Assembly: GCA_944326355.1 (NCBI GenBank)
Contig: CALVDO010000001.1
Location: 62,001-126,000, forward strand
DNA from: an uncultured Bacteroidales bacterium
Lineage (GTDB): Bacteria > Bacteroidota > Bacteroidia > Bacteroidales > UBA932
Direction: 5' to 3'
DNA length: 64,000 nt
This document shows positions 1 through 64,000 of the stretch, piece after piece. Position 1 is the stretch's first letter. Each line of letters opens with the position of its first letter. The position numbers and the translations under genes are program-made. The notes below the pieces were generated by a model. The model was given only the letters and a program-made list of their open reading frames with translations, was not told the DNA's origin and ran no database searches.

Positions 1-635
1 TCCACCTCCTGACTCCAGAAGCCGTTGAAGGAAGGGAATCTGGCGTCCTCAAATCCAGCGATGTTCACCCTCTGATATAGTTTCAGAGTGGCTGTGATCG
101 GCTCGCCCACCACGACGTCCGATCGGCTGAGGGTGAGCCTCATGAAGATGTCCTCGTCGGAAATCCCGGTCGCGTCCGTCCTGCCGCCCGGCACTGCTCC
201 GGAAGAGCCCGAAGACGACGAGCCGCCCTGAGAAGAGCCTGAGGATGAGCCGTTGGACACCACCTCGACTGTCGCGGCCCCGGAAGTTATTTCCTTGCCC
301 TTTATCTTTGCAGTCGCTGCAGGCAGAGTGAACCTGCCGGTCTTCTTCGGCATCAGGATGTAGGTATAGGTGTACTGAGACGATCTCGTGGACTTGCCGT
401 TTATGATCTGCACGCTCGTGGAACGGCCTGTCTGCGGCCCCCACACAAGCTGAAAGTCGTCCCCCTGACTCCACTGGAAGTCAGACGGCGACTTGTCGCC
501 CTCCACAATGAACACGACGGTGAACTGCTCGTCCGCCGCCACCACATTAGGCACATCCACCCTGATGGTGGTCTGAGCCCACGCGCAGACCGTCGCAATA
601 GCCATGACGGCCGTCAAGAATACCCTTTTCATCAT
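1..635 (-). CDS. batD: BatD-family protein, N-terminal part (runs off window start)
   Basis: The first 211 residues of a BatD-type periplasmic/inner-membrane protein; the remainder lies outside the window. It opens with a signal peptide (MMKRVFLTAVMAIA, likely cleaved after CAWA near residue 20). A strand-rich block follows (VDVPNVVAADEQFTVVF), then a Ser/Gly linker at about residues 128-150 and a second strand-rich block (SDVVVGEPITATLKLYQR). These repeated beta-sandwich units are typical of BatD, which belongs to the Bat (Bacteroides aerotolerance) set. Either of two adjacent ATG codons (635 or 632) could start it. It is the last visible gene of the moxR-DUF58-batABC operon, 23 bases after batC, so its assignment rests on both sequence and position. 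The full protein would normally carry a C-terminal transmembrane helix, which cannot be checked here. Confidence 0.85.
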   Translation of the reverse strand, partial: MMKRVFLTAVMAIATVCAWAQTTIRVDVPNVVAADEQFTVVFIVEGDKSPSDFQWSQGDDFQLVWGPQTGRSTSVQIINGKSTRSSQYTYTYILMPKKTGRFTLPAATAKIKGKEITSGAATVEVVSNGSSSGSSQGGSSSSGSSGAVPGGRTDATGISDEDIFMRLTLSRSDVVVGEPITATLKLYQRVNIAGFEDARFPSFNGFWSQEV

Positions 636-658
636 CTTCAGTCTCTATTTCTTCTGTT

Positions 659-1471
659 CTACCAGTTCTTCTCCTTCTGCCTTGACTTCAGAGCTTCTGC
701 CTTCTCCTTCTTGACCTTCTCCTGAGTCTCCTTCTCCTTGGCCTGAATGGCCTGAAGCATCTGCTGGGCGGCCTGCGGAGTTATGTTCGGCTGAGGTCGG
801 GGCTGTCCATTTCCCTGATTCTGATCGCCCTGTCCCTGCTGATCATTCTGATCGCCCTGGTTCTGGTCCTGATTCTGTCCGTTGTCGTCATTGTTCTGCC
901 CCTGATCATCCTTATTGTCCTGACCATCCTGGTTCTGATCCTGACTGTTGTCGCCGTTCTGATCCTGATTCTGGTCATTCTGCTGGTCCTGCTGACCTCC
1001 GCCGGACTGGTTGTTCTGCTGCTCCTGGAGCTTTCCCTTGGCGTAGATATAATTCTCCTTGGCCGCCATGTCTCCCGGATTAAGAAGCAGAGACTCCTTA
1101 TAGTGAGCGACCGCGGCCTCCCAGTTCTCCTGCTGCGAAGCGGCGTTGCCCGCATTGAAATGCCAGTCAGAGGCCTGTGGAGAGCCCCCGGCCATATCCT
1201 TTACTGCGTCGTATGTCTTCGTCGCCTGCTCATAATCCCCCATCCTGTAGAGGGTATTGGCGAGATTGTAGTTCGCGGCGAAAGACAGGGAATCCTTCAC
1301 GAGAGCCTTCCTGTAGTCGATCTCGGCGGATTTCCAGTCACTTTTCCTGAAGTCCCTGTTCCCGTGTCTGACCTCCCTCCTGTCCGGCTGGGCGGAAAGG
1401 GAGAATGCGGAGACAAGAGTCAGGGCAAATATGCAGACCATCAACTTTCTCATCAGCGTTCCTTTTTTCAT
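659..1471 (-). CDS. batC: BatC-like TPR protein with Gln/Asn/Asp-rich tail
   Basis: A 270-residue exported TPR protein of the Bat operon. A signal peptide (MRKLMVCIFALTLVSAFSLSAQ) is followed by about three tetratricopeptide-type helix pairs between residues 35 and 150 (SAEIDYRKALVKDSLSFAANY, then ANTLYRMGDYEQATKTYD, then EAAVAHYKESLLLNPGD). From about residue 150 to 215 the chain is almost only Gln, Asn, Asp and Gly (repeats of QDQNQDQN type), followed by a Pro-rich patch and a charged Lys/Glu helix that ends in NW. TPR proteins at this place in the operon are named BatC (or BatE) in Bacteroides; a role in protein-protein contacts of the Bat complex is inferred. A second ATG six codons downstream (1453) gives a more typical signal peptide and is an alternative start. 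Confidence 0.85.
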   Translation of the reverse strand: MKKGTLMRKLMVCIFALTLVSAFSLSAQPDRREVRHGNRDFRKSDWKSAEIDYRKALVKDSLSFAANYNLANTLYRMGDYEQATKTYDAVKDMAGGSPQASDWHFNAGNAASQQENWEAAVAHYKESLLLNPGDMAAKENYIYAKGKLQEQQNNQSGGGQQDQQNDQNQDQNGDNSQDQNQDGQDNKDDQGQNNDDNGQNQDQNQGDQNDQQGQGDQNQGNGQPRPQPNITPQAAQQMLQAIQAKEKETQEKVKKEKAEALKSRQKEKNW

Positions 1472-1504
1472 CAGTGTTCTTCCGAAACGGCGGACCGCCA
1501 GCGT

Positions 1505-2503
1505 CTAAAACAGACGGCGGCGGATCCTCCTTTCTCCTATAAGCATCTCTATCACGAACAGAGCCAGCGCAATGGCGAAGAAATACATGTACTGCTCATC
1601 ATATTCCTCGAAGATCACGGAACTGAACTCCTCCGCGTCCATCTTCTTTATCTCGTCAATGATCGGATTGAGTCCGAACTCGCTGTTTCCGGCCCGGACA
1701 TACATTCCGTTGCCTGCCGAAGCCACCTCCCTGAGCGTATTTTCCTCGAGGCGGGTGACCACTATCTCCCCGTTCTTGTCCTTCAGCAGCTCGCCGTTCA
1801 TCGGTATCGGCTTGCCCTGGTCGGAGCCCACGCCTATCGTAAACACCCGGATGCCCATTGATGCGGCCTCTCTTGCGGCTGCCACCGGATCATCCTCGTG
1901 ATTCTCTCCGTCAGTGATGACGATTATGGCGCGGCTCTTCTCGCTCTGGGCGCTGAAACTCCTGATGGCGGTGTTGATGGCGTCTCCCATCGCCGTACCC
2001 TGAATCGGAACGGACTCAGTGGAGATGGAGTTGAGAAACATCTTCGCCGACACGTAATCCGTGGTTATCGGCAGCTGCACGAACGAGCTGCCCGCAAAGA
2101 CGATCAGACCTATGCGGTCATCCCTCAGCCTGTCCACGAGCTTGGAGATTGCGAGTTTGGCCCGGTCCAGACGGTTCGGTGAATAGTCCTCCGCCAGCAT
2201 CGAGTTGGAGACGTCGAGAGCGATCATTATCTCCACTCCCTTAGTCTTGTGCTCCTTCAGCTTGGCCCCGATCTGAGGTCTGGACAGGCCTATCGCAAAA
2301 AAGAAGAATGCCAGCGAGAAAAGCGTGATTCTCACCCATCCCTTGGCGCTTGAGACGGACGGCATGAGCCCCGAGACGAGAGCCCCGTCCCCGAACCGCC
2401 TCAGTCTCCTTTTCCTGAAATGCAGCATGAGCGCATAAGCGGCGAAAAAGAGAGGTATGAGAAATATGAGAAGCAGATACTGCGGCTGCGCAAAATTGAT
2501 CAT
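1505..2503 (-). CDS. batB: BatB, von Willebrand factor A membrane protein
   Basis: 332 residues with the BatA/BatB architecture: two hydrophobic helices near the N terminus (about 8-28 and 58-76), a VWA domain, and a C-terminal membrane helix (about 303-325). The metal-ion-dependent adhesion site motif DVSNS is present in LDVSNSMLAEDY, and ITDGENHEDD supplies the later conserved acidic loop. VWA domains of this type bind partner proteins through a divalent metal. The gene lies 19 bases after batA and 33 before batC and is surely cotranscribed. In Bacteroides fragilis the Bat proteins support aerotolerance; the molecular function is not settled. Two paralogous VWA genes side by side (this and batA) is the normal arrangement. 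Confidence 0.92.
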   Translation of the reverse strand: MINFAQPQYLLLIFLIPLFFAAYALMLHFRKRRLRRFGDGALVSGLMPSVSSAKGWVRITLFSLAFFFFAIGLSRPQIGAKLKEHKTKGVEIMIALDVSNSMLAEDYSPNRLDRAKLAISKLVDRLRDDRIGLIVFAGSSFVQLPITTDYVSAKMFLNSISTESVPIQGTAMGDAINTAIRSFSAQSEKSRAIIVITDGENHEDDPVAAAREAASMGIRVFTIGVGSDQGKPIPMNGELLKDKNGEIVVTRLEENTLREVASAGNGMYVRAGNSEFGLNPIIDEIKKMDAEEFSSVIFEEYDEQYMYFFAIALALFVIEMLIGERRIRRRLF

Positions 2504-2522
2504 GGCACGAATCCTCCCCTTT

Positions 2523-3509
2523 TTATGGCAATCTTCTTATCACAAACATGTCCAGCGCGAGCGCGAGCAGAAGAGCCACAAGGGCCACAAGGGCATAGCC
2601 TGTGAACAGCTCCTTATAGACAGGGAAACTGTCGATGGTTATGCGGTCCTTCTCCATCTCGTTGATCTCACTGTAGATCTCCATGAGCTTGGTGTTGTCG
2701 GTGGCGCGGAAATAGCGTCCTCCAGTCGCCTCGGCGATGTCCTTGAGCAGAGCCTCGTCTATCTCTACCTTCACCTGCTGAATCTCCACTCCCCACGGCG
2801 TCATCACCGGGTACGGAGCCATTCCTTCCTTGCCGACGCCTATCGTATAGACCCTCACTCCGTATGTCGACGCGATCTCGGCCGCCATCTGCGGGGTAAT
2901 CTCGCCCCTGTTGTTGACTCCGTCCGTGAGCAGAATCACCACGCGGCTCTTCGCGTCAGAGTCCTTGAGCCTTGCCACGGCGGTCGCAAGTCCGTTTCCT
3001 ATGGCCGTGCCGTCCTCGATGAGGTCGGTCTGCACCTCCTTCATCAGATTGATCAGCGAGGCGCGGTCGGTGGTGAGCGGACACTGGGTGTAGCTCTCTC
3101 CGGCGAACACGACGATTCCGATCCTGTCATAAGGCCTCTGGGAGATGAACTCTATGGCGATGTCCTTGGCAGCGCTTATCCTGTCGGGAGTGAAGTCTCT
3201 GGCGAGCATACTGGTGGAGACGTCCATCGTGAGCATTATGTCGATGCCCTCGCTGTTGACCCTGTCCATCTTCTCGGAAGAGCGCGGACGCGCTATGGCG
3301 ATGATTATCATGACAAGGGCGAGTATCTTCAAGGCGAAAGGCACATGCCTCAGGACACGCATCGACGAGAAGCCGCCCCTCATCCACGGGGTGAGAACCG
3401 ACACGCGGAGATGCGGACGACGCGCCATAAGCTCCAGATAGAGATAATGGAGCACGAGCAGCAGAGGAATGACCTCAAGCCAGAGCAGCTTAGGATATTC
3501 AAAGTACAT
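2523..3509 (-). CDS. batA: BatA, von Willebrand factor A membrane protein
   Basis: A 328-residue paralogue of the next gene. It has two N-terminal membrane helices (LWLEVIPLLLVLHYLYLEL and IMIIIAIARP-type segment near residue 60), a VWA domain with an intact metal site (TMDVSTSMLARDF) and the LLTDGVNNRGEI loop, and a hydrophobic C-terminal helix (TGYALVALVALLLALALDMF). The start ATG overlaps the 3-prime end of the upstream membrane protein by 11 bases and is preceded by a purine-rich GGAGGGAGAGAAAG stretch, so translation is probably coupled. Family knowledge places BatA in an envelope complex with BatB and the TPR protein; partner and substrate are unknown. Confidence 0.92.
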   Translation of the reverse strand: MYFEYPKLLWLEVIPLLLVLHYLYLELMARRPHLRVSVLTPWMRGGFSSMRVLRHVPFALKILALVMIIIAIARPRSSEKMDRVNSEGIDIMLTMDVSTSMLARDFTPDRISAAKDIAIEFISQRPYDRIGIVVFAGESYTQCPLTTDRASLINLMKEVQTDLIEDGTAIGNGLATAVARLKDSDAKSRVVILLTDGVNNRGEITPQMAAEIASTYGVRVYTIGVGKEGMAPYPVMTPWGVEIQQVKVEIDEALLKDIAEATGGRYFRATDNTKLMEIYSEINEMEKDRITIDSFPVYKELFTGYALVALVALLLALALDMFVIRRLP

Positions 3510-4680
3510 CTTTCTCTCCCTCCTTCATTTCAGTCCCTTCACTATCCGCAGCCCCGGTCGGCTGTCCCGACGCGTCGGCAAGGGCGGTCGCCTTCAAGGT
3601 GCCATCAGCATCAGTCTTCCGGCCCGTCGCGGCGGAGCCGGCAGCGTCGATCTCCTGCTGGTAGGTCTGCGTCACGAAACGCACTGCCGTCGGCACGACA
3701 GAGGAGTTCTCATCGTCCGAAGCCACATATTTGGCGAACTTCACGAAATCGGCCCTGTCGAAGAGCCCCCGGATCTCGTCATACAAGTCGGACGGCACGT
3801 CCTTCTCGGCAAGACGGCTGAAGATCTCCGCCGTGGTCATCTCCACGGCCTGAATGCCGTATCTCGCCACGATATATTCCCTCAGGATGTCGGTGACTCC
3901 GGAATAAAAGGCCTTCTGCTTCTCCGGAATCCACATTCCGTTGCCCCTCATGCCCTCGAGACGGCGCAGGGCGACGATATGGGCCGGATCGCGCTTCTGG
4001 GCGGCGTCAACTGCGCGGGAACGCCATCTGCGTATCAGCCAGACGGCAAGGACGATGAGCCCCGCAAGAACGACAAGCCCGGCAATGTAAGGAAGAAGCT
4101 CCCTGAAAGTCACCGGATAGCGGGCCTGATCCTTTATATCGTTGAGAGAGAAGGTCTCGGGATCGACCGCAAGCGTCTTCACGTCAAGAGTCTTCGAGCC
4201 GAACACAAGAGTGTCCACCGCCCCGTCAGGCGTCATCCTGAGCGCGGCCAGCACCGGCAGGTCATAGACACCCTCGTCAAACGACGTTATCCTGATGCTC
4301 GCCTTCAGATCCATTGAAGCCGGAGCTCCCTTCCTGCCCTTTCTGAAGGCAAGGGTGTCCAGCTTCCAGTTTTCAACCACTTCCACACCTTCGCAGAATC
4401 CCCGGGAATAGTCCGGAAGCGACAGGCCTGTGCCCTCCCCTACTCCGTTCAGCACAAAGCCGTACTCCAGCTGGTCGGCGATGAGCACGCTGTCCCTCTC
4501 CTGAAGCGGATTGAGGAAGAGCCCCTCCATCTCGATCCGTCCCGGCAGGCGGCCGTGCGTCCCATCAGCGGCCGACGGCCCGGCGGCAGCCTGAGCGGCA
4601 GCCCCTGCCGGAACAGCCGCGACCGAAGCCGTCAGGACGACCGCCGACAAGGCGGAAGCGTATTTCTGAAACAAATTCAT
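3499..4680 (-). CDS. Bat-operon accessory membrane protein (BatD-like beta domain, one TM helix)
   Basis: 393 residues. A signal peptide (MNLFQKYASALSAVVLTASVAAV) is followed by an Ala-rich segment and a periplasmic strand-rich domain to about residue 190. One strong transmembrane helix (LLPYIAGLVVLAGLIVLAVWLI, about 193-214) leads to a basic cytoplasmic domain containing a helix-rich segment (FYSGVTDILREYIVARYGIQAVEMTTAEIFSRL). The tail from about 350 is low-complexity Ala/Thr/Gly. A protein of this topology regularly sits between the DUF58 gene and batA in Bacteroidota; it resembles the C-terminal half of BatD or DUF4381-type proteins but I cannot assign a function. It lies 6 bases after the DUF58 gene and overlaps batA by 11. 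Confidence 0.75.
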   Translation of the reverse strand: MNLFQKYASALSAVVLTASVAAVPAGAAAQAAAGPSAADGTHGRLPGRIEMEGLFLNPLQERDSVLIADQLEYGFVLNGVGEGTGLSLPDYSRGFCEGVEVVENWKLDTLAFRKGRKGAPASMDLKASIRITSFDEGVYDLPVLAALRMTPDGAVDTLVFGSKTLDVKTLAVDPETFSLNDIKDQARYPVTFRELLPYIAGLVVLAGLIVLAVWLIRRWRSRAVDAAQKRDPAHIVALRRLEGMRGNGMWIPEKQKAFYSGVTDILREYIVARYGIQAVEMTTAEIFSRLAEKDVPSDLYDEIRGLFDRADFVKFAKYVASDDENSSVVPTAVRFVTQTYQQEIDAAGSAATGRKTDADGTLKATALADASGQPTGAADSEGTEMKEGEKDVL

Positions 4681-4686
4681 AAGCGT

Positions 4687-5580
4687 CTATCTCTTTTGGA
4701 AGAACGTCATCAGTCCCTTTACATAATCCTGATCCGTGGCTATGCTCACGCTGTCTATCTTGTACTTCATGAACATCCTCGAAGAAGTCTGCGCCACAGT
4801 CTCGAACCATTCTTCATAAGCCTTCCGCATCCTGCGGCTCGAGGTGTCCACCCAGGCGTCCCGCATCGTCTCAGAATCCTTGACGTGCACAAGGCCGACT
4901 TCCGGCAGTGTCCGCTCCCGAGGGTCATACACCTCGATCACGGAGAGGTCATGCCGTCCCGCCGCCACCTTCAGGGCGTCCTCGTATCTCGGCGTGCCGT
5001 CCTCATTCACGTCCAGCAGGTCCGAAAGGAGAAATGCCGTGCAGCGCTTCTTGATGGCATTGGTGAGATACCTCAGAGCCTCGCTGACGTCCGTTCCGTC
5101 ATACTGCGGCCTGAACTCGATGATCTCCCTTATTATATGGAGGAGATGGCTGCGGCCCTTCTTCGGGGGGATGAACTTCTCCACCCTGTCGCTGAAGAAG
5201 AGGGCGCCCACCTTGTCGTTGTTGATGATGGCCGAAAACGAGAGCACGGCGGCTATCTCCGCGATGAGATCCCTCTTGTTCATTCCGGAAGTGCCGAAAA
5301 GCCCCGAGCGGCTGATGTCGATGAGCAGGACCACGGTCAGCTCCCTCTCCTCGTCAAAGACCTTCACATACGGAGACCTCAGCCTGGCCGTCACGTTCCA
5401 GTCCATGTTGCGGACATCGTCCCCGAACTGGTACTCACGCACCTCGCTGAAGGCCATACCTCGGCCCTTGAAGGCCGAATGGTACTCTCCGGCAAAGATC
5501 TGGTGGGAGAGGGCCCTGGTCTTTATCTCTATTTTCCTGACCTTCTTGAGAAGGTCGTTGGCACTCCTTTCCTTATCCAT
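4687..5580 (-). CDS. DUF58 domain protein (MoxR-associated)
   Basis: A 297-residue soluble protein of the DUF58 family, the usual partner of MoxR ATPases. The signature block around residues 45-75 is clear (AFSEVREYQFGDDVRNMDW, followed by TARLRSPYVKVFDEERELT), and then a VWA-like fold with a DIS.S metal-site relic (LLIDISRSGLFG). No membrane segment is evident. Its start codon overlaps the moxR stop in a TAATG arrangement, so the two are translationally coupled. MoxR-DUF58 pairs are thought to act as a chaperone module that helps assemble or activate the VWA proteins encoded downstream; that role here is inferred from family and operon. Confidence 0.9.
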   Translation of the reverse strand: MDKERSANDLLKKVRKIEIKTRALSHQIFAGEYHSAFKGRGMAFSEVREYQFGDDVRNMDWNVTARLRSPYVKVFDEERELTVVLLIDISRSGLFGTSGMNKRDLIAEIAAVLSFSAIINNDKVGALFFSDRVEKFIPPKKGRSHLLHIIREIIEFRPQYDGTDVSEALRYLTNAIKKRCTAFLLSDLLDVNEDGTPRYEDALKVAAGRHDLSVIEVYDPRERTLPEVGLVHVKDSETMRDAWVDTSSRRMRKAYEEWFETVAQTSSRMFMKYKIDSVSIATDQDYVKGLMTFFQKR

Positions 5581-6572
5581 TACGGAACCTCTACGGCATT
5601 TATTATCTCAGAAATGATGTTCTCGGAAGTCACGTTCTCGGCCTCCGCCTCGTATGAGAGCCCGATCCTGTGCCTGAGCACCTCGTTGCAGACCGCCCTC
5701 ACGTCCTCCGGGATCACATATCCTCTTCTCTTTATGAATGCGTATGCCTTGGACGCCATCGAGAGCGAGATGCTGGCACGCGGCGAAGCGCCGTAGGATA
5801 TGAGACTGGTGAGCTTGCCGAGCCCGTACTCCTGCGGAGTCCTCGTGGCATAGACGATGTCCACGATGTATCTCTCGATCTTCTCGTCCATGTACACGTC
5901 CCTCACGACCTGTCGGGCGCGGACGATGTCCTCCGGCTTCATCACCGGGGTCGGCTTCGGAAATTCTCCCGTGTTGTTCATCCTGACGATCAGCTTCTCC
6001 TCCTCCTTCTTAGGATAGGACACCACCACCTTGAGCATGAACCTGTCCACCTGGGCCTCCGGGAGAGGGTAGGTGCCCTCCTGCTCGATAGGGTTCTGCG
6101 TCGCCATCACGAGGAACGGCTCCGGCAGCCGGAAAGTCTCGTCGCCAATCGTCACCTGACGCTCCTGCATGGCCTCGAGCAGAGCCGACTGCACTTTTGC
6201 CGGAGAACGGTTGATCTCATCCGCAAGCACGAAATTGGCGAAGATCGGGCCCTTGCGGATCTGGAACTGCTCGCTCTTCTGCGAGTAGATGAGCGTTCCT
6301 ATCACGTCGGCAGGAAGGAGGTCCGGAGTAAACTGTATTCTGCTGAACTTGGCATCTACGCAAGAGGCGAGAGTATTGATTGCCAAGGTCTTCGCAAGCC
6401 CGGGAACACCCTCGAGAAGAATGTGTCCGTTGGCGAGGAGACCGATGAGGAGATTCTCCACGAGATGCTTCTGACCCACGATCACCTTGCCCATCTCCAT
6501 AGTGAGGATGTCCACGAAGGAGCTTTCTCGCTGGATGCGGTCATTCAATTCTTTAATGTTTACGCTGTCCAT
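5580..6572 (-). CDS. moxR: MoxR-family AAA+ ATPase
   Basis: 330 residues, a canonical MoxR ATPase that begins the Bat operon. Walker A is GVPGLAKT, Walker B is NFVLADEINRSPAK, sensor 1 lies in VMATQNPIEQEGTYPLPEAQVDRF and the C-terminal lid domain follows. I chose the ATG at 6572 (MDSVNIKEL) because residues upstream (MRGICENDAKLQKY) are not typical of the family and would extend into the promoter region of the divergent truA gene. The role is ATP-driven remodelling of the DUF58/VWA partners encoded downstream. The promoter on this strand is not obvious; only a weak AT-rich stretch lies in the 70 bases shared with truA. Confidence 0.93.
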   Translation of the reverse strand: MDSVNIKELNDRIQRESSFVDILTMEMGKVIVGQKHLVENLLIGLLANGHILLEGVPGLAKTLAINTLASCVDAKFSRIQFTPDLLPADVIGTLIYSQKSEQFQIRKGPIFANFVLADEINRSPAKVQSALLEAMQERQVTIGDETFRLPEPFLVMATQNPIEQEGTYPLPEAQVDRFMLKVVVSYPKKEEEKLIVRMNNTGEFPKPTPVMKPEDIVRARQVVRDVYMDEKIERYIVDIVYATRTPQEYGLGKLTSLISYGASPRASISLSMASKAYAFIKRRGYVIPEDVRAVCNEVLRHRIGLSYEAEAENVTSENIISEIINAVEVP

Positions 6573-6584
6573 AATATATTTTTG

Positions 6585-6592
6585 TAATTTTG
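6585..6592 (+). promoter_or_regulatory. Bacteroidota -7 box for truA
   Basis: TAATTTTG matches the Bacteroidota -7 consensus TAnnTTTG. The expected start of transcription is about 6599, 44 bases before the truA ATG. There is no good -33 TTTG at the usual spacing (TTTA lies near), so confidence is moderate. Confidence 0.5.
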
Positions 6593-6642
6593 CATCGTTT
6601 TCACATATCCCTCGCACCCGAATTCATTTGACAGCATCGCCT

Positions 6643-7431
6643 ATGCGCTACATCATCCGCTTTTCCTACAATGGGGCCGACTTCTTCGGCTGGCAGCGTC
6701 AGCCCGACGCAAGATCAATCCAGGGGGAAATGGAGAGAGCCCTTTCCACATTCCTCAGAGAGGACGTCTCCGTCACGGGAGCGGGGAGAACGGACACGGG
6801 AGTGAACGCCGTGAATTGCGTCGCTCATTTCGAAACCGCTGACGGCGAATTCGTCCCCGAGCCGGCGCAATTCGTCTACAAAATAAATGCCATCCTGCCA
6901 AGAGGAATAACGGTACATGAAATCAGACCTGCGGGGCAGGATTTCCACGCGCGTTTTTCGGCGACCGCGAGGGAGTACCGCTACTTCCTGCACAGGAAAA
7001 AAGACCCCTTCATGGAAAGCTTCTCATGGCGCTGCCGCTACCCTCTGGACATGGAGAAGATGAACTCTGCGGCGGGATTCCTGCTCGGGACTCACGATTT
7101 CAGCTGCTTCGAGAAGACGGGAGGCAACAACCGCACTTCAATCTGCACCATAAGCGACGCCGGATGGAGCCTCTGGACACCTCCGCACGTCTCAATGATG
7201 GGCTACCCATGTGAAGAGGGGGACTTTCTCGTGTTCAGAATCCGGGCAGACAGATTTCTCCGCAACATGGTGAGGGCTATTGTCGGCACGCTGGTCGACG
7301 TGGGGCGCGGCAAGCGAAAGCCGGAATGGGTAAGGGAGCTCGTGCGCAGCGGCAGCAGGTCGGCCGCCGGGGAGTCGGTTCCGGGCCATGCCCTTTTCCT
7401 CTGCAAAGTGGAATATCCGCTTCCGGAATAA
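6643..7431 (+). CDS. truA: tRNA pseudouridine synthase A (tRNA pseudouridine 38-40)
   Basis: 262 residues. TruA converts uridines 38-40 of the tRNA anticodon arm to pseudouridine. The family hallmarks are present: the opening RYIIRFSYNGADFFGWQRQP, the catalytic aspartate in GAGRTDTGVNAV, the FHARFSATAREYRYFL block and the C-terminal FLRNMVRAIVGTLVDVGRG. The commonest catalytic loop in the family reads GRTDxGVHA; here His is replaced by Asn, leaving the catalytic Asp intact. The start at 6643 gives the canonical N terminus; an in-frame extension upstream to 6487 would read through the promoter and the divergent moxR start and is rejected. It is a single gene, divergent from the Bat operon. Confidence 0.95.
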   Translation: MRYIIRFSYNGADFFGWQRQPDARSIQGEMERALSTFLREDVSVTGAGRTDTGVNAVNCVAHFETADGEFVPEPAQFVYKINAILPRGITVHEIRPAGQDFHARFSATAREYRYFLHRKKDPFMESFSWRCRYPLDMEKMNSAAGFLLGTHDFSCFEKTGGNNRTSICTISDAGWSLWTPPHVSMMGYPCEEGDFLVFRIRADRFLRNMVRAIVGTLVDVGRGKRKPEWVRELVRSGSRSAAGESVPGHALFLCKVEYPLPE

Positions 7432-7442
7432 AATTTTTTGTC

Positions 7443-7450
7443 TATTTTTG
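7443..7450 (+). promoter_or_regulatory. Bacteroidota -7 box for exbB-exbD-tonB
   Basis: TATTTTTG matches TAnnTTTG and lies 27 bases before the exbB ATG at 7477. The whole stretch from 7431 to 7470 is T-rich, so the -33 element cannot be assigned with certainty. Confidence 0.5.
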
Positions 7451-7476
7451 CGGTCTGATAAATTTTTTTGACAGAG

Positions 7477-8196
7477 ATGATTTCCCTTCTTTTGCAATCG
7501 GGTCTTGACGCCGTGCCTGTCGAGAGCGTGCCTCAGCAGCAGGAAATGACCCTATCCTTCTTCGACCTCTTCCTCAAGGGAGGGGCGCTGATGTGGGTGC
7601 TGCTCGCCCTCTCGTTCGTGGCCATCTACATCTTCGGCAAGAAATGGTGGATGATCCACAAGGCCGGCAAGACTGACAGAAACTTCATGAACGACATTCA
7701 CGACCTGATACACGACGGGAAGATAAAGTCGGCAGTGTCGCTCTGCCAGAAGTATGACTCACCTGTCGCAAGGCTCGTGGAGAAGGGCATAGAGCGCATC
7801 GGCAGGCCGCTTTCGGATATCCAGACGGCCATCGAGAACACGGGCAACGTGGAGGTCGCAAGGCTCGAGAAGGGACTGCCGATCCTCGCCACGATAGCCG
7901 GAGGGGCCCCGATGATCGGCTTCCTCGGCACTGTCATAGGCATGGTGCAGGCGTTCTTCAACATGGCGCAGGCCGGAAGCAACATCGACATCTCGCTGCT
8001 CTCGGGCGGCATCTATGTGGCCATGGTGACCACTGTCGGCGGTCTGATAGTCGGAATCATCGCCTATTTCGGCTACAACTACCTGACGTCCCAGATATCC
8101 GACCTCGTGTTCAAGATGGAGAGCACGATAATAGACTTCATGGATCTCCTTCACGAGCCGGCCGAGTCCGGGGAAACCGGGGATCCGCAAATCTAA
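7477..8196 (+). CDS. exbB: ExbB/TolQ/MotA-family proton channel protein
   Basis: 239 residues with the MotA/TolQ/ExbB proton channel layout: one membrane helix near residues 33-52 (GALMWVLLALSFVAIYIFG), a long cytoplasmic helical region, and two C-terminal membrane helices (ILATIAGGAPMIGFLGTVIGMVQAF and GGIYVAMVTTVGGLIVGIIAYF). The Gly-rich pore segments and the FLGTVIGM motif are diagnostic. With ExbD and TonB it uses the proton motive force to power outer-membrane TonB-dependent transporters such as SusC proteins. ATG 7477 is preferred over the in-frame codon at 7468. The ExbD ATG follows after 12 bases. Confidence 0.92.
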   Translation: MISLLLQSGLDAVPVESVPQQQEMTLSFFDLFLKGGALMWVLLALSFVAIYIFGKKWWMIHKAGKTDRNFMNDIHDLIHDGKIKSAVSLCQKYDSPVARLVEKGIERIGRPLSDIQTAIENTGNVEVARLEKGLPILATIAGGAPMIGFLGTVIGMVQAFFNMAQAGSNIDISLLSGGIYVAMVTTVGGLIVGIIAYFGYNYLTSQISDLVFKMESTIIDFMDLLHEPAESGETGDPQI

Positions 8197-8208
8197 AGTG
8201 ACGAAGAG

Positions 8209-8622
8209 ATGGCTCTGAAACGGACAACGAAGGCTGAACCGAACTTCTCGATGTCGTCCATGACTGACATCGTGTTCCTTCTGCTGATATTCTTCCTCGT
8301 CACGTCCACTCTCGTCAACCCGAACGCGCTCAAGCTCCTGCTGCCGAAGAGCACGGGACAGGTGTCGGCAAAGGCCACGGTGAGCGTCTCGATCAAGCAC
8401 CATCTGGACACGGACACCTTCACCTACCACATCAACGGGGATGAGGCTCCGGTGCCGTTCAGCAGAGTGGAGGACGAGCTGGTCGGACTGCTTCAGAACG
8501 AGGAGGACCCGACTTTCTCGATCTACGCGGACGAGACGGTTCCGATAAAGGTGGTCGTGGAGATAATGAACATCGCGAAAAGGAACCATTATAAGGTGAT
8601 AATGGCCACAAGACCCGAATAG
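8209..8622 (+). CDS. exbD: ExbD/TolR-family protein
   Basis: 137 residues with one N-terminal membrane helix carrying the essential aspartate (SMSSMTDIVFLLLIFFLVT) and a periplasmic domain of about 95 residues. The conserved Asp in the helix is the proton-path residue of ExbD/TolR. It sits between exbB and tonB, 12 and 11 bases apart, forming a three-gene energy transduction operon. Only one ExbD is present here, although Bacteroidota often carry two in tandem. Confidence 0.92.
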   Translation: MALKRTTKAEPNFSMSSMTDIVFLLLIFFLVTSTLVNPNALKLLLPKSTGQVSAKATVSVSIKHHLDTDTFTYHINGDEAPVPFSRVEDELVGLLQNEEDPTFSIYADETVPIKVVVEIMNIAKRNHYKVIMATRPE

Positions 8623-8633
8623 GGCCGGACAGA

Positions 8634-9428
8634 ATGGATAGAGAATACAAAAGGGAGAGACTCAGGCAGGAGAGGATGTCACGGGTGATCGGAATCTCGG
8701 CAGCCGTGGTGATTCATGCGTCCGTTGTCGGAGTCGGCAGCGTTTCCGGCATGAAATATGTTTATCCGCCGCCGGAGGAAGAGGCGCTGCTCCTCGACTT
8801 CTCATCCTATGAGGCCGAAATACCGAAGCAGATACGGACAGGAACCGAGCCACGCTCCGAAAACGCTGACCCGGAAAGAGAGACGGAGCTCATCCAGCAG
8901 TCCCAGGGACAGCACGAGGGCTCGAAGCTGAACGAGGCGAAAGAGGCCGACGTGGACGAATTCGGAGATGTGGAAGTGAAGAACCCTCCGAAAGAGAAGG
9001 AGATAGACAGGAGGGCCCTTTTCCGTGCGACTGACAACAAGACGCAGAAGGACACTCTTGCGGCGCAGACCGCAGCCCGGGTGAGCGACGCCCTGAAGGC
9101 GGGACATGCATCCGGCAATACCGTCACGGGAGAGACGAAGGGCGAGCCGAACGCGAGCCTTGAAGGACGCACGGTGCTCGGCACTCTTCCTTCGCCGGAA
9201 TACTCCGTGCTCACGACGGGGACAGTGGTGGTTGAGATATGGGTGGACAGGAACGGCAAAGTTCAGAGAGCCAATCCGGGAGCGCAGGGCACGACCGTGA
9301 CGGACAGGACTCTGTGGGAGGCGGCAAAGAACGTGGCCATGAAGTCGCAGTTCAACATGAAGGCCGACGCGCCGGAGCTGCAGAAAGGAACGATAACATA
9401 CATATTCAATTATACGACAGGAAAATAG
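8634..9428 (+). CDS. tonB: TonB-family energy transducer
   Basis: 264 residues. A short basic cytoplasmic head (MDREYKRERLRQERM) is followed by one membrane helix (VIGISAAVVIHASVVGVGSV, about 18-37), a charged periplasmic linker rich in Glu/Lys/Asp, and a C-terminal TonB-type domain (about 185-264: VLTTGTVVVEIWVDRNGKVQ, ending YIFNYTTGK). The linker is less proline-rich than in E. coli TonB, which is usual for Bacteroidota. It would contact the TonB box of outer-membrane receptors and couple them to the ExbB/ExbD motor encoded just upstream. Identification is strong from architecture and operon; which receptors it serves is unknown. Confidence 0.88.
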   Translation: MDREYKRERLRQERMSRVIGISAAVVIHASVVGVGSVSGMKYVYPPPEEEALLLDFSSYEAEIPKQIRTGTEPRSENADPERETELIQQSQGQHEGSKLNEAKEADVDEFGDVEVKNPPKEKEIDRRALFRATDNKTQKDTLAAQTAARVSDALKAGHASGNTVTGETKGEPNASLEGRTVLGTLPSPEYSVLTTGTVVVEIWVDRNGKVQRANPGAQGTTVTDRTLWEAAKNVAMKSQFNMKADAPELQKGTITYIFNYTTGK

Positions 9429-9507
9429 ACATCAGATGGCGTGAGCCATCAGCGACAATATTTTATTCATCATCATTTAAATGTGACCCCGGGAGGGGAT
9501 GTAGAAA

Positions 9508-10911
9508 ATGGAAAACTTCAGAAGAGGCGGCGGAGACCGCAGAACGGAAGGCCGTAGCGATTACGGCAGGAGAAGCACTGAAAGGAATTTTTCAGGAAAC
9601 AGGAACGGCAGATACTCGACAGAGGGCTATTCCGGGAATTATGACAGGAGGCCGAGAAGGGACGACTTCGGCTCCGCCGAGGAAGCTCAGGCTGCACCGA
9701 AACGCAGACCGAGAGTGATCCGAGGCAAGGACGGAGAGATCAGAAGCATGCCGGCTCAGGAAAGACCGGCGTCAGGATACGGCACCGGGTATTCAGCAAG
9801 AAGAAGCTACACGGACGACAGAAGAGGATTCTCCGAGAGAAGGGGCTACTCCGATGACAGAAGGTCCTACTCAGACGAGAGAAGAGGCCAGGAAGGAGGC
9901 TATTCCGAAGACAGGAGAGGATTCTCCGGCGAGAGAAGAAGTTTCGGAGGAGACCGCAGAGGCTTCGGCGGAGACCGCAGGCATTCGTCAGAGGGCGGAC
10001 AGAGAGGATTCAGCGACAGGAGAGGAGCAAAGCCGGGCAGAGGAAACTCCTCCAGACCGGGAAAAGGATTCAATGACAGCCGCAGGCCGAAGGCGCCTCA
10101 GACTCCGAACGGCATCAACAGGATGCTCAGCAGAAAGCAGGTGCAGGACGAGACAAGATTCTCGGACAACGACACGATAAACATACCGGTAAAGGAGGAG
10201 GTGAGACTCAACAAGTTCATCGCCAACTCCGGAATCTGCTCAAGGCGAGAGGCCGACAACTACATTCTCGCGGGAGTGGTGACGGTAAACGGCACCGTGG
10301 TGACCGAGCTCGGCTCCAAGGTCAACATCTACACCGACGACGTGAGGTTCAACGGCGAGAGACTCAAGGGAGAGGAGAAGGTCTACATCGTGATGAACAA
10401 GCCGAAGGGATTTGTCACGACGGCAAGCGACCCGCACGCGGAGAAGACCGTGATGGACCTGCTCAAGGGATGCAAGTCAAGGGTGTTCCCTGTCGGCAGG
10501 CTCGACAAGTACACTACAGGAGTGCTCATGTTCACAAATGACGGAGAGATAGCGGAGAAGCTGACCCATCCGTCATACGACAAGAAGAAGATATATCAGG
10601 TGACCCTCGACAAGGACCTCACTCAGGAGGACTTCGACAAGATCAAGAGCGGAATCATGCTGACCGACGGAGAGATCGCCGCAGACGAGCTCGAATATGT
10701 GGATGACGACGACAAGAAGAAACTCGGCATCGAGATCCACTCGGGCAAGAACCGCATCGTCAGAAGGATATTCGAATCGCTCGGATATGAAGTCAGGGGA
10801 CTCGACCGCGTATATTTCGCTGGCCTCACCAAGAAGGGGCTCAAGCGCGGACAGTGGAGGTTCCTGACCCAGGGCGAGGAGAACATTCTCAAGATGGGCG
10901 CCTACAACTGA
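9508..10911 (+). CDS. RsuA/RluB-type rRNA pseudouridine synthase with basic disordered N-terminal extension
   Basis: 467 residues. The catalytic half has an S4 RNA-binding domain (about 230-290, VRLNKFIANSGICSRREADNYI) and a pseudouridine synthase domain with the catalytic Asp in GRLDKYTTGVLMFTND (about residue 333). The first ~205 residues are a low-complexity region dominated by Arg, Gly, Ser, Tyr and Asp, with recurring YSDDRR/FSERRG/YSDERRG/FGGDRRG units. Such R/G-rich heads occur on Bacteroidota homologues, but this one is long and repeat-like. The enzyme isomerises a uridine in ribosomal RNA; whether its target is that of RluB (23S), RluE/F or RsuA (16S) cannot be told. The coding start at 9508 follows GGGAGGGGATGTAGAAA, a good ribosome-binding site. 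Confidence 0.9.
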   Translation: MENFRRGGGDRRTEGRSDYGRRSTERNFSGNRNGRYSTEGYSGNYDRRPRRDDFGSAEEAQAAPKRRPRVIRGKDGEIRSMPAQERPASGYGTGYSARRSYTDDRRGFSERRGYSDDRRSYSDERRGQEGGYSEDRRGFSGERRSFGGDRRGFGGDRRHSSEGGQRGFSDRRGAKPGRGNSSRPGKGFNDSRRPKAPQTPNGINRMLSRKQVQDETRFSDNDTINIPVKEEVRLNKFIANSGICSRREADNYILAGVVTVNGTVVTELGSKVNIYTDDVRFNGERLKGEEKVYIVMNKPKGFVTTASDPHAEKTVMDLLKGCKSRVFPVGRLDKYTTGVLMFTNDGEIAEKLTHPSYDKKKIYQVTLDKDLTQEDFDKIKSGIMLTDGEIAADELEYVDDDDKKKLGIEIHSGKNRIVRRIFESLGYEVRGLDRVYFAGLTKKGLKRGQWRFLTQGEENILKMGAYN

Positions 10912-10940
10912 TTGTCTGAACAAAAGGCTATCAAGCTGTT

Positions 10941-11840
10941 ATGACAGAACCTACAGAAAAGAGGCACAGAGCTGGATTTGTCAACATCATCGGTAATCCG
11001 AATGTCGGCAAATCCACTCTCATGAATGCGCTTGTCGGAGAGAAGCTGTCGATAGTGACGGCGAAGGCGCAGACCACCAGACACAGGATCATGGGCATCG
11101 TGAACGGAGAGGACTGGCAGATAGTCTATTCCGACACTCCGGGCATCCTGAAGCCCAACTACCGGCTACAGCAGAACATGCTGAACTTTGTCGACGACGC
11201 CCTCGGAGACGCCGACATCGTACTGTATGTGACGGACACCGTGGAGAAGCAGGACAAGAATCTCGAATATGTCGAGAAGCTGCGCAGACTCGAATGTCCG
11301 GTCATCCTCGTCATCAACAAGATCGACATAAGCACTCAGGAGCATGTGGTCAAGCTCATCGACTGGTGGGAGAAGCAGCTTCCGGGAGCGGAGATCATCC
11401 CCGCCTCGGCACAGGAGAGATTCAATCTTGAAAACGTTTTCGACAGCATTCTGGAGAGGCTGCCGGTAGCCCCGGCCTGGTACGACAAGGACGTGTTCAC
11501 GGACAGGAATCTCAGATTCTTCGCCTCCGAGATCATCAGGGAGAAGATTCTTCTCAACTACAGTCAGGAGATTCCCTACTGCTGCGAAGTCGGCATCGAG
11601 GAATTTGTCGAGGGCAAGGAGAGATACGAGATCAGCGCCGTCATATATGTGATGCGCGAGTCCCAGAAGGGCATCATCATAGGCAAGGGCGGACAGGCTC
11701 TCAAACGGGTCGGCACCCAGGCAAGAATAGACATGGAGGACTTCTTCCAGAAGAAGGTGTTTCTCAAGACTTTCGTGAAAGTCGACCCTGACTGGAGGGA
11801 AAACAGAAAAGAACTGAGGAAATTCGGCTACGAGCACTGA
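10941..11840 (+). CDS. era: GTPase Era
   Basis: 299 residues. All GTPase motifs are visible: G1 GNPNVGKST, G3 DTPG, G4 NKID, and a C-terminal KH RNA-binding domain (about 210-290) with GIIIGKGGQALKRVGTQAR. Era binds the 3-prime end of 16S rRNA and acts in small-subunit assembly and cell-cycle control. It lies 29 bases after the pseudouridine synthase, another ribosome-maturation gene, so cotranscription is likely. The gene ends just before a block of 18-bp tandem repeats. Confidence 0.96.
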   Translation: MTEPTEKRHRAGFVNIIGNPNVGKSTLMNALVGEKLSIVTAKAQTTRHRIMGIVNGEDWQIVYSDTPGILKPNYRLQQNMLNFVDDALGDADIVLYVTDTVEKQDKNLEYVEKLRRLECPVILVINKIDISTQEHVVKLIDWWEKQLPGAEIIPASAQERFNLENVFDSILERLPVAPAWYDKDVFTDRNLRFFASEIIREKILLNYSQEIPYCCEVGIEEFVEGKERYEISAVIYVMRESQKGIIIGKGGQALKRVGTQARIDMEDFFQKKVFLKTFVKVDPDWRENRKELRKFGYEH

Positions 11841-11872
11841 GGCGACGGGCTGAGCCGGGCTGAAGGCCACAG

Positions 11873-11926
11873 GCGACAGGCTGAAGACAGGCGGCGGGCT
11901 GAAGACAGGAGGCGGGCTGAAGACAG
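11873..11926 (+). repeat. Three tandem 18-bp repeats ahead of parC
   Basis: Units at 11873-11890, 11891-11908 and 11909-11926 share GGCTGAAGACAG at their 3-prime side and differ at only one to three positions nearer the start. A degenerate relative (GGGCTGAAGGCCAC) precedes them. The last copy runs into AGGAGAA, the ribosome-binding region of parC (ATG 11932). The array fills most of the 91 bases between era and parC. Confidence 0.9.
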
Positions 11927-11931
11927 GAGAA

Positions 11932-14613
11932 ATGCAAATGGATGACAGGAACGACGAAATGGATGACCTCATGCGGGAAGATTCCGCAGAAGGAGCTCCG
12001 AAAGACAACGGAGGAAAATACGACAAGATGCTGAATGACGGGGGCAGGAACTACAGGCTCTCCGGAATGTTCCGGGACTGGTTTCTTGACTTCTCGTCAT
12101 ACGTCATTCTCCAGAGGGCTGTTCCCGACATCATAGACGGACTGAAGCCGGTGCAGAGGAGAATCCTCCACGCCATGTACACCAAGGACGACGGGGCGCA
12201 CACCAAAGTGGCAACCCTCGTGGGCAAGGCCATGGAATATCATCCCCACGGCAACCAGTCAATTGAGGAGGCCCTCGTCAACCTCGGGCAGAAGAATCTG
12301 CTGATCGACTGTCAGGGTAACTGGGGAAACATCCTGACCGGCGACCCGAACGCTGCCGGAAGGTACATCGAAGCCAGACTCAGCAAGTTCGCCAAGGAGG
12401 TGGTCTTCAATCCGAAGACCACCGAATGGATGAATTCATACGACGGCCGCAACAGGGAGCCGGTCCAGCTTCCGGTCAAGTTCCCTCTGCTTCTGGCGCA
12501 GGGAGCCGAGGGCATAGCCGTAGGTCTGGCGTCAAAGATTCTCCCGCACAACTTCAACGAGCTGCTTGACGCATCTGTGGCCGTTCTTCAGGGCAAGGAC
12601 TTCGAGCTATATCCTGACTTTGTCACCGGAGGATACGCGGACTGTTCGAAATACTGCCGCGGACGACGCGGAGGAGTGGTCAAGGTAAGGGCCAAGATCG
12701 AGAAGATCGACAAAAACACCATAGCCATTACCGAGATTCCGTTCGGCAAAAACACCGGCACCCTCATCGAGTCCATAATCAAGGCCAAGGACAAGGGAAA
12801 AATCAAATTCAGGAAGATAGACGACCTTACCGCCAGCACGGCCAACATCATCATCCACCTTCCGAACGACGTCTCGCCAGACAAGACCATAGACGCACTC
12901 TACGCATTCACCGACTGCGAAGTATCCATCTCTACGAACGCCTGCGTGATCAAGGACGGCAAGCCGCAGTTTCTCGACGTCAACGAGATACTGACTTACA
13001 ACACGTTCCGCACGAGAGACCTTCTCGGGGAAGAGCTGCGCATCCGGCTCGAAGAGCTCGCGTCGGAATGGCACTATGGCTCTCTCGAAAAGATATTCTT
13101 CGAAAATCAGGTGTACAAGATTCTCGAGGACCGCTCTTTCAGCAGCTGGGAGGAACAGCTCGCCAGAGTGTTCTCCGAAATGAAGAAGTATCAGCACCTG
13201 CTCAAGAAGGAGATAGTGGAGGAGGACATAACGAAGCTCGTCGAAAAACCTGTGCGAAAAATCTCCAAATTCGACGTCAAGGCTATGGACGAGAAGCTGC
13301 GGGGGCTCGAGGAGGAGATGGAGAAAATCAGCGGAGACCTCGAGCATCTCGACGAATATGCCGTCAAATACTTCAGGAGTCTCAAGAAAAGATACGGAGA
13401 AGCATATCCTCGGCACACAGAAATCGTCAACTTCGAGTCGATCGCCGTCACCAGGGTGGTCAACAACAACGCCAAGCTCTACGCCAACATGGCCGAAGGA
13501 TTCGTTGGCATCAGCCTCAAGAAGGAGGACAACGCGGAATATGTGTGCGACTGCTCCGACATGTCGGAGATAATAGTCTTCCACAGGGACGGCAAATATC
13601 TCGTCACCAAAGTCAGCAACAAGGCGTTTCTCGGAAAGGACATAATCTATGTTGCCGTTTTCAGCAGAAACGACGAAAGGACCATCTACAACGCCATCTA
13701 CAGAGACGGAAAGAGTCCGGTGAGCTATGCCAAGAGATTTGCAGTCACGAGCATCACGAGAGACAAGGAATATGACGTGACGCAGGGAACTCCCGGCTCC
13801 GTCCTGCTGTGGTTCTCGGCCAACCGCAACGGAGAGGCGGAGACCGTCAGAATCAACTTCGCACCCAAGCCGAAGCTGAAGAAGAGCAGCGACGAATACG
13901 ACTTCTCGAAGCTCATGATAAAAGGCAGGGCCTCGAGAGGCAACCTCGTCTCCAAGAATGCAATCAGGAAAATCACCCTGAAATCGAAGGGCGTGTCAAC
14001 AATCGGAGGCAAGGATCTCTGGTTCGACGAGGACATCAACAGGCTCAACGAAGACGGACGTGGCAGATACCTCGGACAGTTCAATTCCGGAGACCACATT
14101 CTCGCCGTATTCCGCAACGGCACCTATTACACCACTTCCTTCGACCTGAGCAACAGATATCAGGGAGACCTGCTCCTTATCGAGAAATTCGAGCCGGGCA
14201 AGACATTCTCTGCCATCTACTGCGACGGGACACAGAAATGTCTGTATATCAAGAGATTTTCATTCGATATCAGCGACAACACCACAGTGACGTTCATCCC
14301 CGAGACCAAAGGCTCGTACCTTGTACAGCTCACTGACGACAGGCATCCTCAGATGGAACTGACGTTCGGAGGAAAGCACGAATACCGCGAGCCTGAACAT
14401 GTGGATGTCGAGGCATTCATCGCCAAGAAGGGCATACAGGCTAAAGGAAAGAAAGTCAGCCAGTATGAAGTGGCCAAGGCCGCATTTGTCGAGCCTGTCC
14501 ACAGGCCGGAGGACGACATCGAGCTGCCGGACGCCACCGAGGCGCCTGCCCCGGACAGCGGGGACAGCACAGACGATCAGGCAGACGACATGACGACTCC
14601 TTCCCTCTTCTGA
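11932..14613 (+). CDS. parC: DNA topoisomerase IV subunit A
   Basis: 893 residues of a type IIA topoisomerase A subunit. The breakage-reunion domain holds the winged-helix block (RRILHAMYTKDDGAHTKVA), and the active-site tyrosine lies in AAGRYIEARLS (about residue 145). A coiled-coil follows (about 430-490). The C-terminal half has irregular beta-propeller blades rather than the clear GyrA-box repeats, and the N terminus carries an acidic extension of about 40 residues; both features fit Bacteroidota ParC better than GyrA. The protein, with ParE, decatenates daughter chromosomes. parE is not adjacent here. The tail (about 855-893) is acidic and low complexity. ATG 11932 or 11938 may be used. 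Confidence 0.87.
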   Translation: MQMDDRNDEMDDLMREDSAEGAPKDNGGKYDKMLNDGGRNYRLSGMFRDWFLDFSSYVILQRAVPDIIDGLKPVQRRILHAMYTKDDGAHTKVATLVGKAMEYHPHGNQSIEEALVNLGQKNLLIDCQGNWGNILTGDPNAAGRYIEARLSKFAKEVVFNPKTTEWMNSYDGRNREPVQLPVKFPLLLAQGAEGIAVGLASKILPHNFNELLDASVAVLQGKDFELYPDFVTGGYADCSKYCRGRRGGVVKVRAKIEKIDKNTIAITEIPFGKNTGTLIESIIKAKDKGKIKFRKIDDLTASTANIIIHLPNDVSPDKTIDALYAFTDCEVSISTNACVIKDGKPQFLDVNEILTYNTFRTRDLLGEELRIRLEELASEWHYGSLEKIFFENQVYKILEDRSFSSWEEQLARVFSEMKKYQHLLKKEIVEEDITKLVEKPVRKISKFDVKAMDEKLRGLEEEMEKISGDLEHLDEYAVKYFRSLKKRYGEAYPRHTEIVNFESIAVTRVVNNNAKLYANMAEGFVGISLKKEDNAEYVCDCSDMSEIIVFHRDGKYLVTKVSNKAFLGKDIIYVAVFSRNDERTIYNAIYRDGKSPVSYAKRFAVTSITRDKEYDVTQGTPGSVLLWFSANRNGEAETVRINFAPKPKLKKSSDEYDFSKLMIKGRASRGNLVSKNAIRKITLKSKGVSTIGGKDLWFDEDINRLNEDGRGRYLGQFNSGDHILAVFRNGTYYTTSFDLSNRYQGDLLLIEKFEPGKTFSAIYCDGTQKCLYIKRFSFDISDNTTVTFIPETKGSYLVQLTDDRHPQMELTFGGKHEYREPEHVDVEAFIAKKGIQAKGKKVSQYEVAKAAFVEPVHRPEDDIELPDATEAPAPDSGDSTDDQADDMTTPSLF

Positions 14614-14625
14614 TTTCCACTGATC

Positions 14626-14667
14626 ATGGATTGCCATAACTCTGAAATGGATTGCCATAACTCTGAG
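14626..14667 (+). repeat. Perfect 21-bp tandem duplication over the aroK start
   Basis: The 21 bases from 14626 (beginning ATGGATTGCCATAACTCTGA) are repeated from 14647 with one difference at the last base. The unit contains an ATG, and being 21 bp long it stays in frame, so the protein would begin with MDCHNSE twice. Confidence 0.93.
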
Positions 14668-15270
14668 GAACATACAGCCGCAGCCATGCCCCGGAAACCC
14701 GGAAACGGAGCCGCCGGGCCAAGCCACAGGACGATTGCCCTGACCGGCTTCATGGGCTGCGGCAAGAGCTCCGTCGGCAAGGAACTCTCGAAAATCATCG
14801 GCGGAGACTTCATCGATCTCGACGACTTCATCGAAAAGAGAGAGGGCATGACTATTCCGGAAATATTCTCTTCTGGCGGAGAACCCCTGTTCAGATCCAT
14901 AGAAAGAGAATGTCTTGAGAGCATTCTGCTTCCTCCCCACAGAGAAAAGCCACTGACACTTTCCCTCGGAGGAGGCACTCTCATGGCCCCCGGATGCGTC
15001 GGACTGATAAAAGAAAATGCGTTCTGCGTCTACATGAGAGCCCGTCTGGAGACACTTGCCGACAATCTGCTCAATGACTTCAGCGGAAGACCCATGCTTG
15101 CGGGCATAAATGAAGAAGGCCTCCCTCTTCGGGAAGCCCTCATGAATCGCATCAGCCGGCTGATGGCCGTCAGATCGTCCGTCTACGAAGATTCTGCAGA
15201 TCTGATCATCGACATCGACGGTCTGGATTCTCTACGGACGGCGAATTTCATCGCCGGACTCTGCCGCTGA
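14626..15270 (+). CDS. aroK: Shikimate kinase
   Basis: 214 residues if the first ATG is used. The kinase core is clear: P-loop GFMGCGKSSVGK, shikimate-binding Asp block DFIDLDDFIEKREGMTIPEIF, and the SLGGGTLM segment; the lid contains DFSGRPMLAG. It phosphorylates shikimate at O3 in the chorismate pathway. The normal family N terminus starts a few residues before the P-loop, so the first ~38 residues are extra. This extension includes a duplicated MDCHNSE heptapeptide that comes from a DNA duplication. Other possible starts are the second copy (14647) and ATG 14686 (MPRKPGN). It lies 12 bases after parC. Confidence 0.9.
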   Translation: MDCHNSEMDCHNSEEHTAAAMPRKPGNGAAGPSHRTIALTGFMGCGKSSVGKELSKIIGGDFIDLDDFIEKREGMTIPEIFSSGGEPLFRSIERECLESILLPPHREKPLTLSLGGGTLMAPGCVGLIKENAFCVYMRARLETLADNLLNDFSGRPMLAGINEEGLPLREALMNRISRLMAVRSSVYEDSADLIIDIDGLDSLRTANFIAGLCR

Positions 15271-15286
15271 CCGCCGCCTCAGCTGA

Positions 15287-15328
15287 CCGCCATTACTTTA
15301 CTGCTGCTGGCCGCCATTACTGCTGCTG
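15287..15328 (-). repeat. Duplicated 3-prime end of the OmpH/Skp gene
   Basis: Read on the minus strand, CAGCAGCAGTAATGGCGG (15328-15311, containing the stop codon of the chaperone gene) is repeated at 15309-15287 with a 5-base AGTAA insertion. The duplication lies in the short space between the convergent aroK and ompH genes and gives two successive copies of the Gln-Gln-stop segment. Confidence 0.88.
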
Positions 15329-15886
15329 ACCCTGATACTGTGCCTGAAGCTCAGCCTGCAGCGACTCAAGCGTCCTGTCGGCAGGTATGCCGAGAGCCTC
15401 TCTCGCAGCCGGAGTCAGATCGAGACTCTGAGTGTCATCCACATAATGAAGTGAAGACTCGTCAAAAACATAGATCACGCCCTGAGCCTTCGCAAGCTCC
15501 TGAATCTTCTCCTGAGCCTTCTGATAGATAGGAGCCATGAGCGTGTTCTGAAGCTGGTTCAGATCCTGCTGGCTTGCCTGCTCGAACTCCTGAATACGGG
15601 TCTGGATGTCTGTGAGCTCCTTCTGCTTGCTGTCGCGAACTGCCGGAGTCCATGTCGCCTGCTTCTGATTGTACTGTTCGTATTTTGACTGGAATTCCAT
15701 TATCATGCTCTGATATGTCTCCTGAGTCTCCTTGGTTGCGGCGTCTATCTGAACCCTCGCCGAATCCATCTCAGGCATGAGCTGGACGAGCTCGTTGAAG
15801 TTCACGTGAGCGAATTTGAGATTCTGTGCAGATGCAGCCGTACATACGAGTACAAGAGCTGCGATGATCATAATTGACTTTTTCAT
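15317..15886 (-). CDS. OmpH/Skp-family periplasmic chaperone
   Basis: 189 residues. Signal peptide MKKSIMIIAALVLVCTAASAQ is followed by the OmpH fold: a short beta segment (LKFAHVNFNELVQLMPEMDSA), long coiled-coil arms (about 45-130, ETQETYQSMIMEFQSKYEQY), and a return strand (GVIYVFDESSLHYVDDTQSLDLT). Skp-type proteins hold unfolded outer-membrane proteins in the periplasm and pass them to BamA. The gene is directly downstream of bamA on the same strand (89 bases), the usual Bacteroidota order. The end is Gln-rich (AQYQGQQQ), and the codons for that tail are duplicated just past the stop. Confidence 0.92.
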   Translation of the reverse strand: MKKSIMIIAALVLVCTAASAQNLKFAHVNFNELVQLMPEMDSARVQIDAATKETQETYQSMIMEFQSKYEQYNQKQATWTPAVRDSKQKELTDIQTRIQEFEQASQQDLNQLQNTLMAPIYQKAQEKIQELAKAQGVIYVFDESSLHYVDDTQSLDLTPAAREALGIPADRTLESLQAELQAQYQGQQQ

Positions 15887-15975
15887 AACTTTAGTGGTTG
15901 TAATTGTCTATTTATCTTATCAATAAAACTTTCTTAACAAAACCTTCCGCCGGCTCCTGCCGATTCTCCGCCGCA

Positions 15976-18564
15976 TCAGAACTGCTGTCCGATCACGAAG
16001 TGGAACTGGCTTCCGCCGTATGTAGGATCATCAAATCCATATCCCCAGTCGACTCCGAGAAGTCCGATCATCGGAAGGAAGACCCTGACTCCGACTCCCG
16101 CCGACCTCTTGATCTGGAACGGATTGAAATCCCTGATGTCCGACCAGCAGTTTCCTCCCTCAAGGAAGATGAGCGCAAAGATCGTGGACTGAGGCTGAAG
16201 CACAACAGGATAACGCAGCTCAACCGTGAACTTGTCGTACACATTTCCGGAATATGCCGATCCTCCGTTGCTGTACGGGGTCAGAGTCGTAGGGGTGAGG
16301 GAGTAGTTCTCGTATCCCCTCAGAGAGATGACCTCCGTTCCGTAAGTGTTGTATCCCGACATTCCGTCTCCTCCGAGAAGGAAGCCCTCGAACGGCGAAT
16401 AGCCCCAGTTTCTGTTGTAGTAGCCCAGATAGCCGAACTGTGCGCGTGCCATAAGGACAAGATCTCCGACAAGCTTGGTGTATATGGCCCCCTTGAACGA
16501 CCACTTGTGATATTCAATCCATTTGTAGCGGTCTTCCGAAGACTGGAGATCATAGTTGATGTCCCTCCAGCTGGACACTCTCGTAGGGTTGCCGTTCTCG
16601 TCGAGCACTCCCTTGTTCTTCTTCCTGAGCAGCGAATATGGCGGCGTCAGCTGAAGTGAAAGGCTGAACTCCGAGCCCTGACGCGGATATATCTGCTGGT
16701 CGGTGGAAGTCCTCGAAAGGCTTATCGTATAGCTGAGGTTATGAGAGATACCGGTGTTGAAGAGGAAGTTGTAGTTCCAGTTCTGGAGCTTGTACGTCTG
16801 CCAGCTGAGCTGGTTGTAGAGCACGAAATAGTTGTCCGGCCATTTGAGGCGCGTTCCTATTCCGGCCGCAAGACCGTACACCTCCATATATTCGTCATTG
16901 TTGAGAATATTGAATGCTATGTATGAGTTGGTCTGCCTCGTGTAGTATGCAGACACGCTCAGCGAAGTAGGCTTCTTTCCGAAAAGCCACGGCTCCATGA
17001 AGCTCGCCGAAAGGCTGGTGTAATATGTTCCGTTCGTCTGGAACCTTATAGCGAGATTCTGCGCGTCGCCCAGCGGCACAGGCCTCCATGCGGACTTGTC
17101 GAAGAGTCTTCTCGTCGAAAAGTTGTTGAAGCTGACTCCGACGGTCGCCACGAAGGTGTTTCCGCCCCATCCTCCCGAAAGCTCAAGCGTACTCGAAGGC
17201 TTCTCCGTCACGTTATATACTATGTCGACGGTGTTGTTGAGCTGGTTAGGAATAATCGAATATCCGGTCGACGGGTCGGTTATGGCTTCCGGATCGAACT
17301 GCCCCATCGATGCGATTTCCCTTATTGAGCGTTCAAAGTCGGTCTGGCTGAACAGATACCCCGGCCTTGTGAATATCTGACGGCGCACGACCCTTTCATT
17401 GGTAAGGTCATTTCCGTTGATGATGATATTGTTGAGCGTGGCCGGCTTGCCCTCCACGATCCGCATCTCCACGTCGACGGAGTCACCGACTATGTTCAGC
17501 TCGACAGGCTGGATGTTGAAAAAGAGATATCCGTTGTCCCTGTACAGCTTGGAGACGTCATATTCATTCTGCTTCCCGCCGCCGAAAAGCCTCTTCTCCA
17601 TCGTGACCACGTCATAGACGTCGCCCTTGTTGATCATAAGTATGCCGTTGAGCACGTCGGAGGAGTAGACGGAATTTCCTGTCCAGGTTATGTTGCGGAA
17701 ATAATAGCGCTGACCCTCGTCTATCGTGAAGTCGATCTCGAGCCTGTCAGGCTCCACATAATACATCGTGTCCTTGACAATCCTGGCGTCCCTGAATCCC
17801 GCCTCATTGAAGGCGCTGATCAGGCTGCGCTTGTCATTGGCATATTCCTTCTCATTGAATTTCTTGGAGCTGAAGAAGTTGATCAGTCTTGCGTCCTTAG
17901 TCTTCTTCATCGATCTTACGAGCTTCGACTCCTTCACGTTGTCGTTGCCGGTGAAAGTTATCTTCTTGATCTTCACCTTGCTCTTCCTGTCTACAGCGAA
18001 ATTGACCCTTATCGCGCTCTTTACCAGAGTGTCCCTCTTGGTCTGAATGTCCACTTCGGTGAGCAGGAAGCCCTTTTCCTTATAATATCTCTTGATTATG
18101 TCCGTGGCGGTCTTGGCCACATAGTCCGAAAATTCGCCTCCCCTGCGGAGATTGAGTCTCTCCATGAGCTCCTTCTGCTCCCCCGACTTCACTCCGGTGA
18201 ATGTCCATCTCGACACTCTGGGCCGCTCTGTGATGCAGATCTTGAAGAAGGCGGTGTCCCTTGTCGGGGTTATGGAGTCGATCGCGATCGCCACATCCTC
18301 GAAATAGCGCTGGAACCACAGCCTTTCCACGATTGAAGAGACGTCGTCGCCCGGAACCGTCACCGAAAGCCCCTTCTGCAGACCGGACACCTGAATTATC
18401 TGATCAGGACTGAAGTAGTGATTCCCCTCTACCGTGACGCCTCCTACGACATATTTCCGCGGATTATTGTAATCTACCGTTATTTCACTTTGCTTGAGCT
18501 GAGCCATTGCGGGGAGACAGAATGCGGACAGCAGCACAAGAAAGAATGTTCGGCGTAATATCAT
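15976..18564 (-). CDS. bamA: Outer-membrane protein assembly factor BamA
   Basis: 862 residues, the expected length for Bacteroidota BamA. A signal peptide (MILRRTFFLVLLSAFCLPAMAQ) is followed by about five POTRA domains to residue ~420 (for example KIKKITFTGNDNVKESKLV and RYYFRNITWTGNSVYSSDV) and a 16-strand Omp85 barrel. The chain ends in a strand with a terminal Phe (FHFVIGQQF), the beta-signal for barrel insertion. The barrel shows the lid-loop region typical of Omp85 proteins (SGWGGNTFVATVGVSFNNFS just after the last POTRA). It folds and inserts outer-membrane proteins together with BamD, encoded at 27071. It lies in the nadK-uppS-bamA-skp group and has its own promoter-like box. Confidence 0.96.
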   Translation of the reverse strand: MILRRTFFLVLLSAFCLPAMAQLKQSEITVDYNNPRKYVVGGVTVEGNHYFSPDQIIQVSGLQKGLSVTVPGDDVSSIVERLWFQRYFEDVAIAIDSITPTRDTAFFKICITERPRVSRWTFTGVKSGEQKELMERLNLRRGGEFSDYVAKTATDIIKRYYKEKGFLLTEVDIQTKRDTLVKSAIRVNFAVDRKSKVKIKKITFTGNDNVKESKLVRSMKKTKDARLINFFSSKKFNEKEYANDKRSLISAFNEAGFRDARIVKDTMYYVEPDRLEIDFTIDEGQRYYFRNITWTGNSVYSSDVLNGILMINKGDVYDVVTMEKRLFGGGKQNEYDVSKLYRDNGYLFFNIQPVELNIVGDSVDVEMRIVEGKPATLNNIIINGNDLTNERVVRRQIFTRPGYLFSQTDFERSIREIASMGQFDPEAITDPSTGYSIIPNQLNNTVDIVYNVTEKPSSTLELSGGWGGNTFVATVGVSFNNFSTRRLFDKSAWRPVPLGDAQNLAIRFQTNGTYYTSLSASFMEPWLFGKKPTSLSVSAYYTRQTNSYIAFNILNNDEYMEVYGLAAGIGTRLKWPDNYFVLYNQLSWQTYKLQNWNYNFLFNTGISHNLSYTISLSRTSTDQQIYPRQGSEFSLSLQLTPPYSLLRKKNKGVLDENGNPTRVSSWRDINYDLQSSEDRYKWIEYHKWSFKGAIYTKLVGDLVLMARAQFGYLGYYNRNWGYSPFEGFLLGGDGMSGYNTYGTEVISLRGYENYSLTPTTLTPYSNGGSAYSGNVYDKFTVELRYPVVLQPQSTIFALIFLEGGNCWSDIRDFNPFQIKRSAGVGVRVFLPMIGLLGVDWGYGFDDPTYGGSQFHFVIGQQF

Positions 18565-18619
18565 CTCTTCTTCTGTAACAAAAGTGAAAATCTGTTCAAT
18601 TAAAATTCAATAAGAAGTG

Positions 18620-18627
18620 CAAATATA
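18620..18627 (-). promoter_or_regulatory. Bacteroidota -7 box for bamA
   Basis: On the minus strand TATATTTG matches TAnnTTTG. It lies 56 bases before the bamA ATG and just after the uppS stop, so bamA and skp may be transcribed independently of uppS. No TTTG is seen at -33. Confidence 0.45.
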
Positions 18628-18632
18628 GGGAT

Positions 18633-19355
18633 TTATTTGACTTTTCCATACCGTCTGTCCCGTTTTGCATATTCGGCGAGGGCTGCCCTGAACTCATCCT
18701 TACGGAAATCGGGCCAAAGGACTTCGGTGAAGAGGAACTCTGAATACGCCGCCTGCCAAAGCATGTAATTGCTGAGCCGGCACTCTCCGGAAGTTCTGAT
18801 TATCAGGTCGGGATCGGGTATGCCCGCAGTCACGAGATACCCGGAGAAATCTTCCGTCCGCATATTCTCCACGTCTGCCCTCCTCTCAGGATGGTCGGCG
18901 AGTTCCAGCGCAAGCTTTTTCGCCGCCTCGAGCATGTCCCACTTGCCGCTGTAGCTCAGGAATATCACCAGAGTGAGCCTGTCATTCGCGGCCGTCTGCG
19001 ACATACAGTCGTCTATCATCGCATTCAGCCCGTCCGAGAGCCGCTTCCTGTTGCCGAGGACGACGAATTTCACGCCGTTCCGCATCATGACCGGAAGCTC
19101 ATTCCGCATAGCCTTGACCATCAACTCCATGAGAGTGTGCACCTCATGCTCCGGCCTGTTCCAGTTCTCCTCCGAGAAGGCGAACAGCGACAGATATTTC
19201 ACTCCTTCCTCCACGGCGGCCTCCGTACATGCACGCACACTGTCCACCCCCGAGGCGTGCCCATACACCCTCTCCTTTCCGCGCTCCTCGGCCCAGCGGC
19301 CGTTTCCGTCCATTATTATGGACACGTGAGCCGGGATTCTACCGTTCTCTTCCAT
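18633..19355 (-). CDS. uppS: Undecaprenyl diphosphate synthase
   Basis: 240 residues of a cis-prenyltransferase. The catalytic Asp and substrate-binding loop appear in SIIMDGNGRWAEERGKERVYGH; further signature segments are FAFSEENWNRP and the C-terminal RTSGECRLSNYMLWQAAYSEF. It adds isopentenyl units to farnesyl diphosphate to make the C55 carrier needed for peptidoglycan (see mraY and murG at the end of the window) and for surface glycans. It follows nadK by 44 bases. Confidence 0.96.
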   Translation of the reverse strand: MEENGRIPAHVSIIMDGNGRWAEERGKERVYGHASGVDSVRACTEAAVEEGVKYLSLFAFSEENWNRPEHEVHTLMELMVKAMRNELPVMMRNGVKFVVLGNRKRLSDGLNAMIDDCMSQTAANDRLTLVIFLSYSGKWDMLEAAKKLALELADHPERRADVENMRTEDFSGYLVTAGIPDPDLIIRTSGECRLSNYMLWQAAYSEFLFTEVLWPDFRKDEFRAALAEYAKRDRRYGKVK

Positions 19356-19399
19356 CCGTTGATTATGAAATCCTAAAATTAAAACATTCAGACCGCGAT

Positions 19400-20239
19400 T
19401 TACAGGTCTCTTCCGTTTCTGATGTCTTCTCCCCAGAACAATTTGCTCGTCAAGGCGTTTATGAAGTTGGATCCGTCGAGACGGACACGCTTAAGCGAAA
19501 ATTGTGCCACTGATATGACCACCTTAAGCTCCGGTCCCGCCTCCACTGTCCTGTTGTCCATTGTGAACATCACCGAGGAGTCTCTCGAACGCAGCCCGAG
19601 ACTTATTCTGGACGAATCCGGGACTATGAGAGGCCGGACGTTGAGATTGTGCGGAGAGATCGGCGAGATTATCAGCACTTTCGACTCCGGAAGCACGATC
19701 GGCCCCCCGACGCTCAGCGAATAAGCCGTCGAGCCGGAACTTGTGGCCACAAGAAGGCCGTCAGCCCAGTAAGTCGGGAGAGCTGTCCCGTCTATCGACA
19801 CGTCAACCCCGAGCATCGCCGCCCCGAAGCGGTGTACCGTCATCTCGTTCAGGGCAAAAGGCCATGAGTCCACAGCCGGGCAACCGGTCGGGCCGGACAG
19901 GCAGGCATGGAGCAGGGAACGCTCCTCCAGCGAATACTTCCCGCTGAGGACGGCGTCAGCCACCTGGTCGGGACCGTTCTCCGACAGGAAGCCGAGGCGT
20001 CCGAGATTCATGCCCAGCACAGGGATGCCGGAGTCGCCGACCAGAACAGCCGAGGAGAGGAACGTGCCGTCCCCTCCTATGCTCACGAGCATGTCCGTGT
20101 CGCCGACGCTCAGTCCGGCCTTGTCCTCCACGTCATAGACCTCACATCCCCCGTCCGAAAGCCGTTCCTTCAGCCTCAATATCCGGCCGTCTCCCGTCAG
20201 CTTCCGGTTTCTCAAATATACGCCTATCTTCATCTTCAC
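19400..20239 (-). CDS. nadK: NAD kinase
   Basis: 279 residues. The NAD kinase signature GGDGT is present in LVSIGGDGTFLSS and the second block in NLGRLGFLSE; the C-terminal domain carries YWADGLLVATSSGSTAYSLS, the Gly/Ser-rich nucleotide-binding segment. The enzyme makes NADP from NAD and ATP. It is the first gene of the group leading to uppS, bamA and skp and is divergent from pdxJ. Start may be ATG 20239 or 20233 (MKIGVYLR), the latter closer to homologues. A TAACTTTA box (one mismatch to TAnnTTTG) lies near 20255 on this strand. Confidence 0.95.
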   Translation of the reverse strand: MKMKIGVYLRNRKLTGDGRILRLKERLSDGGCEVYDVEDKAGLSVGDTDMLVSIGGDGTFLSSAVLVGDSGIPVLGMNLGRLGFLSENGPDQVADAVLSGKYSLEERSLLHACLSGPTGCPAVDSWPFALNEMTVHRFGAAMLGVDVSIDGTALPTYWADGLLVATSSGSTAYSLSVGGPIVLPESKVLIISPISPHNLNVRPLIVPDSSRISLGLRSRDSSVMFTMDNRTVEAGPELKVVISVAQFSLKRVRLDGSNFINALTSKLFWGEDIRNGRDL

Positions 20240-20292
20240 CGGTTTTCATCAGTAAAGTTACAAGTTTCCTGAAGATTTTGAACAATAATGCC

Positions 20293-20300
20293 TATTTTTG
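20293..20300 (+). promoter_or_regulatory. Bacteroidota -7 box for pdxJ
   Basis: TATTTTTG matches TAnnTTTG. A start of transcription near 20307 would leave a leader of about 16 bases before the pdxJ ATG. A TTTG occurs at 20277-20280, which is too close to serve as a standard -33 element. Confidence 0.5.
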
Positions 20301-20322
20301 TCCCGCAAAAACATGACAGGAA

Positions 20323-21066
20323 ATGACGAGACTCAGCGTAAACATAAACAAGATAGCGACATTGAGAAACGCCAGAGGCGGAAACATGCCCGACGTGACG
20401 AAAGCCGCGCTTGACTGCGAAAGATTCGGCGCCGAAGGCATCACGGTTCATCCGAGGCCGGACGAGAGACACATAAGGTATTCCGACGTGAGAGAGATCA
20501 GGCCGCTCGTCAGGACAGAATTCAATATCGAGGGCAATCCCATACCTTCGTTCATCGACCTTGTCCTTGAGGTCGTGCCGGACCAGGTGACGCTCGTGCC
20601 CGACGCGGCCGACGCCATAACGTCCAATGCCGGATGGGACACCATAAGGAACAGGAGCTTCCTGACCGACGTGTGCGCCGCCTTCAGAGAGAAGGGGATA
20701 CGCACCTCAATATTCATCGGGGCAGATCCCGCGATGGCGGAGGGGGCTGCCATGTGCGGATGCGACCGGGTCGAGCTCTACACCGAGCCATACGCGGCAG
20801 GCTATGCTTCCGACAGGGCCGGAGCCGTGAGCCCTTTCATCCTGACTGCGCGTAAAGCCAGGGAATGCGGACTGGGAGTGAATGCGGGTCATGATCTCAA
20901 CCTTGACAATCTTGAATTTTTCGTAAGGAGCATCCCGTGGACCGCCGAAGTGTCGATCGGCCACGCCATAATCTGCGACGCCCTCTATCTGGGCCTGGAA
21001 AAGACGATCGCCGAATATCTCAAGCGCACGAAAGCGGCGGAAGGCATGGAAACCAATAATTTTTAG
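20323..21066 (+). CDS. pdxJ: Pyridoxine 5'-phosphate synthase
   Basis: 247 residues. PdxJ condenses 1-deoxyxylulose 5-phosphate with 3-amino-2-oxopropyl phosphate to make pyridoxine 5'-phosphate (vitamin B6). The family opening [18 protein letters not shown], the catalytic Glu/His block [16 protein letters not shown] and the phosphate loop in [16 protein letters not shown] are all present. It is divergent from nadK, the normal Bacteroidota arrangement. Confidence 0.96.
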
Positions 21067-21084
21067 ACATTACGGATTTTTCGT

Positions 21085-21092
21085 TATATTTG
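21085..21092 (+). promoter_or_regulatory. Bacteroidota -7 box for the second OmpH gene
   Basis: TATATTTG matches TAnnTTTG, with a T-rich stretch 20 bases upstream (21061-21064) in the -33 position. The predicted start of transcription (about 21099) leaves a leader of almost 100 bases before the ATG at 21196. Confidence 0.55.
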
Positions 21093-21094
21093 CC

Positions 21095-21131
21095 GTTCCG
21101 GCAATTTGTACGATCCGCGGACTGCCGGAAC
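21095..21131 (+). promoter_or_regulatory. Inverted repeat just downstream of the ompH2 promoter
   Basis: GTTCCGGCA at 21095-21103 pairs perfectly with TGCCGGAAC at 21123-21131 across a 19-base loop. It begins three bases after the -7 box and covers the expected start of transcription. No T-run follows, so it is not a classical terminator for pdxJ; it could be a protein-binding site or a leader hairpin. Confidence 0.5.
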
Positions 21132-21195
21132 ATGGTTGCGTCCGCCGATTCCAAGACACGCATGACTATAATAATTAAAAGATAATTCACAGACG

Positions 21196-21816
21196 ATGAA
21201 AAACGCATCTTTAATCATCAGCATCATTGCCTTAGCTGCTGTTGCTGTATTCGGGACTCTGTCTTTGACAGACAACGGGGGCAAGTCCTCCTCAACGGTT
21301 TCGGCCAATGACAGCACCGCCGTATCAGCGGTGAAGGGAGACATTGTGTACATCCAGCTCGACCGGATTCTTCAGGAATACGACATGGCCAATGACCTGA
21401 GATCCGTGGTGGAGACCAAGATACAGAACATCCAGGCGGAAGTGGACAGAAGAGGCAAGAAGCTCGAGAGCGACGTCAACGACTTCCAGAACAAGATCAA
21501 CAAGGGGCTGATGACAAGATCGGTGGCCGAGGCGCAGGGAGCCAAACTCCAGCAGCAGGAGGCCGAGTTCAACAACTTCGCCAACCAGAAGAACAACGAG
21601 ATCATCGAAGAGCAGACCGTGATGATGAACCAGCTCGCGGATGCCATCAAGACCTATCTCGACAAATACAATCAGGAGAAACAGTACGCCCTCATCCTCA
21701 CCAATCAGGGCGGAGCTCCGGTCATAACCGGCGATGCAGGCCTTGACATCACGGACGAGGTGCTCGCAGGGCTCAATGAGGAGTACGTCAAGACCAAGAG
21801 CAAAAAGAACGAATAG
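21196..21816 (+). CDS. Second OmpH/Skp-like protein
   Basis: 206 residues. The N terminus is a signal peptide or anchor (MKNASLIISIIALAAVAVFG), followed by a short Ser/Thr-rich spacer, then the OmpH fold: IVYIQLDRILQEYDMANDL, a long coiled-coil (about 75-150), and the return strand YALILTNQGGAPVITG. It differs from the first Skp-like protein in lacking a clear cleavage motif and having a longer spacer, so it could remain membrane-anchored. In many Bacteroidota two OmpH genes lie in tandem after bamA; here this copy is 5 kb away on the opposite strand. The following glycosyltransferase starts 13 bases after its stop. Confidence 0.88.
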   Translation: MKNASLIISIIALAAVAVFGTLSLTDNGGKSSSTVSANDSTAVSAVKGDIVYIQLDRILQEYDMANDLRSVVETKIQNIQAEVDRRGKKLESDVNDFQNKINKGLMTRSVAEAQGAKLQQQEAEFNNFANQKNNEIIEEQTVMMNQLADAIKTYLDKYNQEKQYALILTNQGGAPVITGDAGLDITDEVLAGLNEEYVKTKSKKNE

Positions 21817-21829
21817 ATTATACTCAGAG

Positions 21830-23032
21830 TTGAAAATAGCCATACTGTCCTGCTTTTACCCCTACAGAGGTGGCATTTCCCAGTTCAACGCCTGCCTGTA
21901 CGGCGAACTCGGGAAGAGGCATACCGTAAAGGCGTTCAACTTCAAGAGACAATATCCGTCGCTGCTGTTCCCAGGAAAGACTCAGTATGTGACGGAAGAC
22001 GATGAGGCCGTACCGGTGGAGAGCGTCTCCCTGCTGGATACGGCCAATCCTCTTACATACGGCAGGACGGCCGAGGCCATACGCGCATGGAAACCGGATC
22101 TTCTGCTGGTCAGATACTGGATGTCGTACTTCGCCCCGTCGCTCGGCTATATCACCAGACGACTCAGAAAGGACTGCACCGTGATATCCATCCTCGACAA
22201 TGTCGTTCCTCACGAGAGGAGATTCTTCGACACTCCCCTGACGAAGTATTTTCTCGGCGGAAGCGACGGCTGCGTGACCCTGTGCGAAGCCGTGGGCAAA
22301 GACCTGCTCAGGCTGAAGCCCGACGCGAGGCATATCGTGATCCAGCATCCGTTGTACTCGCATTTCGGACTGAAGAAGCCGAGGGAGGAGGCGGAGAGGA
22401 AGCTCGGACTGGAGCCCGGGAAAAAGAACATACTCTTCTTCGGCCTGATACGGGAATACAAGGGACTCGACGTGCTTCTTGAGGCATTCGGCGAGCTTGG
22501 ACCTGAATATCAGCTCATCGTGGCAGGCGAGCCCTACGGCTCGTTCGAAAGGTATCAGGAGATAATCAGCCGTCTGCCGGCCCCCGACAGGGTCAAGACC
22601 TTCTTAAGATACGTGAAGGACTCGGAGGTATCGGACTTCTTCTCGGCAGCCGACGTCACCGTCCTTCCTTACAGGAGCGCGACACAGAGCGGCATCAGCT
22701 CAGTCTCATACCATTTCGAGGTCCCGATGATCGTCACCGCCACAGGCGGTCTGAAAGAGACGATAGGAGACCGAGGCACAGGACTTGTGGCGGAGGAATG
22801 CACTCCGGAGGCCGTTCTTGAAGAGATCAGGAGGTATTTCTCCGATCCGGGAATACGGGACAGCTGCATAGCCTGCATAAGGGAGGAAAAGGAACGGCTG
22901 TCGTGGAGCTCTTTCTGCGGGAAACTCATGGACTTCGCGGAAGAGCTGCGAGCTACGAAACACGAACTTGGAGCCGGACAGAGCGGAAGCCGGGAGCCGG
23001 ACGGAATGAAAGATAAACGGGAAAAGATATGA
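21830..23032 (+). CDS. Glycosyltransferase, family 4 type
   Basis: 400 residues starting from TTG at 21830, which gives a typical GT-B N terminus (KIAILSCFYPYRGGISQFNA). The donor-binding half has NILFFGLIREYKGLDVLLEAF, YRSATQSGISSVSYHFEVP and TATGGLKETIGDRGTGLV, normal for GT4 enzymes, although the usual E-x7-E is replaced by a QSGISSVSYH segment. No ATG is available in frame without extending deep into the upstream gene. The stop overlaps the start of the LysM gene (ATGA), so the two are coupled. It probably transfers a sugar onto a lipid or surface glycan; donor and acceptor are unknown. Confidence 0.82.
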   Translation: MKIAILSCFYPYRGGISQFNACLYGELGKRHTVKAFNFKRQYPSLLFPGKTQYVTEDDEAVPVESVSLLDTANPLTYGRTAEAIRAWKPDLLLVRYWMSYFAPSLGYITRRLRKDCTVISILDNVVPHERRFFDTPLTKYFLGGSDGCVTLCEAVGKDLLRLKPDARHIVIQHPLYSHFGLKKPREEAERKLGLEPGKKNILFFGLIREYKGLDVLLEAFGELGPEYQLIVAGEPYGSFERYQEIISRLPAPDRVKTFLRYVKDSEVSDFFSAADVTVLPYRSATQSGISSVSYHFEVPMIVTATGGLKETIGDRGTGLVAEECTPEAVLEEIRRYFSDPGIRDSCIACIREEKERLSWSSFCGKLMDFAEELRATKHELGAGQSGSREPDGMKDKREKI

Positions 23033-24828
23033 GAGGCAGATTTTGGATCACGGCCGCAGCGGCTGTATGCATGATGGCGGCTTCTGCGGAGTCTTACGCT
23101 CAGTATCAGCAGGCGCCTGTGACCATTTCTAAAGAGAAAGTCAGAATGGGAGGGAAGGTGTACTACTCCCATATTGTACTTGAGAAGCAGACCCTCTATT
23201 CGATAAGCAAGGCCTACGGCGTAAGCATCGATGACATTCTCGATGCGAATCCGGCGCTGAAAGAGAGCGGGCTCAAGAAAAACGCGATAATTCTCATACC
23301 TGAGTCATCCGCTGACGCCGCCGCAGCCCCCCGCAGAGAAGACGATGCGACGCAGGCCGCGGGAGAGAGAAGCCATGAAGCGGCGGACATGGAGACGGCG
23401 GTCGCCGCGCCTGCACAAGACGGAGGGAAAGAGGCGGATGCCGATGACGTCGACAGTCCGAAGAAGGACAGAAAAAAGAAGAAGGGGACTGCCGGAAAGG
23501 ACGATGACGTATTCGTCACTCATACAGTCAGATGGTATGAGGACCTTGACGTCATATCCGAAAAATATGGAGTCCCGGTGGATATCATAATGAAAGTCAA
23601 CGGCCTTACAGGCCGCAAGCTCACCAACAGGCAGAAGCTCAAGATCCCGGCCGACCTTGAGGCATATCTCATCAGGCATCCGGAGTCGGCGGCCTCACGT
23701 CAGGAACAGGAAACTACTCCTGCCGCAGACACTACCGGAGAAAACATTTCTTCCGATCCGAAGTCTCAGGAAACGCCTGTCTCAAAAACCGTGAAGGCCA
23801 TGCTGATGCTTCCCCTTAACACGGGAACGGGGATGACAGGCAGCGAGAACAACATGGATTTCTACTGCGGAGTCCTTCTGGCCGCCAGAGACCTCGGACT
23901 GAACGGGACGGACATCGAGCTGTGCACCTACGATATCTCACGAGGATCTGCAAGAGCCGTGAATGAGGCCGCGTCAGGCTGTGACTTCATCATAGGCCCC
24001 ATATCGACAGGAGACCTGAGGGAAGTACTTACGGGCGTGCCTTCTTCAATCCCGGTGATATCCCCGATAGATCCGAGGGCCGAAGTCCTGGCGAAAGGGC
24101 ATGTCAACTTCATCCAGACCCCTGCCTCGACCCTGGCCCAGTATGCCGACCTTGTCAGCTGGATGAACGAGGAGGCGGGTCCAGAAGACAGGATAGTGGT
24201 GATATACGAAAAAGGGATGAGAGAGACCCCGGAGACCGCTGCCGTTGACTCGCTTATGCAAAAGTCAGGAAGAACATGGTCCTCTTTCTCATACAGCATT
24301 CTCGAAGGAAGGAACGTGCTTTCATCGCTTGAGTCACTCATGAATCCCGCATCGGTAAACCGCGTTCTGATCGTGTCTGAAAGCGAGGCTTTCGTAAATG
24401 ACGTGGTGAGAAACCTCAAGCTGATGATCCATGACAAATACGGCATCGTGCTGTATGGCCCGTCACGGACGAGAGGTTTTGAGACACTGGACGTGGACGA
24501 TCTTCACGCAGTCAATCTACATGTCTCGCTCTCCTACTATGTGGACTACGACAGCCCTGAAGTACAGGAGTTTCTGCTCAAGTACAGAGCATTGTTCAAC
24601 ACGGAGCCCGGAGCTTTCGCCTTTCAGGGATATGACATCATGACATATTTTGTCCGCATGAGGACGAGATACGGCAAGGACTGGACGGACCGCCTTTCGG
24701 AAACCGGGACAGAGCGTATGCTCCAGTCTGACTTCAGATTCAGAAGAAAGGGAGAGGGAGGTCTGGAAAACAGCGGAATAAGACGTGTAGTCTACGGAAG
24801 CGGCTATTCAGTCACACAGCAGAAATGA
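23029..24828 (+). CDS. LysM-repeat protein with periplasmic-binding-like C-terminal domain
   Basis: 599 residues. Signal peptide MRGRFWITAAAAVCMMAASA. Two LysM domains, which bind peptidoglycan, lie at about 40-92 (YYSHIVLEKQTLYSISKAYG) and 162-210 (VTHTVRWYEDLDVISEKYG), separated by a charged linker ending in a Lys block. From about residue 255 a type-1 periplasmic-binding fold follows (VKAMLMLPLNTGTGMTG, CDFIIGPISTGDLREVL, IPVISPIDPRAEVLA, YGIVLYGPSRTRGFETLD), as in Leu/Ile/Val receptors and LpoA-like regulators. This combination is widespread in Bacteroidota with unknown role; sensing or regulating cell-wall synthesis is an inference. It is translationally coupled to the glycosyltransferase. 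Confidence 0.82.
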   Translation: MRGRFWITAAAAVCMMAASAESYAQYQQAPVTISKEKVRMGGKVYYSHIVLEKQTLYSISKAYGVSIDDILDANPALKESGLKKNAIILIPESSADAAAAPRREDDATQAAGERSHEAADMETAVAAPAQDGGKEADADDVDSPKKDRKKKKGTAGKDDDVFVTHTVRWYEDLDVISEKYGVPVDIIMKVNGLTGRKLTNRQKLKIPADLEAYLIRHPESAASRQEQETTPAADTTGENISSDPKSQETPVSKTVKAMLMLPLNTGTGMTGSENNMDFYCGVLLAARDLGLNGTDIELCTYDISRGSARAVNEAASGCDFIIGPISTGDLREVLTGVPSSIPVISPIDPRAEVLAKGHVNFIQTPASTLAQYADLVSWMNEEAGPEDRIVVIYEKGMRETPETAAVDSLMQKSGRTWSSFSYSILEGRNVLSSLESLMNPASVNRVLIVSESEAFVNDVVRNLKLMIHDKYGIVLYGPSRTRGFETLDVDDLHAVNLHVSLSYYVDYDSPEVQEFLLKYRALFNTEPGAFAFQGYDIMTYFVRMRTRYGKDWTDRLSETGTERMLQSDFRFRRKGEGGLENSGIRRVVYGSGYSVTQQK

Positions 24829-24846
24829 CAGAGGGGCTCAAAGCGT

Positions 24847-24883
24847 CGCGCACCCCATCCCAGAGCGCGCACCCCATCCAGAG
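24847..24883 (+). repeat. Tandem 19/18-bp duplication between LysM gene and recN
   Basis: CGCGCACCCCATCCCAGAG at 24847-24865 is followed at once by the same sequence lacking one C (24866-24883). It occupies most of the 61 bases between the convergent LysM-protein and recN genes. Confidence 0.9.
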
Positions 24884-24889
24884 AAAGAA

Positions 24890-26569
24890 TCATTCTCCTC
24901 TGAGGAGAGACCGGGCGTTGGCGACGGCGGCATCGGTGAGAGCCGAGCCGCTGAGCATCCGGGCCACTTCCATCACGCGCTCTTCATCGCCGAGTCTGCG
25001 GATTGTGGTGACCGCATCTGACGTCTCCGGATCAATCTCCTTTGAGACAAGATAGTGCGCATTGCCCTTGGCGGCCACCTGAGGCAGATGCGTTATGGCA
25101 AAGACCTGCATATCCCGGCCCATTTCACAGATCATGGATCCCATTCTGTCGGCCACGCTGCCGGAGACTCCGGTGTCGATCTCGTCGAAAACCATTGTCG
25201 GCATATCCATATACTTTGCCATCATAGCCTTGAGTGCCAACATTATGCGCGAGAGTTCACCGCCTGATGCGCACTTTGACACGTCGGCGGGATTCTTGCC
25301 GGTCGCCGAGAACATGAAATGCACGGCATCCCCTCCGGAAGAAGTGAGTTCCGAAGGCTTTACCTCCACATTGAAGACGGCATGAGGAAGCTCAAGCCAT
25401 CTGAGAGCATCTGTAATGGCGGATGCGAAGGACGGAGCCGCACCGGCTCTCGCCTCATGAAGAGCATCCGCAAGCCGGTTCACCCTTGCCCTTGCGGAAG
25501 CACACTCTGCCTTCAGCTCTTCAAGAGAACCCTCCATTCCGGCAGTATCGTCCAGCCGAGACGAAAGCGAGTCGCGCTCGGCAATCAGCTCGTCAACAGT
25601 GGCGCATCCGAACTTCTGCAGAAGACCGTAAAGCAGTGAGAGTCTGTCTTCAACACACTGAAGACGCTCCGGAGAAATCTCTGTCCTCGAACTGAGCGAA
25701 GAAATCTCGGACATTATGTCGTCGAGCTCGACCCTGCATGAAGACATACGCTCCGACAATGAGGCCGCACGGGACACGAAGCCGGATATTTTCTCAAGAC
25801 ACCTCTCAATCTCCTTCAGCATGGAATCAACTCCGGGCGAATCGTCCGACTCTCCTCCGAAAAAAAGCGTCTCCGCCTCACACAGAGTGCCCTTTATCTC
25901 TTCTGCATTGGCAAGCTGCTTCTGCTCCGCCTCAAGCTCCTCAATCTCACCCTGCCTCAAACCGGCAGAATCGAGCTGGCTGAAGCGGGCCTCATTGTAC
26001 GAGCGCTCCTCCAGCGCCCTGCGCAGCGACGTCTCAAGATCCGTCACTCTCTCCGTAAGGGAAGCAAGCTCAGAATATGCCGAGCCGAAGTCGTCGAGAA
26101 GATCAGAATCTCCGGCATAGGTGTCAAGGGAGGAAAGCCTGAACTTCCTGTCGGAAAGCATCAGAGTCTGATGCTGGGAGTGTATGTCGACAAGCCGTGA
26201 GACCAGAGAGGAAAGGAACTGCAGAGTGACCGGGGAATCGTTGACGAAGGCTCTCGAGCGTCCGGTCGGATTGACGACACGGCGTATCACGAGACGACCG
26301 TCTTCGGCATCCACCCCGTTCTCGTCAAGCTGTCCTGCGATGTCCTTGAGCAAGTCCCCGACGGCAAATTCCGCCTCGACGACGCAGTTGCCTCCCTTCG
26401 TGCCTATCACCGATGCGTCCGCCTTTGCTCCGAGTGCAAGGTTGAGCGCTCCCATAAGTATGGACTTGCCGGCACCGGTCTGACCGGTGATAATGACAAG
26501 ACCCTCGGGAAATTCTATGTCCAGAGAATCTATGAGGACGTAATTATTTACCTGCAGGCGGCTGAGCAT
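24890..26569 (-). CDS. recN: DNA repair protein RecN
   Basis: 559 residues, an SMC-like ATPase that acts in double-strand break repair. Walker A is GQTGAGKS, the ABC signature is ASGGELSRIMLALK, Walker B is MVFDEIDTGVSG, and the D/H-loop region is AITHLPQVAAKGNAHYLV. The central part (about 160-370) is a long antiparallel coiled-coil. Length is normal. It lies 45 bases after rpoZ on the same strand and is probably the last gene of the trxB-bamD-rpoZ-recN run. Confidence 0.96.
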   Translation of the reverse strand: MLSRLQVNNYVLIDSLDIEFPEGLVIITGQTGAGKSILMGALNLALGAKADASVIGTKGGNCVVEAEFAVGDLLKDIAGQLDENGVDAEDGRLVIRRVVNPTGRSRAFVNDSPVTLQFLSSLVSRLVDIHSQHQTLMLSDRKFRLSSLDTYAGDSDLLDDFGSAYSELASLTERVTDLETSLRRALEERSYNEARFSQLDSAGLRQGEIEELEAEQKQLANAEEIKGTLCEAETLFFGGESDDSPGVDSMLKEIERCLEKISGFVSRAASLSERMSSCRVELDDIMSEISSLSSRTEISPERLQCVEDRLSLLYGLLQKFGCATVDELIAERDSLSSRLDDTAGMEGSLEELKAECASARARVNRLADALHEARAGAAPSFASAITDALRWLELPHAVFNVEVKPSELTSSGGDAVHFMFSATGKNPADVSKCASGGELSRIMLALKAMMAKYMDMPTMVFDEIDTGVSGSVADRMGSMICEMGRDMQVFAITHLPQVAAKGNAHYLVSKEIDPETSDAVTTIRRLGDEERVMEVARMLSGSALTDAAVANARSLLRGE

Positions 26570-26614
26570 CAGCTTATCGTTTTATCTGTCCGTATGGACG
26601 CGGCGGGGGAAAGA

Positions 26615-26935
26615 CTACTCGTTGTCTTCCTTCTTTGCCACGCGCCAGTATATCTCGTTATTCTCGAACTCCGAAATGGCAACGAGCGCCGGCTTCGGCT
26701 GCTTCTCATAGAATTTGGAGATCTCTATCTGTTCGCGGTTCTCGAACACTTCCTCCATAGTGTCCCTGTCATTCTTGAAGTCCTCGAGCTTCTTGGTCAG
26801 CTCCTTCTTCTCCGCGAGCGAGATCTGATTGGCCCTCTTGGAGAGAATGACCACAGTCTCATAGATGTTGCCGGTCGGAGCAGCGAGGTCGCAAAGATCC
26901 CTCGTGATGGTATTGGTCGGAACTTTCTTTGTCAT
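26615..26935 (-). CDS. rpoZ: RNA polymerase omega subunit, Bacteroidota type
   Basis: 106 residues from ATG 26935. The sequence resembles the divergent omega subunits of Bacteroidota, with GNIYETVVILSKRANQIS in helix 1, a Lys/Glu-rich helix, and the conserved VFENREQIEISKFYEKQPKP segment. Omega helps assemble and stabilise RNA polymerase. I chose ATG 26935 (MTKKVPTN) because homologues begin close to the PTNTITRD segment; an ATG at 26974 would add 13 polar residues encoded by GACAAAAC-like repeats. Position between bamD and recN agrees with this assignment, since omega is often close to bamD in the phylum. Confidence 0.78.
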   Translation of the reverse strand: MTKKVPTNTITRDLCDLAAPTGNIYETVVILSKRANQISLAEKKELTKKLEDFKNDRDTMEEVFENREQIEISKFYEKQPKPALVAISEFENNEIYWRVAKKEDNE

Positions 26936-27070
26936 GATAAGATCGGTTTTGTCGTTTTGTCTTTTTGTTGTCATCGGAGCGGACCTTCCCCGCGGCGGAT
27001 CTCCGTCGCGAAAAAAAGTCCCTCCATTTAAATTATACTTGACGGGAAGGTTCGGGGTTCAAAAATTTTT

Positions 27071-28111
27071 TCAGTTTCTTTTCCCTTTCCTCTCTTTCCC
27101 GGACCCGAGAGGAATGGACTTGGCCTCCGCCTCATTGGACATGCCGTCAAGAATCACCCTTTCCTCGCTCTCGTCCACGATCTTCTCGTCAGAGGCCGCT
27201 CCCTTGCGAAGTGCCGCGCGCTCTTCCCTTGTGACCTTCCTGCGCTCCTTCTCGAACGCCCTGGTATCCGATTCGATGTCAGGAAGCGCCTCCTGACCGT
27301 CTGAATAGCGCCCGAGCAGACGCTGTACCCTGCGGTAGATCATGTCGAGCTCCCTGCGATAGTCCGAAACCGGATACTCGCCGACGAAGTTGAGATAGTC
27401 GTCCACGAAGGTCATATACCGCTCCTTCTGCTTCTGCGGCACGCTCAGATGCGCATACCTGAAGGATGACATCGCTATGTAATAGAGGATGTCCTCGCGG
27501 TAGATATTGTCTGAATCGTCCTTGAGTATGTTCCTGAAGGCCACCCTCGAAGCGATGTAGTCCTCCATCTTGTAATACAGCCTCGCCGCCTCAAAGGACT
27601 TCGTGTCAAGCCTGTCATTGAGGTCTTTGAGCATGCTTCTGCAAATGTCGATGTTGGATGCCTCGGGATATTCGGACATGTATTCGGCTATCGCAGTCAT
27701 CGCCCTGTAGGTAGGAGACTGGTCGAGCTCGTACCTGAGAGTGGAGCGATAGAGACAGTCCAGACGGAGAAATCTCGCCTCCGAAGCGAACGGGCTGCGA
27801 GGGAAACTCTCTGTAAACTTCTGGAAATTGGTCTCGGCAGTGGCGTAATCCTTTGCCCTATAGTTGCTCAGCCCCCAGTAATACTGCACGGTGTCATCCC
27901 TCTCGGTGCCGCTCGTGAGCACTGACATGGACTCGAACAGGGCGGCAGCCTTGCTGTACTTGCTGTCGTTGAAATACTGGAAGGCAGCCTCGTACTTGAG
28001 ATCCACATCGTTGCTGTTGAGCAGTATCTCATACTGGGACTTGCAGGACGACAGAAGCATCGCCGCAGGCAGGATGACCGCCAATGTCATTGTCAGCCTG
28101 TTCATCGTCAT
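27071..28111 (-). CDS. bamD: Outer-membrane assembly lipoprotein BamD
   Basis: 346 residues. A lipoprotein signal ends in LLSSC (Cys near residue 23). Five or so TPR-like helical repeats follow (AAFQYFNDSKYSKAAALFESM, GLSNYRAKDYATAETNFQKF, RAMTAIAEYMSEYPEASN), with a basic, charged tail from about residue 275. BamD binds BamA and is needed for outer-membrane protein assembly; its bamA partner is at 15976. Its ATG overlaps the trxB stop by 4 bases (ATGA), so the two are coupled. Confidence 0.9.
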   Translation of the reverse strand: MTMNRLTMTLAVILPAAMLLSSCKSQYEILLNSNDVDLKYEAAFQYFNDSKYSKAAALFESMSVLTSGTERDDTVQYYWGLSNYRAKDYATAETNFQKFTESFPRSPFASEARFLRLDCLYRSTLRYELDQSPTYRAMTAIAEYMSEYPEASNIDICRSMLKDLNDRLDTKSFEAARLYYKMEDYIASRVAFRNILKDDSDNIYREDILYYIAMSSFRYAHLSVPQKQKERYMTFVDDYLNFVGEYPVSDYRRELDMIYRRVQRLLGRYSDGQEALPDIESDTRAFEKERRKVTREERAALRKGAASDEKIVDESEERVILDGMSNEAEAKSIPLGSGKERKGKRN

Positions 28112-29046
28112 GCGTTTTTATGTGAAATCAGGAATTTCTCGGCGTCGAGGGCTGCCCGGCATCCGGAAGCGGCTGCCGTGACGGCCTGCCTGTAGAGCGG
28201 ATCCTGCACGTCTCCTGCAGCGAACACGCCTTCGACACTGGTCCTTGACGTCTTTCCGTCCGTGATTATGTAACCCTCAGAATCCACGTTCACCCATGCG
28301 CTGAAAATCTCGGAATTAGGATGGTGTCCGATGGCGAGGAAAAAGCCGTCGACGGCTATGTCGAACGTCTCCCCGTCCTTGCGGAGAAGCCTCGCGCCGG
28401 TCACGCCGGACTGGTCACCGAGCACTTCCTGCGTGTTGCAGTTCCAGAGAATCTCTATGTTCGGAGTATTCATCACCCTCTCCTGCATGGCCGTGGAGGC
28501 TCTGAGCACGTCCCGTCTCACGATCATATAGACCTTGCGGCAGATCGAGGCAAGGTAAGTGGCCTCCTCGCAGGCCGTGTCTCCGCCGCCGACTACCGCG
28601 ACATCCTTCCCGCGATAGAAAAATCCGTCGCAGGTGGCGCAGGCAGACACCCCCATTCCCCTGAAGGCCTGCTCAGACGGCAGCCCGAGGTACTTTGCCG
28701 CAGCCCCCGTCGCTATGATCAGCGTCTCCGCCTCGATTGGCGTCTTTTCATCAGCCGTTACGGAAAACGGCCTTGACGACAGGTCGGCAGAAGTAATTGC
28801 CCCCATGCGCACGTCGGCACCGAGCCTTACGGCCTGAGCCCTCATCGTATCCATGAGCCGGGTCCCGTCAATGCCGTTCTCGAAGCCCGGGAAATTCTCT
28901 ATGTCTGTGGTAGTCGTGAGCTGACCTCCCGGCTGCACCCCCTCATAAAGCACGGGCGAGAGTCCCGCTCTCGCCGCATATATCGCGGCAGTATAGCCTG
29001 CGGGCCCCCCGCCGACTATCAGACATTTTACATGTTCCTTCTCCAT
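28108..29046 (-). CDS. trxB: Thioredoxin reductase
   Basis: 312 residues. FAD-binding motif GGGPAGYTAAIYAARAG, redox-active CATC in VSACATCDGFF, NADPH motif VVGGGDTACEEATYLA and the second FAD motif GVFAAGDVQDPLYRQ are all present. It reduces thioredoxin with NADPH. The gene leads the trxB-bamD-rpoZ-recN run and has its own promoter box upstream. A Bcp-type peroxiredoxin that would draw on this system is encoded at 32016. Confidence 0.96.
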   Translation of the reverse strand: MEKEHVKCLIVGGGPAGYTAAIYAARAGLSPVLYEGVQPGGQLTTTTDIENFPGFENGIDGTRLMDTMRAQAVRLGADVRMGAITSADLSSRPFSVTADEKTPIEAETLIIATGAAAKYLGLPSEQAFRGMGVSACATCDGFFYRGKDVAVVGGGDTACEEATYLASICRKVYMIVRRDVLRASTAMQERVMNTPNIEILWNCNTQEVLGDQSGVTGARLLRKDGETFDIAVDGFFLAIGHHPNSEIFSAWVNVDSEGYIITDGKTSRTSVEGVFAAGDVQDPLYRQAVTAAASGCRAALDAEKFLISHKNA

Positions 29047-29105
29047 ATATCAAAATTATCAGTCCTCAAAATCTTCTCGCGATCCGTCATCCGCATCGCA
29101 ATCTG

Positions 29106-29113
29106 CAAAGATA
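29106..29113 (-). promoter_or_regulatory. Bacteroidota -7 box for trxB
   Basis: Minus-strand TATCTTTG matches TAnnTTTG and lies 60 bases ahead of the trxB ATG. TTGG occurs near the -33 position. Confidence 0.55.
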
Positions 29114-29150
29114 TGTAATTTTAACGAGCCTCCCAACCCCTCCGAGGCCG

Positions 29151-29194
29151 GCGCACAAGTAGCGCACAGGTGACGCACAAGTGGCGCACAGGTC
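29151..29194 (+). repeat. Four short GCGCACA(A/G)GT repeats at the end of the SDR gene
   Basis: GCGCACAAGTA, GCGCACAGGTGA, CGCACAAGTG and GCGCACAGGTC follow each other without gaps. The alternation of AAGT and AGGT shows that a 22-23 bp pair was duplicated. The last unit reaches the stop codon of the minus-strand dehydrogenase gene at 29193-29195. Confidence 0.85.
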
Positions 29195-30044
29195 AGAACT
29201 TCGTCCAGGCGAACCGCAGCTTCCTGTAGATGAAATGCAGGAAGGAATCCGGAAGAATCACCAGAACAGGGAGAGCGATGTGGTTGATCAGCCCGGGCAT
29301 CGTGTTTCTCCGGCGTCTGAAAGTGGCCCTGAGCGCAGACTTCACCGCCTTCTCCACAGTGACCATCACACCGAGCCGACGCGCCAGCCGGCGATAGAAC
29401 GGAGGGAGACCGAACAGATCCGTGTCCACGGCTCCGAAGCAGGCAGTCGTCACGCTGACGCCGGTCCCCCGGCATTCGATGCGCAGAGACCTCGAAAACC
29501 CCTTGATGAAACGCTTTGTGTTGCCGTACATACCCACGCCGGGCCACGGCATCCACGCCGCCAGAGAGGATATGTTGAGCACATAGCCGCATCCTCTTGC
29601 CCTCATTCTCGGCACAAACTCCCGGCAGAGCATCAGCGGAGTGTGGGTGTGCAGCATCATCATTCTGGACAGAAGCTTCGGAGGCACCTCAGAAGTCTCC
29701 CTGAAGAAGAACATTCCGGCGTTGTTGACCAGCACCTCGACGTCGCATCCGTTCCCGTCCGCTGCTGCCGCCACCGAAGCAGCAGCATCCGGAAGCGAGA
29801 GATCCTGAACGCAGAGCACGGCCCTGAACCCGCCGCCGGTGTCCCGACCAGAGGCAGAGACCTCCCGGGAGACGATTTCCGACGTCTCCTCAAGCCCCTT
29901 CCCGTTTATGTCGACGAGCAGCAGGCTGTAGCCCATGCCTGCCAGACTTCTGGCGTATTCGCGTCCCATTCCCGACGCCGCTCCGGTCACCAGAGCGAAT
30001 GCCTCATAATTCCTGAAAGCTTCGGTCCTTCTCATCCCTGTCAA
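29193..30044 (-). CDS. Short-chain dehydrogenase/reductase
   Basis: 283 residues of the classical SDR type. The Rossmann motif is ALVTGAASGMGREYARSLA, followed by an acidic residue at the end of strand 2 (LLLVDING), the VLVNNAGMFF segment, and the catalytic Ser plus Tyr-x3-Lys in NISSLAAWMPWPGVGMYGNTK. The long C-terminal part (about 215-283) is hydrophobic/basic, with a helix that might sit at the membrane. Substrate unknown; SDRs near glycosyltransferases can act in lipid or sugar metabolism, but that is only context. It is divergent from the Fur-family gene. Confidence 0.85.
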   Translation of the reverse strand: MTGMRRTEAFRNYEAFALVTGAASGMGREYARSLAGMGYSLLLVDINGKGLEETSEIVSREVSASGRDTGGGFRAVLCVQDLSLPDAAASVAAAADGNGCDVEVLVNNAGMFFFRETSEVPPKLLSRMMMLHTHTPLMLCREFVPRMRARGCGYVLNISSLAAWMPWPGVGMYGNTKRFIKGFSRSLRIECRGTGVSVTTACFGAVDTDLFGLPPFYRRLARRLGVMVTVEKAVKSALRATFRRRRNTMPGLINHIALPVLVILPDSFLHFIYRKLRFAWTKF

Positions 30045-30062
30045 ATCATTACCCTCTGAAAC

Positions 30063-30102
30063 ATAAGCCCCGAACGGCCGCCAAGGCCGGAAACGGGCTT
30101 AT
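30063..30102 (-). promoter_or_regulatory. Compound hairpin in the leader of the SDR gene
   Basis: Outer arms ATAAGCCC (30063-30070) and GGGCTTAT (30095-30102) pair perfectly; inside them CGGCC (30075-30079) pairs with GGCCG (30085-30089) around a 5-base loop. The structure ends 19 bases before the dehydrogenase ATG. It lies in the space between two divergent genes, so it is not needed as a terminator for either. Confidence 0.55.
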
Positions 30103-30125
30103 AATTTTGAATTTTTCAATTTTAT

Positions 30126-30156
30126 TTTGTGCGGTTGTGAATTATTCATACTTTTG
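30126..30156 (+). promoter_or_regulatory. Promoter of the Fur-family gene (TTTG-N19-TACTTTTG)
   Basis: TTTG at 30126-30129 and TACTTTTG at 30149-30156 are separated by 19 bases, a full match to the Bacteroidota housekeeping promoter. The start of transcription should be near 30163, about 14 bases before the ATG. A second -7-like box (TAATTTTG) lies at 30102-30109. Confidence 0.8.
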
Positions 30157-30176
30157 CAGAACAATTCCGACGGAAA

Positions 30177-30638
30177 ATGACTGGCAATATAAACAAAAAT
30201 CATACAAATCTGGAGCAGTTCCGGCTGCTTCTTAAAAAACATTCTCTGAAAGCGACGGCTCAGAGACTTGCCGTGCATGAGGCGATGATGAGCCTCGGAC
30301 ACGCCTCCGCGGACATGGTCACGGAAGCCATAAAGACAAAGGGCGAGACCCGTGTGACGGTGGCCTCGGTCTACAACATACTCACGCAGCTCGCACTGCT
30401 CGGAATCTACGACTACAGGATGAGCTCCAACAACAAGATGTACTTCGACATCAACACGTTCCCGCACATCCACCTGTATGACAGGGAAAACCACCAGTAC
30501 AGAGACCTCATCGACGACGAGCTGATGGGAATCGTCGAAGACCACCTCAAGCGCAAGAGGTTCAGAGGCTTCAGGATCGAGCATGTGGACATACAGCTCG
30601 TCGGAGTGCCGACCAGAAGAAAATACCGCACCGCCTGA
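30177..30638 (+). CDS. Fur-family transcriptional regulator lacking cysteine zinc ligands
   Basis: 153 residues. The N-terminal winged helix is typical of Fur/PerR/Zur (LLKKHSLKATAQRLAVHEAM, then VTVASVYNILTQLALLGI). In the dimerisation domain the usual HHHHFICxxCG block is replaced by FPHIHLYDRENHQYRDL, and no CxxC pair occurs anywhere in the protein, so the structural zinc site of most Fur proteins is absent. His residues that could form a regulatory metal site remain (PHIHLYD, NHQY). It likely acts as a metal- or peroxide-responsive repressor; with a nearby peroxiredoxin at 32016 a PerR-like role is possible but unproven. It has a consensus promoter and is divergent from an SDR gene. Confidence 0.85.
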   Translation: MTGNINKNHTNLEQFRLLLKKHSLKATAQRLAVHEAMMSLGHASADMVTEAIKTKGETRVTVASVYNILTQLALLGIYDYRMSSNNKMYFDINTFPHIHLYDRENHQYRDLIDDELMGIVEDHLKRKRFRGFRIEHVDIQLVGVPTRRKYRTA

Positions 30639-30671
30639 CCGCAGCATAAACTCCGATTAACCGTCTTGATC

Positions 30672-31943
30672 ATGAAAGTGTTATGGCTGTCATCCGCTAA
30701 CACGCTCTGTTTTGAGAAGGGGGACCGTGCCTACAACGGGAAAGGCTGGATAGCGTCCCTTCAGAACGCGGTGACGGAATATGCGCCTGAAATAGAGCTC
30801 GGAGTGGCGTTTCTGAGCAATGAGGACTCGGAGGCCATACTCCGGGACGGCATTACATATTATAAGATTCTCAGAAAATCACCTAAAGGACTCCGCAAGC
30901 TGCGCTCCAACTGGACCGGCGGAGCGGCCGAAGAATACGGAGACCGCGTGAAGGAAATCGTCGGGGATTTCCGTCCCGACATCGTGCAGGTATTCGGCTG
31001 TGAGACCAAGCTCGCTCCGGCAGCAGCCCATATAGACGGCATCCCCGTAGTGGCTCACATCCAGGGTATTCTCTCCGAATATGTCGGCTGTTTCTTCCCG
31101 AAAGACACATGCAAGGCGGACATGGTGACGCGAAGGACGTTCTTCAACGAAATCATACTCAACAACGGATTCAGGCATCTTTTCGATGACTATGTTCTGC
31201 GCTCCGCGAAGGAGCGTGAGTTCCTGCGGTCGCTGAAATATGCCATGGGAAGGACCGACTGGGACCGCGAGGCTGTATCCAGATACTCAGGAGCGGAATA
31301 TTTCCATGTGGATGAGGCTCTTCGCGATGACTTCACCGCTGCGGCAGGCAGATGGACGCCGGGAGAGCGCTCCGCAGAAGGAGTCCGCATCGCCTCCACA
31401 ATCTCGCCGGTGCCGTACAAGGGAGTGGACGTGATTCTCAAAGCTTCCGCCGCCCTTTCGTCGATGGGCGTCAGGCATATCTGGAATGTGGCCGGCATAT
31501 CCGCAGGCTCGGACATAGTGGAGATTTACGAGAAGAAGACAGGGCTGAATGCGGAGCGATGCGGGGTGAGATTCTGCGGCGTGATGGAGCCAGACGCCCT
31601 TGCCGCGATGCTGCTCGAGTCGGATGTCTATGTCCATCCGGCCTACATAGAGAATTCCCCGAACAGCGTGTGCGAAGCTCAGATGCTGGGCATGCCGGTC
31701 GTGGCGGCAGCTTCGGGCGGAGTGCCGAGTCTCATCAGAGACGGGGACACAGGCGTCCTTGTCCCTGTCGGAGACCACGAATCCACAGCGCGTTCCATAG
31801 CCACACTTGCCGCAGAGCCGCAGAAGGCTGCGGCTCTCGGCCGCAATGCGGCCGCCGCCGCGGCGGCGCGGCACGACCCGAAGAAGATCGCGTCCGAACT
31901 CACGGCAGTCTACCGCAGGATTCTTTCCGATCATCTTAAATGA
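30672..31943 (+). CDS. Glycosyltransferase, family 4
   Basis: About 423 residues with a GT-B fold. The N terminus MKVLWLSSANTLCFEKG is followed by an acceptor domain; the donor half has ISPVPYKGVDVILKASAALS, a RFCGVMEPDALAAMLLESDVY segment and the E-x7-E motif in IENSPNSVCEAQMLGMPVVA. Start may be ATG 30672 or 30666. It probably builds a cell-surface polysaccharide or glycolipid, but no other glycan genes flank it. It lies 33 bases after the Fur-family gene. Its C-terminal tail is Ala-rich, and the stop codon is contained in a 20-bp duplication. Confidence 0.85.
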   Translation: MKVLWLSSANTLCFEKGDRAYNGKGWIASLQNAVTEYAPEIELGVAFLSNEDSEAILRDGITYYKILRKSPKGLRKLRSNWTGGAAEEYGDRVKEIVGDFRPDIVQVFGCETKLAPAAAHIDGIPVVAHIQGILSEYVGCFFPKDTCKADMVTRRTFFNEIILNNGFRHLFDDYVLRSAKEREFLRSLKYAMGRTDWDREAVSRYSGAEYFHVDEALRDDFTAAAGRWTPGERSAEGVRIASTISPVPYKGVDVILKASAALSSMGVRHIWNVAGISAGSDIVEIYEKKTGLNAERCGVRFCGVMEPDALAAMLLESDVYVHPAYIENSPNSVCEAQMLGMPVVAAASGGVPSLIRDGDTGVLVPVGDHESTARSIATLAAEPQKAAALGRNAAAAAAARHDPKKIASELTAVYRRILSDHLK

Positions 31944-31975
31944 CAGTATCCCGGATTAAATGACAGTATCCCGGA
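31936..31975 (+). repeat. Perfect 20-bp tandem duplication over the glycosyltransferase stop
   Basis: The 20 bases 31936-31955 (TTAAATGACAGTATCCCGGA) are repeated exactly at 31956-31975. The TGA at 31941-31943 is the stop codon, so the gene end now appears twice. Confidence 0.95.
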
Positions 31976-32015
31976 CTCCCCAGCCCCGGGCTATGACATC
32001 AGTTCCATACGCCCG

Positions 32016-32462
32016 TCAGGCGAGAATCTGCCCGGCGTGATTTTTCACGTCGACCTTGTCGATCACGCGCTCGAGAGTCCCGTCCTCAGAAAAGATGAAC
32101 GTCTTGCGGAGCGTACCCATAGTCGTCTTGCCGTACATCTTTTTCTCTCCCCAGGCGCCGAAGGCCTGGAGCATCTGTGTAGACGGATCCGACAGCAGGG
32201 TGAACGGAAGCTCATTCTTCAGGATGAACCTCTGATGCGAGGCCACGCTGTCACGGCTTACTCCGATGACATTGTAGCCGGCAGCGACAAGGTCGGCATA
32301 GCCGTCCCTGAGGCTGCACGCTTCGGAAGTGCATCCCGGCGTGCTGTCCTTCGGGTAAAAATATATTATCGTCTTCTTTCCGATGAGGTCGGACGACCTC
32401 ACGATGTCGCCGTTCTGGTCCACGACCTCGAAATCCGGCATCCTGTCTCCTGGCTTGAGCAT
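32016..32462 (-). CDS. bcp: Thioredoxin-dependent peroxiredoxin (Bcp/PrxQ type)
   Basis: 148 residues. The peroxidatic cysteine lies in FYPKDSTPGCTSEACSLRDG (about residue 43) and the resolving cysteine follows five residues later, the arrangement of the Bcp/PrxQ group. It reduces peroxides with electrons from thioredoxin, which is recycled by the TrxB encoded at 28108. The protein starts MLKPGDRMPDFEVVDQNG as in homologues. It lies just downstream (minus strand) of tRNA-His but is separated from it by a strong terminator, so it needs its own promoter; TATATACG near 32478 is AT-rich but is not a clear match. Confidence 0.95.
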   Translation of the reverse strand: MLKPGDRMPDFEVVDQNGDIVRSSDLIGKKTIIYFYPKDSTPGCTSEACSLRDGYADLVAAGYNVIGVSRDSVASHQRFILKNELPFTLLSDPSTQMLQAFGAWGEKKMYGKTTMGTLRKTFIFSEDGTLERVIDKVDVKNHAGQILA

Positions 32463-32483
32463 GACAAACTGACTTTATATACG

Positions 32484-32514
32484 AAAAAGTCCTTGAAATC
32501 AGCATTTCAAGGAC
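32484..32514 (-). terminator. Intrinsic terminator of tRNA-His
   Basis: On the minus strand, GTCCTTGAAAT (32514-32504) pairs with ATTTCAAGGAC (32499-32489) around a GCTG loop and is followed by TTTTT (32488-32484). It begins ten bases after the tRNA, a textbook rho-independent terminator. Confidence 0.93.
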
Positions 32515-32523
32515 ATTCGGAAG

Positions 32524-32597
32524 GGTGCCCAGTCGGATTCGAACCGACGACATTCAGAACCACAATCTGACGCTCTAACCAACTGAACTATGGGCAC
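32524..32597 (-). tRNA. tRNA-His (anticodon GTG)
   Basis: On the minus strand the sequence folds as a standard cloverleaf. The acceptor arms are GTGCCCA and TGGGCAC, the D-arm contains AGTTCAGTTGGTTAGAGC, and the anticodon stem TCAGA/TCTGA encloses the loop TTGTGGT with anticodon GTG. The T-arm is CGTCGGTTCGAATCCGACT-like. The discriminator is C, as is usual for tRNA-His, and a G is encoded at position -1 (32598). CCA is not encoded. Confidence 0.96.
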
Positions 32598-32615
32598 CAT
32601 ATTCATTCGGGACTG

Positions 32616-32646
32616 CAAAGATAGAAAAATTTATTCATCCTGCAAA
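32616..32646 (-). promoter_or_regulatory. Promoter of tRNA-His (TTTG-N19-TATCTTTG)
   Basis: On the minus strand TTTG (32646-32643) and TATCTTTG (32623-32616) are separated by 19 bases, a full consensus match. The start of transcription falls about ten bases before the tRNA 5-prime end. Confidence 0.88.
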
Positions 32647-32655
32647 TTTTTTATC

Positions 32656-32683
32656 GGCAGTCCGAAAAGGGCAGTCCGAAACA
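32656..32683 (+). repeat. Tandem 14-bp duplication upstream of tRNA-His
   Basis: GGCAGTCCGAAAAG at 32656-32669 is repeated at 32670-32683 with differences only at the last two bases. It lies between the tRNA-His promoter and the end of the susD-like gene. Confidence 0.8.
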
Positions 32684-32716
32684 AGTCAGGATCGGCATCC
32701 CGACACAGAGTCCGGA

Positions 32717-34555
32717 TCAATACCCAGGCGTCTGGACCATGTCCGGATTGGGGTTTGACTCAAACTCCTTAGTAGGGATAGGCATGGCGTAATTCCTGTC
32801 CTGCCATACTATATTGGTCTTGGCGGCTCCCGGGCCGGACACCGTCCTGTACCACGCAGCCTCCTTAGGGCCGAGGCGGAAATGCCTCACATACTCCCAC
32901 CAGCGCATCTCGCCGAAAGTCTCGGCCCAGAGCTCATAGAGAACGGGATCATTGGCGAGATGATCATCCGAGGCGGTCTTGGTCCTGTCCGTGAGACTCT
33001 GGTAGTCAACCGCCGACGGCGAATCCGGTGAATAGCCATAGGCACGGCGGTGCACCTTGTTGACATACTCCAGAGCCGTACCCGGATCGGTGTCCCTGAG
33101 CAGGCTCGCATATATAAGGTAGAGCTCGGGAAGACGTATGAAATATATGTTGTAGCCAGCCACGTTTCTGGTGTCATTGGCAAGATGGCCGTCAAGATAA
33201 TTGTATTTCCTTACAGGCCAGCCGTAGAAGGTTTCCGGGTCGTTGCCGGTGGTAGCGTCCATCTCCCACCAGTGGCCGAATTCCACCTGAGCCACCTTGT
33301 GATACCCCTTCACTCCGTCGAAAGTCATCTGGACCTCGTCAACGAAAGGCTGGAGGGCACAGACGAAGAGCCGAGGGTCAGGATATGCCTCATAATCATA
33401 GGACGGCGTTCCGAGCCTGTCCCTGTACTCCTGCTGCCGAGCCATATAGTCCTCCGAAAGAGAATACACTGCATCGTCTCCTGAACCTGAGACCTGCAGC
33501 ACCTGAGACGAGAGAGGGGCCGGGTCGTTGTAGCCGAAACGCGGCAGATTGCGGTCGTGCATATACTGGTTGCCGTATGACATGGCGGTACGCGAGCCGT
33601 CCGGGCCTATGCAGAACGGAGGGTAGTACAGCGAGAGAGTCGAGCCGGCGTTCGGATTGCCGTAGGCTGCGCCGCCGGTAGGATCGGCCGTATTGCCGAC
33701 CTCATAGAAAGACTCGCTGTTGAATTCGTACTCATCATAGCCGTTGAACATCATCCTGTAGTCGTCGTAGGATACGAGAGACTTCCCGCTGTTGCTGATG
33801 CAGTCCTCAAGATATGCCTTTGCCTCCTCATTCCTTCCGGCGAAAAAGCAGGCCTTCGCGAGGAACGCCTTGGCCGACCAGGCCGTCACCCTGTGGTTGT
33901 CGGTCTGTGTGAGCAGAGGCACGGCAGCCGTCAGGTCGTCGATTATCGCCTGATAGCACTCCCCTGTAGTCGCACGCCCGACATACATCTCCTCAAGGGT
34001 CTTCGGCACCGACTGGATGATGGGAATCCCCACCCCGTCCATGTCCGGCTGACCGTACAGCGAAAGCATGTGCCAGCGGTAGAACGCTCTGAAGAACAGG
34101 CATTCGCCCTCATAATTGTCAAGCGTCTCCCTTTCAGACTCCGGAGCCGTCTGACGATACTCCGCAATCTCCTCGAGGGCGGTGTTGGAATAGTAGACCC
34201 CGAGACTCAGCGCCGTCCACGGGTCTGTGACCTTCTCATTGCCGGTCTTGACCTCCCCCGCGAGGATGTCGACCCATTCCTGGTCCTCATGCCACTGAAG
34301 ATCTATGGTGTGGTCAATGCAGTACATGACATAGCCTGCCCAGTAGTTGCCGAGAAAATACCAATGGTGCTGGGCTCCGTAGACAGAGTTGACGATAAGG
34401 CCGACATGCTCGATGTCCGTCGGGAAATTTCCGTCCGAAAGGGACTCCGGGTCGCTAAGATTGAGAAAGTCCGCACAGGAAGCGAGACCTGAAAGGCCCA
34501 GAGCTACGGCCGGAGCCAATATGATATTCTTGTAAAAGTGCTTCATTGTCTTCAT
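32717..34555 (-). CDS. SusD/RagB-family surface glycan- or nutrient-binding lipoprotein
   Basis: 612 residues. Lipoprotein signal with LASC lipobox (Cys 27) after MKTMKHFYKNIILAPAVALG. The SusD fold is shown by the N-terminal FLNLSDPESLSDGNF segment, TPR-like helices (WTALSLGVYYSNTALEEIAEY, ECLFFRAFYRWHMLSLYG) and the C-terminal region (NIYFIRLPELYLIYASLL, ELWAETFGEMRWWEYVRHFR, then RNYAMPIPTKEFESNPN). SusD proteins lie on the cell surface and hand ligand to the SusC channel encoded immediately upstream in the transcript. No glycoside hydrolase, sulfatase or peptidase is adjacent, so the substrate (glycan or peptide) cannot be guessed. Confidence 0.95.
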   Translation of the reverse strand: MKTMKHFYKNIILAPAVALGLSGLASCADFLNLSDPESLSDGNFPTDIEHVGLIVNSVYGAQHHWYFLGNYWAGYVMYCIDHTIDLQWHEDQEWVDILAGEVKTGNEKVTDPWTALSLGVYYSNTALEEIAEYRQTAPESERETLDNYEGECLFFRAFYRWHMLSLYGQPDMDGVGIPIIQSVPKTLEEMYVGRATTGECYQAIIDDLTAAVPLLTQTDNHRVTAWSAKAFLAKACFFAGRNEEAKAYLEDCISNSGKSLVSYDDYRMMFNGYDEYEFNSESFYEVGNTADPTGGAAYGNPNAGSTLSLYYPPFCIGPDGSRTAMSYGNQYMHDRNLPRFGYNDPAPLSSQVLQVSGSGDDAVYSLSEDYMARQQEYRDRLGTPSYDYEAYPDPRLFVCALQPFVDEVQMTFDGVKGYHKVAQVEFGHWWEMDATTGNDPETFYGWPVRKYNYLDGHLANDTRNVAGYNIYFIRLPELYLIYASLLRDTDPGTALEYVNKVHRRAYGYSPDSPSAVDYQSLTDRTKTASDDHLANDPVLYELWAETFGEMRWWEYVRHFRLGPKEAAWYRTVSGPGAAKTNIVWQDRNYAMPIPTKEFESNPNPDMVQTPGY

Positions 34556-34584
34556 CCGTTTAATCAGAATCCGTTTGATCAGAA
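34555..34584 (-). repeat. Tandem 15-bp duplication at the susC/susD junction
   Basis: TCCGTTTAATCAGAA (about 34555-34569) and TCCGTTTGATCAGAA (34570-34584) differ at one base. One copy abuts the susD start codon and the other contains the susC stop codon (34579-34581). Confidence 0.85.
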
Positions 34585-37500
34585 GGTGAGATCCACTCCG
34601 AAGGCGACCATTCTCGTCTGCGGATAGGTACTGCCATAATAAAGGCCGTAGGCGGTCTTGGCAGACCCGGCAAACTCAGGGTCGAGACCGGTGAATTTCG
34701 TGAATGTCACGAGATTGTTGCCGGTGACATACAGTCTCAGCCTGTCTATTTTGGCCTTTCTCGTCCACTTGCGTGGGAAAGTGTATCCGATGGTGACGTT
34801 CTTCAGCTTGAGATACGAGCCGTCTTCGATGAAATAGTCCGAATATCTGACATAATTGAGGTTCGGATCCTTTACCACTGCGTTCCCGTTGGCCTGGTCG
34901 ACTGCCATTATCCTCGGCCTGTCCGTGAGGCCGTTGCCGAGGAAGTATGACGCGCCGAAGACGTCCGCCGTAGTGTTGGAGCTCTGCACCACGCTCTGAG
35001 TATAGGACTTCGAGAGATTCATGACGTCGTTCCCGGCGATGCCGATGAAATCAGCTGTGAAGTCGAGCCCCCTGTAGTCCAGCGAGATGGTGAAACCGTA
35101 CTGGACCTTCGGCCACGGGTTGCCGATGAAGGTGCAGTCGTCGTCATTGATGGTGCCGTCCCCGTTCAGATCGACGAACTTGAGGTCTCCCACGCCCGTA
35201 AGCCTCTGATGATAATAGTCATGTCCATTGGCCCGGGCTATCGCGTTGAGCTCGTCTATCTCCTCCTGTGAAGTGATCATCCCGTCTGTCTTGAGTCCCC
35301 AGAAGCTGCTCACAGGCATGCCGTTGACCGTCTTGCACGGACTCGGCCCGTCATTCGGATGCCCGCCTCCTCCGTAGATGTAGGCTGTCGGGAGACCGAG
35401 GTCCACGACCTTGTTCCAGTTCTGCGACACATTGGCACTGATGGAGTAGTTGAGTCCTCCGACATTGTTGCGGTAGCTCACGAGAAGCTCCCAACCGCTG
35501 TTGTCGATGCGGCCGAGATTGACCGGCATGGTGGACATCGTGCCGAGCGAGGACGGAGAGGTAATGCCTGAGGAAGGCGGAACGGAAAGCGCATAGATCA
35601 TGTCTCTTGTGACCCTCCGATACCAGTCGAACGAGAGCGAGAGCCTGTTGCCGAAGAAGTCGGCATCGAGCCCGACGTCAAGAGTGCGTATGGACTCCCA
35701 TTTTATGTCTTCGTTGATGACCTTCGGATTGTTGTATCCTGCGACATCGGACGCTCCGTCGAAGGAATGCAGGGTGACGTTGCGGAATGAGGACAGGTAA
35801 GAATAGCTGTCGAGGGCGGTGTCGTTGCCGAGGATTCCCCAGCTGACGCGCGGCTTCAGAGAAGTGAGCCAGTTCTGCGCCCAGTTCTTGAAGAACGGCT
35901 CCTCGGAGATCTTCCATCCTGCGGAGAATGACGGGAAATTGCCCCACCTGTGGCTCGGGCCGAACTTAGGCGATCCGTCACGGCGGAAATTGGCGGTAAA
36001 GAGGTATCTTCCGGCATAGGAATAGGTGAGTCTGCCGAAGAATGACATGAAGCGGTCGTGGCTAAGCGTCCCCGAGGCTGTCATGTCGTCTATAGTGGAG
36101 AGGGCGAACGATTCAGGGTCAGAAATCGGGAAGCCGGTGGCCGTGGCGCCTGTGAACGCGTAATTGGCGTTCTTGACCTCAAATCCGGCCATCACGTTGA
36201 AATCATGCCTGCCGCCGAAGACCTTTCCGTACGAAAGAGTGGTGGTCAGAGTGTACTCCTCGCTGTAGTCCTGATATTTATAGTAGCTGTCCGTCGTGGG
36301 AGAGCGGCCGAGGTCATTGGCCTCTGTATAATTGTCGTCATATCCGCCGCCGAAATGAGCCGCACCGGTCACATTCAGCTTCAGTCCGTCGATTATGTTC
36401 CAGTCCAGATAGAGGTCGGCATTGCCAACCAGGTCGGACGACTTGTAATGGTGGAGGCCGATGTCAGCCCTCGGATTGCCTGCGGAAGTGTCGATCCCGT
36501 CGGGGATTGCGGACCACGAGCCGTCCGGGTCGGTTACGGTCATGAACGGGATTGAAACCCACGGGAATGACATGGTGTAGGGATTCTCCCTCAGACGGGC
36601 GAAATATACTCTCGTTCCGACGGTGACGGCCCTGTTGACGGCATAGTCCACATTGACTCTGGCGGAAATCCTTTCCCACCAGTTGTCGACCTGAGTCCCG
36701 TTCTCCCTCTCGTATGTCCCTGCCAGATAGTAGCGTATCTTGCCGCTTCCCCCGGACAGGGAGAGGTTGTAGCTGTGCTCCAGACCGTTGCGATAGATCT
36801 CGTCCACCCAGTCGGTATATGGGAGCGAGGACGGGTCATTCCAGAGGGAATAGTTCTCTCCGAGAGCCTGCTTTACCATAATATAATCCCGGGTGTCGAG
36901 CATTTCATACATGTCGGAAAGAGAGCGCACCCCAACACGCGCAGAAAACGAAAGTTTCGGGGCGGAGTTGTAGTTTCCTTTCTTCGTCGTGACGAGGACC
37001 ACGCCTCCGGCAGCCCTCGAACCATAGATGGCCGCCGCGCTCGCGTCTTTTATTATCTCGATGGACTCTATGTCGCTGAGATTGTAGTCGGCGGTATTCT
37101 CCACGGCGACACCGTCTATCACGAAGAGAGGATTCAGACCGTTGATGGAGCCGACTCCGCGGATGACTATGTCGGATCCGCTGCCCGGAGTGCCGTCAGT
37201 CTTGGAGACCATCACTCCGGCGACCTTGCCCTGCAGAGCCTCGGCCATCGATCTTGCCGGCACATTCCTTATGTCTTTCGAATCCACAGAGGCGATGGAG
37301 CCCGTGAGATCCGACTTCTTCTGAGTGCCGTAGCCCACGACCACGACATCGTCGAGATACTCCGTATCCGCCTCCAGAACCACGCTGAGCTTCTTTCTGC
37401 CGAGCACCGGAAGCCGCATGTCCCTGAATCCGATGTATGAGATGAGCAGGACAGACTTAGGAGAGACGGTCATCGAGAAGTTTCCTTCAAGATCCGTTAT

Positions 37501-37746
37501 GACACCTGACGAAAGCGGCGCGTCCTTGATCAGGATGCTCGCTCCGACAAGGGGATTTCCGAGGTCGTCAGTAATCTGCCCTGTGAGCACATAACTCTGT
37601 GGCGCCGCCATCTCCCCGCTATCGTGATCTTCCCCCGGCCCTCCCGAAAGCATGGTCTCGGCGGCAGCCTCCCATGCACAGGCGAGAAGACACAGGGCAA
37701 AAGCCAGTGACATCCGAAACAGAAAGGCAATACTTTTCTTCATCAT
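34579..37746 (-). CDS. SusC/RagA-family TonB-linked outer-membrane transporter
   Basis: 1055 residues from ATG 37746. Signal peptide MMKKSIAFLFRMSLAFALCLLA. A carboxypeptidase-D-like domain (YVLTGQITDDLGNPLVGASI to VVLEAD), a TonB-box region and the SusC-type plug signature DDVVVVGYGTQKKSDLTGSI precede the plug (RGVGSINGLNPLFVIDGVAV) and a 22-strand barrel that ends in TRMVAFGVDLTF. It imports a ligand captured by the SusD-like partner, using TonB/ExbB/ExbD energy (a set is encoded at 7477-9428). An upstream ATG at 37788 would add 14 residues and is less likely since the leader promoter lies at 37799. A full consensus promoter drives the pair. Confidence 0.95.
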   Translation of the reverse strand: MMKKSIAFLFRMSLAFALCLLACAWEAAAETMLSGGPGEDHDSGEMAAPQSYVLTGQITDDLGNPLVGASILIKDAPLSSGVITDLEGNFSMTVSPKSVLLISYIGFRDMRLPVLGRKKLSVVLEADTEYLDDVVVVGYGTQKKSDLTGSIASVDSKDIRNVPARSMAEALQGKVAGVMVSKTDGTPGSGSDIVIRGVGSINGLNPLFVIDGVAVENTADYNLSDIESIEIIKDASAAAIYGSRAAGGVVLVTTKKGNYNSAPKLSFSARVGVRSLSDMYEMLDTRDYIMVKQALGENYSLWNDPSSLPYTDWVDEIYRNGLEHSYNLSLSGGSGKIRYYLAGTYERENGTQVDNWWERISARVNVDYAVNRAVTVGTRVYFARLRENPYTMSFPWVSIPFMTVTDPDGSWSAIPDGIDTSAGNPRADIGLHHYKSSDLVGNADLYLDWNIIDGLKLNVTGAAHFGGGYDDNYTEANDLGRSPTTDSYYKYQDYSEEYTLTTTLSYGKVFGGRHDFNVMAGFEVKNANYAFTGATATGFPISDPESFALSTIDDMTASGTLSHDRFMSFFGRLTYSYAGRYLFTANFRRDGSPKFGPSHRWGNFPSFSAGWKISEEPFFKNWAQNWLTSLKPRVSWGILGNDTALDSYSYLSSFRNVTLHSFDGASDVAGYNNPKVINEDIKWESIRTLDVGLDADFFGNRLSLSFDWYRRVTRDMIYALSVPPSSGITSPSSLGTMSTMPVNLGRIDNSGWELLVSYRNNVGGLNYSISANVSQNWNKVVDLGLPTAYIYGGGGHPNDGPSPCKTVNGMPVSSFWGLKTDGMITSQEEIDELNAIARANGHDYYHQRLTGVGDLKFVDLNGDGTINDDDCTFIGNPWPKVQYGFTISLDYRGLDFTADFIGIAGNDVMNLSKSYTQSVVQSSNTTADVFGASYFLGNGLTDRPRIMAVDQANGNAVVKDPNLNYVRYSDYFIEDGSYLKLKNVTIGYTFPRKWTRKAKIDRLRLYVTGNNLVTFTKFTGLDPEFAGSAKTAYGLYYGSTYPQTRMVAFGVDLTF

Positions 37747-37798
37747 ATTTTTCACGTCAAAATTCAAAGACGCCGTAAGCGTCCGCAAAACAGAGACG

Positions 37799-37830
37799 CA
37801 AAATTAGACCTGAAAAGTTTTCAAGACAAA
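37799..37830 (-). promoter_or_regulatory. Promoter of the susC-susD operon (TTTG-N20-TAATTTTG)
   Basis: On the minus strand TTTG (37830-37827) and TAATTTTG (37806-37799) are separated by 20 bases. The start of transcription should be near 37792, leaving a leader of about 46 bases. The 230 bases between the regulator gene and susC otherwise hold no gene; the ACGCTTACGGCGTCT segment in the leader is partly self-complementary. Confidence 0.8.
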
Positions 37831-37976
37831 ACGGAAGTTTGACATTTACACTCTATGCCATCATTGATTTTCAAACATTTGACGCCAGACAGACGGCAAA
37901 AGTCTTCCCTTTGCCCCCATTTGTCTGCCGTCTGGCACGCCGGTGACGATTTTTACAAGTGAAACGGCTTCTACAG

Positions 37977-39674
37977 TCAGTTCTCCCCTGCCACGGCCGC
38001 ATCCTTCCCGGACTCGATGTCCGACATCATCTTTCGGAGATAGATGTCGATGTTGGTGTCCTTCGGCCCGATGCCGAGCTTCTTCCTTATCACGCTGTTG
38101 ATCTTGTAATAGCGGCTCGAGCTGAGGATATTTCCGACATCCTTGCCCTTGTAGCCCATGCAATAGAGGCTGCAGTAGCCTATCTCCCATGTGCTCAGCT
38201 GAAGGGTGCGGAAGCGGTCCGCTACGGCAGGATGCCTGAGAGAGAACATCAGTCCCAATGAATTGAGATAGGCGTCTCTGTCCAGAGCGATGGACTCTAT
38301 CATTTCCGAAGCCTTCTCCGGAGAATAGCGCTCCCTGTCAAGCAGACGCACAGTCAGCAGCTCGTCCAGCACCGACAGTCTGTTTTCCAGCACCTTGCGT
38401 GTAGGCTCGTCGATCAGCACGGCCCCCTTCATGATGGAGGAAAGCGCGTCCTTCTCCGCCGAAGCAGACCTGTACAGTTCCTCCAGATGCTCCGCCCGGC
38501 GGCTCTGCCTCCAGAATTTCCGTCTGAACCTGAATATGAAGAAGACTGCCGTCACAGTCATCAGGGCAAGCGCGATGAACACCCACATCCATACGATCCG
38601 CGTATTATAAGTGCGGACCTGATCGAGAAAACGCTTCTCCACAAAGCGCACGTTCTCCTGAAGACGGTCCATATAGATGGAGTCCTTGAGCACGACATGC
38701 TTCCGGTAGGCGGCAAGGGCGCGGTCGTCCAGTCCGAGAGAGTCATAGGCGTTGGACAGCCTGAGCCAGAAGGTCGGGCTGCTCCTGAAACCTGCATTCA
38801 TCACCGAATACCTGTTGAGATAGACCATCGCGGAATCCACATAGCCCGACTGCAGATAGAGATCCGAGATTGCGAGCAGATTGCCCGCATCGAGCGTCCC
38901 CGGATACTCTATCATCGCGTCAACGGCCTTTAGCACGTCATCCGGAGTGACGTCGTCATCAGCCCGCGCGAGCAGCCTCAGGTATCTGACCTTGTCCGAG
39001 TCCCGCATCTCGTCCCAGCGGGAATCCATCCTCGACAGGAATGACCTCGCCCTGTCTCTGTCGCCCAATGACAGACAGCAGTTTGCCGCACGTATACATG
39101 ATTCTGCGTAGCGTTCCGCGTTCCCTGCTTCAAGAAAACTCTTCGACGCCTTGTCATAGTCGTCTGTCGCGTCCCTGTAGCCGAAACCGTCCTCATATAG
39201 AATAGCCTTCGCAAAACGCAGCCGGCCGGCGAATTCCGGGCTCTCGGTCCCGTCCAGGTCATGCTCGGCACGCACGAAACATGACATCGCAGCATTCTCA
39301 TTGCCGTAGAAGGCACATATTTTCCCCACCAGAAAATTGGCCTCGCGCCTGTCCCTTGAGGAGAGCCGCCTCCGCGAAGTGCCGAACTTCTCATAATAGC
39401 CGTATGTGGCATCTCTGAGACTGTCGCTCAGCATCCCGTCTGCCGAGAGTTCCGAAGCTATCGACGAAAGAAGGACACAGCGGGCCTTCTCCTCCCTCGT
39501 CTCAAGCTGTGAAGGAGAAATTTCCGAAAGCGCATTCAAGGCGCTGTCAGGGCGGTCAAAGACATATTCCCCGATTTCTTCAAGAGGATCGGGGTCCTCC
39601 GGGCCGCGGCTGTCGCATGACGCCGAAAACACCGTCATCAGCGCTGCTGCCGCAAGAATATGGATTCTGTACAT
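37977..39674 (-). CDS. TPR-transmembrane-HTH regulator next to susCD
   Basis: 565 residues from ATG 39674. The start gives a lipoprotein-like signal (MYRIHILAAAALMTVFSASC). TPR-like helices fill residues ~30-350, one strong transmembrane helix follows (VWMWVFIALALMTVTAVFFIF, about 357-377), then a coiled-coil, and a C-terminal domain with a LuxR/regulator-like helix-turn-helix (YKGKDVGNILSSSRYYKINSVIRKKLGI) near residues 505-535. Proteins of this plan occur beside SusCD loci in Bacteroidota and are thought to sense in the periplasm and bind DNA from the membrane. It is probably the regulator of the downstream susCD pair; that is inference from position and architecture. Upstream ATGs (to 39758) would overlap the divergent promoter region. 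Confidence 0.78.
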   Translation of the reverse strand: MYRIHILAAAALMTVFSASCDSRGPEDPDPLEEIGEYVFDRPDSALNALSEISPSQLETREEKARCVLLSSIASELSADGMLSDSLRDATYGYYEKFGTSRRRLSSRDRREANFLVGKICAFYGNENAAMSCFVRAEHDLDGTESPEFAGRLRFAKAILYEDGFGYRDATDDYDKASKSFLEAGNAERYAESCIRAANCCLSLGDRDRARSFLSRMDSRWDEMRDSDKVRYLRLLARADDDVTPDDVLKAVDAMIEYPGTLDAGNLLAISDLYLQSGYVDSAMVYLNRYSVMNAGFRSSPTFWLRLSNAYDSLGLDDRALAAYRKHVVLKDSIYMDRLQENVRFVEKRFLDQVRTYNTRIVWMWVFIALALMTVTAVFFIFRFRRKFWRQSRRAEHLEELYRSASAEKDALSSIMKGAVLIDEPTRKVLENRLSVLDELLTVRLLDRERYSPEKASEMIESIALDRDAYLNSLGLMFSLRHPAVADRFRTLQLSTWEIGYCSLYCMGYKGKDVGNILSSSRYYKINSVIRKKLGIGPKDTNIDIYLRKMMSDIESGKDAAVAGEN

Positions 39675-39753
39675 TTCGTCAGCTGGATGGTAGCCGCCAA
39701 TAAGGCGGGACGGCATTTCCTGCAAGTTCCATACCTCGAAGAAGCCTCGGCAT

Positions 39754-39769
39754 AGCAAATAAATTTGCT
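39754..39769 (+). promoter_or_regulatory. Inverted repeat overlapping the -33 box of the carboxyltransferase gene
   Basis: AGCAAAT-AA-ATTTGCT is a perfect palindrome with 7-base arms. Its right arm contains the TTTG of the promoter -33 element at 39764-39767, so a bound protein would block the promoter. It also lies about 80 bases before the divergent regulator gene. Confidence 0.5.
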
Positions 39770-39795
39770 CTGCTCTCGGCTTCTGAGTATATTTG
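39764..39795 (+). promoter_or_regulatory. Promoter of the carboxyltransferase gene (TTTG-N20-TATATTTG)
   Basis: TTTG at 39764-39767 and TATATTTG at 39788-39795 are separated by 20 bases. The start of transcription should be near 39802, about 25 bases before the ATG at 39827. Confidence 0.8.
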
Positions 39796-39826
39796 TAGGT
39801 TGAAATAAAATTTAAACCAAAAGATT

Positions 39827-41608
39827 ATGGCGCGTGAAATAAAATTTTCTCTCGTATACAGAGACATGTGGCAGTCTTCGGGAAAATATGTACCGACTGT
39901 CAGCCAGCTCAAGGAAGTTGCTCCGGCCATCATTGACATGGGATGCTTCGACAGAGTCGAGACCAACGGAGGCGCATTCGAGCAGGTGAACCTTCTCTTC
40001 GGCGAGAATCCGAACAAGGCGGTGCGCGAATGGACAGCTCCGTTCAACAGGGCCGGCATCCAGACGCACATGCTCGAGAGAGGACTCAACGCACTCAGGA
40101 TGAATCCGGTGCCTGCCGACATCAGGGAGCTGATGTACAAGGTCAAGGGCAAGCAGGGCACCAACATATCGAGATCCTTCTGCGGCCTGAACGACCACAG
40201 GAACCTCAGGCTCTCCGTGGAATACGCAAAGAAAGGCGGAATGATCTCACAGGTGGCCCTCTCCATCACGAACTCCCCTATCCACACCGTGGAATACTAC
40301 ATGGGGATCGTCGACAAGGTGGTTGAATACGGCTGCGACGAGATCTGCCTTAAGGACATGGCCGGAATCGGACGCCCTACCATGCTCGGAGAGCTCACCA
40401 GATCGATAAAGAAGAAATATCCACACATCAAGATACAGTATCACGGGCACTGCGGACCGGGATTCTCCCCTGCCTCGATGCTCGAAGTGGCGAGAGCGGG
40501 CGCCGACTTCCTCGACGTGGCAGTCGAGCCGCTCTCATGGGGAAAGGTTCATCCTGACGTGATCACCATCCGCGAGATGATGAAGGCCGACGGCTTCCTC
40601 GTGAAGGATCTCAACATGGACGCATACATGGAAGTGCGCCGCCTCACCCAGAAATTCATCGACGAATTTCTCGGCTACTGGATCGACCCGAACAACTCGC
40701 ACATGTCTTCGCTTCTGGTGGGCTGCGGACTGCCGGGCGGCATGATGGGCTCGATGATGGCCGACCTCAAGGGCTTCCACGGCGCAATCAACGCTTCGCT
40801 CAGGGCTCAGGGCAAGCAGGAGCTCACTCTTGACAACCTCATGGTGATGCTGTTCCAGGAAGTCGAGTACGTATGGCCGCGCCTCGGGTACCCGCCGCTC
40901 GTGACACCTTTCAGCCAGTATGTAAAGAATACGGCGCTGATGAACCTCATGAACATCCTCAAGGGCCAGCCGAGATGGACGACCATCGACAAGGACACCT
41001 GGAACATGATACTCGGCAAGATGGGAAAGCTCCCGGGAGAGCTTGCTCCTGAAATCGTCGAGATCGCAAAGGCAAAAGGCCTCGAGTTCTACACCGGCAA
41101 CCCTCAGGACGCATTCCCGAACGAGCTTGACAAATACCGCAAGATGATGGAGGAGGAAGGCTGGGACTTCGGAGAGGACGACGAGGAGCTCTTCGAATTC
41201 GCAATGCACGAGAGGCAGTACCGCGACTACAAGAGCGGCGTGGCAAAGGAGCGCTTCAAGAAGGATCTTGAGGCTGCCAAAGAGAAGGCGGGAGCTCCGA
41301 TCGTCATCACCCGCCCTGTCGTGGAGATGCCTAAATACGATGTCGAAAAAATCGCGGAGAAATATCCGGATGCGACCCCGATACAGGCTCCTGTGAAGGG
41401 TCAGCTCATCTGGCAGGTCGATGTCGATGACGCATCCACGGCGCCTGTGGTCGGAACGGAAGTGAAGGCCGGTCATGCCATGAGCTACATCCAGTCCTAC
41501 TACGGAATGGAGGAGGTCATCCCGGCAGTCGACGGCCGCATCGTGGCCATCTGCTCAAAGCAGGGAGACATGGTAGCCAAAGGCGAGATCATAGCGTTCG
41601 TAAAATAA
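39827..41608 (+). CDS. Divergent pyruvate/oxaloacetate carboxyltransferase (PycB/OadA-like) with lysine-less biotinyl-like tail
   Basis: 593 residues. The chain follows the carboxyltransferase TIM barrel of pyruvate carboxylase subunit B and oxaloacetate decarboxylase alpha: FSLVYRDMWQSSGKY (usual form RDAHQS), the ETNGGAFEQVNLLFGENP block, the lysine segment EICLKDMAGIGRP, and the metal-site HxH in QYHGHCGPGFSPASM (usual HTHDT). A PYC_OADA-like helical region follows, and the last ~75 residues look like a biotinyl domain (IQAPVKGQLIWQVDVDD to VAKGEIIAFVK). The AMKM hairpin is replaced by YIQSYYGMEEVI, so there is no lysine for biotin. A role in pyruvate/oxaloacetate (or other acyl) carboxyl transfer is inferred from family; a separate biotin carrier would be required. 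Confidence 0.8.
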   Translation: MAREIKFSLVYRDMWQSSGKYVPTVSQLKEVAPAIIDMGCFDRVETNGGAFEQVNLLFGENPNKAVREWTAPFNRAGIQTHMLERGLNALRMNPVPADIRELMYKVKGKQGTNISRSFCGLNDHRNLRLSVEYAKKGGMISQVALSITNSPIHTVEYYMGIVDKVVEYGCDEICLKDMAGIGRPTMLGELTRSIKKKYPHIKIQYHGHCGPGFSPASMLEVARAGADFLDVAVEPLSWGKVHPDVITIREMMKADGFLVKDLNMDAYMEVRRLTQKFIDEFLGYWIDPNNSHMSSLLVGCGLPGGMMGSMMADLKGFHGAINASLRAQGKQELTLDNLMVMLFQEVEYVWPRLGYPPLVTPFSQYVKNTALMNLMNILKGQPRWTTIDKDTWNMILGKMGKLPGELAPEIVEIAKAKGLEFYTGNPQDAFPNELDKYRKMMEEEGWDFGEDDEELFEFAMHERQYRDYKSGVAKERFKKDLEAAKEKAGAPIVITRPVVEMPKYDVEKIAEKYPDATPIQAPVKGQLIWQVDVDDASTAPVVGTEVKAGHAMSYIQSYYGMEEVIPAVDGRIVAICSKQGDMVAKGEIIAFVK

Positions 41609-41650
41609 TAAGAAGTTCAGGACAGGCGGCCCAGGCCGCACGCAACAGAC

Positions 41651-41680
41651 AGGGGCAGCTCCGACGGGGCTGCCCCTTTT
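41651..41680 (+). terminator. Intrinsic terminator after the carboxyltransferase gene
   Basis: AGGGGCAGC (41651-41659) pairs with GCTGCCCCT (41669-41677) around a 9-base loop and is followed by TTTT. It lies 42 bases after the stop. The remaining bases to radC (41681-41801) show nothing recognisable apart from purine-rich runs. Confidence 0.88.
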
Positions 41681-41801
41681 GCAAAGCCGCCACATGACGC
41701 CTCGCAAAGGAGGACAGCAAAAAAGAGAAAAATCTTCATATAAAAAGAGAAAAATCCGCTTCTGAGGAGGAAGCGGGAAGCGCCGGAAGAGATAAATTTA
41801 C

Positions 41802-41839
41802 AACTTTGACAGAGCAGGAAAACTTTGACAGAGCAGGAA
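41802..41839 (+). repeat. Perfect 19-bp tandem duplication containing the radC ribosome-binding region
   Basis: AACTTTGACAGAGCAGGAA occurs at 41802-41820 and again at 41821-41839, directly followed by ATATG with the radC start at 41842. Each copy carries the purine-rich GAGCAGGAA that would act as the ribosome-binding site. Confidence 0.95.
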
Positions 41840-41841
41840 AT

Positions 41842-42528
41842 ATGAAGATGAAGGAATTGTGTCAGGACGACAGGCCGAGGGAAAAGATGCTGTCAAAAGG
41901 GAAGGACAGCCTGAGCAATGCGGAGCTGCTTGCGATACTGCTGAGAACGGGGACCGGAGGACAGAACGCGGTGGAGACCGCCAGATCCCTGCTGCAGCTC
42001 GCCGGAGGCAGCCTTTCGGAGCTGTCCGGACTGTCCGTGGAAAGGATGTGCGGCATAGCAGGAATAGGAAGCGGGAAGGCCGCAACAATTGCGGCGGCAC
42101 TTGAACTCGGGAGAAGAGCCGGGGCGGAAAAGAGCGGCATCAGAAAAGTATCAGTGACCGATGCCGGGATGGTATGGCGGATGATGAGGCCCCAGATGAA
42201 AGAAATGCGCCACGAGGAGTGCTGGGTGATATACCTCAACAGGGCGAACTATGTCATGGCAAGGGAGAGGTTCAGCATCGGAGGGCTCGAGTCCACCGTT
42301 GTAGACGTGAAGATGATAGTCAGGACAGCGCTTGAGAAACTGGCGAGCGGGATAATCCTCGTCCATAACCACCCTTCCGGCAATCCTCTTCCCGGCTCGG
42401 CAGACATCAGGGTGACAGAAAGACTGAAGAAGGCTCTCGACACGTTCGACATATCGCTTGTAGACCATGTGATAGTCTGCGACGACAGATACTACAGTTT
42501 TGCAGACGAGGCGGTAAACATCCCGTGA
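41842..42528 (+). CDS. radC: RadC/JAB-domain protein
   Basis: 228 residues. An N-terminal UPF0758 helical part (PREKMLSKGKDSLSNAELLAILLRTG, with a helix-hairpin-helix MCGIAGIGSGKAATI) is followed by a JAB1/MPN-type domain with the metal motif HNHPSGNPLPGSAD (His-x-His-x10-Asp form) and upstream Glu in FSIGGLESTVVD. The family is named after radC but a role in DNA repair is disputed; metal-dependent hydrolase activity is unproven. ATG 41842 follows a purine-rich ribosome-binding site; a TTG at 41806 lies inside the duplicated leader and is rejected. Confidence 0.92.
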   Translation: MKMKELCQDDRPREKMLSKGKDSLSNAELLAILLRTGTGGQNAVETARSLLQLAGGSLSELSGLSVERMCGIAGIGSGKAATIAAALELGRRAGAEKSGIRKVSVTDAGMVWRMMRPQMKEMRHEECWVIYLNRANYVMARERFSIGGLESTVVDVKMIVRTALEKLASGIILVHNHPSGNPLPGSADIRVTERLKKALDTFDISLVDHVIVCDDRYYSFADEAVNIP

Positions 42529-42546
42529 GAAGAGAAGAGAAGAGAG
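42527..42546 (+). repeat. GAGAA pentanucleotide run after radC
   Basis: Four consecutive GAGAA-type units directly at the radC stop codon, followed by two GGACAGGACAG blocks (42547-42574). This simple-sequence stretch fills the space to the convergent beta-barrel gene. Confidence 0.75.
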
Positions 42547-42598
42547 GACAGGACAGGGGAAAGCGGACAGGACAGCCTCGGGCGGAAGCCCGGCAGCA

Positions 42599-43933
42599 TC
42601 ATCTGAAGGAGAATCTGAGACCGCATTCAAAGTTGAAGTTCAGGGGTCTGTCCTTGTAGACGTTTTCGATGCCGCTGCCATTGTCAATGAACCAGCTCAG
42701 GCCGGGCTCAGCATAGATGCCTATGTGGGGAGTGAAACTGAACTGAACCCCGGCTGCCGCATTCAGCGACCACTGCAGCTGCTTTTCCACGACGCTTCTG
42801 GACGATTCGCTGTCTGTGACTCCCCTGACGACATAGAAGATGTCGTCCCTGCCTGATATGCACTTTTCGAGCATTCCGCCCGCAGCCGCATAAATTCTCC
42901 AGCGTTCTTTCCCGTACAGGGTACAGCTCACCCTGAGCGGAATCCCTATATAATGAAGCCTCCTCTCGGTGAGGTAATGTCTGTCCTCGCTGCCTGCGGT
43001 AATGTCAGTGGCAAGAACCGAATAAGTGAGGCCGGTCCCGACGGTCCATCTCGGAGTGATGTCGAAACCGACGGTGACGCCGACTCTTACGGGCTGTCTG
43101 TGGCGGACGTCAGTCCCTACTTCATCAAGCCCGCTGTAAAGAGTGACGCTGCCGTCCGCCGCCTCGTCAGAACCTGTCACGATTTTGTAGACCTGGTCCT
43201 GTGTAAGTGTCACGGGTGAAGCAAAGAGAGATTCATAGCCGGAACTGCGGCCTGCAGATCCGGGAATGTTCGAGAAGAACAGATCTGTACTTATGATGCT
43301 TGAAAATTTACCTTCCGGACGTCTACCGACTCGTGATTCCTGCAAAAGATCGTCCGGCCATGCGTCTCTCTCACCCGCATCTGTCATTATATCATCGGGT
43401 TCCGCCTCTGCAGAAGTATCATTCCCTGAATCGGCGGAAACATAGTCGTCAAACCCGTCCGCGCCGGACGGAAGCGGCTGGCCCTGCGCTTGGGATGACA
43501 AGCACGAATCCTCCCCTACGGAAGAACGATGTGGCCGCAAAGGGTCCGCAAGAGGCTCGACATGATCCGGAAGAGGAGACAGGGCTGCCGCCATAAGGGG
43601 GGCTGAAGAGCCGGCAAGTACCTGAACACAGTCTGTCCCAGCCGAGGCCTGCACCTGCAAACCGGAGCTGTGCGGCTCAGACGGAACATGGGCCAGAGTC
43701 AGCACAAGAGCCAGAGCGGCCGCCGCCGAAGCGGAAAAAATCGCGATACGCGCCACTTTCCTCCGCCTGCCCTTCCTGAGATAGGGAAGACCGGCAATCT
43801 CCTCAGACGAGGAGATCTCCTCCCAGAGGCCTTCCGGCTCATCCATGCTGTACCCGCGCATCTTCTCGCGCAGGCCGCCGACCCAGTCGCCGTCATAGCC
43901 GGCCTGTCGGTCTCTTTCGCTCTCGTCATTCAT
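42599..43933 (-). CDS. Inner-membrane helix linked to outer-membrane beta-barrel domain, ECF sigma partner
   Basis: 444 residues. A cytoplasmic acidic head (about 1-60, with MRGYSMDEPEGLWEEISSSEE) is followed by a basic stop (GRRRKVAR) and one membrane helix (IAIFSASAAAALALVLTLAHV, about 63-83). A long low-complexity Ser/Asp/Pro region continues to ~200. The C-terminal ~190 residues are amphipathic strands of a PorT/OmpA-type barrel (RVGVTVGFDITPRWTVGTGL, SLNAAAGVQFSFTPHIGIYA, ending FNFECGLRFSFR). The gene directly follows an ECF sigma gene, so the head is placed where an anti-sigma domain would be. A trans-envelope sensor is an inference; similar proteins follow sigma genes in other Bacteroidota. 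Confidence 0.72.
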   Translation of the reverse strand: MNDESERDRQAGYDGDWVGGLREKMRGYSMDEPEGLWEEISSSEEIAGLPYLRKGRRRKVARIAIFSASAAAALALVLTLAHVPSEPHSSGLQVQASAGTDCVQVLAGSSAPLMAAALSPLPDHVEPLADPLRPHRSSVGEDSCLSSQAQGQPLPSGADGFDDYVSADSGNDTSAEAEPDDIMTDAGERDAWPDDLLQESRVGRRPEGKFSSIISTDLFFSNIPGSAGRSSGYESLFASPVTLTQDQVYKIVTGSDEAADGSVTLYSGLDEVGTDVRHRQPVRVGVTVGFDITPRWTVGTGLTYSVLATDITAGSEDRHYLTERRLHYIGIPLRVSCTLYGKERWRIYAAAGGMLEKCISGRDDIFYVVRGVTDSESSRSVVEKQLQWSLNAAAGVQFSFTPHIGIYAEPGLSWFIDNGSGIENVYKDRPLNFNFECGLRFSFR

Positions 43934-43966
43934 TGCGTGTGCTGCTTGTCATTCATTGCGTTTGCG
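43928..43966 (-). repeat. Near-tandem 14-bp duplication at the sigma/beta-barrel gene junction
   Basis: On the minus strand ACGCAATGAATGAC occurs twice, about ten bases apart. The first copy contains the sigma-factor stop (TGA within ATGAATGA); the second contains the start ATG of the beta-barrel gene at 43933. Confidence 0.85.
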
Positions 43967-44518
43967 ATATTCCCTTATCTTTGTCGCCAGCATCGCCTTG
44001 GCCCTGTGGAACTGCGACGCCGACGTCCCCTCGCTTATGCCCAGAAGAGCGGCTATCTCCTTATGGGACTTCTCCTCAAACACATACAGATTGAAAACAG
44101 TCCTGTAGCCCTGAGGAAGCCGACTTATCATATCTTGAATCACTGCCGCCGGAATCCCGTCAGCATCTGGCACCTCATCCGTTCCGGAGTCTGGAATCCC
44201 CACTACCTCCGCCGACAGAAACTTCTCGTCTCGCTTGAGAAACTTCAGGGTCTCATTGACCGTAATCCTCGTCATCCACGCCTTCACAGAGCCGTTTCCC
44301 CTGTATTCAAAGCGGTCCATCGAAGTAAAAATCTTCACGAAACTCGTCTGAAGAATGTCCTTGACATCGTCCCGGTCCGAGACATATCTGGAGACGACCG
44401 CCGTCAGATAGCCGGCATAACGGCGATACAGATCCGCCATTGCGGACCTGCTGCCTTTCAAGATAGAATATACCGTCTGCCGATCTCTGTCATTTGTCAT
44501 CGTCTGGGACGCATTCAA
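43949..44518 (-). CDS. ECF-type RNA polymerase sigma factor
   Basis: 189 residues. Region 2 is clear (YAGYLTAVVSRYVSDRDDVKDILQTSFVKIF, then NGSVKAWMTRITVNETLKFLKR) and region 4 has a helix-turn-helix (LPQGYRTVFNLYVFEEKSHKEIAALLGISEGTSASQFHRAKAML). The SHKEIA..L.ISEGT.. pattern is standard for Bacteroidota ECF sigmas. It lies between a NigD-like lipoprotein gene and the beta-barrel gene on the same strand (79 and 15 base gaps), so the three form an apparent operon. Targets are unknown; autoregulation is likely by analogy. Confidence 0.93.
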   Translation of the reverse strand: MNASQTMTNDRDRQTVYSILKGSRSAMADLYRRYAGYLTAVVSRYVSDRDDVKDILQTSFVKIFTSMDRFEYRGNGSVKAWMTRITVNETLKFLKRDEKFLSAEVVGIPDSGTDEVPDADGIPAAVIQDMISRLPQGYRTVFNLYVFEEKSHKEIAALLGISEGTSASQFHRAKAMLATKIREYRKRNE

Positions 44519-44597
44519 TTACCTTGCCACCCGAAAAGGTCCGCCGGCCGCCGTCATGCTCTCGGGCGAAGCCGCAAAATGCCCGTCTAAATGTCCG

Positions 44598-45350
44598 TCA
44601 GATGAGGTTGAGCGAAGGTACCGCTCCGGCACCGGAGCCCGCACCGTCGTTCACGCCGGAGCCGGCGGGCACATAGCTGAAGACGCGGGACATTTCAGTA
44701 CCAAAGGAATTCCACTTCAAGGTAATCTCAACAGACTCACCCTCAGGAAGATCGAGGGCCGAAAGCCTGAATGCCGCCACGCTCCACACACGGCCGCCTG
44801 TCAAGTCTCCGTCGGCATCATGCCTGAACTCAAGCTCATAAGGCTTTGACGGGTCAGGCTGAATCAGATTCACCTTGTGCTTCCTTCCGGAGCCGTCCGA
44901 ATAAGTCTCAAAGTGGATGGTAAAATACCCGTCCTCTATCACTGTCATCCAGCTGCCCACCACAATGTCGAGAGGATCATTCCCATACTCCGCGTCCAGA
45001 TCAGTGACATCATCCGGCACCTGCACCATGTCTTTGGTGAGAATGTCACTGTACCAGTTGAGATTCACGGCCGCGTCATACTCTCCGGCGTCAGCGTCCG
45101 TCTCCGAATAATTGACGAAGGCCCTTGTCTCCTCGTCATACGGACAGTCGCTCACATTGGTCGCGAAGAGAGTGGTCTCGTCATTGAGCTGCATATAGAA
45201 GCCGCCGTCAGCCAGAGGCTTGAAAGTGACGATGGCATTCGGAGAATATTGGCTATAGTCATACCCGTCGTCATTCAGACAGGACTGGGACATGAGCGCC
45301 GCTGCCGCCAATGCGGCAAAGGGCGCGATTCCGCTGATGATACGCTTCAT
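44598..45350 (-). CDS. NigD-like lipoprotein
   Basis: About 250 residues from ATG 45350. A lipoprotein signal ends in MSQSC (Cys near residue 24), followed by LNDDGYDYSQYSPNAIVTFKPL, the acidic opening typical of NigD-like proteins. The rest is strand-rich, with an OB-fold-like first half (FYMQLNDETTLFATNV) and a second half with FTIHFETYSDGSGRKHKVNL and VWSVAAFRLSALDLPEGESVEITLKW. NigD-family proteins are common in Bacteroidales; the founding gene is linked to bacteriocin immunity but most members have unknown roles. The last residues are Gly/Ala/Ser-rich. Further ATGs lie at 45362, 45372 and 45382, created by a 10-bp repeat; 45362 is in frame. Confidence 0.72.
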   Translation of the reverse strand: MKRIISGIAPFAALAAAALMSQSCLNDDGYDYSQYSPNAIVTFKPLADGGFYMQLNDETTLFATNVSDCPYDEETRAFVNYSETDADAGEYDAAVNLNWYSDILTKDMVQVPDDVTDLDAEYGNDPLDIVVGSWMTVIEDGYFTIHFETYSDGSGRKHKVNLIQPDPSKPYELEFRHDADGDLTGGRVWSVAAFRLSALDLPEGESVEITLKWNSFGTEMSRVFSYVPAGSGVNDGAGSGAGAVPSLNLI

Positions 45351-45352
45351 TT

Positions 45353-45382
45353 TTCCAGTCATTTTGAATCATTTTGAGTCAT
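45353..45382 (-). repeat. Three 10-bp tandem repeats, each with an ATG, before the NigD-like gene
   Basis: On the minus strand ATGACTCAAA, ATGATTCAAA and ATGACTGGAA follow each other, placing ATG codons at 45382, 45372 and 45362, two bases ahead of the probable true start at 45350. A 10-base spacing puts the three ATGs in three different frames. Confidence 0.9.
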
Positions 45383-45507
45383 TTCAATCCGTCCTTCGGG
45401 AAAGCCGCCGGACAGGACATCGCATCCGCCGGAAATCCGTCCGCTTTCCTGAGTACTCTGTTGTTTAAACGCAGGAGATGACAAATCTTGCATCAGAAAA
45501 CGTTTTT

Positions 45508-45538
45508 TTTGAATCCGGAAAATTTAAAAGTATCTTTG
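45508..45538 (+). promoter_or_regulatory. Promoter of upp (TTTG-N19-TATCTTTG)
   Basis: TTTG at 45508-45511 and TATCTTTG at 45531-45538 are separated by 19 bases, a full consensus match. The leader to the ATG at 45605 would be about 60 bases. The rest of the 254-base space back to the NigD-like gene shows no gene. Confidence 0.85.
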
Positions 45539-45604
45539 CAGAACCGGCCGAATCACGAAGCCGGCAAGGCGACAATCGGGAACTCACTCAGAAACAGTCT
45601 GATC

Positions 45605-46258
45605 ATGAAAATCATCAATCTCGGCGAAAAGAATTCCGTACTCAACACGTTCGTGTCCCAGATGAGAGACAAGGACATTCAGAAAGACCCAATGAGGTTT
45701 CGCAGAAATCTTGAAAGGGTCGGAGAAATCTTCGCCTACGAAATCAGCGGTGAACTTGAGTATTCACGCAAACAGGTGCGCACGCCGCTCGGAATCGCAG
45801 AGATCCCGACACATGACGACAAACTCGTGATCGCCACCATTCTCAGGGCAGGACTTCCTCTGCATCAAGGACTTCTGAATTTTTTTGACGACGCGCAGAA
45901 CGCCTTTGTCGCAGCCTACCGCAAATACGACAAGGGGGATGACTTCCACATCAACATAGAGTACGCAAGCTCTCCGGACCTGACCGGAAAGACTCTGATT
46001 CTCGCGGACACGATGCTCGCGACCGGAGCTTCGCTTGAAATAACCTACAACAGGCTGCGCGAATACGGAGAGCCCCGGCACACTCATCTCGTGTGCCCGA
46101 TTTCAAGCGTCTATGCCGTCGACTACCTCAAGGGGCATCTTCCGTCCGACAGCGTCACGCTCTGGGTGGCCGCGATGGATGAAGAGCTCACGACACATTC
46201 CTATATAGTCCCGGGGCTCGGGGACGCCGGCGATCTTGCCTACGGAGACAAGCTCTGA
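45605..46258 (+). CDS. upp: Uracil phosphoribosyltransferase
   Basis: 217 residues. The PRPP-binding motif is LTGKTLILADTMLATGASLEITYNRL, preceded by the hood segment ATILRAGLPLHQGLLNFFDDA; the end PGLGDAGDLAYGDKL carries the uracil-binding residues of Upp. It salvages uracil to UMP. ATG 45605 (MKIINLGEKNSVLN) is chosen because it matches the family start and follows the promoter; an in-frame codon at 45488 lies upstream of the promoter and is rejected. Confidence 0.95.
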   Translation: MKIINLGEKNSVLNTFVSQMRDKDIQKDPMRFRRNLERVGEIFAYEISGELEYSRKQVRTPLGIAEIPTHDDKLVIATILRAGLPLHQGLLNFFDDAQNAFVAAYRKYDKGDDFHINIEYASSPDLTGKTLILADTMLATGASLEITYNRLREYGEPRHTHLVCPISSVYAVDYLKGHLPSDSVTLWVAAMDEELTTHSYIVPGLGDAGDLAYGDKL

Positions 46259-46278
46259 CCGCGCCGGTCCGGCTCCTG

Positions 46279-47691
46279 TCACAATTCCTTGCGGAGACGG
46301 GCTTTCGGGATGTTGAGCTGATCGCGGTATTTGGCGATGGTCCTGCGGGCAACCTTATAGCCTCTTCTGTTCATCTCCTCTACGAGCTGGTCGTCAGTGA
46401 GAGGCCTGTGTTTGTCCTCGGCGTCCACACACTCCTGAAGAGCCTTCTTGATCTCTCTTGTGGACACCTCCTCGCCATCCTGATTCTCAAGACCTTCAGA
46501 GAAGAAATACTTGAGAGAGTAGATTCCGAATGGAGTCTCTATGTACTTGCTGTTGACAACTCTTGAAATTGTGGAGATGTCAAAGCCGGTCTTTTCTGCG
46601 ATATCCTTGAGCACCATCGGCTTCAGATGAGCCTCGTCGCCATCGGTGAAATATTCCTTCTGATAGTCGATTATGGCCTTCATTGTGCTTTCAAGCGTAT
46701 TATGCCTCTGCTTGATGGCCTCGACGAACCACTTGGCCGAATCCAGCTTCTTCTTGACGAACGTGGCGGCCTCGCGCTTCTCCCGCTCCGACGAATTTGC
46801 AGCCTCGAGAAGGATGTTGGCGTACTTCTTATTGACGCGCAGCTCCGGAATGGAGAACCTCGGCATGGTGAGCTTCAGCTCCCCGTCCTCGAGAGTGAGC
46901 ACAAAGTCCGGCACAATCTGCTGCGCCTGATCGTTGTAGGAATCGTCTATCTGCCCTCCCGGAGACGGGTTGAGCTTGAGAATCTTGGACATTGCGGCCT
47001 TCATCTCGGACTCGCTGATGCCCATGCGGGACATTATCTTCTGGAAATGCTTGTTGGTGAACTCAGAAAAATAGTCTTTCAGGATCTTTTCGGCGTTGTC
47101 GACCTCGGGAGTATGCTTCATATTGCGTATCTGCAGAAGAAGACACTCCCTCAGGTCTCTCGCGCCCACTCCGGCAGGCTCGAACTCCTGAATGACATGG
47201 AGCATGTCGGTCACCTCCTTCTCATCGGTCTCAATCCCGGCCCTGAAGGCTATGTCGTCCACAAGGCTCGAGATGTCACGCCTGAGATAGCCGTCATCGT
47301 CGAGGCTGCCTATGATGAACGCGGCCACTGAATGCTGGTGCTCGGTCAGGTTTCTGAAGCCGAGCTGATCCATGAGGCTCTGCGTGAAGCTCTGCTTCAC
47401 TGAAAAGGTGTTGTACTGCGGCCTCTCGTCCTTGCCGTAATTGTTGACGCGAAGCTTGTAGCTCGGGATTGAGTCATCTTCCTTGTAGTCGGAGAGGGAG
47501 ACCTCCCTCGGCCCGTCTTCCGACTCCTCCGATTCCTTGGCTACGCTCTCATCCAGAACAGGATTCTCCTCCAGTTCCTTCCTAATGCGCTGCTCCAGCT
47601 CCTGCGTGGGGAGCTCTATCAGCTTTATCGTCTGGATCTGCAGAGGAGACAGCTTCTGAGTCTGCTTGAGTTCAAGTCCTTGTTTCAGCAT
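46279..47691 (-). CDS. rpoN: RNA polymerase sigma-54 factor
   Basis: 470 residues. Region I is Gln/Leu-rich (LKQTQKLSPLQIQTIKLIELPTQELEQRIR), an acidic region II follows (KESEESEDG), then the core-binding domain, a helix-turn-helix (LKDIAEKTGFDISTISRVVNSKYIETPFGIYSLKYFF) and the RpoN box ARRTIAKYRDQLNIP near the end. Sigma-54 needs AAA+ activators to open promoters; none is encoded in this window. It is the last gene of a minus-strand set with a SPOR protein and a LEA-like lipoprotein. Confidence 0.96.
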   Translation of the reverse strand: MLKQGLELKQTQKLSPLQIQTIKLIELPTQELEQRIRKELEENPVLDESVAKESEESEDGPREVSLSDYKEDDSIPSYKLRVNNYGKDERPQYNTFSVKQSFTQSLMDQLGFRNLTEHQHSVAAFIIGSLDDDGYLRRDISSLVDDIAFRAGIETDEKEVTDMLHVIQEFEPAGVGARDLRECLLLQIRNMKHTPEVDNAEKILKDYFSEFTNKHFQKIMSRMGISESEMKAAMSKILKLNPSPGGQIDDSYNDQAQQIVPDFVLTLEDGELKLTMPRFSIPELRVNKKYANILLEAANSSEREKREAATFVKKKLDSAKWFVEAIKQRHNTLESTMKAIIDYQKEYFTDGDEAHLKPMVLKDIAEKTGFDISTISRVVNSKYIETPFGIYSLKYFFSEGLENQDGEEVSTREIKKALQECVDAEDKHRPLTDDQLVEEMNRRGYKVARRTIAKYRDQLNIPKARLRKEL

Positions 47692-47723
47692 GGCGTGAAA
47701 TTTAAGAGTCAGTCGGTTAAGTT

Positions 47724-48416
47724 TCAGGCCGTCACTTCTTCAGGGAGCCGGTACAGGATCTTGACCGTATCCGCCTCGACCGCATTGTGCCTGTCGACCG
47801 CAGGATAGCATATCGACTTCTCCTTCACTATGAAGGCGGACGGAAACTCCCCTCGGATCTGCTGGAGCAGCTGCATCGCCTCGGACTTGGAACGGAAATC
47901 CCCCGCCGTAACCTTAAAATATGGATTGACGTAGCTTCTGTACACCGGGACGTCGGGATGCGAGATCATGAACTGCCTCATTATCTTCTCGGACTCGTCT
48001 CGGGCCGTCTGCCTGTTGTCGAAGAAGATGCGCACCCTGTATCCGCTTATGCTCCTCGCCCTGTTGCTCTCGAAGTGCGCGTCCATCGCCCTCCTTATCT
48101 CCTCGGACTGGCGGACCGTCACTTCAGCCGGAGCGTCATGCCCGGACGGCATCTCGTCAAAGACGTTCCTCCCGACCAGAAGAGTGTCTGCCGCCGGAGC
48201 GAACACATACAGGACCGTATCCTTCAAGGCATAGCCTTCCGGAACCACATACGCGCCGGAGGAATCCCTCGCCGGGAACATCGACACCGAGTCTTCCGGC
48301 TGCGAGCCGGGGGCAGGGATGAAGCCCTCTGCCGGCCTTTCCTGCGCAAGCGTCTCCGTCAGCATTAACAATGAAGACAATATGAGCGTGAAAAAAAACT
48401 TTCCTTTCATTTCCAT
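47724..48416 (-). CDS. SPOR-domain envelope protein
   Basis: About 230 residues from ATG 48416 (or 48410). A signal peptide (MKGKFFFTLILSSLLMLTETLAQ) is followed by a Pro/Ser-rich segment and a C-terminal SPOR-like domain (ISGYRVRIFFDNRQTARDE, then YFKVTAGDFRSKSEAMQLLQQI and FPSAFIVKE). SPOR domains bind denuded peptidoglycan glycan strands at division sites, which suits a window rich in wall genes. A longer reading frame to 48509 would overlap the upstream lipoprotein gene and lacks a signal peptide at its start, so it is rejected. It precedes rpoN by 32 bases. Confidence 0.82.
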   Translation of the reverse strand: MEMKGKFFFTLILSSLLMLTETLAQERPAEGFIPAPGSQPEDSVSMFPARDSSGAYVVPEGYALKDTVLYVFAPAADTLLVGRNVFDEMPSGHDAPAEVTVRQSEEIRRAMDAHFESNRARSISGYRVRIFFDNRQTARDESEKIMRQFMISHPDVPVYRSYVNPYFKVTAGDFRSKSEAMQLLQQIRGEFPSAFIVKEKSICYPAVDRHNAVEADTVKILYRLPEEVTA

Positions 48417-48465
48417 CCGTTTGAATTTTTCATCAGACTTGTTTCGGCGGCCGGCCATCGGCAGC

Positions 48466-48981
48466 CTACAGGAACAGCGGGGGCAGGTCAGGCATCTGAA
48501 GAGAATCACTGCCGCTGAAGAAGGACGACAGCGGCACGTCCTCGAGGCTGAACCGTCTGGATGCGCCTCCCTTTATCTTCACCTTCAGAGAGATATCCGT
48601 AGTGACTTTGGAGAGATCGGCATTTCTGAGGAGCGGGACAAGCTGAAGCGGCTGTACCGAAGGGGAGAGAGTGAACACACCGGTGACGGGATACTCTTCC
48701 CTGCTGCGTCTGTTCAGCGTGACGGGGTCGACCGTGAAGGTGCCCACCTCATCTCCGCCGATACGGACCGTGCCCCGGACATCGGACAGAGTCATGCCCA
48801 CGGAGGGATTGTCCACTCCGAGCATGACATTGGCCACAACCGACCTGAGCCCGCGGAGCGAGACCGACTCAACTCCGCACGACACGATCCTCACGTCCTT
48901 TATCCCGGAACAGCTCTGAATGAGCGAAAGTGCCGCAAGCAGCACAATGAAAAGCCATGTTCTCCCTTTTGAATCTGCCAT
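48466..48981 (-). CDS. LEA14-like lipoprotein
   Basis: 171 residues. A lipoprotein signal (TWLFIVLLAALSLIQSC) leads to a small beta-sandwich with the LEA type 2 pattern: VESVSLRGLRSVVANVMLGVDNPSVGMTL (Asn-Pro after a hydrophobic strand), then a second strand pair and DISLKVKIKGG near the end. LEA14-like WHy domains occur in many bacterial lipoproteins with unknown function. It starts the LEA-SPOR-rpoN set and has a promoter box 20 bases upstream. Confidence 0.72.
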   Translation of the reverse strand: MADSKGRTWLFIVLLAALSLIQSCSGIKDVRIVSCGVESVSLRGLRSVVANVMLGVDNPSVGMTLSDVRGTVRIGGDEVGTFTVDPVTLNRRSREEYPVTGVFTLSPSVQPLQLVPLLRNADLSKVTTDISLKVKIKGGASRRFSLEDVPLSSFFSGSDSLQMPDLPPLFL

Positions 48982-48993
48982 ATCAACTGTTAC

Positions 48994-49008
48994 ATCTTTG
49001 CAAAGATA
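48994..49008 (-). promoter_or_regulatory. -7 box of the LEA-SPOR-rpoN set within a 14-bp palindrome
   Basis: Minus-strand TATCTTTG (49008-49001) matches TAnnTTTG. It forms part of the perfect palindrome ATCTTTGCAAAGAT (48994-49007). A clear -33 TTTG is missing. Confidence 0.5.
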
Positions 49009-49033
49009 ATAAAAGAAATCAGATTAAAAACCT

Positions 49034-49041
49034 TATATTTG
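49034..49041 (+). promoter_or_regulatory. Bacteroidota -7 box for miaB-cls
   Basis: TATATTTG matches TAnnTTTG, with the expected start of transcription near 49048 and the miaB ATG at 49085. The -33 region is A-rich without TTTG. Confidence 0.5.
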
Positions 49042-49084
49042 CGTTCCCCAACAGACACCCTACCCAAAAGGAAACCCACTCTAC

Positions 49085-50437
49085 ATGAAGGCAAGCGACA
49101 TGGAAAAGAAGAAAGTGTACATCGAGACTTACGGCTGCCAGATGAACGTGAATGACACCGAGGTTATGCTCTCCATACTTGAGGACGCAGGCTACGAGCC
49201 CGCCGAAACGATGGAGGAAGCCGACGTCATCCTCGCCAACACGTGTTCCATCAGGGAGAACGCCGAGCAGCGCGTATGGGGCAGAATAGACAGGTTCAGG
49301 CTTGAGAAGAAGAAGCGCGGCGGAGTCATCATAGGCATCACGGGCTGTATGGCGGAAAGGCTCAAGGACAAGCTGCTGGACAACCATGTCGTCGACCTCG
49401 TGGCCGGGCCGGACTCGTACAGAAGCCTGCCGGAGATGCTGAGGAACGTGTCTCCGGACAATCCGCAGATCAACGTGCTGCTGTCGCACGAGGAGACCTA
49501 CGCAGACATAGTTCCGGTCAGGACGGACAAGAACGGCGTGTCGGCCTACATATCCATCATGCGCGGATGCAACAACGCGTGCTCATACTGCGTCGTCCCG
49601 TACACGAGAGGGGCGGAGAGGAGCAGGGATCCGAAGACGATACTCAGGGAGGCGGAGGATCTCTTCTCCAGAGGCTACAGGGAAGTGTGCCTGCTGGGGC
49701 AGAATGTGGACTCGTATTTCTGGGAGGATCCGGAGTCGGCCGACGGCAACGTCAATTTCGCACAGCTGCTTGAGGCCGTGGCAAAGATAAGCCCCGACCT
49801 CCGCGTGAGATTCTCCACCTCACATCCTAAGGACATAAGCGACGAGGTCATCTATACGATGGCCATGTACGAAAACATCTGCCGGCACATCCATCTTCCG
49901 GTGCAGTCGGGAAGCGACGTAATGCTCGAGAAGATGCGGAGGAAATACACGAGGGAATGGTATCTGGAGCGCGTGAGGAAGATCCGCAGCGTGATTCCGG
50001 ACTGCGGACTGACGACCGACGTCATCGCAGGATTCTGCTCGGAGACCGAGGAGGACCACAAGGCCACGCTATCGCTCATGGAGGAGGTCGGCTTCGACTC
50101 GGCGTTCATGTTCCAGTATTCCGAAAGGCCCGGAACGCTTGCCGCGAGGAAATATCCTGATGACGTGCCCGAAGAGACCAAGACAAGGAGGCTCAACGAG
50201 ATAATAGCACTCCAGAGCCGTATGAGCCTGCTGAGCAACGAGAAGGATGTGGGCAAGACGTTCAGGGTGCTGACCGAGGGCACGTCAAAGAAGAGCGAGG
50301 GGGAACTTTTCGGCCGGACAAGCTCAAATAAGGTCTGCGTGTTCCCTGCCGAGGGCCATGGAAAGGGAGAATATCTGGAAGTGGAGGTCGTGTCCTGCAC
50401 TTCCGCCACACTCATAGCGAAACTCAAGCAACACTGA
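49085..50437 (+). CDS. miaB: tRNA-2-methylthio-N6-dimethylallyladenosine synthase
   Basis: 450 residues of the methylthiotransferase family. The N-terminal UPF0004 domain has cysteines in YGCQMNVNDTE, NTCSIRENA and TGCMAERL for the auxiliary iron-sulfur cluster. The radical-SAM motif CxxxCxxC is in RGCNNACSYCVVPYTRG. A TRAM domain forms the C-terminal ~65 residues (FRVLTEGTSKKSEGELFGRTSSNK). It adds a methylthio group to isopentenyladenosine 37 of tRNAs. ATG 49085 or 49100 (MEKKKVYIETYG) may be the start. It is followed by cls after 10 bases. Confidence 0.95.
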   Translation: MKASDMEKKKVYIETYGCQMNVNDTEVMLSILEDAGYEPAETMEEADVILANTCSIRENAEQRVWGRIDRFRLEKKKRGGVIIGITGCMAERLKDKLLDNHVVDLVAGPDSYRSLPEMLRNVSPDNPQINVLLSHEETYADIVPVRTDKNGVSAYISIMRGCNNACSYCVVPYTRGAERSRDPKTILREAEDLFSRGYREVCLLGQNVDSYFWEDPESADGNVNFAQLLEAVAKISPDLRVRFSTSHPKDISDEVIYTMAMYENICRHIHLPVQSGSDVMLEKMRRKYTREWYLERVRKIRSVIPDCGLTTDVIAGFCSETEEDHKATLSLMEEVGFDSAFMFQYSERPGTLAARKYPDDVPEETKTRRLNEIIALQSRMSLLSNEKDVGKTFRVLTEGTSKKSEGELFGRTSSNKVCVFPAEGHGKGEYLEVEVVSCTSATLIAKLKQH

Positions 50438-50447
50438 TATTCCGAAG

Positions 50448-51893
50448 ATGTTTTCCTATCTGAACGGCAGCTTCTGGTCATTTGTCTTCGTCCTGCTGAT
50501 CATCGGAACCCTGCTGGTCGTAATAACGGACGAGAGAGATTCTGGAAAGAAGATTTCATGGATTCTGGTGATAACCTTCCTCCCGGTCATAGGCATCATA
50601 CTGTACATAATGCTCGGCTTCGACATCCGTCGGGTAAGACTGTTCAGGACAAGAAGGAGAGATTTTCTGCGCTTCTTCCACAGCCGGTCCGACGCAAGGA
50701 CGAGAAGAATCCTGTTCGGGAACGACGCGACGATGAAGGTGGACGCGAGATACCGGGATCTGGCGACGCTGCTCTCAAAGAGCAACGGCACTTCCGTGAC
50801 CGACGGCAACGGCATCGAGATAATAACCTCCGGGAAGCGCAAGTTCGAGGCCCTGTCCGAAGACATAAGGAACGCCAGGCACCACATCCATGTGGAATAT
50901 TTCCTGTTCAAGAAGGACAAGAGCAGCAAGATGATCAAAAAGCTGCTTATGCAGAAGGCGAAAGAGGGCGTGAAGGTACGGTTCATCTATGAAAACATCG
51001 CCAACATCAACATCAGGCCGAGGTACTTCAAGGAAATGAGGAAAGCCGGAGTGGAGGTGGTCTCGTTCACCGACCCGAAATTCTCCGCACTCAGGCTGAG
51101 CGCCCTGCTCAACTACAGGGACCACAGGAAGATAGTGGTGATTGACGGAAAGATCGGCTACACGGGCGGGATGAACATCAGCGACGACTATTTCATCAGA
51201 TGGAGAGACACCCACATCCGGATCACCGGGAACGCCGTGGCGAGCCTCCAGTACAGCTTCATGGCGTCATTCATCAATTCCGGAGGAAAGATTGAAGACA
51301 ATCTGGGGCCGTACTTCCCGGTACAGGAGAAGCAGCTGGGGAACGACCTCCTGATGCAGATTGTGCCGGACGAGCCGGAAGACAACTGGCCGATACTCCA
51401 GATGGGCACGGTGTGGACGGTGGAGCACGCCAGAGACTACATCTATATACAGACTCCGTATTTCGTCCCTCCGGAACCGCTGCTGCTCGCCCTGAAGAGC
51501 ACGGCACTCAAAGGCACGGACGTGAGACTGATGGTCCCGCAGAAGCCTGACTCGGTCTACATGGGGCCGGCAAACAGATCCTATTATCACGAATGTCTCG
51601 AGGCCGGGATAAAAATCTACGAATGGACAGGCACGTTCATACACTCAAAGACCATTGTGTCCGACGACTACCTTTCAGTGATAGGCTCGGCCAACATGGA
51701 CTTCAGAAGCCTCGAAATCAATTATGAAGTAAACTCCTACATCTACAGCAAGGATGTCGCGCTGGCAAACAAGGCCATATTCATGAGAGACATGAAGCTC
51801 TGCAGGGAAATAACCCTGAACCGGTGGCGCAAGCGGCCGTGGTACAGCAAGCTCGGGCAGTCCGTCATGCAGCTTTTCGCTCCGATACTGTAG
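50448..51893 (+). CDS. cls: Cardiolipin synthase
   Basis: 481 residues. Two N-terminal membrane helices (FWSFVFVLLIIGTLLVVI and ISWILVITFLPVIGIILYIM) precede two phospholipase-D domains with HKD motifs: HRKIVVIDGKIGYTGGMN (about residue 224) and HSKTIVSDDYLSVIGSANMDFRS (about 400). The enzyme joins two phosphatidylglycerol molecules into cardiolipin at the inner membrane. It is probably cotranscribed with miaB. Length and layout are normal. Confidence 0.95.
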   Translation: MFSYLNGSFWSFVFVLLIIGTLLVVITDERDSGKKISWILVITFLPVIGIILYIMLGFDIRRVRLFRTRRRDFLRFFHSRSDARTRRILFGNDATMKVDARYRDLATLLSKSNGTSVTDGNGIEIITSGKRKFEALSEDIRNARHHIHVEYFLFKKDKSSKMIKKLLMQKAKEGVKVRFIYENIANINIRPRYFKEMRKAGVEVVSFTDPKFSALRLSALLNYRDHRKIVVIDGKIGYTGGMNISDDYFIRWRDTHIRITGNAVASLQYSFMASFINSGGKIEDNLGPYFPVQEKQLGNDLLMQIVPDEPEDNWPILQMGTVWTVEHARDYIYIQTPYFVPPEPLLLALKSTALKGTDVRLMVPQKPDSVYMGPANRSYYHECLEAGIKIYEWTGTFIHSKTIVSDDYLSVIGSANMDFRSLEINYEVNSYIYSKDVALANKAIFMRDMKLCREITLNRWRKRPWYSKLGQSVMQLFAPIL

Positions 51894-51911
51894 AGGCTGG
51901 CGCGGCCGGAA

Positions 51912-53243
51912 TCAGAACAGGCCGAAGAGCCTTTCGGCGACCGGAATGGCCTCCAGAGAGTCCAGCCTGTGCTCATACGCGCCGACGACGGCGGAGAAGG
52001 CATCCTTGCTCTCCGGCTTGAGCGGCTCAGCAGGAGGAGACTCCATCTTGAGCGGATTGATAGGACTCCCGTTCTTCCACACGCGGAAATCCAGATGCGG
52101 GCCGGTGCTCCTTCCGGTGGAGCCCACATAGCCGATGACCTCTCCCTGACGGACACGCTTTCCGACCTGAAGTCCGGGAGCATATCTCGAAAGATGCAGA
52201 TAGGCAGTGGAATAGACAGAATTATGTCTGATGCGCACGACATTGCCGCCCGCGCCCTCGTAGCGGCGGCTGGTCACGACTCCGTCACCGATGGTCATGA
52301 CCGGAGTGCCTGCCGGGGCCGCATAGTCGACGCCGGTATGGGGCTGGACTCGCCGCGTGACAGGATGTCTTCTGGCATAGCTGAAGCCGGAGCTTATCCT
52401 CGAATAGTGCAGAGGGGCCTTGAGAAACGCCTTGCGCATGCTCTCCCCCTTTTCATTCCAGTACACGTTGCCGCCGTCGCCCTGATTGAACATCACGGCA
52501 GGGAAATCCTCTCCGGCATGGGTGAAGACGGCATATCTGACCGTATCCACGGCTATGACCTCTCCATCGCACGTCTTTTCGTCATAGAAAACCCTGAACC
52601 TGTCTCCCTTCTGCAGCCCGAAAAAGTCAACCGTCCACGCATAGATGTCGGACAGATTCAGGATGAGCAGAGGGGAGACCCCTGCCTCAAGCATATCTTC
52701 CCAGAGAGAGGAAGTGATGGTCACGTCGGCATAGCGGGAGACCTCCGAAATCTCCTTCGCAATCTTAGTGACTCCGTAAGGAGGACGGCAGCTGAAAACT
52801 ACGCCATGCACCCTGTCCTGCCAATAGACAAGCCATTCCGGAGAACTGCCGTCCCGGTCAGACGCGGAATCTGAGCCGGAGCGGTCCGGAGAGGAGACCG
52901 GGTCCGAATAATATGCGGTATAGGCATTGCCGACTCTGAGCGACCGCACGTCAAAGACCGTGTCACAGGCAGCCGAGAGGGCATACGCCTCTGAAGCCGA
53001 CATGCCGAGCCGCATCAGGAGAGTGGAGAAGAACTCCCCTCTCCCAACCTTGCCGTCCACGGCCATGAGCGAATCCGGACTGAAGCCCGGAGGCAGGGCA
53101 GAAACATCTTCCGCAGCACATTCCGTTGCGGCTTCCGGCGCAGAGCCCGCCTGACAGCCAGCCTCGTCATTGCGGCCGCCGCAGCCCGAAAGCGCAAGCA
53201 GTGCGGCCGAAACTGCACAGAATATCGTCAAAACGTCTTTCAT
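51912..53243 (-). CDS. M23-family (LytM) peptidoglycan peptidase lipoprotein
   Basis: 443 residues from ATG 53243. The start gives a lipoprotein signal (MKDVLTIFCAVSAALLALSGC, Cys 21). The middle holds OapA/LysM-like segments (SLRVGNAYTAYYSD, FFGLQKGDRFRVFYDEKTCDG), typical of MepM-type endopeptidases. The C-terminal LytM domain has HxxxD in QPHTGVDYAAPAGTP and a second motif at GPHLDFRVWKNG, where the usual HxH reads HLD: the last zinc-ligand position carries Asp. It likely cuts peptide crosslinks, but activity depends on that change. An ATG at 53258 would add five residues. It is divergent from the mraZ cluster and has a consensus promoter. Confidence 0.88.
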   Translation of the reverse strand: MKDVLTIFCAVSAALLALSGCGGRNDEAGCQAGSAPEAATECAAEDVSALPPGFSPDSLMAVDGKVGRGEFFSTLLMRLGMSASEAYALSAACDTVFDVRSLRVGNAYTAYYSDPVSSPDRSGSDSASDRDGSSPEWLVYWQDRVHGVVFSCRPPYGVTKIAKEISEVSRYADVTITSSLWEDMLEAGVSPLLILNLSDIYAWTVDFFGLQKGDRFRVFYDEKTCDGEVIAVDTVRYAVFTHAGEDFPAVMFNQGDGGNVYWNEKGESMRKAFLKAPLHYSRISSGFSYARRHPVTRRVQPHTGVDYAAPAGTPVMTIGDGVVTSRRYEGAGGNVVRIRHNSVYSTAYLHLSRYAPGLQVGKRVRQGEVIGYVGSTGRSTGPHLDFRVWKNGSPINPLKMESPPAEPLKPESKDAFSAVVGAYEHRLDSLEAIPVAERLFGLF

Positions 53244-53271
53244 GGAGGACAATAACATTATAAAAGGAGAG

Positions 53272-53302
53272 CAAAGTTAGTCTTTAAAAAGACTCGCGCA
53301 AA
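53272..53302 (-). promoter_or_regulatory. Promoter of the M23 peptidase gene with inverted repeat in the spacer
   Basis: On the minus strand TTTG (53302-53299) and TAACTTTG (53279-53272) are separated by 19 bases. The spacer holds a perfect inverted repeat, AGTCTTT-AA-AAAGACT (53279-53294), which could be an operator. The start of transcription falls about 22 bases before the ATG. Confidence 0.8.
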
Positions 53303-53363
53303 CCGGCCGGGACATTTTGTGGAAAAAAATGTATAAGAATGGAAGAAAGTGGAAAATAATTCG

Positions 53364-53371
53364 TACTTTTG
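53364..53371 (+). promoter_or_regulatory. Bacteroidota -7 box for the mraZ/division cluster
   Basis: TACTTTTG matches TAnnTTTG, 60 bases before the mraZ ATG. The -33 region (53340-53345) lacks TTTG. MraZ homologues bind repeated GTGGAA/GTGGG motifs upstream of their own gene; GTGG occurs at 53318 and 53349 (TTGTGGAAAA and AGTGGAAAA), so two candidate MraZ boxes flank the promoter. Confidence 0.6.
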
Positions 53372-53430
53372 CCGCGAGAGGCCGGAACGAAAAGCAGACG
53401 CGGAAAACCGGACCTGCAGAAGGAGTGAAA

Positions 53431-53877
53431 ATGATAAGATTCATCGGGGAATACAGCGGCAAAATGGATGACAAGGGGCGCATGGTGCTGCCCTCTGCCT
53501 TCAAAAGCCTCATGTCCGCCGATGAGATGTCTCTCGTGGTGAGAAAAGACATATTCTCAGACTGCCTCGAGCTCTTCACCCTTCAGGAATGGAGCCGGAG
53601 ATCCGATGAGCTCAAGGCCAAGCTGAACTTCCTCAACGAGGAGCATAAGGCATTCTGGCGCAAGTTCATGCGCAGCCAGTCCATGCTGGAGGTCGACCCG
53701 AAGACCGGCAGAATCACCGTCCCCAGAAAGATGCTCGAGTCGATAGGGGTCATCAAGGAGGTGATCTTTGCCGGAGCCGACCATAAGATAGAGATATGGG
53801 CAAAGGAGAAGTTTGAAGGAGGCTGCATCTCCGACGAAGCCTTCATCGCCATTGCCGACAGACTTGCGAAGCTGTAA
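53431..53877 (+). CDS. mraZ: Transcriptional regulator MraZ
   Basis: 148 residues with two SpoVT/AbrB-like halves: IGEYSGKMDDKGRMVLPSAFKSLM in the first and VDPKTGRITVPRKMLESIGV in the second. MraZ forms rings that bind repeats ahead of its own gene and control the division and cell wall cluster. It is the first gene of that cluster, as normal. The ATG at 53431 follows a purine-rich AGAAGGAGTGAAA ribosome-binding site. Confidence 0.95.
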   Translation: MIRFIGEYSGKMDDKGRMVLPSAFKSLMSADEMSLVVRKDIFSDCLELFTLQEWSRRSDELKAKLNFLNEEHKAFWRKFMRSQSMLEVDPKTGRITVPRKMLESIGVIKEVIFAGADHKIEIWAKEKFEGGCISDEAFIAIADRLAKL

Positions 53878-53893
53878 ATCCGGGAGGTGTGAA

Positions 53894-54844
53894 ATGTCTG
53901 AATATCATATACCGGTTCTGCTTCAAGAAAGCGTTTCCGCACTCCTGACGGACCCGGCCGGGGTCTATGCCGATGCCACTTTCGGGGGAGGAGGCCACTC
54001 ACGTGAAATATTGTCGAGACTTTCTGCCGAAGGTCGCCTGATCGCCTTCGACAGAGACGCCGACGCAAGGGAAAATGCGCCGGAAGACAGTAGGTTCACC
54101 CTCATCCGCAACAACTTCAGATTCATCCGCAACTTCCTTCTGCTCGAAGGATACAGGGACGGGATTGACGGGATTCTCGCCGATCTGGGCGTATCGTCGC
54201 ACCAGTTCGACACGCCGGACAGAGGCTTCTCGTTCAGATACGAGGCAAGACTGGACATGAGGATGGACGCCGGCTCCGGGACAGAGACGGCGGCGGACGT
54301 CGTCAACGGAAGGTCAGAGCAGGAGCTCGAAAAGATATTCCGGACATACGGAGAGGTGACGGACAGCCGCAGGATAGCCAGACTGATATGCAAGGCAAGA
54401 GAAGCTTCCCCCATCCTCACGACCACCGGACTGGAAAGCGCAATAGCACAGGCACTTCCGCAGAACGCAAGACATAAGGCTCTGGCGAAGATATATCAGG
54501 CGCTCAGGATAGAGGTCAATCAGGAGATGAGGTCTCTGGAGAAATTTCTCTGCGGCGCGGCCGAATCCCTGAGACCGGGAGGAAGGCTCGCGGTGATCAC
54601 ATACCACTCCCTCGAGGACAGGATGGTCAAGAACTTCATCCGCTGCGGAAATGTTGACGGAAATGAGGAGAAGGACATCTACGGCAACGTGAAGGCTCCG
54701 CTCAGGGCGGTGACACGCAAGCCGGTCCTGCCGCAGGAAGAGGAGATCGGACGCAACACCAGAGCCAGAAGCGCAAAGCTCAGAGTAGCGGAAAAGATCG
54801 GGGCAACAAAGGATGACAACGGAGAAATGACGCCGGAGGTGTGA
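53894..54844 (+). CDS. rsmH: 16S rRNA (cytosine-1402 N4) methyltransferase
   Basis: 316 residues. SAM-binding motif ADATFGGGGHSREILSRL, catalytic segment GILADLGVSSHQFDTPDRGFSFR, and C-terminal YHSLEDRMVKNFIR with AVTRKPVLPQEEEIGRNTRARSAKLRVAEK are diagnostic. It methylates C1402 of 16S rRNA. The ATG is preceded by CGGGAGGTGTGAAATG, nearly identical to the next gene's start region. 16 bases separate it from mraZ. Confidence 0.96.
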   Translation: MSEYHIPVLLQESVSALLTDPAGVYADATFGGGGHSREILSRLSAEGRLIAFDRDADARENAPEDSRFTLIRNNFRFIRNFLLLEGYRDGIDGILADLGVSSHQFDTPDRGFSFRYEARLDMRMDAGSGTETAADVVNGRSEQELEKIFRTYGEVTDSRRIARLICKAREASPILTTTGLESAIAQALPQNARHKALAKIYQALRIEVNQEMRSLEKFLCGAAESLRPGGRLAVITYHSLEDRMVKNFIRCGNVDGNEEKDIYGNVKAPLRAVTRKPVLPQEEEIGRNTRARSAKLRVAEKIGATKDDNGEMTPEV

Positions 54845-54845
54845 A

Positions 54846-55316
54846 ATGGAGACAGACGAAAGACCAGACATAATGACTGAAGAAGCCGCTCCGGCTCCGG
54901 AAGAGGCCGGGACACGGACTCCGGAAGAGGAGCACAGGCAGTCCCGGGAAGAGGACGGAAGACAGGGAGACAGGAGGAAGGCGTCCAGAGCGGGCGGATT
55001 CATAATCAACAGCATCCAGGCCGCATTCCGGGCTGATTTCCTGAAAAGGGCGCATATAGACAGATATTTCCTGCACATCATATACATCTTCTTCCTGTTC
55101 GTGATGGCGATATGGATGAAGCTGGAGATAGAGCAGACCATGGCTGTGATGGAGGAAAACAGGGAAAGGGTCATGGACTACAGGATCTATCATGCGCAGA
55201 AGACTTACGAGGCAGTGAAGCTCGACAGGCTCACCACGGTGCAGACGATGCTTCAGGAGAAAGGCTCGGCCCTGACCATACCTGACAGGCCGGCCGATGT
55301 CATAAAGGAGAAATAG
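54846..55316 (+). CDS. ftsL: FtsL-like cell division protein
   Basis: 156 residues in the ftsL position between rsmH and ftsI. The first ~50 residues are acidic and charged (TEEAAPAPEEAGTRTPEEEH), then a basic stretch precedes one membrane helix (YFLHIIYIFFLFVMAIWMKLEI, about 73-94) and a periplasmic coiled-coil (AVMEENRERVMDYRIYHAQKTYEAV). This layout matches the FtsL-like proteins of Bacteroidota, which replace classical FtsL in the FtsQLB complex; sequence identity to E. coli FtsL is not visible. Its ATG lies two bases after the rsmH stop. Confidence 0.82.
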   Translation: METDERPDIMTEEAAPAPEEAGTRTPEEEHRQSREEDGRQGDRRKASRAGGFIINSIQAAFRADFLKRAHIDRYFLHIIYIFFLFVMAIWMKLEIEQTMAVMEENRERVMDYRIYHAQKTYEAVKLDRLTTVQTMLQEKGSALTIPDRPADVIKEK

Positions 55317-55324
55317 GGCGAAAG

Positions 55325-57439
55325 ATGGCAAAGGGAAACGATATGGAGAACAGAGAAAAAGGCAAGATGGACCGTGTCGGGGGAACCATGTTCACGATCT
55401 ATCTGGCGTGCATGGCCCTATGCGCCGTCTTCGTGCTGAGGATTCTCTATATCGACCTCATATTCAAGCCGGACCCGAAACTCGAGAAGTATCTCAGCAC
55501 AATGAGCACCAAAGAGATACTCGAGCCTGAAAGAGGATCCATTCTCGCCTGCGACGGCAGGCTGCTCGCCTCCACAATCCCCACATATCAGCTCTATATG
55601 GACTGCGCCGTGCGGAAACGGGAGTTCGCGAACATGAAAAACCCCGCGAAGGGAAAGGAAAAAGAGAGAGAATGGTGCGAAAAGGCAAGAGGTCTGGCCG
55701 ACAGCCTCGCCGCATTCTATGGAGACATGACCGGGGAACAATACTATGAGAAGATAATCAGCGGCCGTCGTCACAACGTAGGCTACATGAAGATAGGCGG
55801 AATAATCACGCATAAGGAGATGCGCAGGATAGAGAAGTTCCCTCTCTTCAATGAAGGCAAGAACTTCGGCGGCATCATAATGGAAAAATACGACACGAGG
55901 AAATACCCGTACGAATCACTCGCAAGAAGGGCGATAGGATATGTGAAGGACAACAGGGACACCGGCAAGACGAGAATCGGCATCGAGGGAAAATACAACT
56001 ACATCCTGAAGGGGACGCCGGGAATCGCATGGCTCAAGCCGACCGACGGGCAGAAGATGATTCCCGACTTCGACAGCACCTCGTTTGACGCCGTGAACGG
56101 GGCAGACATCCGCACGACGATAGACATCGACATCCAGGACATCGCGGACAGGGCTCTGAGAAAGAACTTCGAGGGAAAGGAGCACATCGAGGGCGGATGC
56201 GTGGTGGTGATGGACGTCAAGACCGGGGCCATACGCGCCATGGTCAACCTGAAGAAAGACGGGGACCGCTTCGGAGAGACGACTAACTACGCAATAGGGC
56301 GGGCGGCCGATCCCGGCTCCGTGTTCAAGCTCACCACGCTGATGACCCTGCTTGAGGACGGCAAGGTGACTCTCGATACGAAAGTGCCCACTTTCAGAGG
56401 TGAATGGTCGTGGAAGGGAATAAAGCTGCCGACAGACACATATCTCAGAGAACGCGGAGACATGATAACCGTGGCGGACGGGTTAAAGATCTCATCTAAC
56501 CATGTGTTCAGATACCTTGCCTGCACCCACTACGGCAATGACCTCGAAAGCCAGAAGAGATTTGTGGAAAAGCTCTATGAATACAAGATGGGCGAGACGT
56601 TCGACTTTGATCTGGAAGGACTCGCTCCTCCGGATATTCCCGATCCCGGGAGCAACGGCTGGAGCGCCACCACCCTGCCGTCGATAGCCATAGGCTACAG
56701 TGTGCTCGTGACGCCGCTCCACATACTCTCATTCTACAACGCAATAGCCAACGGAGGAAAGATGGTCCGCCCATACATCGCCGAAGACTCGGAATATGAA
56801 GGAAGGACGGAGCATGAATTCGGAGGAGGCCTGCTCAGCGGAGCGATATGCTCCGAAGCCACGGCGGACACGCTGGTCAGAGCGCTCAGACTCGTTGTCA
56901 CCGAGGGTACGGGAAGCAAGCTCAAGAACGCCAAATGCCCTGTCGCCGGCAAGACGGGAACGGCCCAGATGCTGTTTACCGACAAGGAGACGGGGAAATC
57001 GGTCTATAAGAACGGCAAGGGATTCAGGAAGCATCAGGGCTCGTTCGCGGGCTTCTTCCCGGCAGACGACCCTCAATATTCGGCCATAGTCGTCGTGTAT
57101 TCCCAGCCGTCCGGAACGGACTTCTACGGAGGAGGCATCCCGGCTGCCACATTTCTCGAGATAGTGAACGGCATCTGCGCCCTCTCTCCCGACAAGGGGA
57201 ACGAGATCGTCAGCACGGGAAGCGTTCCGGTCATGCGGAACTCCGGAGTGACATCCGGGGCGGACAACATCGAAGAGGTGCCGGATGTCCGTGGACTGGG
57301 ACTCGCCGATGCCCTGTGGTCGGTTGAGAACTGCGGCTACGAATGTGTGTACGAGGGCACAGGACATGTGGTGAGCCAGAGCCCGGCGGCAGGGGCCAAG
57401 AAAAAGAAAGGTGAAACCGTCAGACTGACATTGAGATGA
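55325..57439 (+). CDS. ftsI: Division-specific penicillin-binding protein (FtsI/PBP3-like, with PASTA domain)
   Basis: 704 residues, class B PBP. One N-terminal membrane helix (MFTIYLACMALCAVFVLRILYI), a dimerisation domain, and a transpeptidase domain with SxxK in PGSVFKL (about residue 331), SxN in ISSNHVFRYL (about 390) and KTG in AGKTGTAQ (about 543). The last ~55 residues form a PASTA domain (VPDVRGLGLADALWSVENCG to KKKGETVRLTLR). It crosslinks septal peptidoglycan together with FtsW, encoded at 61790. The stop overlaps the murE start (ATGA). Confidence 0.95.
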   Translation: MAKGNDMENREKGKMDRVGGTMFTIYLACMALCAVFVLRILYIDLIFKPDPKLEKYLSTMSTKEILEPERGSILACDGRLLASTIPTYQLYMDCAVRKREFANMKNPAKGKEKEREWCEKARGLADSLAAFYGDMTGEQYYEKIISGRRHNVGYMKIGGIITHKEMRRIEKFPLFNEGKNFGGIIMEKYDTRKYPYESLARRAIGYVKDNRDTGKTRIGIEGKYNYILKGTPGIAWLKPTDGQKMIPDFDSTSFDAVNGADIRTTIDIDIQDIADRALRKNFEGKEHIEGGCVVVMDVKTGAIRAMVNLKKDGDRFGETTNYAIGRAADPGSVFKLTTLMTLLEDGKVTLDTKVPTFRGEWSWKGIKLPTDTYLRERGDMITVADGLKISSNHVFRYLACTHYGNDLESQKRFVEKLYEYKMGETFDFDLEGLAPPDIPDPGSNGWSATTLPSIAIGYSVLVTPLHILSFYNAIANGGKMVRPYIAEDSEYEGRTEHEFGGGLLSGAICSEATADTLVRALRLVVTEGTGSKLKNAKCPVAGKTGTAQMLFTDKETGKSVYKNGKGFRKHQGSFAGFFPADDPQYSAIVVVYSQPSGTDFYGGGIPAATFLEIVNGICALSPDKGNEIVSTGSVPVMRNSGVTSGADNIEEVPDVRGLGLADALWSVENCGYECVYEGTGHVVSQSPAAGAKKKKGETVRLTLR

Positions 57440-58953
57440 AACTGAAGGAAACGATTGAGGGAAGCGGGGCCGCATTGCTCCACGGATCAGGCAATCCGGA
57501 GATCACGGCAGTCTGCAGCGACTCGAGGAAAGTCATTCCGGGAGCGCTGTTCGTGGCTGTGAAGGGATTTGCCGGAGACGGCCACGCATATATAGGGACG
57601 GCCATCAGCATGGGGGCCGCAGCGATAGTGTATCAGGACGAGGAGGCGATGCTTGCCTCAGCCGAGGCCGAGGAGGGCCGGACTGGCATGAGGTCCGAAA
57701 GAAATCAGGACGGAGGCCCAGTATTCCTCAAGACCGACTCATCAAGACGGGCTCTCGCCGTGATCGCCGCCAACTTCTATGGCAACCCGTCCCGCAGGCT
57801 CACCCTCGTGGGCATCACCGGCACTAACGGCAAGACGACTACCGTGACCCTGCTCTACAGGCTGTTCACCGGTCTCGGATACCACTGCGGCCTGCTCTCC
57901 ACCATCGAGAACAGGGTCGGAGACAGGCGCTACGAGGCAGTCAACACGACATCGGACCCGATCACCATCAATTCCCTGCTCGCGGAGATGGCGGACGAGG
58001 GATGCGAATACTGTTTCATGGAGGTAAGCTCCATCGGGATGGAACAGGACAGGGTGGCAGGACTGAAGTTCAAGGTCGGGATATTCTCCAACCTCACCCA
58101 CGACCATCTCGACTACCACAAGACCTTCGCCGAATATCTGAGATGCAAAAAGCTCTTCTTCGACTCCCTGCCGTCTGACGCCTTCGCCATAACGAACGCT
58201 GACGACCGCAACGGAATGGTCATGGTACAGAACACCAGAGCCGCCATCGTCACCTATGCCTGCAGGACAATAGCCGCCGACCACACCTGCAGAATCCTCG
58301 AGGAGGGCTTTGACGGAATGCTGCTGAAAATCGACGGGAAAGAGACATGGTGCAGACTCATCGGAGAGCACAACGCCTACAATCTGCTTGCGATATACAG
58401 CACGGCAGTCACCCTCGGGGCAGATCCGGACGAGGTGCTTGTGGAAATGAGCCGGCTGGAGTCCGCGCCCGGCAGGCTGGAGACACTCAGAGGACCGGAG
58501 GACCTGTCGGTAGTCATAGACTACGCCCATACCCCGGACGCCCTCGAGAACGTGCTCAAGACTCTGAGGGAAATCGCGCCTGAAAGGACGCTCATCTGCC
58601 TCTTCGGCTGCGGAGGCGACAGAGACAGGACAAAGAGGCCTGAAATGGCGCAGGTGGCGCAGAGACTCGCCGACAGAATCATCGTCACCTCCGACAACAG
58701 CAGGACAGAGAAGACCTCAGACATAATGGCCGAGATAAAGGCAGGCATGGACATCTCCGGAAAGGCGAAGTCTCTGTTCATCGAGGACAGGGAGCAGGCC
58801 ATCCGAACGGCCGTCATGACCGCGCCACAGGGAAGCACGGTGCTTCTCGCGGGAAAAGGGCATGAGACCTACCAGATAATCGGCACCGAAAAGAGACATT
58901 TCGACGAGAAGGAGATAGTGGAGGAAACATTTGAAATGATGAGGAAGAGATGA
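57436..58953 (+). CDS. murE: UDP-MurNAc-tripeptide synthetase MurE
   Basis: 505 residues. ATP-binding loop GITGTNGKTTTVTLLY, the carbamylated-lysine region, HDHLDYHKTFAEYLRCKKLFF, and DYAHTPDALENVL are present. The motif that contacts the third amino acid reads SDNSRTEK (about residue 418-425); meso-diaminopimelate enzymes normally have DNPR. The Asp and Arg that bind diaminopimelate are kept while Pro is Ser, so diaminopimelate addition is still the best guess. The gene overlaps ftsI and mraY by 4 bases at each end. Confidence 0.94.
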   Translation: MKLKETIEGSGAALLHGSGNPEITAVCSDSRKVIPGALFVAVKGFAGDGHAYIGTAISMGAAAIVYQDEEAMLASAEAEEGRTGMRSERNQDGGPVFLKTDSSRRALAVIAANFYGNPSRRLTLVGITGTNGKTTTVTLLYRLFTGLGYHCGLLSTIENRVGDRRYEAVNTTSDPITINSLLAEMADEGCEYCFMEVSSIGMEQDRVAGLKFKVGIFSNLTHDHLDYHKTFAEYLRCKKLFFDSLPSDAFAITNADDRNGMVMVQNTRAAIVTYACRTIAADHTCRILEEGFDGMLLKIDGKETWCRLIGEHNAYNLLAIYSTAVTLGADPDEVLVEMSRLESAPGRLETLRGPEDLSVVIDYAHTPDALENVLKTLREIAPERTLICLFGCGGDRDRTKRPEMAQVAQRLADRIIVTSDNSRTEKTSDIMAEIKAGMDISGKAKSLFIEDREQAIRTAVMTAPQGSTVLLAGKGHETYQIIGTEKRHFDEKEIVEETFEMMRKR

Positions 58954-60317
58954 TATACCATTTGTTTGAAGCGCTTAAAGATCTTGACATCCCGGGGCAG
59001 AGGCTTTTCACCTACCTGTCCTTCAGGGCGCTGTTCGCCAGCGCCGTGTCAATTCTCATATCCCTCGTGCTCGGGAAGAAGATAATCCTGTGGCTGAGGA
59101 AGAAGCAGATCGGAGAGGACATCAGGGACCTCGGACTGGAGGGACAGATGCAGAAGAAGGGTACGCCGACAATGGGCGGAATCATCATCATCCTGTCCAT
59201 CCTCATCTCTGTCCTGCTTTTTGCCGACCTGACGAACATCTACATCCAGCTGCTGATTCTCACCACGGCCTGGCTGGGACTTTTAGGATTTACGGATGAC
59301 TGGATCAAGGTGTTCAGGCACAACAAGGAAGGCCTCAGCGAAAAGGCGAAGCTCCTTGCGCAGGTGGCGCTCGGGCTTGCCATCGGGCTCACGGTATGCT
59401 TCAGCGACGAGATCGTCGTCAGAGAGGAGATTCCGGCCGCTGCCGCAGAACAGACCGGCTCCGGCGGCCCGGCAGCAGACGCGACGGTCGACGACGCCAT
59501 CACGGCAGCCGCTGCAGACGCGACAGTCGATGCCGCCATCACGGCAGCCGCTGCGGACGCCGTATCGGAGAGCGCGGCAGCTACTGTCGGAGAGGACGTC
59601 ATCAAGAGCACCAAGACCACCATACCGTTCGTCAAGAACCATGAGTTCGACTACAAATACCTCTCCCCGTTCAAGGGGGCTCTCGGATGGTACTGCAAAT
59701 GGGCCATCTATGTACTGATGATAGTGTTCGTGATCACAGCCTGTTCCAACGGCACCAACCTCACGGACGGCATGGACGGCCTCTCGACAGGCACTTCGGC
59801 GATAGTCGGCGTGGTGCTCGGCATCTTCGCCTACCTGTCGGGAAACATCATTAACGCGGACTATCTCAACATAATGTACATCCCCGGAACGGGTGAGGTC
59901 GCAGTCTTCATGGCCGCTTTCACCGGGGCGCTGATAGGCTTCCTGTGGTACAACTCCTACCCTGCCCAGGTGTTCATGGGCGACACGGGCAGTCTGGCGC
60001 TGGGCGGCATCATCGGAGTCTGCGCGATCCTCATCAGAAAGGAGCTCCTTCTGCCCATTCTCTGCGGGATATTCATGGTGGAGAGTCTCTCAGTGCTCGT
60101 GCAGAGATTCTACTTCAAATACACCAAGAGGAAATACGGGACCGGAAAGAGGGTGTTCAAGATGGCCCCGCTCCACCACCACTTCCAGAAAGAGGGAATA
60201 CCGGCCCTGATAACAGCGCCGAAGCGAGCCGTGCCTGAGGCCAAGATAGTGGTGAGGTTCTGGATAATAGGAATACTTCTGGCAGTGTTCACGATAGCGC
60301 TGCTCAAGATAAGATGA
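58950..60317 (+). CDS. mraY: Phospho-N-acetylmuramoyl-pentapeptide transferase with Ala-rich insertion
   Basis: 455 residues, a ten-helix membrane enzyme that makes lipid I on undecaprenyl phosphate. Active-site aspartates are in GFTDDWIKVFRHNKEGLS and NGTNLTDGMDGLSTG, and the cytosolic HHHFQKEG loop is intact. Between residues ~160 and 225 an insertion rich in Ala, Asp, Thr and Val contains two copies of a 13-residue unit (ADATVDDAITAAA and ADATVDAAITAAA) from a 39-bp DNA duplication. Other Bacteroidota MraY proteins have a modest insertion here; this one is expanded by the repeat. It overlaps murE by 4 bases. Confidence 0.95.
   Translation: MIYHLFEALKDLDIPGQRLFTYLSFRALFASAVSILISLVLGKKIILWLRKKQIGEDIRDLGLEGQMQKKGTPTMGGIIIILSILISVLLFADLTNIYIQLLILTTAWLGLLGFTDDWIKVFRHNKEGLSEKAKLLAQVALGLAIGLTVCFSDEIVVREEIPAAAAEQTGSGGPAADATVDDAITAAAADATVDAAITAAAADAVSESAAATVGEDVIKSTKTTIPFVKNHEFDYKYLSPFKGALGWYCKWAIYVLMIVFVITACSNGTNLTDGMDGLSTGTSAIVGVVLGIFAYLSGNIINADYLNIMYIPGTGEVAVFMAAFTGALIGFLWYNSYPAQVFMGDTGSLALGGIIGVCAILIRKELLLPILCGIFMVESLSVLVQRFYFKYTKRKYGTGKRVFKMAPLHHHFQKEGIPALITAPKRAVPEAKIVVRFWIIGILLAVFTIALLKIR
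59475..59552 (+). repeat. 39-bp tandem duplication inside mraY
   Basis: Units 59475-59513 and 59514-59552 differ at only three bases (third-position or Asp/Ala changes), with a partial third copy (GCGGACGCC) after them. The 39-bp length keeps the reading frame and encodes two 13-residue Ala-rich repeats. Confidence 0.95.
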
Positions 60318-60343
60318 CGCGACAGGACGCGTGAGAAAAAGAC

Positions 60344-61708
60344 ATGATGAGAAAGGAAGAAAATACGGGATCTGTCCCGAGAATAGTGGTCCTCGGAGGA
60401 GGTGAAAGCGGTACGGGAGCAGCGGTTCTCGCCAAGGTCAAAGGATTCGACGTGTTCCTCTCCGACAAGGGGACCATTGCGGAAAAGCATGTGGAGACCC
60501 TGACGAAATGGGGGATTCCGTTCGAGCAGGGCAGGCACACCGAGAGCCTGATCCTCAGCGCGGACGAAGTGATCAAGAGTCCGGGGATACCGTCAGACGC
60601 CCCGATGGTGAAGAAAATCGCCGAGGCCGGCATAGGCATAATATCGGAAATAGAGTTTGCCGGAAGATACGACACAGCCAGAAAGATATGCGTCACGGGA
60701 AGCAACGGCAAGACCACGACGACGTCCCTGATATACCATCTCCTGCAGCAGGCCGGGCTCGACGTCGGGCTCGGGGGCAACATAGGAAAGAGCTACGCCT
60801 ATCAGGTGGCCACGGAAAGGCACGACATATATGTTCTGGAAATCAGCAGTTTCCAGCTTGACGACACTTACGACTTCAAGGCAGACATCGCGGTCATCAC
60901 CAACATCACACCGGACCATCTGGACAGATACGGACACGACCTCGAGAACTATGTGAAGGCCAAGTTCCGCATCACAAGAAACATGAACAGCGAAGACTGC
61001 TTCATCTTCTGCTCCGACGACGAGATCACCGTGAGCCACCTCAACAAGATAGTGATCAAGGCCAAGATGCTGCCTTTCACGCAGAAGCACGAGGTGGAGG
61101 AAGGCGCCTTCCTCGACGGAGACAAGATGCGCGTGCGCTACGGGGAGTCGGAATGCGAGATGTTCATAAACGAGCTCGCTCTCGGAGGCAGGCACAACGT
61201 GTACAACTCGATGGCGGCCGCCATAGCGGGAAAGGTGATGGACATCGACAACGAGGTCATCAGACGAGGCCTGTCGAGCTTCCAGCCTGTGGAACATCGC
61301 CTCGAGAAGGTGCTCAGCGTCGGAGGCGTGCTGTACATCAACGACTCCAAGGCAACGAACGTCGACGCGGCATGGTACGCGCTCGAATGCCAGACGAGAC
61401 CCGTGGTGTGGATTGTCGGCGGCACGGACAAGGGCAACGACTACTCGGTCCTGCTCGACCTTGCTAAGGAAAAGGTGAAGGCGATGATCTGCATGGGACT
61501 CGACAACAGGAAGTTCCACGAGTCTTTTGAAGGGATTGTGCCCGAAATCCACGATGTCACTTCGGCGGAAGAGGCGGTGAAGATGGCGCACGACATAGCA
61601 GAAAGCGGAGACGTGGTGCTTCTCTCGCCGTGCTGTGCAAGCTTCGATCTCTTCAGGAACTACGAGGACAGGGGAAAGAAGTTCAAGGAGGCCGTGAGGA
61701 AACTCTGA
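60344..61708 (+). CDS. murD: UDP-MurNAc-L-alanine:D-glutamate ligase
   Basis: 454 residues. N-terminal Rossmann-like domain (RIVVLGGGESGTGAAVLAK), ATP-binding loop TGSNGKTTTTSLIYHLL, Mg-binding NITPDHLDRYG and C-terminal domain with NDSKATNVDAAWYAL and LLSPCCASFDLFRNYEDRGKKF. It adds D-glutamate to UDP-MurNAc-L-alanine. Start may be ATG 60344 or 60347. It is 26 bases after mraY and in normal cluster order. Confidence 0.96.
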   Translation: MMRKEENTGSVPRIVVLGGGESGTGAAVLAKVKGFDVFLSDKGTIAEKHVETLTKWGIPFEQGRHTESLILSADEVIKSPGIPSDAPMVKKIAEAGIGIISEIEFAGRYDTARKICVTGSNGKTTTTSLIYHLLQQAGLDVGLGGNIGKSYAYQVATERHDIYVLEISSFQLDDTYDFKADIAVITNITPDHLDRYGHDLENYVKAKFRITRNMNSEDCFIFCSDDEITVSHLNKIVIKAKMLPFTQKHEVEEGAFLDGDKMRVRYGESECEMFINELALGGRHNVYNSMAAAIAGKVMDIDNEVIRRGLSSFQPVEHRLEKVLSVGGVLYINDSKATNVDAAWYALECQTRPVVWIVGGTDKGNDYSVLLDLAKEKVKAMICMGLDNRKFHESFEGIVPEIHDVTSAEEAVKMAHDIAESGDVVLLSPCCASFDLFRNYEDRGKKFKEAVRKL

Positions 61709-61789
61709 CCCGGGGAAGGGAGAAAAACTCTCCGGACGACCAGTACACATGATATGACGCTTAAGGCAAGAAAAGGAAGATAAAGGACA

Positions 61790-63166
61790 ATGGCTGACAA
61801 CAGGGAAACGGCAGAAGACCCGAAAGGGATCTGGAGGCTCATCGACAGGATACAGGGGGACAAGGTGGTATGGATGATACTCATACTCCTCATCCTCTTC
61901 TCAATCGTGTCCATATTCTCCTCAACTACACAGCTCGCCAACATGACCAAGGGGGTGAGCAGGATAAACATATTCCTCGAGCAGCTTCAGATGGTCGCCG
62001 TCGGCCTCGGCTTCGTGTTCATCGTCTACCTGATGCCTGTGAAATGGATCCGCAACCTGTCGGGAGTCCTGGGCTTCACAATATCGATCGCCCTTCTGAG
62101 CTGTCTTCTTTTAGACATAGGGACGGAGGAGAAGAATCAGGCCGTAAGGTCCGTCAAGTTCGGACCGCTCCCGTCCATCCACGTGTATGAAGTGGTGAAA
62201 GTGGCGATGGTGCTCTATATCGCCTGGGCTTCAGACGAATACAAGAACGGGGGATTCAAGTTCCTGAGGCGTCTGACCAAGGCTCAGCCGAAGCTGGCAT
62301 TCCTCGACACGCCGCTTGCAAAGAGAGCCATATTCATCTATGCGCCAATCATCGCAACATTCGCCATGATTCTCCCGGGCGGCATGTCCAGTGCCATCTT
62401 CATCGGAGGCATCATGGCTCTGACAGCATTCATCGGAGGAATTGACAAGCGTGACGTCGCCATCATAGCGACGGGAATCGCGGTTTTCTTCGGAGTATTC
62501 GCGTCGATCTTTTATATAAGTGACGGAGAAAAGGCACAGAGATTCGGCACATTTGTCGGACGAACCACACTCGGAACGAAGCTCGACACTGTGGAGATGA
62601 TGCTGTACGGAGAAATGAAGATGGACCGCGTGAAGTTTGCCGACTTTCTCAATGACATAATGCAGCCGCAGAGCGCCAAGATAGCCATACATGAGGGCGG
62701 ACTGCTCGGCAAAGGGCCCGGCAACAGCACCCAGAAATATTCTGTGCGGCTGATGTTCAGCGACTTCATGTTCAGCTTCATTCTCGAGGAGTACGGATTG
62801 TGGGGAGGAATACTGGTCATGATCCTGTATGTGAGCCTGCTGGCCCGAGGCATACTGATAGTCCGGCACTGCGACGACACGTTCGACAAAGTCGCGGTCG
62901 GAGGGCTGACACTGCTGATCACGTGCCAGGCCCTCATGCACATCTTCATCAACCTCGACATGGGCATCCTCACAGGCCAGACCCTGCCTATGATAAGCCA
63001 CGGCAACAGTTCTCTGCTGTGCTTCTGCATAGCCTTCGGAGTGATACTCAGAATCAGCAAGAAGGCATACGCACCGATACGGGAGGAGACCGAGGCGGCA
63101 CCTTCGCTCATGCCGGAAGAACAGACGGGACCGGAGACGGCAAGTGAAACTGAAAACGGAAAATGA
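61790..63166 (+). CDS. ftsW: Septal peptidoglycan polymerase FtsW
   Basis: 458 residues with about ten membrane helices of the SEDS family. Recognisable segments are KFGPLPSIHVYEVVKVAMVLYIAWAS, LPGGMSSAIFIGGIMALTAFIGG, the long extracellular loop containing QSAKIAIHEGGLLGKGPGNSTQKYSVRLMFSDFMFSFILEEYG and the last helix block GQTLPMISHGNSSLLCFCIAFGVILRIS. It polymerises glycan at the septum with the FtsI partner. The tail is acidic. 81 bases separate it from murD. The stop overlaps the murG start. Confidence 0.95.
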   Translation: MADNRETAEDPKGIWRLIDRIQGDKVVWMILILLILFSIVSIFSSTTQLANMTKGVSRINIFLEQLQMVAVGLGFVFIVYLMPVKWIRNLSGVLGFTISIALLSCLLLDIGTEEKNQAVRSVKFGPLPSIHVYEVVKVAMVLYIAWASDEYKNGGFKFLRRLTKAQPKLAFLDTPLAKRAIFIYAPIIATFAMILPGGMSSAIFIGGIMALTAFIGGIDKRDVAIIATGIAVFFGVFASIFYISDGEKAQRFGTFVGRTTLGTKLDTVEMMLYGEMKMDRVKFADFLNDIMQPQSAKIAIHEGGLLGKGPGNSTQKYSVRLMFSDFMFSFILEEYGLWGGILVMILYVSLLARGILIVRHCDDTFDKVAVGGLTLLITCQALMHIFINLDMGILTGQTLPMISHGNSSLLCFCIAFGVILRISKKAYAPIREETEAAPSLMPEEQTGPETASETENGK

Positions 63167-64000
63167 TGGAACGATACGGAAGAAAGATAAGAGCCATGAT
63201 AAGCGGCGGCGGGACGGGCGGCCACATCTACCCCGCCCTCTCTATAGCCGACAGGCTTAAGGAGCTCAATCCGGAGACGGAAATACTTTTCGTCGGAGCT
63301 GAAGGACGGATGGAGATGGAGAAGGTGCCGGCCGCAGGCTACCGGATAGAGGGACTGCCCATCGCAGGACTGCAGAGAAGACTGACGGCGGACAATCTCG
63401 CGCTGCCGTTCAAGCTGATCAGAAGCCTCTCCGGCGCGGGCAGGCTGATTGACGGCTTCAGACCGGACGTCGCGATTGGGGTCGGGGGCTATGCGAGCGC
63501 TCCCCTGCTCTGGAGCGCGTGCCGCAAGGGCATTCCTACCCTCATCCAGGAGCAGAACGGCTTTGCTGGGCTCACCAACAGGCTGCTCGGCAAGCGTGCA
63601 GACAGAATCTGCGTCGCATACGAGGGCATGGAGAGATTCTTCCCGGCAGACAGAATAGTACTGACAGGCAACCCGATACGCGGCTCGATAAAGCCGGCCG
63701 ACGCACAGACGAGACTCGAGGCCTTGCGCCACTACGGACTCGACCCGGACAAGAAACATCTCTTCGTGATGGGCGGGAGCCTCGGAAGCGGCACTCTCAA
63801 CAAGGCAATGACAGAATGGATCTCGGCCGGATGTCCGGGAGGAGAGGGAGTGCAGGTGCTGTGGCAGTGCGGAAAGTACTATAAGCCGCAGGTTGACGCC
63901 TTCATGGCGGGAGTGCAGCCGGAGACAGCCGGAATGATCCGCCATCACGACTTCATAGGACGGATGGATCTGGCCTACGCTGCGGCAGACGTGGTCATAT
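63163..64000 (+). CDS. murG: UDP-GlcNAc:lipid I transferase MurG, N-terminal part (runs off window end)
   Basis: The first ~279 residues. The acceptor-side glycine loop is MISGGGTGGHIYPALSIADRL, followed by PDVAIGVGGYASAPLLWSACRKGIPTLIQEQN and the donor-domain loop FVMGGSLGSGTLNKAMTEW. MurG adds GlcNAc to lipid I to form lipid II. ATGATG at 63163 overlaps the ftsW stop (ATGA). The rest of the gene, and the expected murC, ftsQ, ftsA and ftsZ, lie beyond base 64000. Confidence 0.95.
   Translation, partial: MMERYGRKIRAMISGGGTGGHIYPALSIADRLKELNPETEILFVGAEGRMEMEKVPAAGYRIEGLPIAGLQRRLTADNLALPFKLIRSLSGAGRLIDGFRPDVAIGVGGYASAPLLWSACRKGIPTLIQEQNGFAGLTNRLLGKRADRICVAYEGMERFFPADRIVLTGNPIRGSIKPADAQTRLEALRHYGLDPDKKHLFVMGGSLGSGTLNKAMTEWISAGCPGGEGVQVLWQCGKYYKPQVDAFMAGVQPETAGMIRHHDFIGRMDLAYAAADVVI

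Follow-up and report, generated by a model that had tools for sequence, protein, structure and literature searches.

The window analysed here is a 64-kb stretch of DNA (64,000 nucleotides) from an uncultured Bacteroidales bacterium, in which three minus-strand genes lie one behind the other. In transcription order, they encode a NigD-family lipoprotein, an ECF sigma factor and a 444-residue barrel protein (Table 1). The gap between nigD and the sigma gene measures 79 nt and that between the sigma gene and the barrel gene 15 nt, and the operon is flanked by a divergent uracil phosphoribosyltransferase gene on one side and a converging radC on the other. The original prediction, made from the letters of the window, had proposed this trio of a NigD-like gene, an ECF sigma factor and a membrane-to-barrel protein; all three genes were confirmed at the positions in Table 1.

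Table 1. Features of the nigD-sigma-barrel operon (positions within the window)
Feature	Position	Strand	Basis
Predicted ECF promoter of the operon, TGCAAG (-35) N16 GTTTA (-10)	45466..45492	(-)	Pattern match
nigD, NigD-family lipoprotein	44598..45350	(-)	PF12667, PF17415 and NF051862 over cut-off
ECF sigma factor, EcfO/Das1-like	43949..44518	(-)	Sigma70_r2 and r4_2 over cut-off
Barrel protein, 444 residues	42599..43933	(-)	Pfam and AlphaFold2 model
Cytoplasmic head, residues 1-51	43781..43933	(-)	Helices 16-26 and 36-45; W17; PEGLW motif
Inner-membrane helix, residues 63-81	43691..43747	(-)	Hydropathy 2.28 across 19 residues
Disordered periplasmic tether, residues 82-213	43295..43690	(-)	Low pLDDT, sequence identity 0.11
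C-terminal outer-membrane barrel, residues 214-443	42605..43294	(-)	AlphaFold2, Foldseek, VIA-align

The upstream gene, foreseen as encoding a NigD-like lipoprotein, proved to be nigD. Its product carries the NigD_N and NigD_C domains, matches the NCBIfam family NF051862 ('NigD1/NigD2 family lipoprotein') at 176.9 bits against a cut-off of 60, and has a lipobox (LMSQSC) whose cysteine is followed by Asp/Asn-rich residues. In an alignment of 37 NigD sequences, the Met and Cys columns are invariant. The ATG at 45350, residue 5 of a 254-aa ORF, falls on the invariant Met column and is probably the nigD start; of note, ORF starts were picked at start codons, which favours this result. Related solved structures are 4pqx and 3k0y, and the window's own genome holds one NigD. 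The sigma gene, which adjoins the barrel gene, starts at TTG 44518 or, alternatively, at ATG 44500.

The barrel protein had been described as a single chain comprising an acidic head, an inner-membrane helix, a flexible stretch and an apparent outer-membrane barrel, and this layout was borne out, with a disordered stretch of ~130 residues. The head (residues 1-51) has a net charge of -9 and is followed by LRKGRRRKVAR (+7), whose position before the hydrophobic stretch is consistent with an N-in topology. We modelled the chain with AlphaFold2 using a 56-row alignment, i.e., the window protein and 55 relatives taken from 79 barrel proteins of the named loci described below. The whole chain reached a pLDDT of 69.5 and a pTM of 0.55, with low confidence from ~82 to 210. 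The head helices were modelled with a block pLDDT of 65-82 for residues 11-40, and the membrane helix appeared at 69-81, with low pLDDT, within the hydrophobic segment. The tether that follows comprises 132 residues, is rich in S, A, D and P, and carries a charge of -16.

Barrel strands were modelled at 214-221 and 273-443, separated by a low-confidence loop (222-270), with a block pLDDT of 85 for the first strand (211-220) and of 84-98 from residue 271. By our own reading of the model, in which two interrupted strands are merged, the barrel would have eight strands; an even count places both of its ends in the periplasm, which is needed for a chain tethered to the inner membrane. Pfam matches were modest: OMP_b-brl_2 (PF13568) scored 31 bits against a cut-off of 27, and OMP_b-brl (PF13505) fell slightly below its own (28 vs 28.7), though the two were matched by 53 and 54 of the 56 aligned proteins, respectively (E up to 0.01). 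Searching solved structures with the protein sequence returned only Opa60 (E 0.45 and 0.49), and searching with the alignment only unrelated matches (E 0.012 or worse). As sequence searches gave little, the fold was settled by structure comparison. The best Foldseek match of the model was the OmpA barrel (E 8.7e-8), and the top VIA-align match was the OprF barrel (Z 17.3, rmsd 2.3, 132 aligned residues). Thus, the C-terminal region is by prediction an outer-membrane-type barrel and not a soluble periplasmic domain, and the well-modelled barrel (block pLDDT 88-98 from 281), together with outer-membrane barrels as its best structural matches, supports the proposed trans-envelope reading.

The same layout recurs in relatives, which argues that it did not arise by chance. 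We examined 40 regions taken from 47 rows of relatives; the rest were the window itself, five weak rows and one row that was the second part of a gene. The sigma gene lies directly upstream of the barrel gene in 38, and in the other two (L053, L069) both are encoded as the same chain. The sequence of L061, counted among the 38, is interrupted by an unread stretch, and its sigma groups with that of L053 in the tree, so its arrangement cannot be judged. nigD is found upstream in 10 of these regions and downstream in one (L076). We also scanned a genome collection with a sigma alignment, and refer to the best 80 of the 581 confirmed stretches as the named loci. In 79 of these best 80 of 581 the barrel protein directly follows sigma. 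L159 ends after sigma, L125 has its barrel gene divided between two frames, and that of L139 and L152 runs off the contig. An adjacent nigD is present in 47 of the same best 80 of 581, in tandem in 33 (L138 being classed so from its coordinates) and divergently in 14, while in 31 none was found adjacent and 2 are cut by contig ends; the scan began with sigmas of the nigD-linked clade, and the share of loci with nigD is biased accordingly. The 14 divergent loci, among the matches listed, belong to Bacteroides, Phocaeicola and Alistipes. The gene order is thus conserved in many relatives, and neither of two outcomes that would have counted against the original prediction, a soluble periplasmic C-terminal domain and an unconserved gene order, was observed. 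All eight Chryseobacterium and Myroides loci are listed without nigD, meaning that the sigma-barrel pair exists without it. We considered nigD as an obligate part of the system and rejected this, given the 31 of 80 named loci (best 80 of 581) with none found adjacent; nigD is a common target of the system. Matches at E 1e-6 were obtained in 83 of 198 genomes of the order, a count we set against our preferred explanation, and one scan of viral contigs found no relative.

Among the 56 aligned barrel proteins, the hydrophobic helix starts between residues 39 and 70 and the tether spans 101-186 residues. Mean pairwise identity drops from 0.37 for the barrel and 0.33 for the head to 0.11 for the tether, so that the tether is constant in its presence and free in its sequence. 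W17 and P33 are nearly invariant in the heads, and the head is presumed to bind sigma. When identities were compared, head and sigma correlated at a Spearman value of 0.33 and barrel and sigma at 0.04; the partial values were 0.46 for head and sigma and, likewise positive, 0.31 for barrel and sigma given the head. The head-sigma correlation is weak, and shared ancestry can yield one of this kind.

Systems of this type are known in relatives. In P. vulgatus, an anti-sigma factor crosses the periplasm and has a barrel at its C-terminal end. The regulon is induced when this factor is lost and also under BcpT: 15 genes respond to the loss, all of them altered alike under BcpT, which also raises three NigD genes (PMC9308784, in the text available to us). 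The pair was named EcfO-Reo, with Reo spanning all five compartments, EcfO is required for NigD production, and ecfO-reo is induced by BcpT or by Bd-A (PMC13114119, as far as its accessible text goes), the latter being a BamA-targeting peptide (PMC9308784, PMC13114119). The P. vulgatus locus tags are consecutive (nigD 03762, ecfO 03761, reo 03760; PMC9308784, PMC13114119). As in the window, the EcfO-Reo system of P. vulgatus and B. fragilis thus has nigD, sigma and a trans-envelope barrel anti-sigma as neighbours, with nigD in the regulon (PMC9308784, PMC13114119), although the window has the tandem order nigD-sigma-barrel and nigD is divergent in 14 named loci (among the matches listed). A study of Bd-A and BamA reported raised BepA- and DegQ/P-like proteases, and the portion of its text available to us mentions no sigma factor, anti-sigma factor or nigD (PMC8546649). 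Passages of PMC12596196, PMC8999054 and PMC12045153 contributed little further. In B. thetaiotaomicron, the Dma family shows the same four-part layout: Dma1 acts through its cognate ECF sigma Das1 and nigD1, sharing with the window protein the head, membrane helix, disordered tether and barrel, and Dma3 carries a sigma domain of its own (PMC13088901, in part). Das1-Dma1 has an effect on vesicle production (PMC13088901). Das2-Dma2 also shares the protein layout and the adjoining ECF sigma, but differs in forming an operon of three genes, one of which encodes a protein of unknown function, and in acting without induction of nigD1 (PMC13088901, same text).

These earlier descriptions undo the novelty implied by the original prediction, since the class has been published as Reo and Dma1/Dma2, and nigD genes are known members of the EcfO regulon. 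Ndamukong 2013, on EcfO-Reo, and Pardue 2024, on Das1-Dma1, are the founding papers. The present analysis adds the recognition of the system in the window's genome, a survey of its distribution, which shows two gene orders, and the predicted promoter and lipoprotein regulon described below. In FecI-FecR-FecA signalling, an ECF sigma, an inner-membrane anti-sigma and an outer-membrane sensor are likewise combined, the latter two as separate proteins, whereas the window operon has a single chain. Cell-surface signalling of the FecR type is not supported: among six window proteins scanned (including RadC, UPRTase and a sigma-54 protein), there was neither a FecR domain at E up to 1 nor a TonB-dependent receptor. 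The contrast that had been drawn with the FecR/TonB-receptor pairing is thereby upheld, together with the conserved sigma-barrel gene order.

We therefore read the locus as an operon of the EcfO-Reo (= Das1-Dma1) type, in which the barrel anti-sigma holds sigma and senses the outer membrane, and sigma drives the nigD operon and lipoprotein genes; we put the probability of this reading at roughly 87%. The gene order, barrel fold, tether and promoter signature with its clade specificity were computed here, and the anti-sigma function, activation by envelope toxins and control of nigD come from papers on relatives, in the text of these available to us. Binding of the head to sigma, the barrel's outer-membrane location in its host and recognition of the signature by sigma are what we infer. 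On this model, the head would retain sigma at the inner membrane, while the tether would cross the periplasm to a barrel acting as the sensor in the outer membrane. Outer-membrane damage or failed barrel assembly would inactivate the anti-sigma, and the freed sigma would then transcribe its own operon, nigD first, as well as lipoprotein genes elsewhere, from TGCAAG-N15..18-RTTT promoters. To sense the outer membrane and hold a transcription factor with one and the same chain would be a striking answer to the problem of signalling across two membranes.

The barrel might instead stay periplasmic, or reach the outer membrane only after proteolytic separation, leaving no steady-state chain across both membranes. 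A long and poorly conserved tether would make cleavage easy, yet this tether measures at least 101 residues in 56/56 sequences, which should suffice to cross the periplasm, and both Reo and Dma have been published as spanning proteins (PMC13088901, PMC13114119, in the text available to us). We consider this version improbable.

Evidence bearing on which genes the sigma controls came from the promoter region. The sequence upstream of nigD at 45492-45466 reads TGCAAGATTTGTCATCTCCTGCGTTTA, and when both strands of the window were searched for TGCARK-N15..18-RTTT, the operon site was the single match. Upstream of the other tandem operons, TGCAAG-N15..18-RTTT was found in 25/32 (among the matches listed), a test that is not fully independent because the pattern was derived from an EM fit to tandem regions. 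EM motif scores themselves were excluded as evidence, having been fitted to their own sites. Controls on the tandem operons gave 4 on the opposite strand, 0 in reversed sequence, and a mean of 0.19 with a maximum of 2 in resampled sequence, the latter being Markov samples of dinucleotides rather than exact shuffles. Where no adjacent nigD was found, the TGCAAG form occurred in 4/33 loci and the looser form in 9/33. In divergent loci, among the matches listed, the looser form precedes sigma in 10/14 and nigD in 8/14; such sites would provide self-activation together with activation of nigD. Among relatives in the genus, the signature is present in 8/10 nigD-linked operons vs 0/28 paralogous sigma-barrel pairs. 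L051 was scored as siteless, and the genus scan lists a site of this locus inside an over-long ORF start. The same 0/28 led us to reject the idea that the motif characterises the entire sigma-barrel class. A search of 61 genomes of the genus for a stricter form of the signature gave 75 sites, spread over 27 of them, with a backwards control of 0, and among the 25 genomes G000-G024 sites were present in 9/11 in which a nigD-linked operon was found vs 1/14 without one (Fisher p 0.0002, on counts tallied by hand). Taken together, the promoter signature is specific to the nigD-linked clade, and the window sigma would be expected to recognise TGCAAG-N15..18-RTTT. We found no such motif, promoter consensus or serpin in the accessible text of PMC9308784, and no such motif or serpin in that of PMC13114119; the 2013 and 2024 papers may describe them.

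These data also bear on the possibility that the window pair belongs to the Dma2 type of paralogue and controls a different regulon (e.g., polysaccharide utilisation loci), in which case its adjacency to nigD would be accidental. The genome does contain a second sigma-barrel pair (L083) of like layout, and Dma2 of B. theta works without raising nigD1 (PMC13088901, in part). However, in a tree of 121 sigma sequences, the window sigma groups with L115 (support 100/99). Both belong to a 91-row set of modest support (82/80), which brings together every nigD-linked sigma, 44 tandem and 14 divergent, and 33 others; L083, by contrast, belongs to a different clade of 20 rows that lacks nigD (100/91). 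Moreover, the promoter precedes nigD as the first gene of the window operon, and none of the paralogous pairs carries it before sigma. We regard this alternative as quite unlikely, slightly more so than a separated barrel. That the protein is an ordinary outer-membrane porin that merely happens to lie behind a sigma gene is very unlikely: PF13568 does match at 11 places of this genome, but a conserved head and membrane helix precede the barrel, and sigma is adjacent or fused in 40/40 relative regions (L061 with its unread stretch).

Returning to the EcfO-Reo type reading, we looked at which genes lie behind the sites. Six Bacteroides-form sites were found in P. massiliensis (backwards control 0). 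Two lie inside genes, and the other four precede, respectively, sigma (at a locus used in deriving the pattern), a radical-SAM gene, an ORF of 76 codons and a nigD-like gene at another place (profile E 1.4e-12; 18 bits vs 22.6 in Pfam). Five further Bacteroides and Phocaeicola genomes yielded 25 sites of this form (backwards control 3). Downstream genes were drawn from 54 loci, 29 of them new (L232-L260, from the 75 sites) and 25 from these five genomes (L207-L231); behind the sites of L208, L215 and L228 there was no ORF of 60 residues. This gave 51 distinct proteins, 49 of at least 100 residues. By a simple rule, 31 of the 49 have a lipoprotein signal vs 9/123 other genes of the same loci, the 49 including 17 NigDs (14 beside their own operon's sigma) and three sigmas. 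With NigDs and sigmas removed, the bias persisted (16/29 vs 9/123, p 3e-8; 9/12 in Bacteroides and Phocaeicola, 7/17 in the genus), although near relatives among the rows make them non-independent. Promoter sites beyond nigD and sigma thus tend to precede lipoprotein genes.

Pfam was run on 39 of the 51 proteins, the 12 omitted being three sigmas, three NigDs and six others (L220, L226, L236, L240, L247, L254) of which none has a lipoprotein signal. The matches were NigD_C (13), serpin (4), META (2), DUF4840 (2) and DUF5034 (2), and single matches included kinase, DnaJ and VWA domains. The promoter thus suggests that serpins and other lipoproteins belong to the NigD programme. Since ecfO-reo is induced by the BamA-targeting Bd-A, failed barrel assembly is an attractive candidate signal. 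We tentatively extend this to a scheme that we hold to be conceivable, if rather doubtful, in which the barrel, a client of the outer-membrane assembly machine, would report on its own folding: the chain would retain sigma only as long as its barrel is folded in the outer membrane, and failed assembly would free sigma to raise a lipoprotein coat (NigDs, serpins, META-domain proteins) from one promoter type common to Bacteroidales. The induction of ecfO-reo by Bd-A and BcpT and the lipoprotein bias behind the sites both hint at such a role.

The predicted promoter makes the targets of sigma directly testable in each species. In the window's own genome, one clear operon site was accompanied by four other matches; three of these precede nothing convincing, and the one further plausible site precedes a DUF5722 lipoprotein gene.

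Sigma factor and barrel are joined in one chain, together with the membrane helix, at two loci of the genus genome G024, and the longer of these chains retains a head-like stretch between its sigma part and the helix. Both resemble the published Dma3, a Dma-family protein with its own sigma domain (PMC13088901).

Among the 39 proteins scanned downstream of the predicted promoter signature seen before nigD-sigma-barrel operons, four matched the serpin family. In the window's own genome, the DUF5722 lipoprotein gene was the only other plausible signature target found.

Features at other loci
Feature	Locus	Strand	Remark
Fusion protein, G024	L053	minus	526 residues; sigma factor, membrane helix, barrel
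Fusion protein, G024	L069	minus	564 residues; same parts
Lipoprotein serpin gene	L224:224-1459		signature directly before gene
DUF5722 lipoprotein gene	L198:3-1478		window's own genome; signature site 22 nt ahead
Second sigma-barrel pair	L083:4257-6008		window's own genome; falls in clade without nigD
Sigma-barrel pair, another clade	L076:2006-4483		nigD downstream, not upstream
Barrel anti-sigma gene, Proteiniphilum assembly	L125:4575-5781		split gene shared by two overlapping ORFs

A nigD-sigma-barrel locus of Bacteroidota type was also borne by a contig labelled Paenibacillus (L132), an assembly that is probably mislabelled or contaminated.
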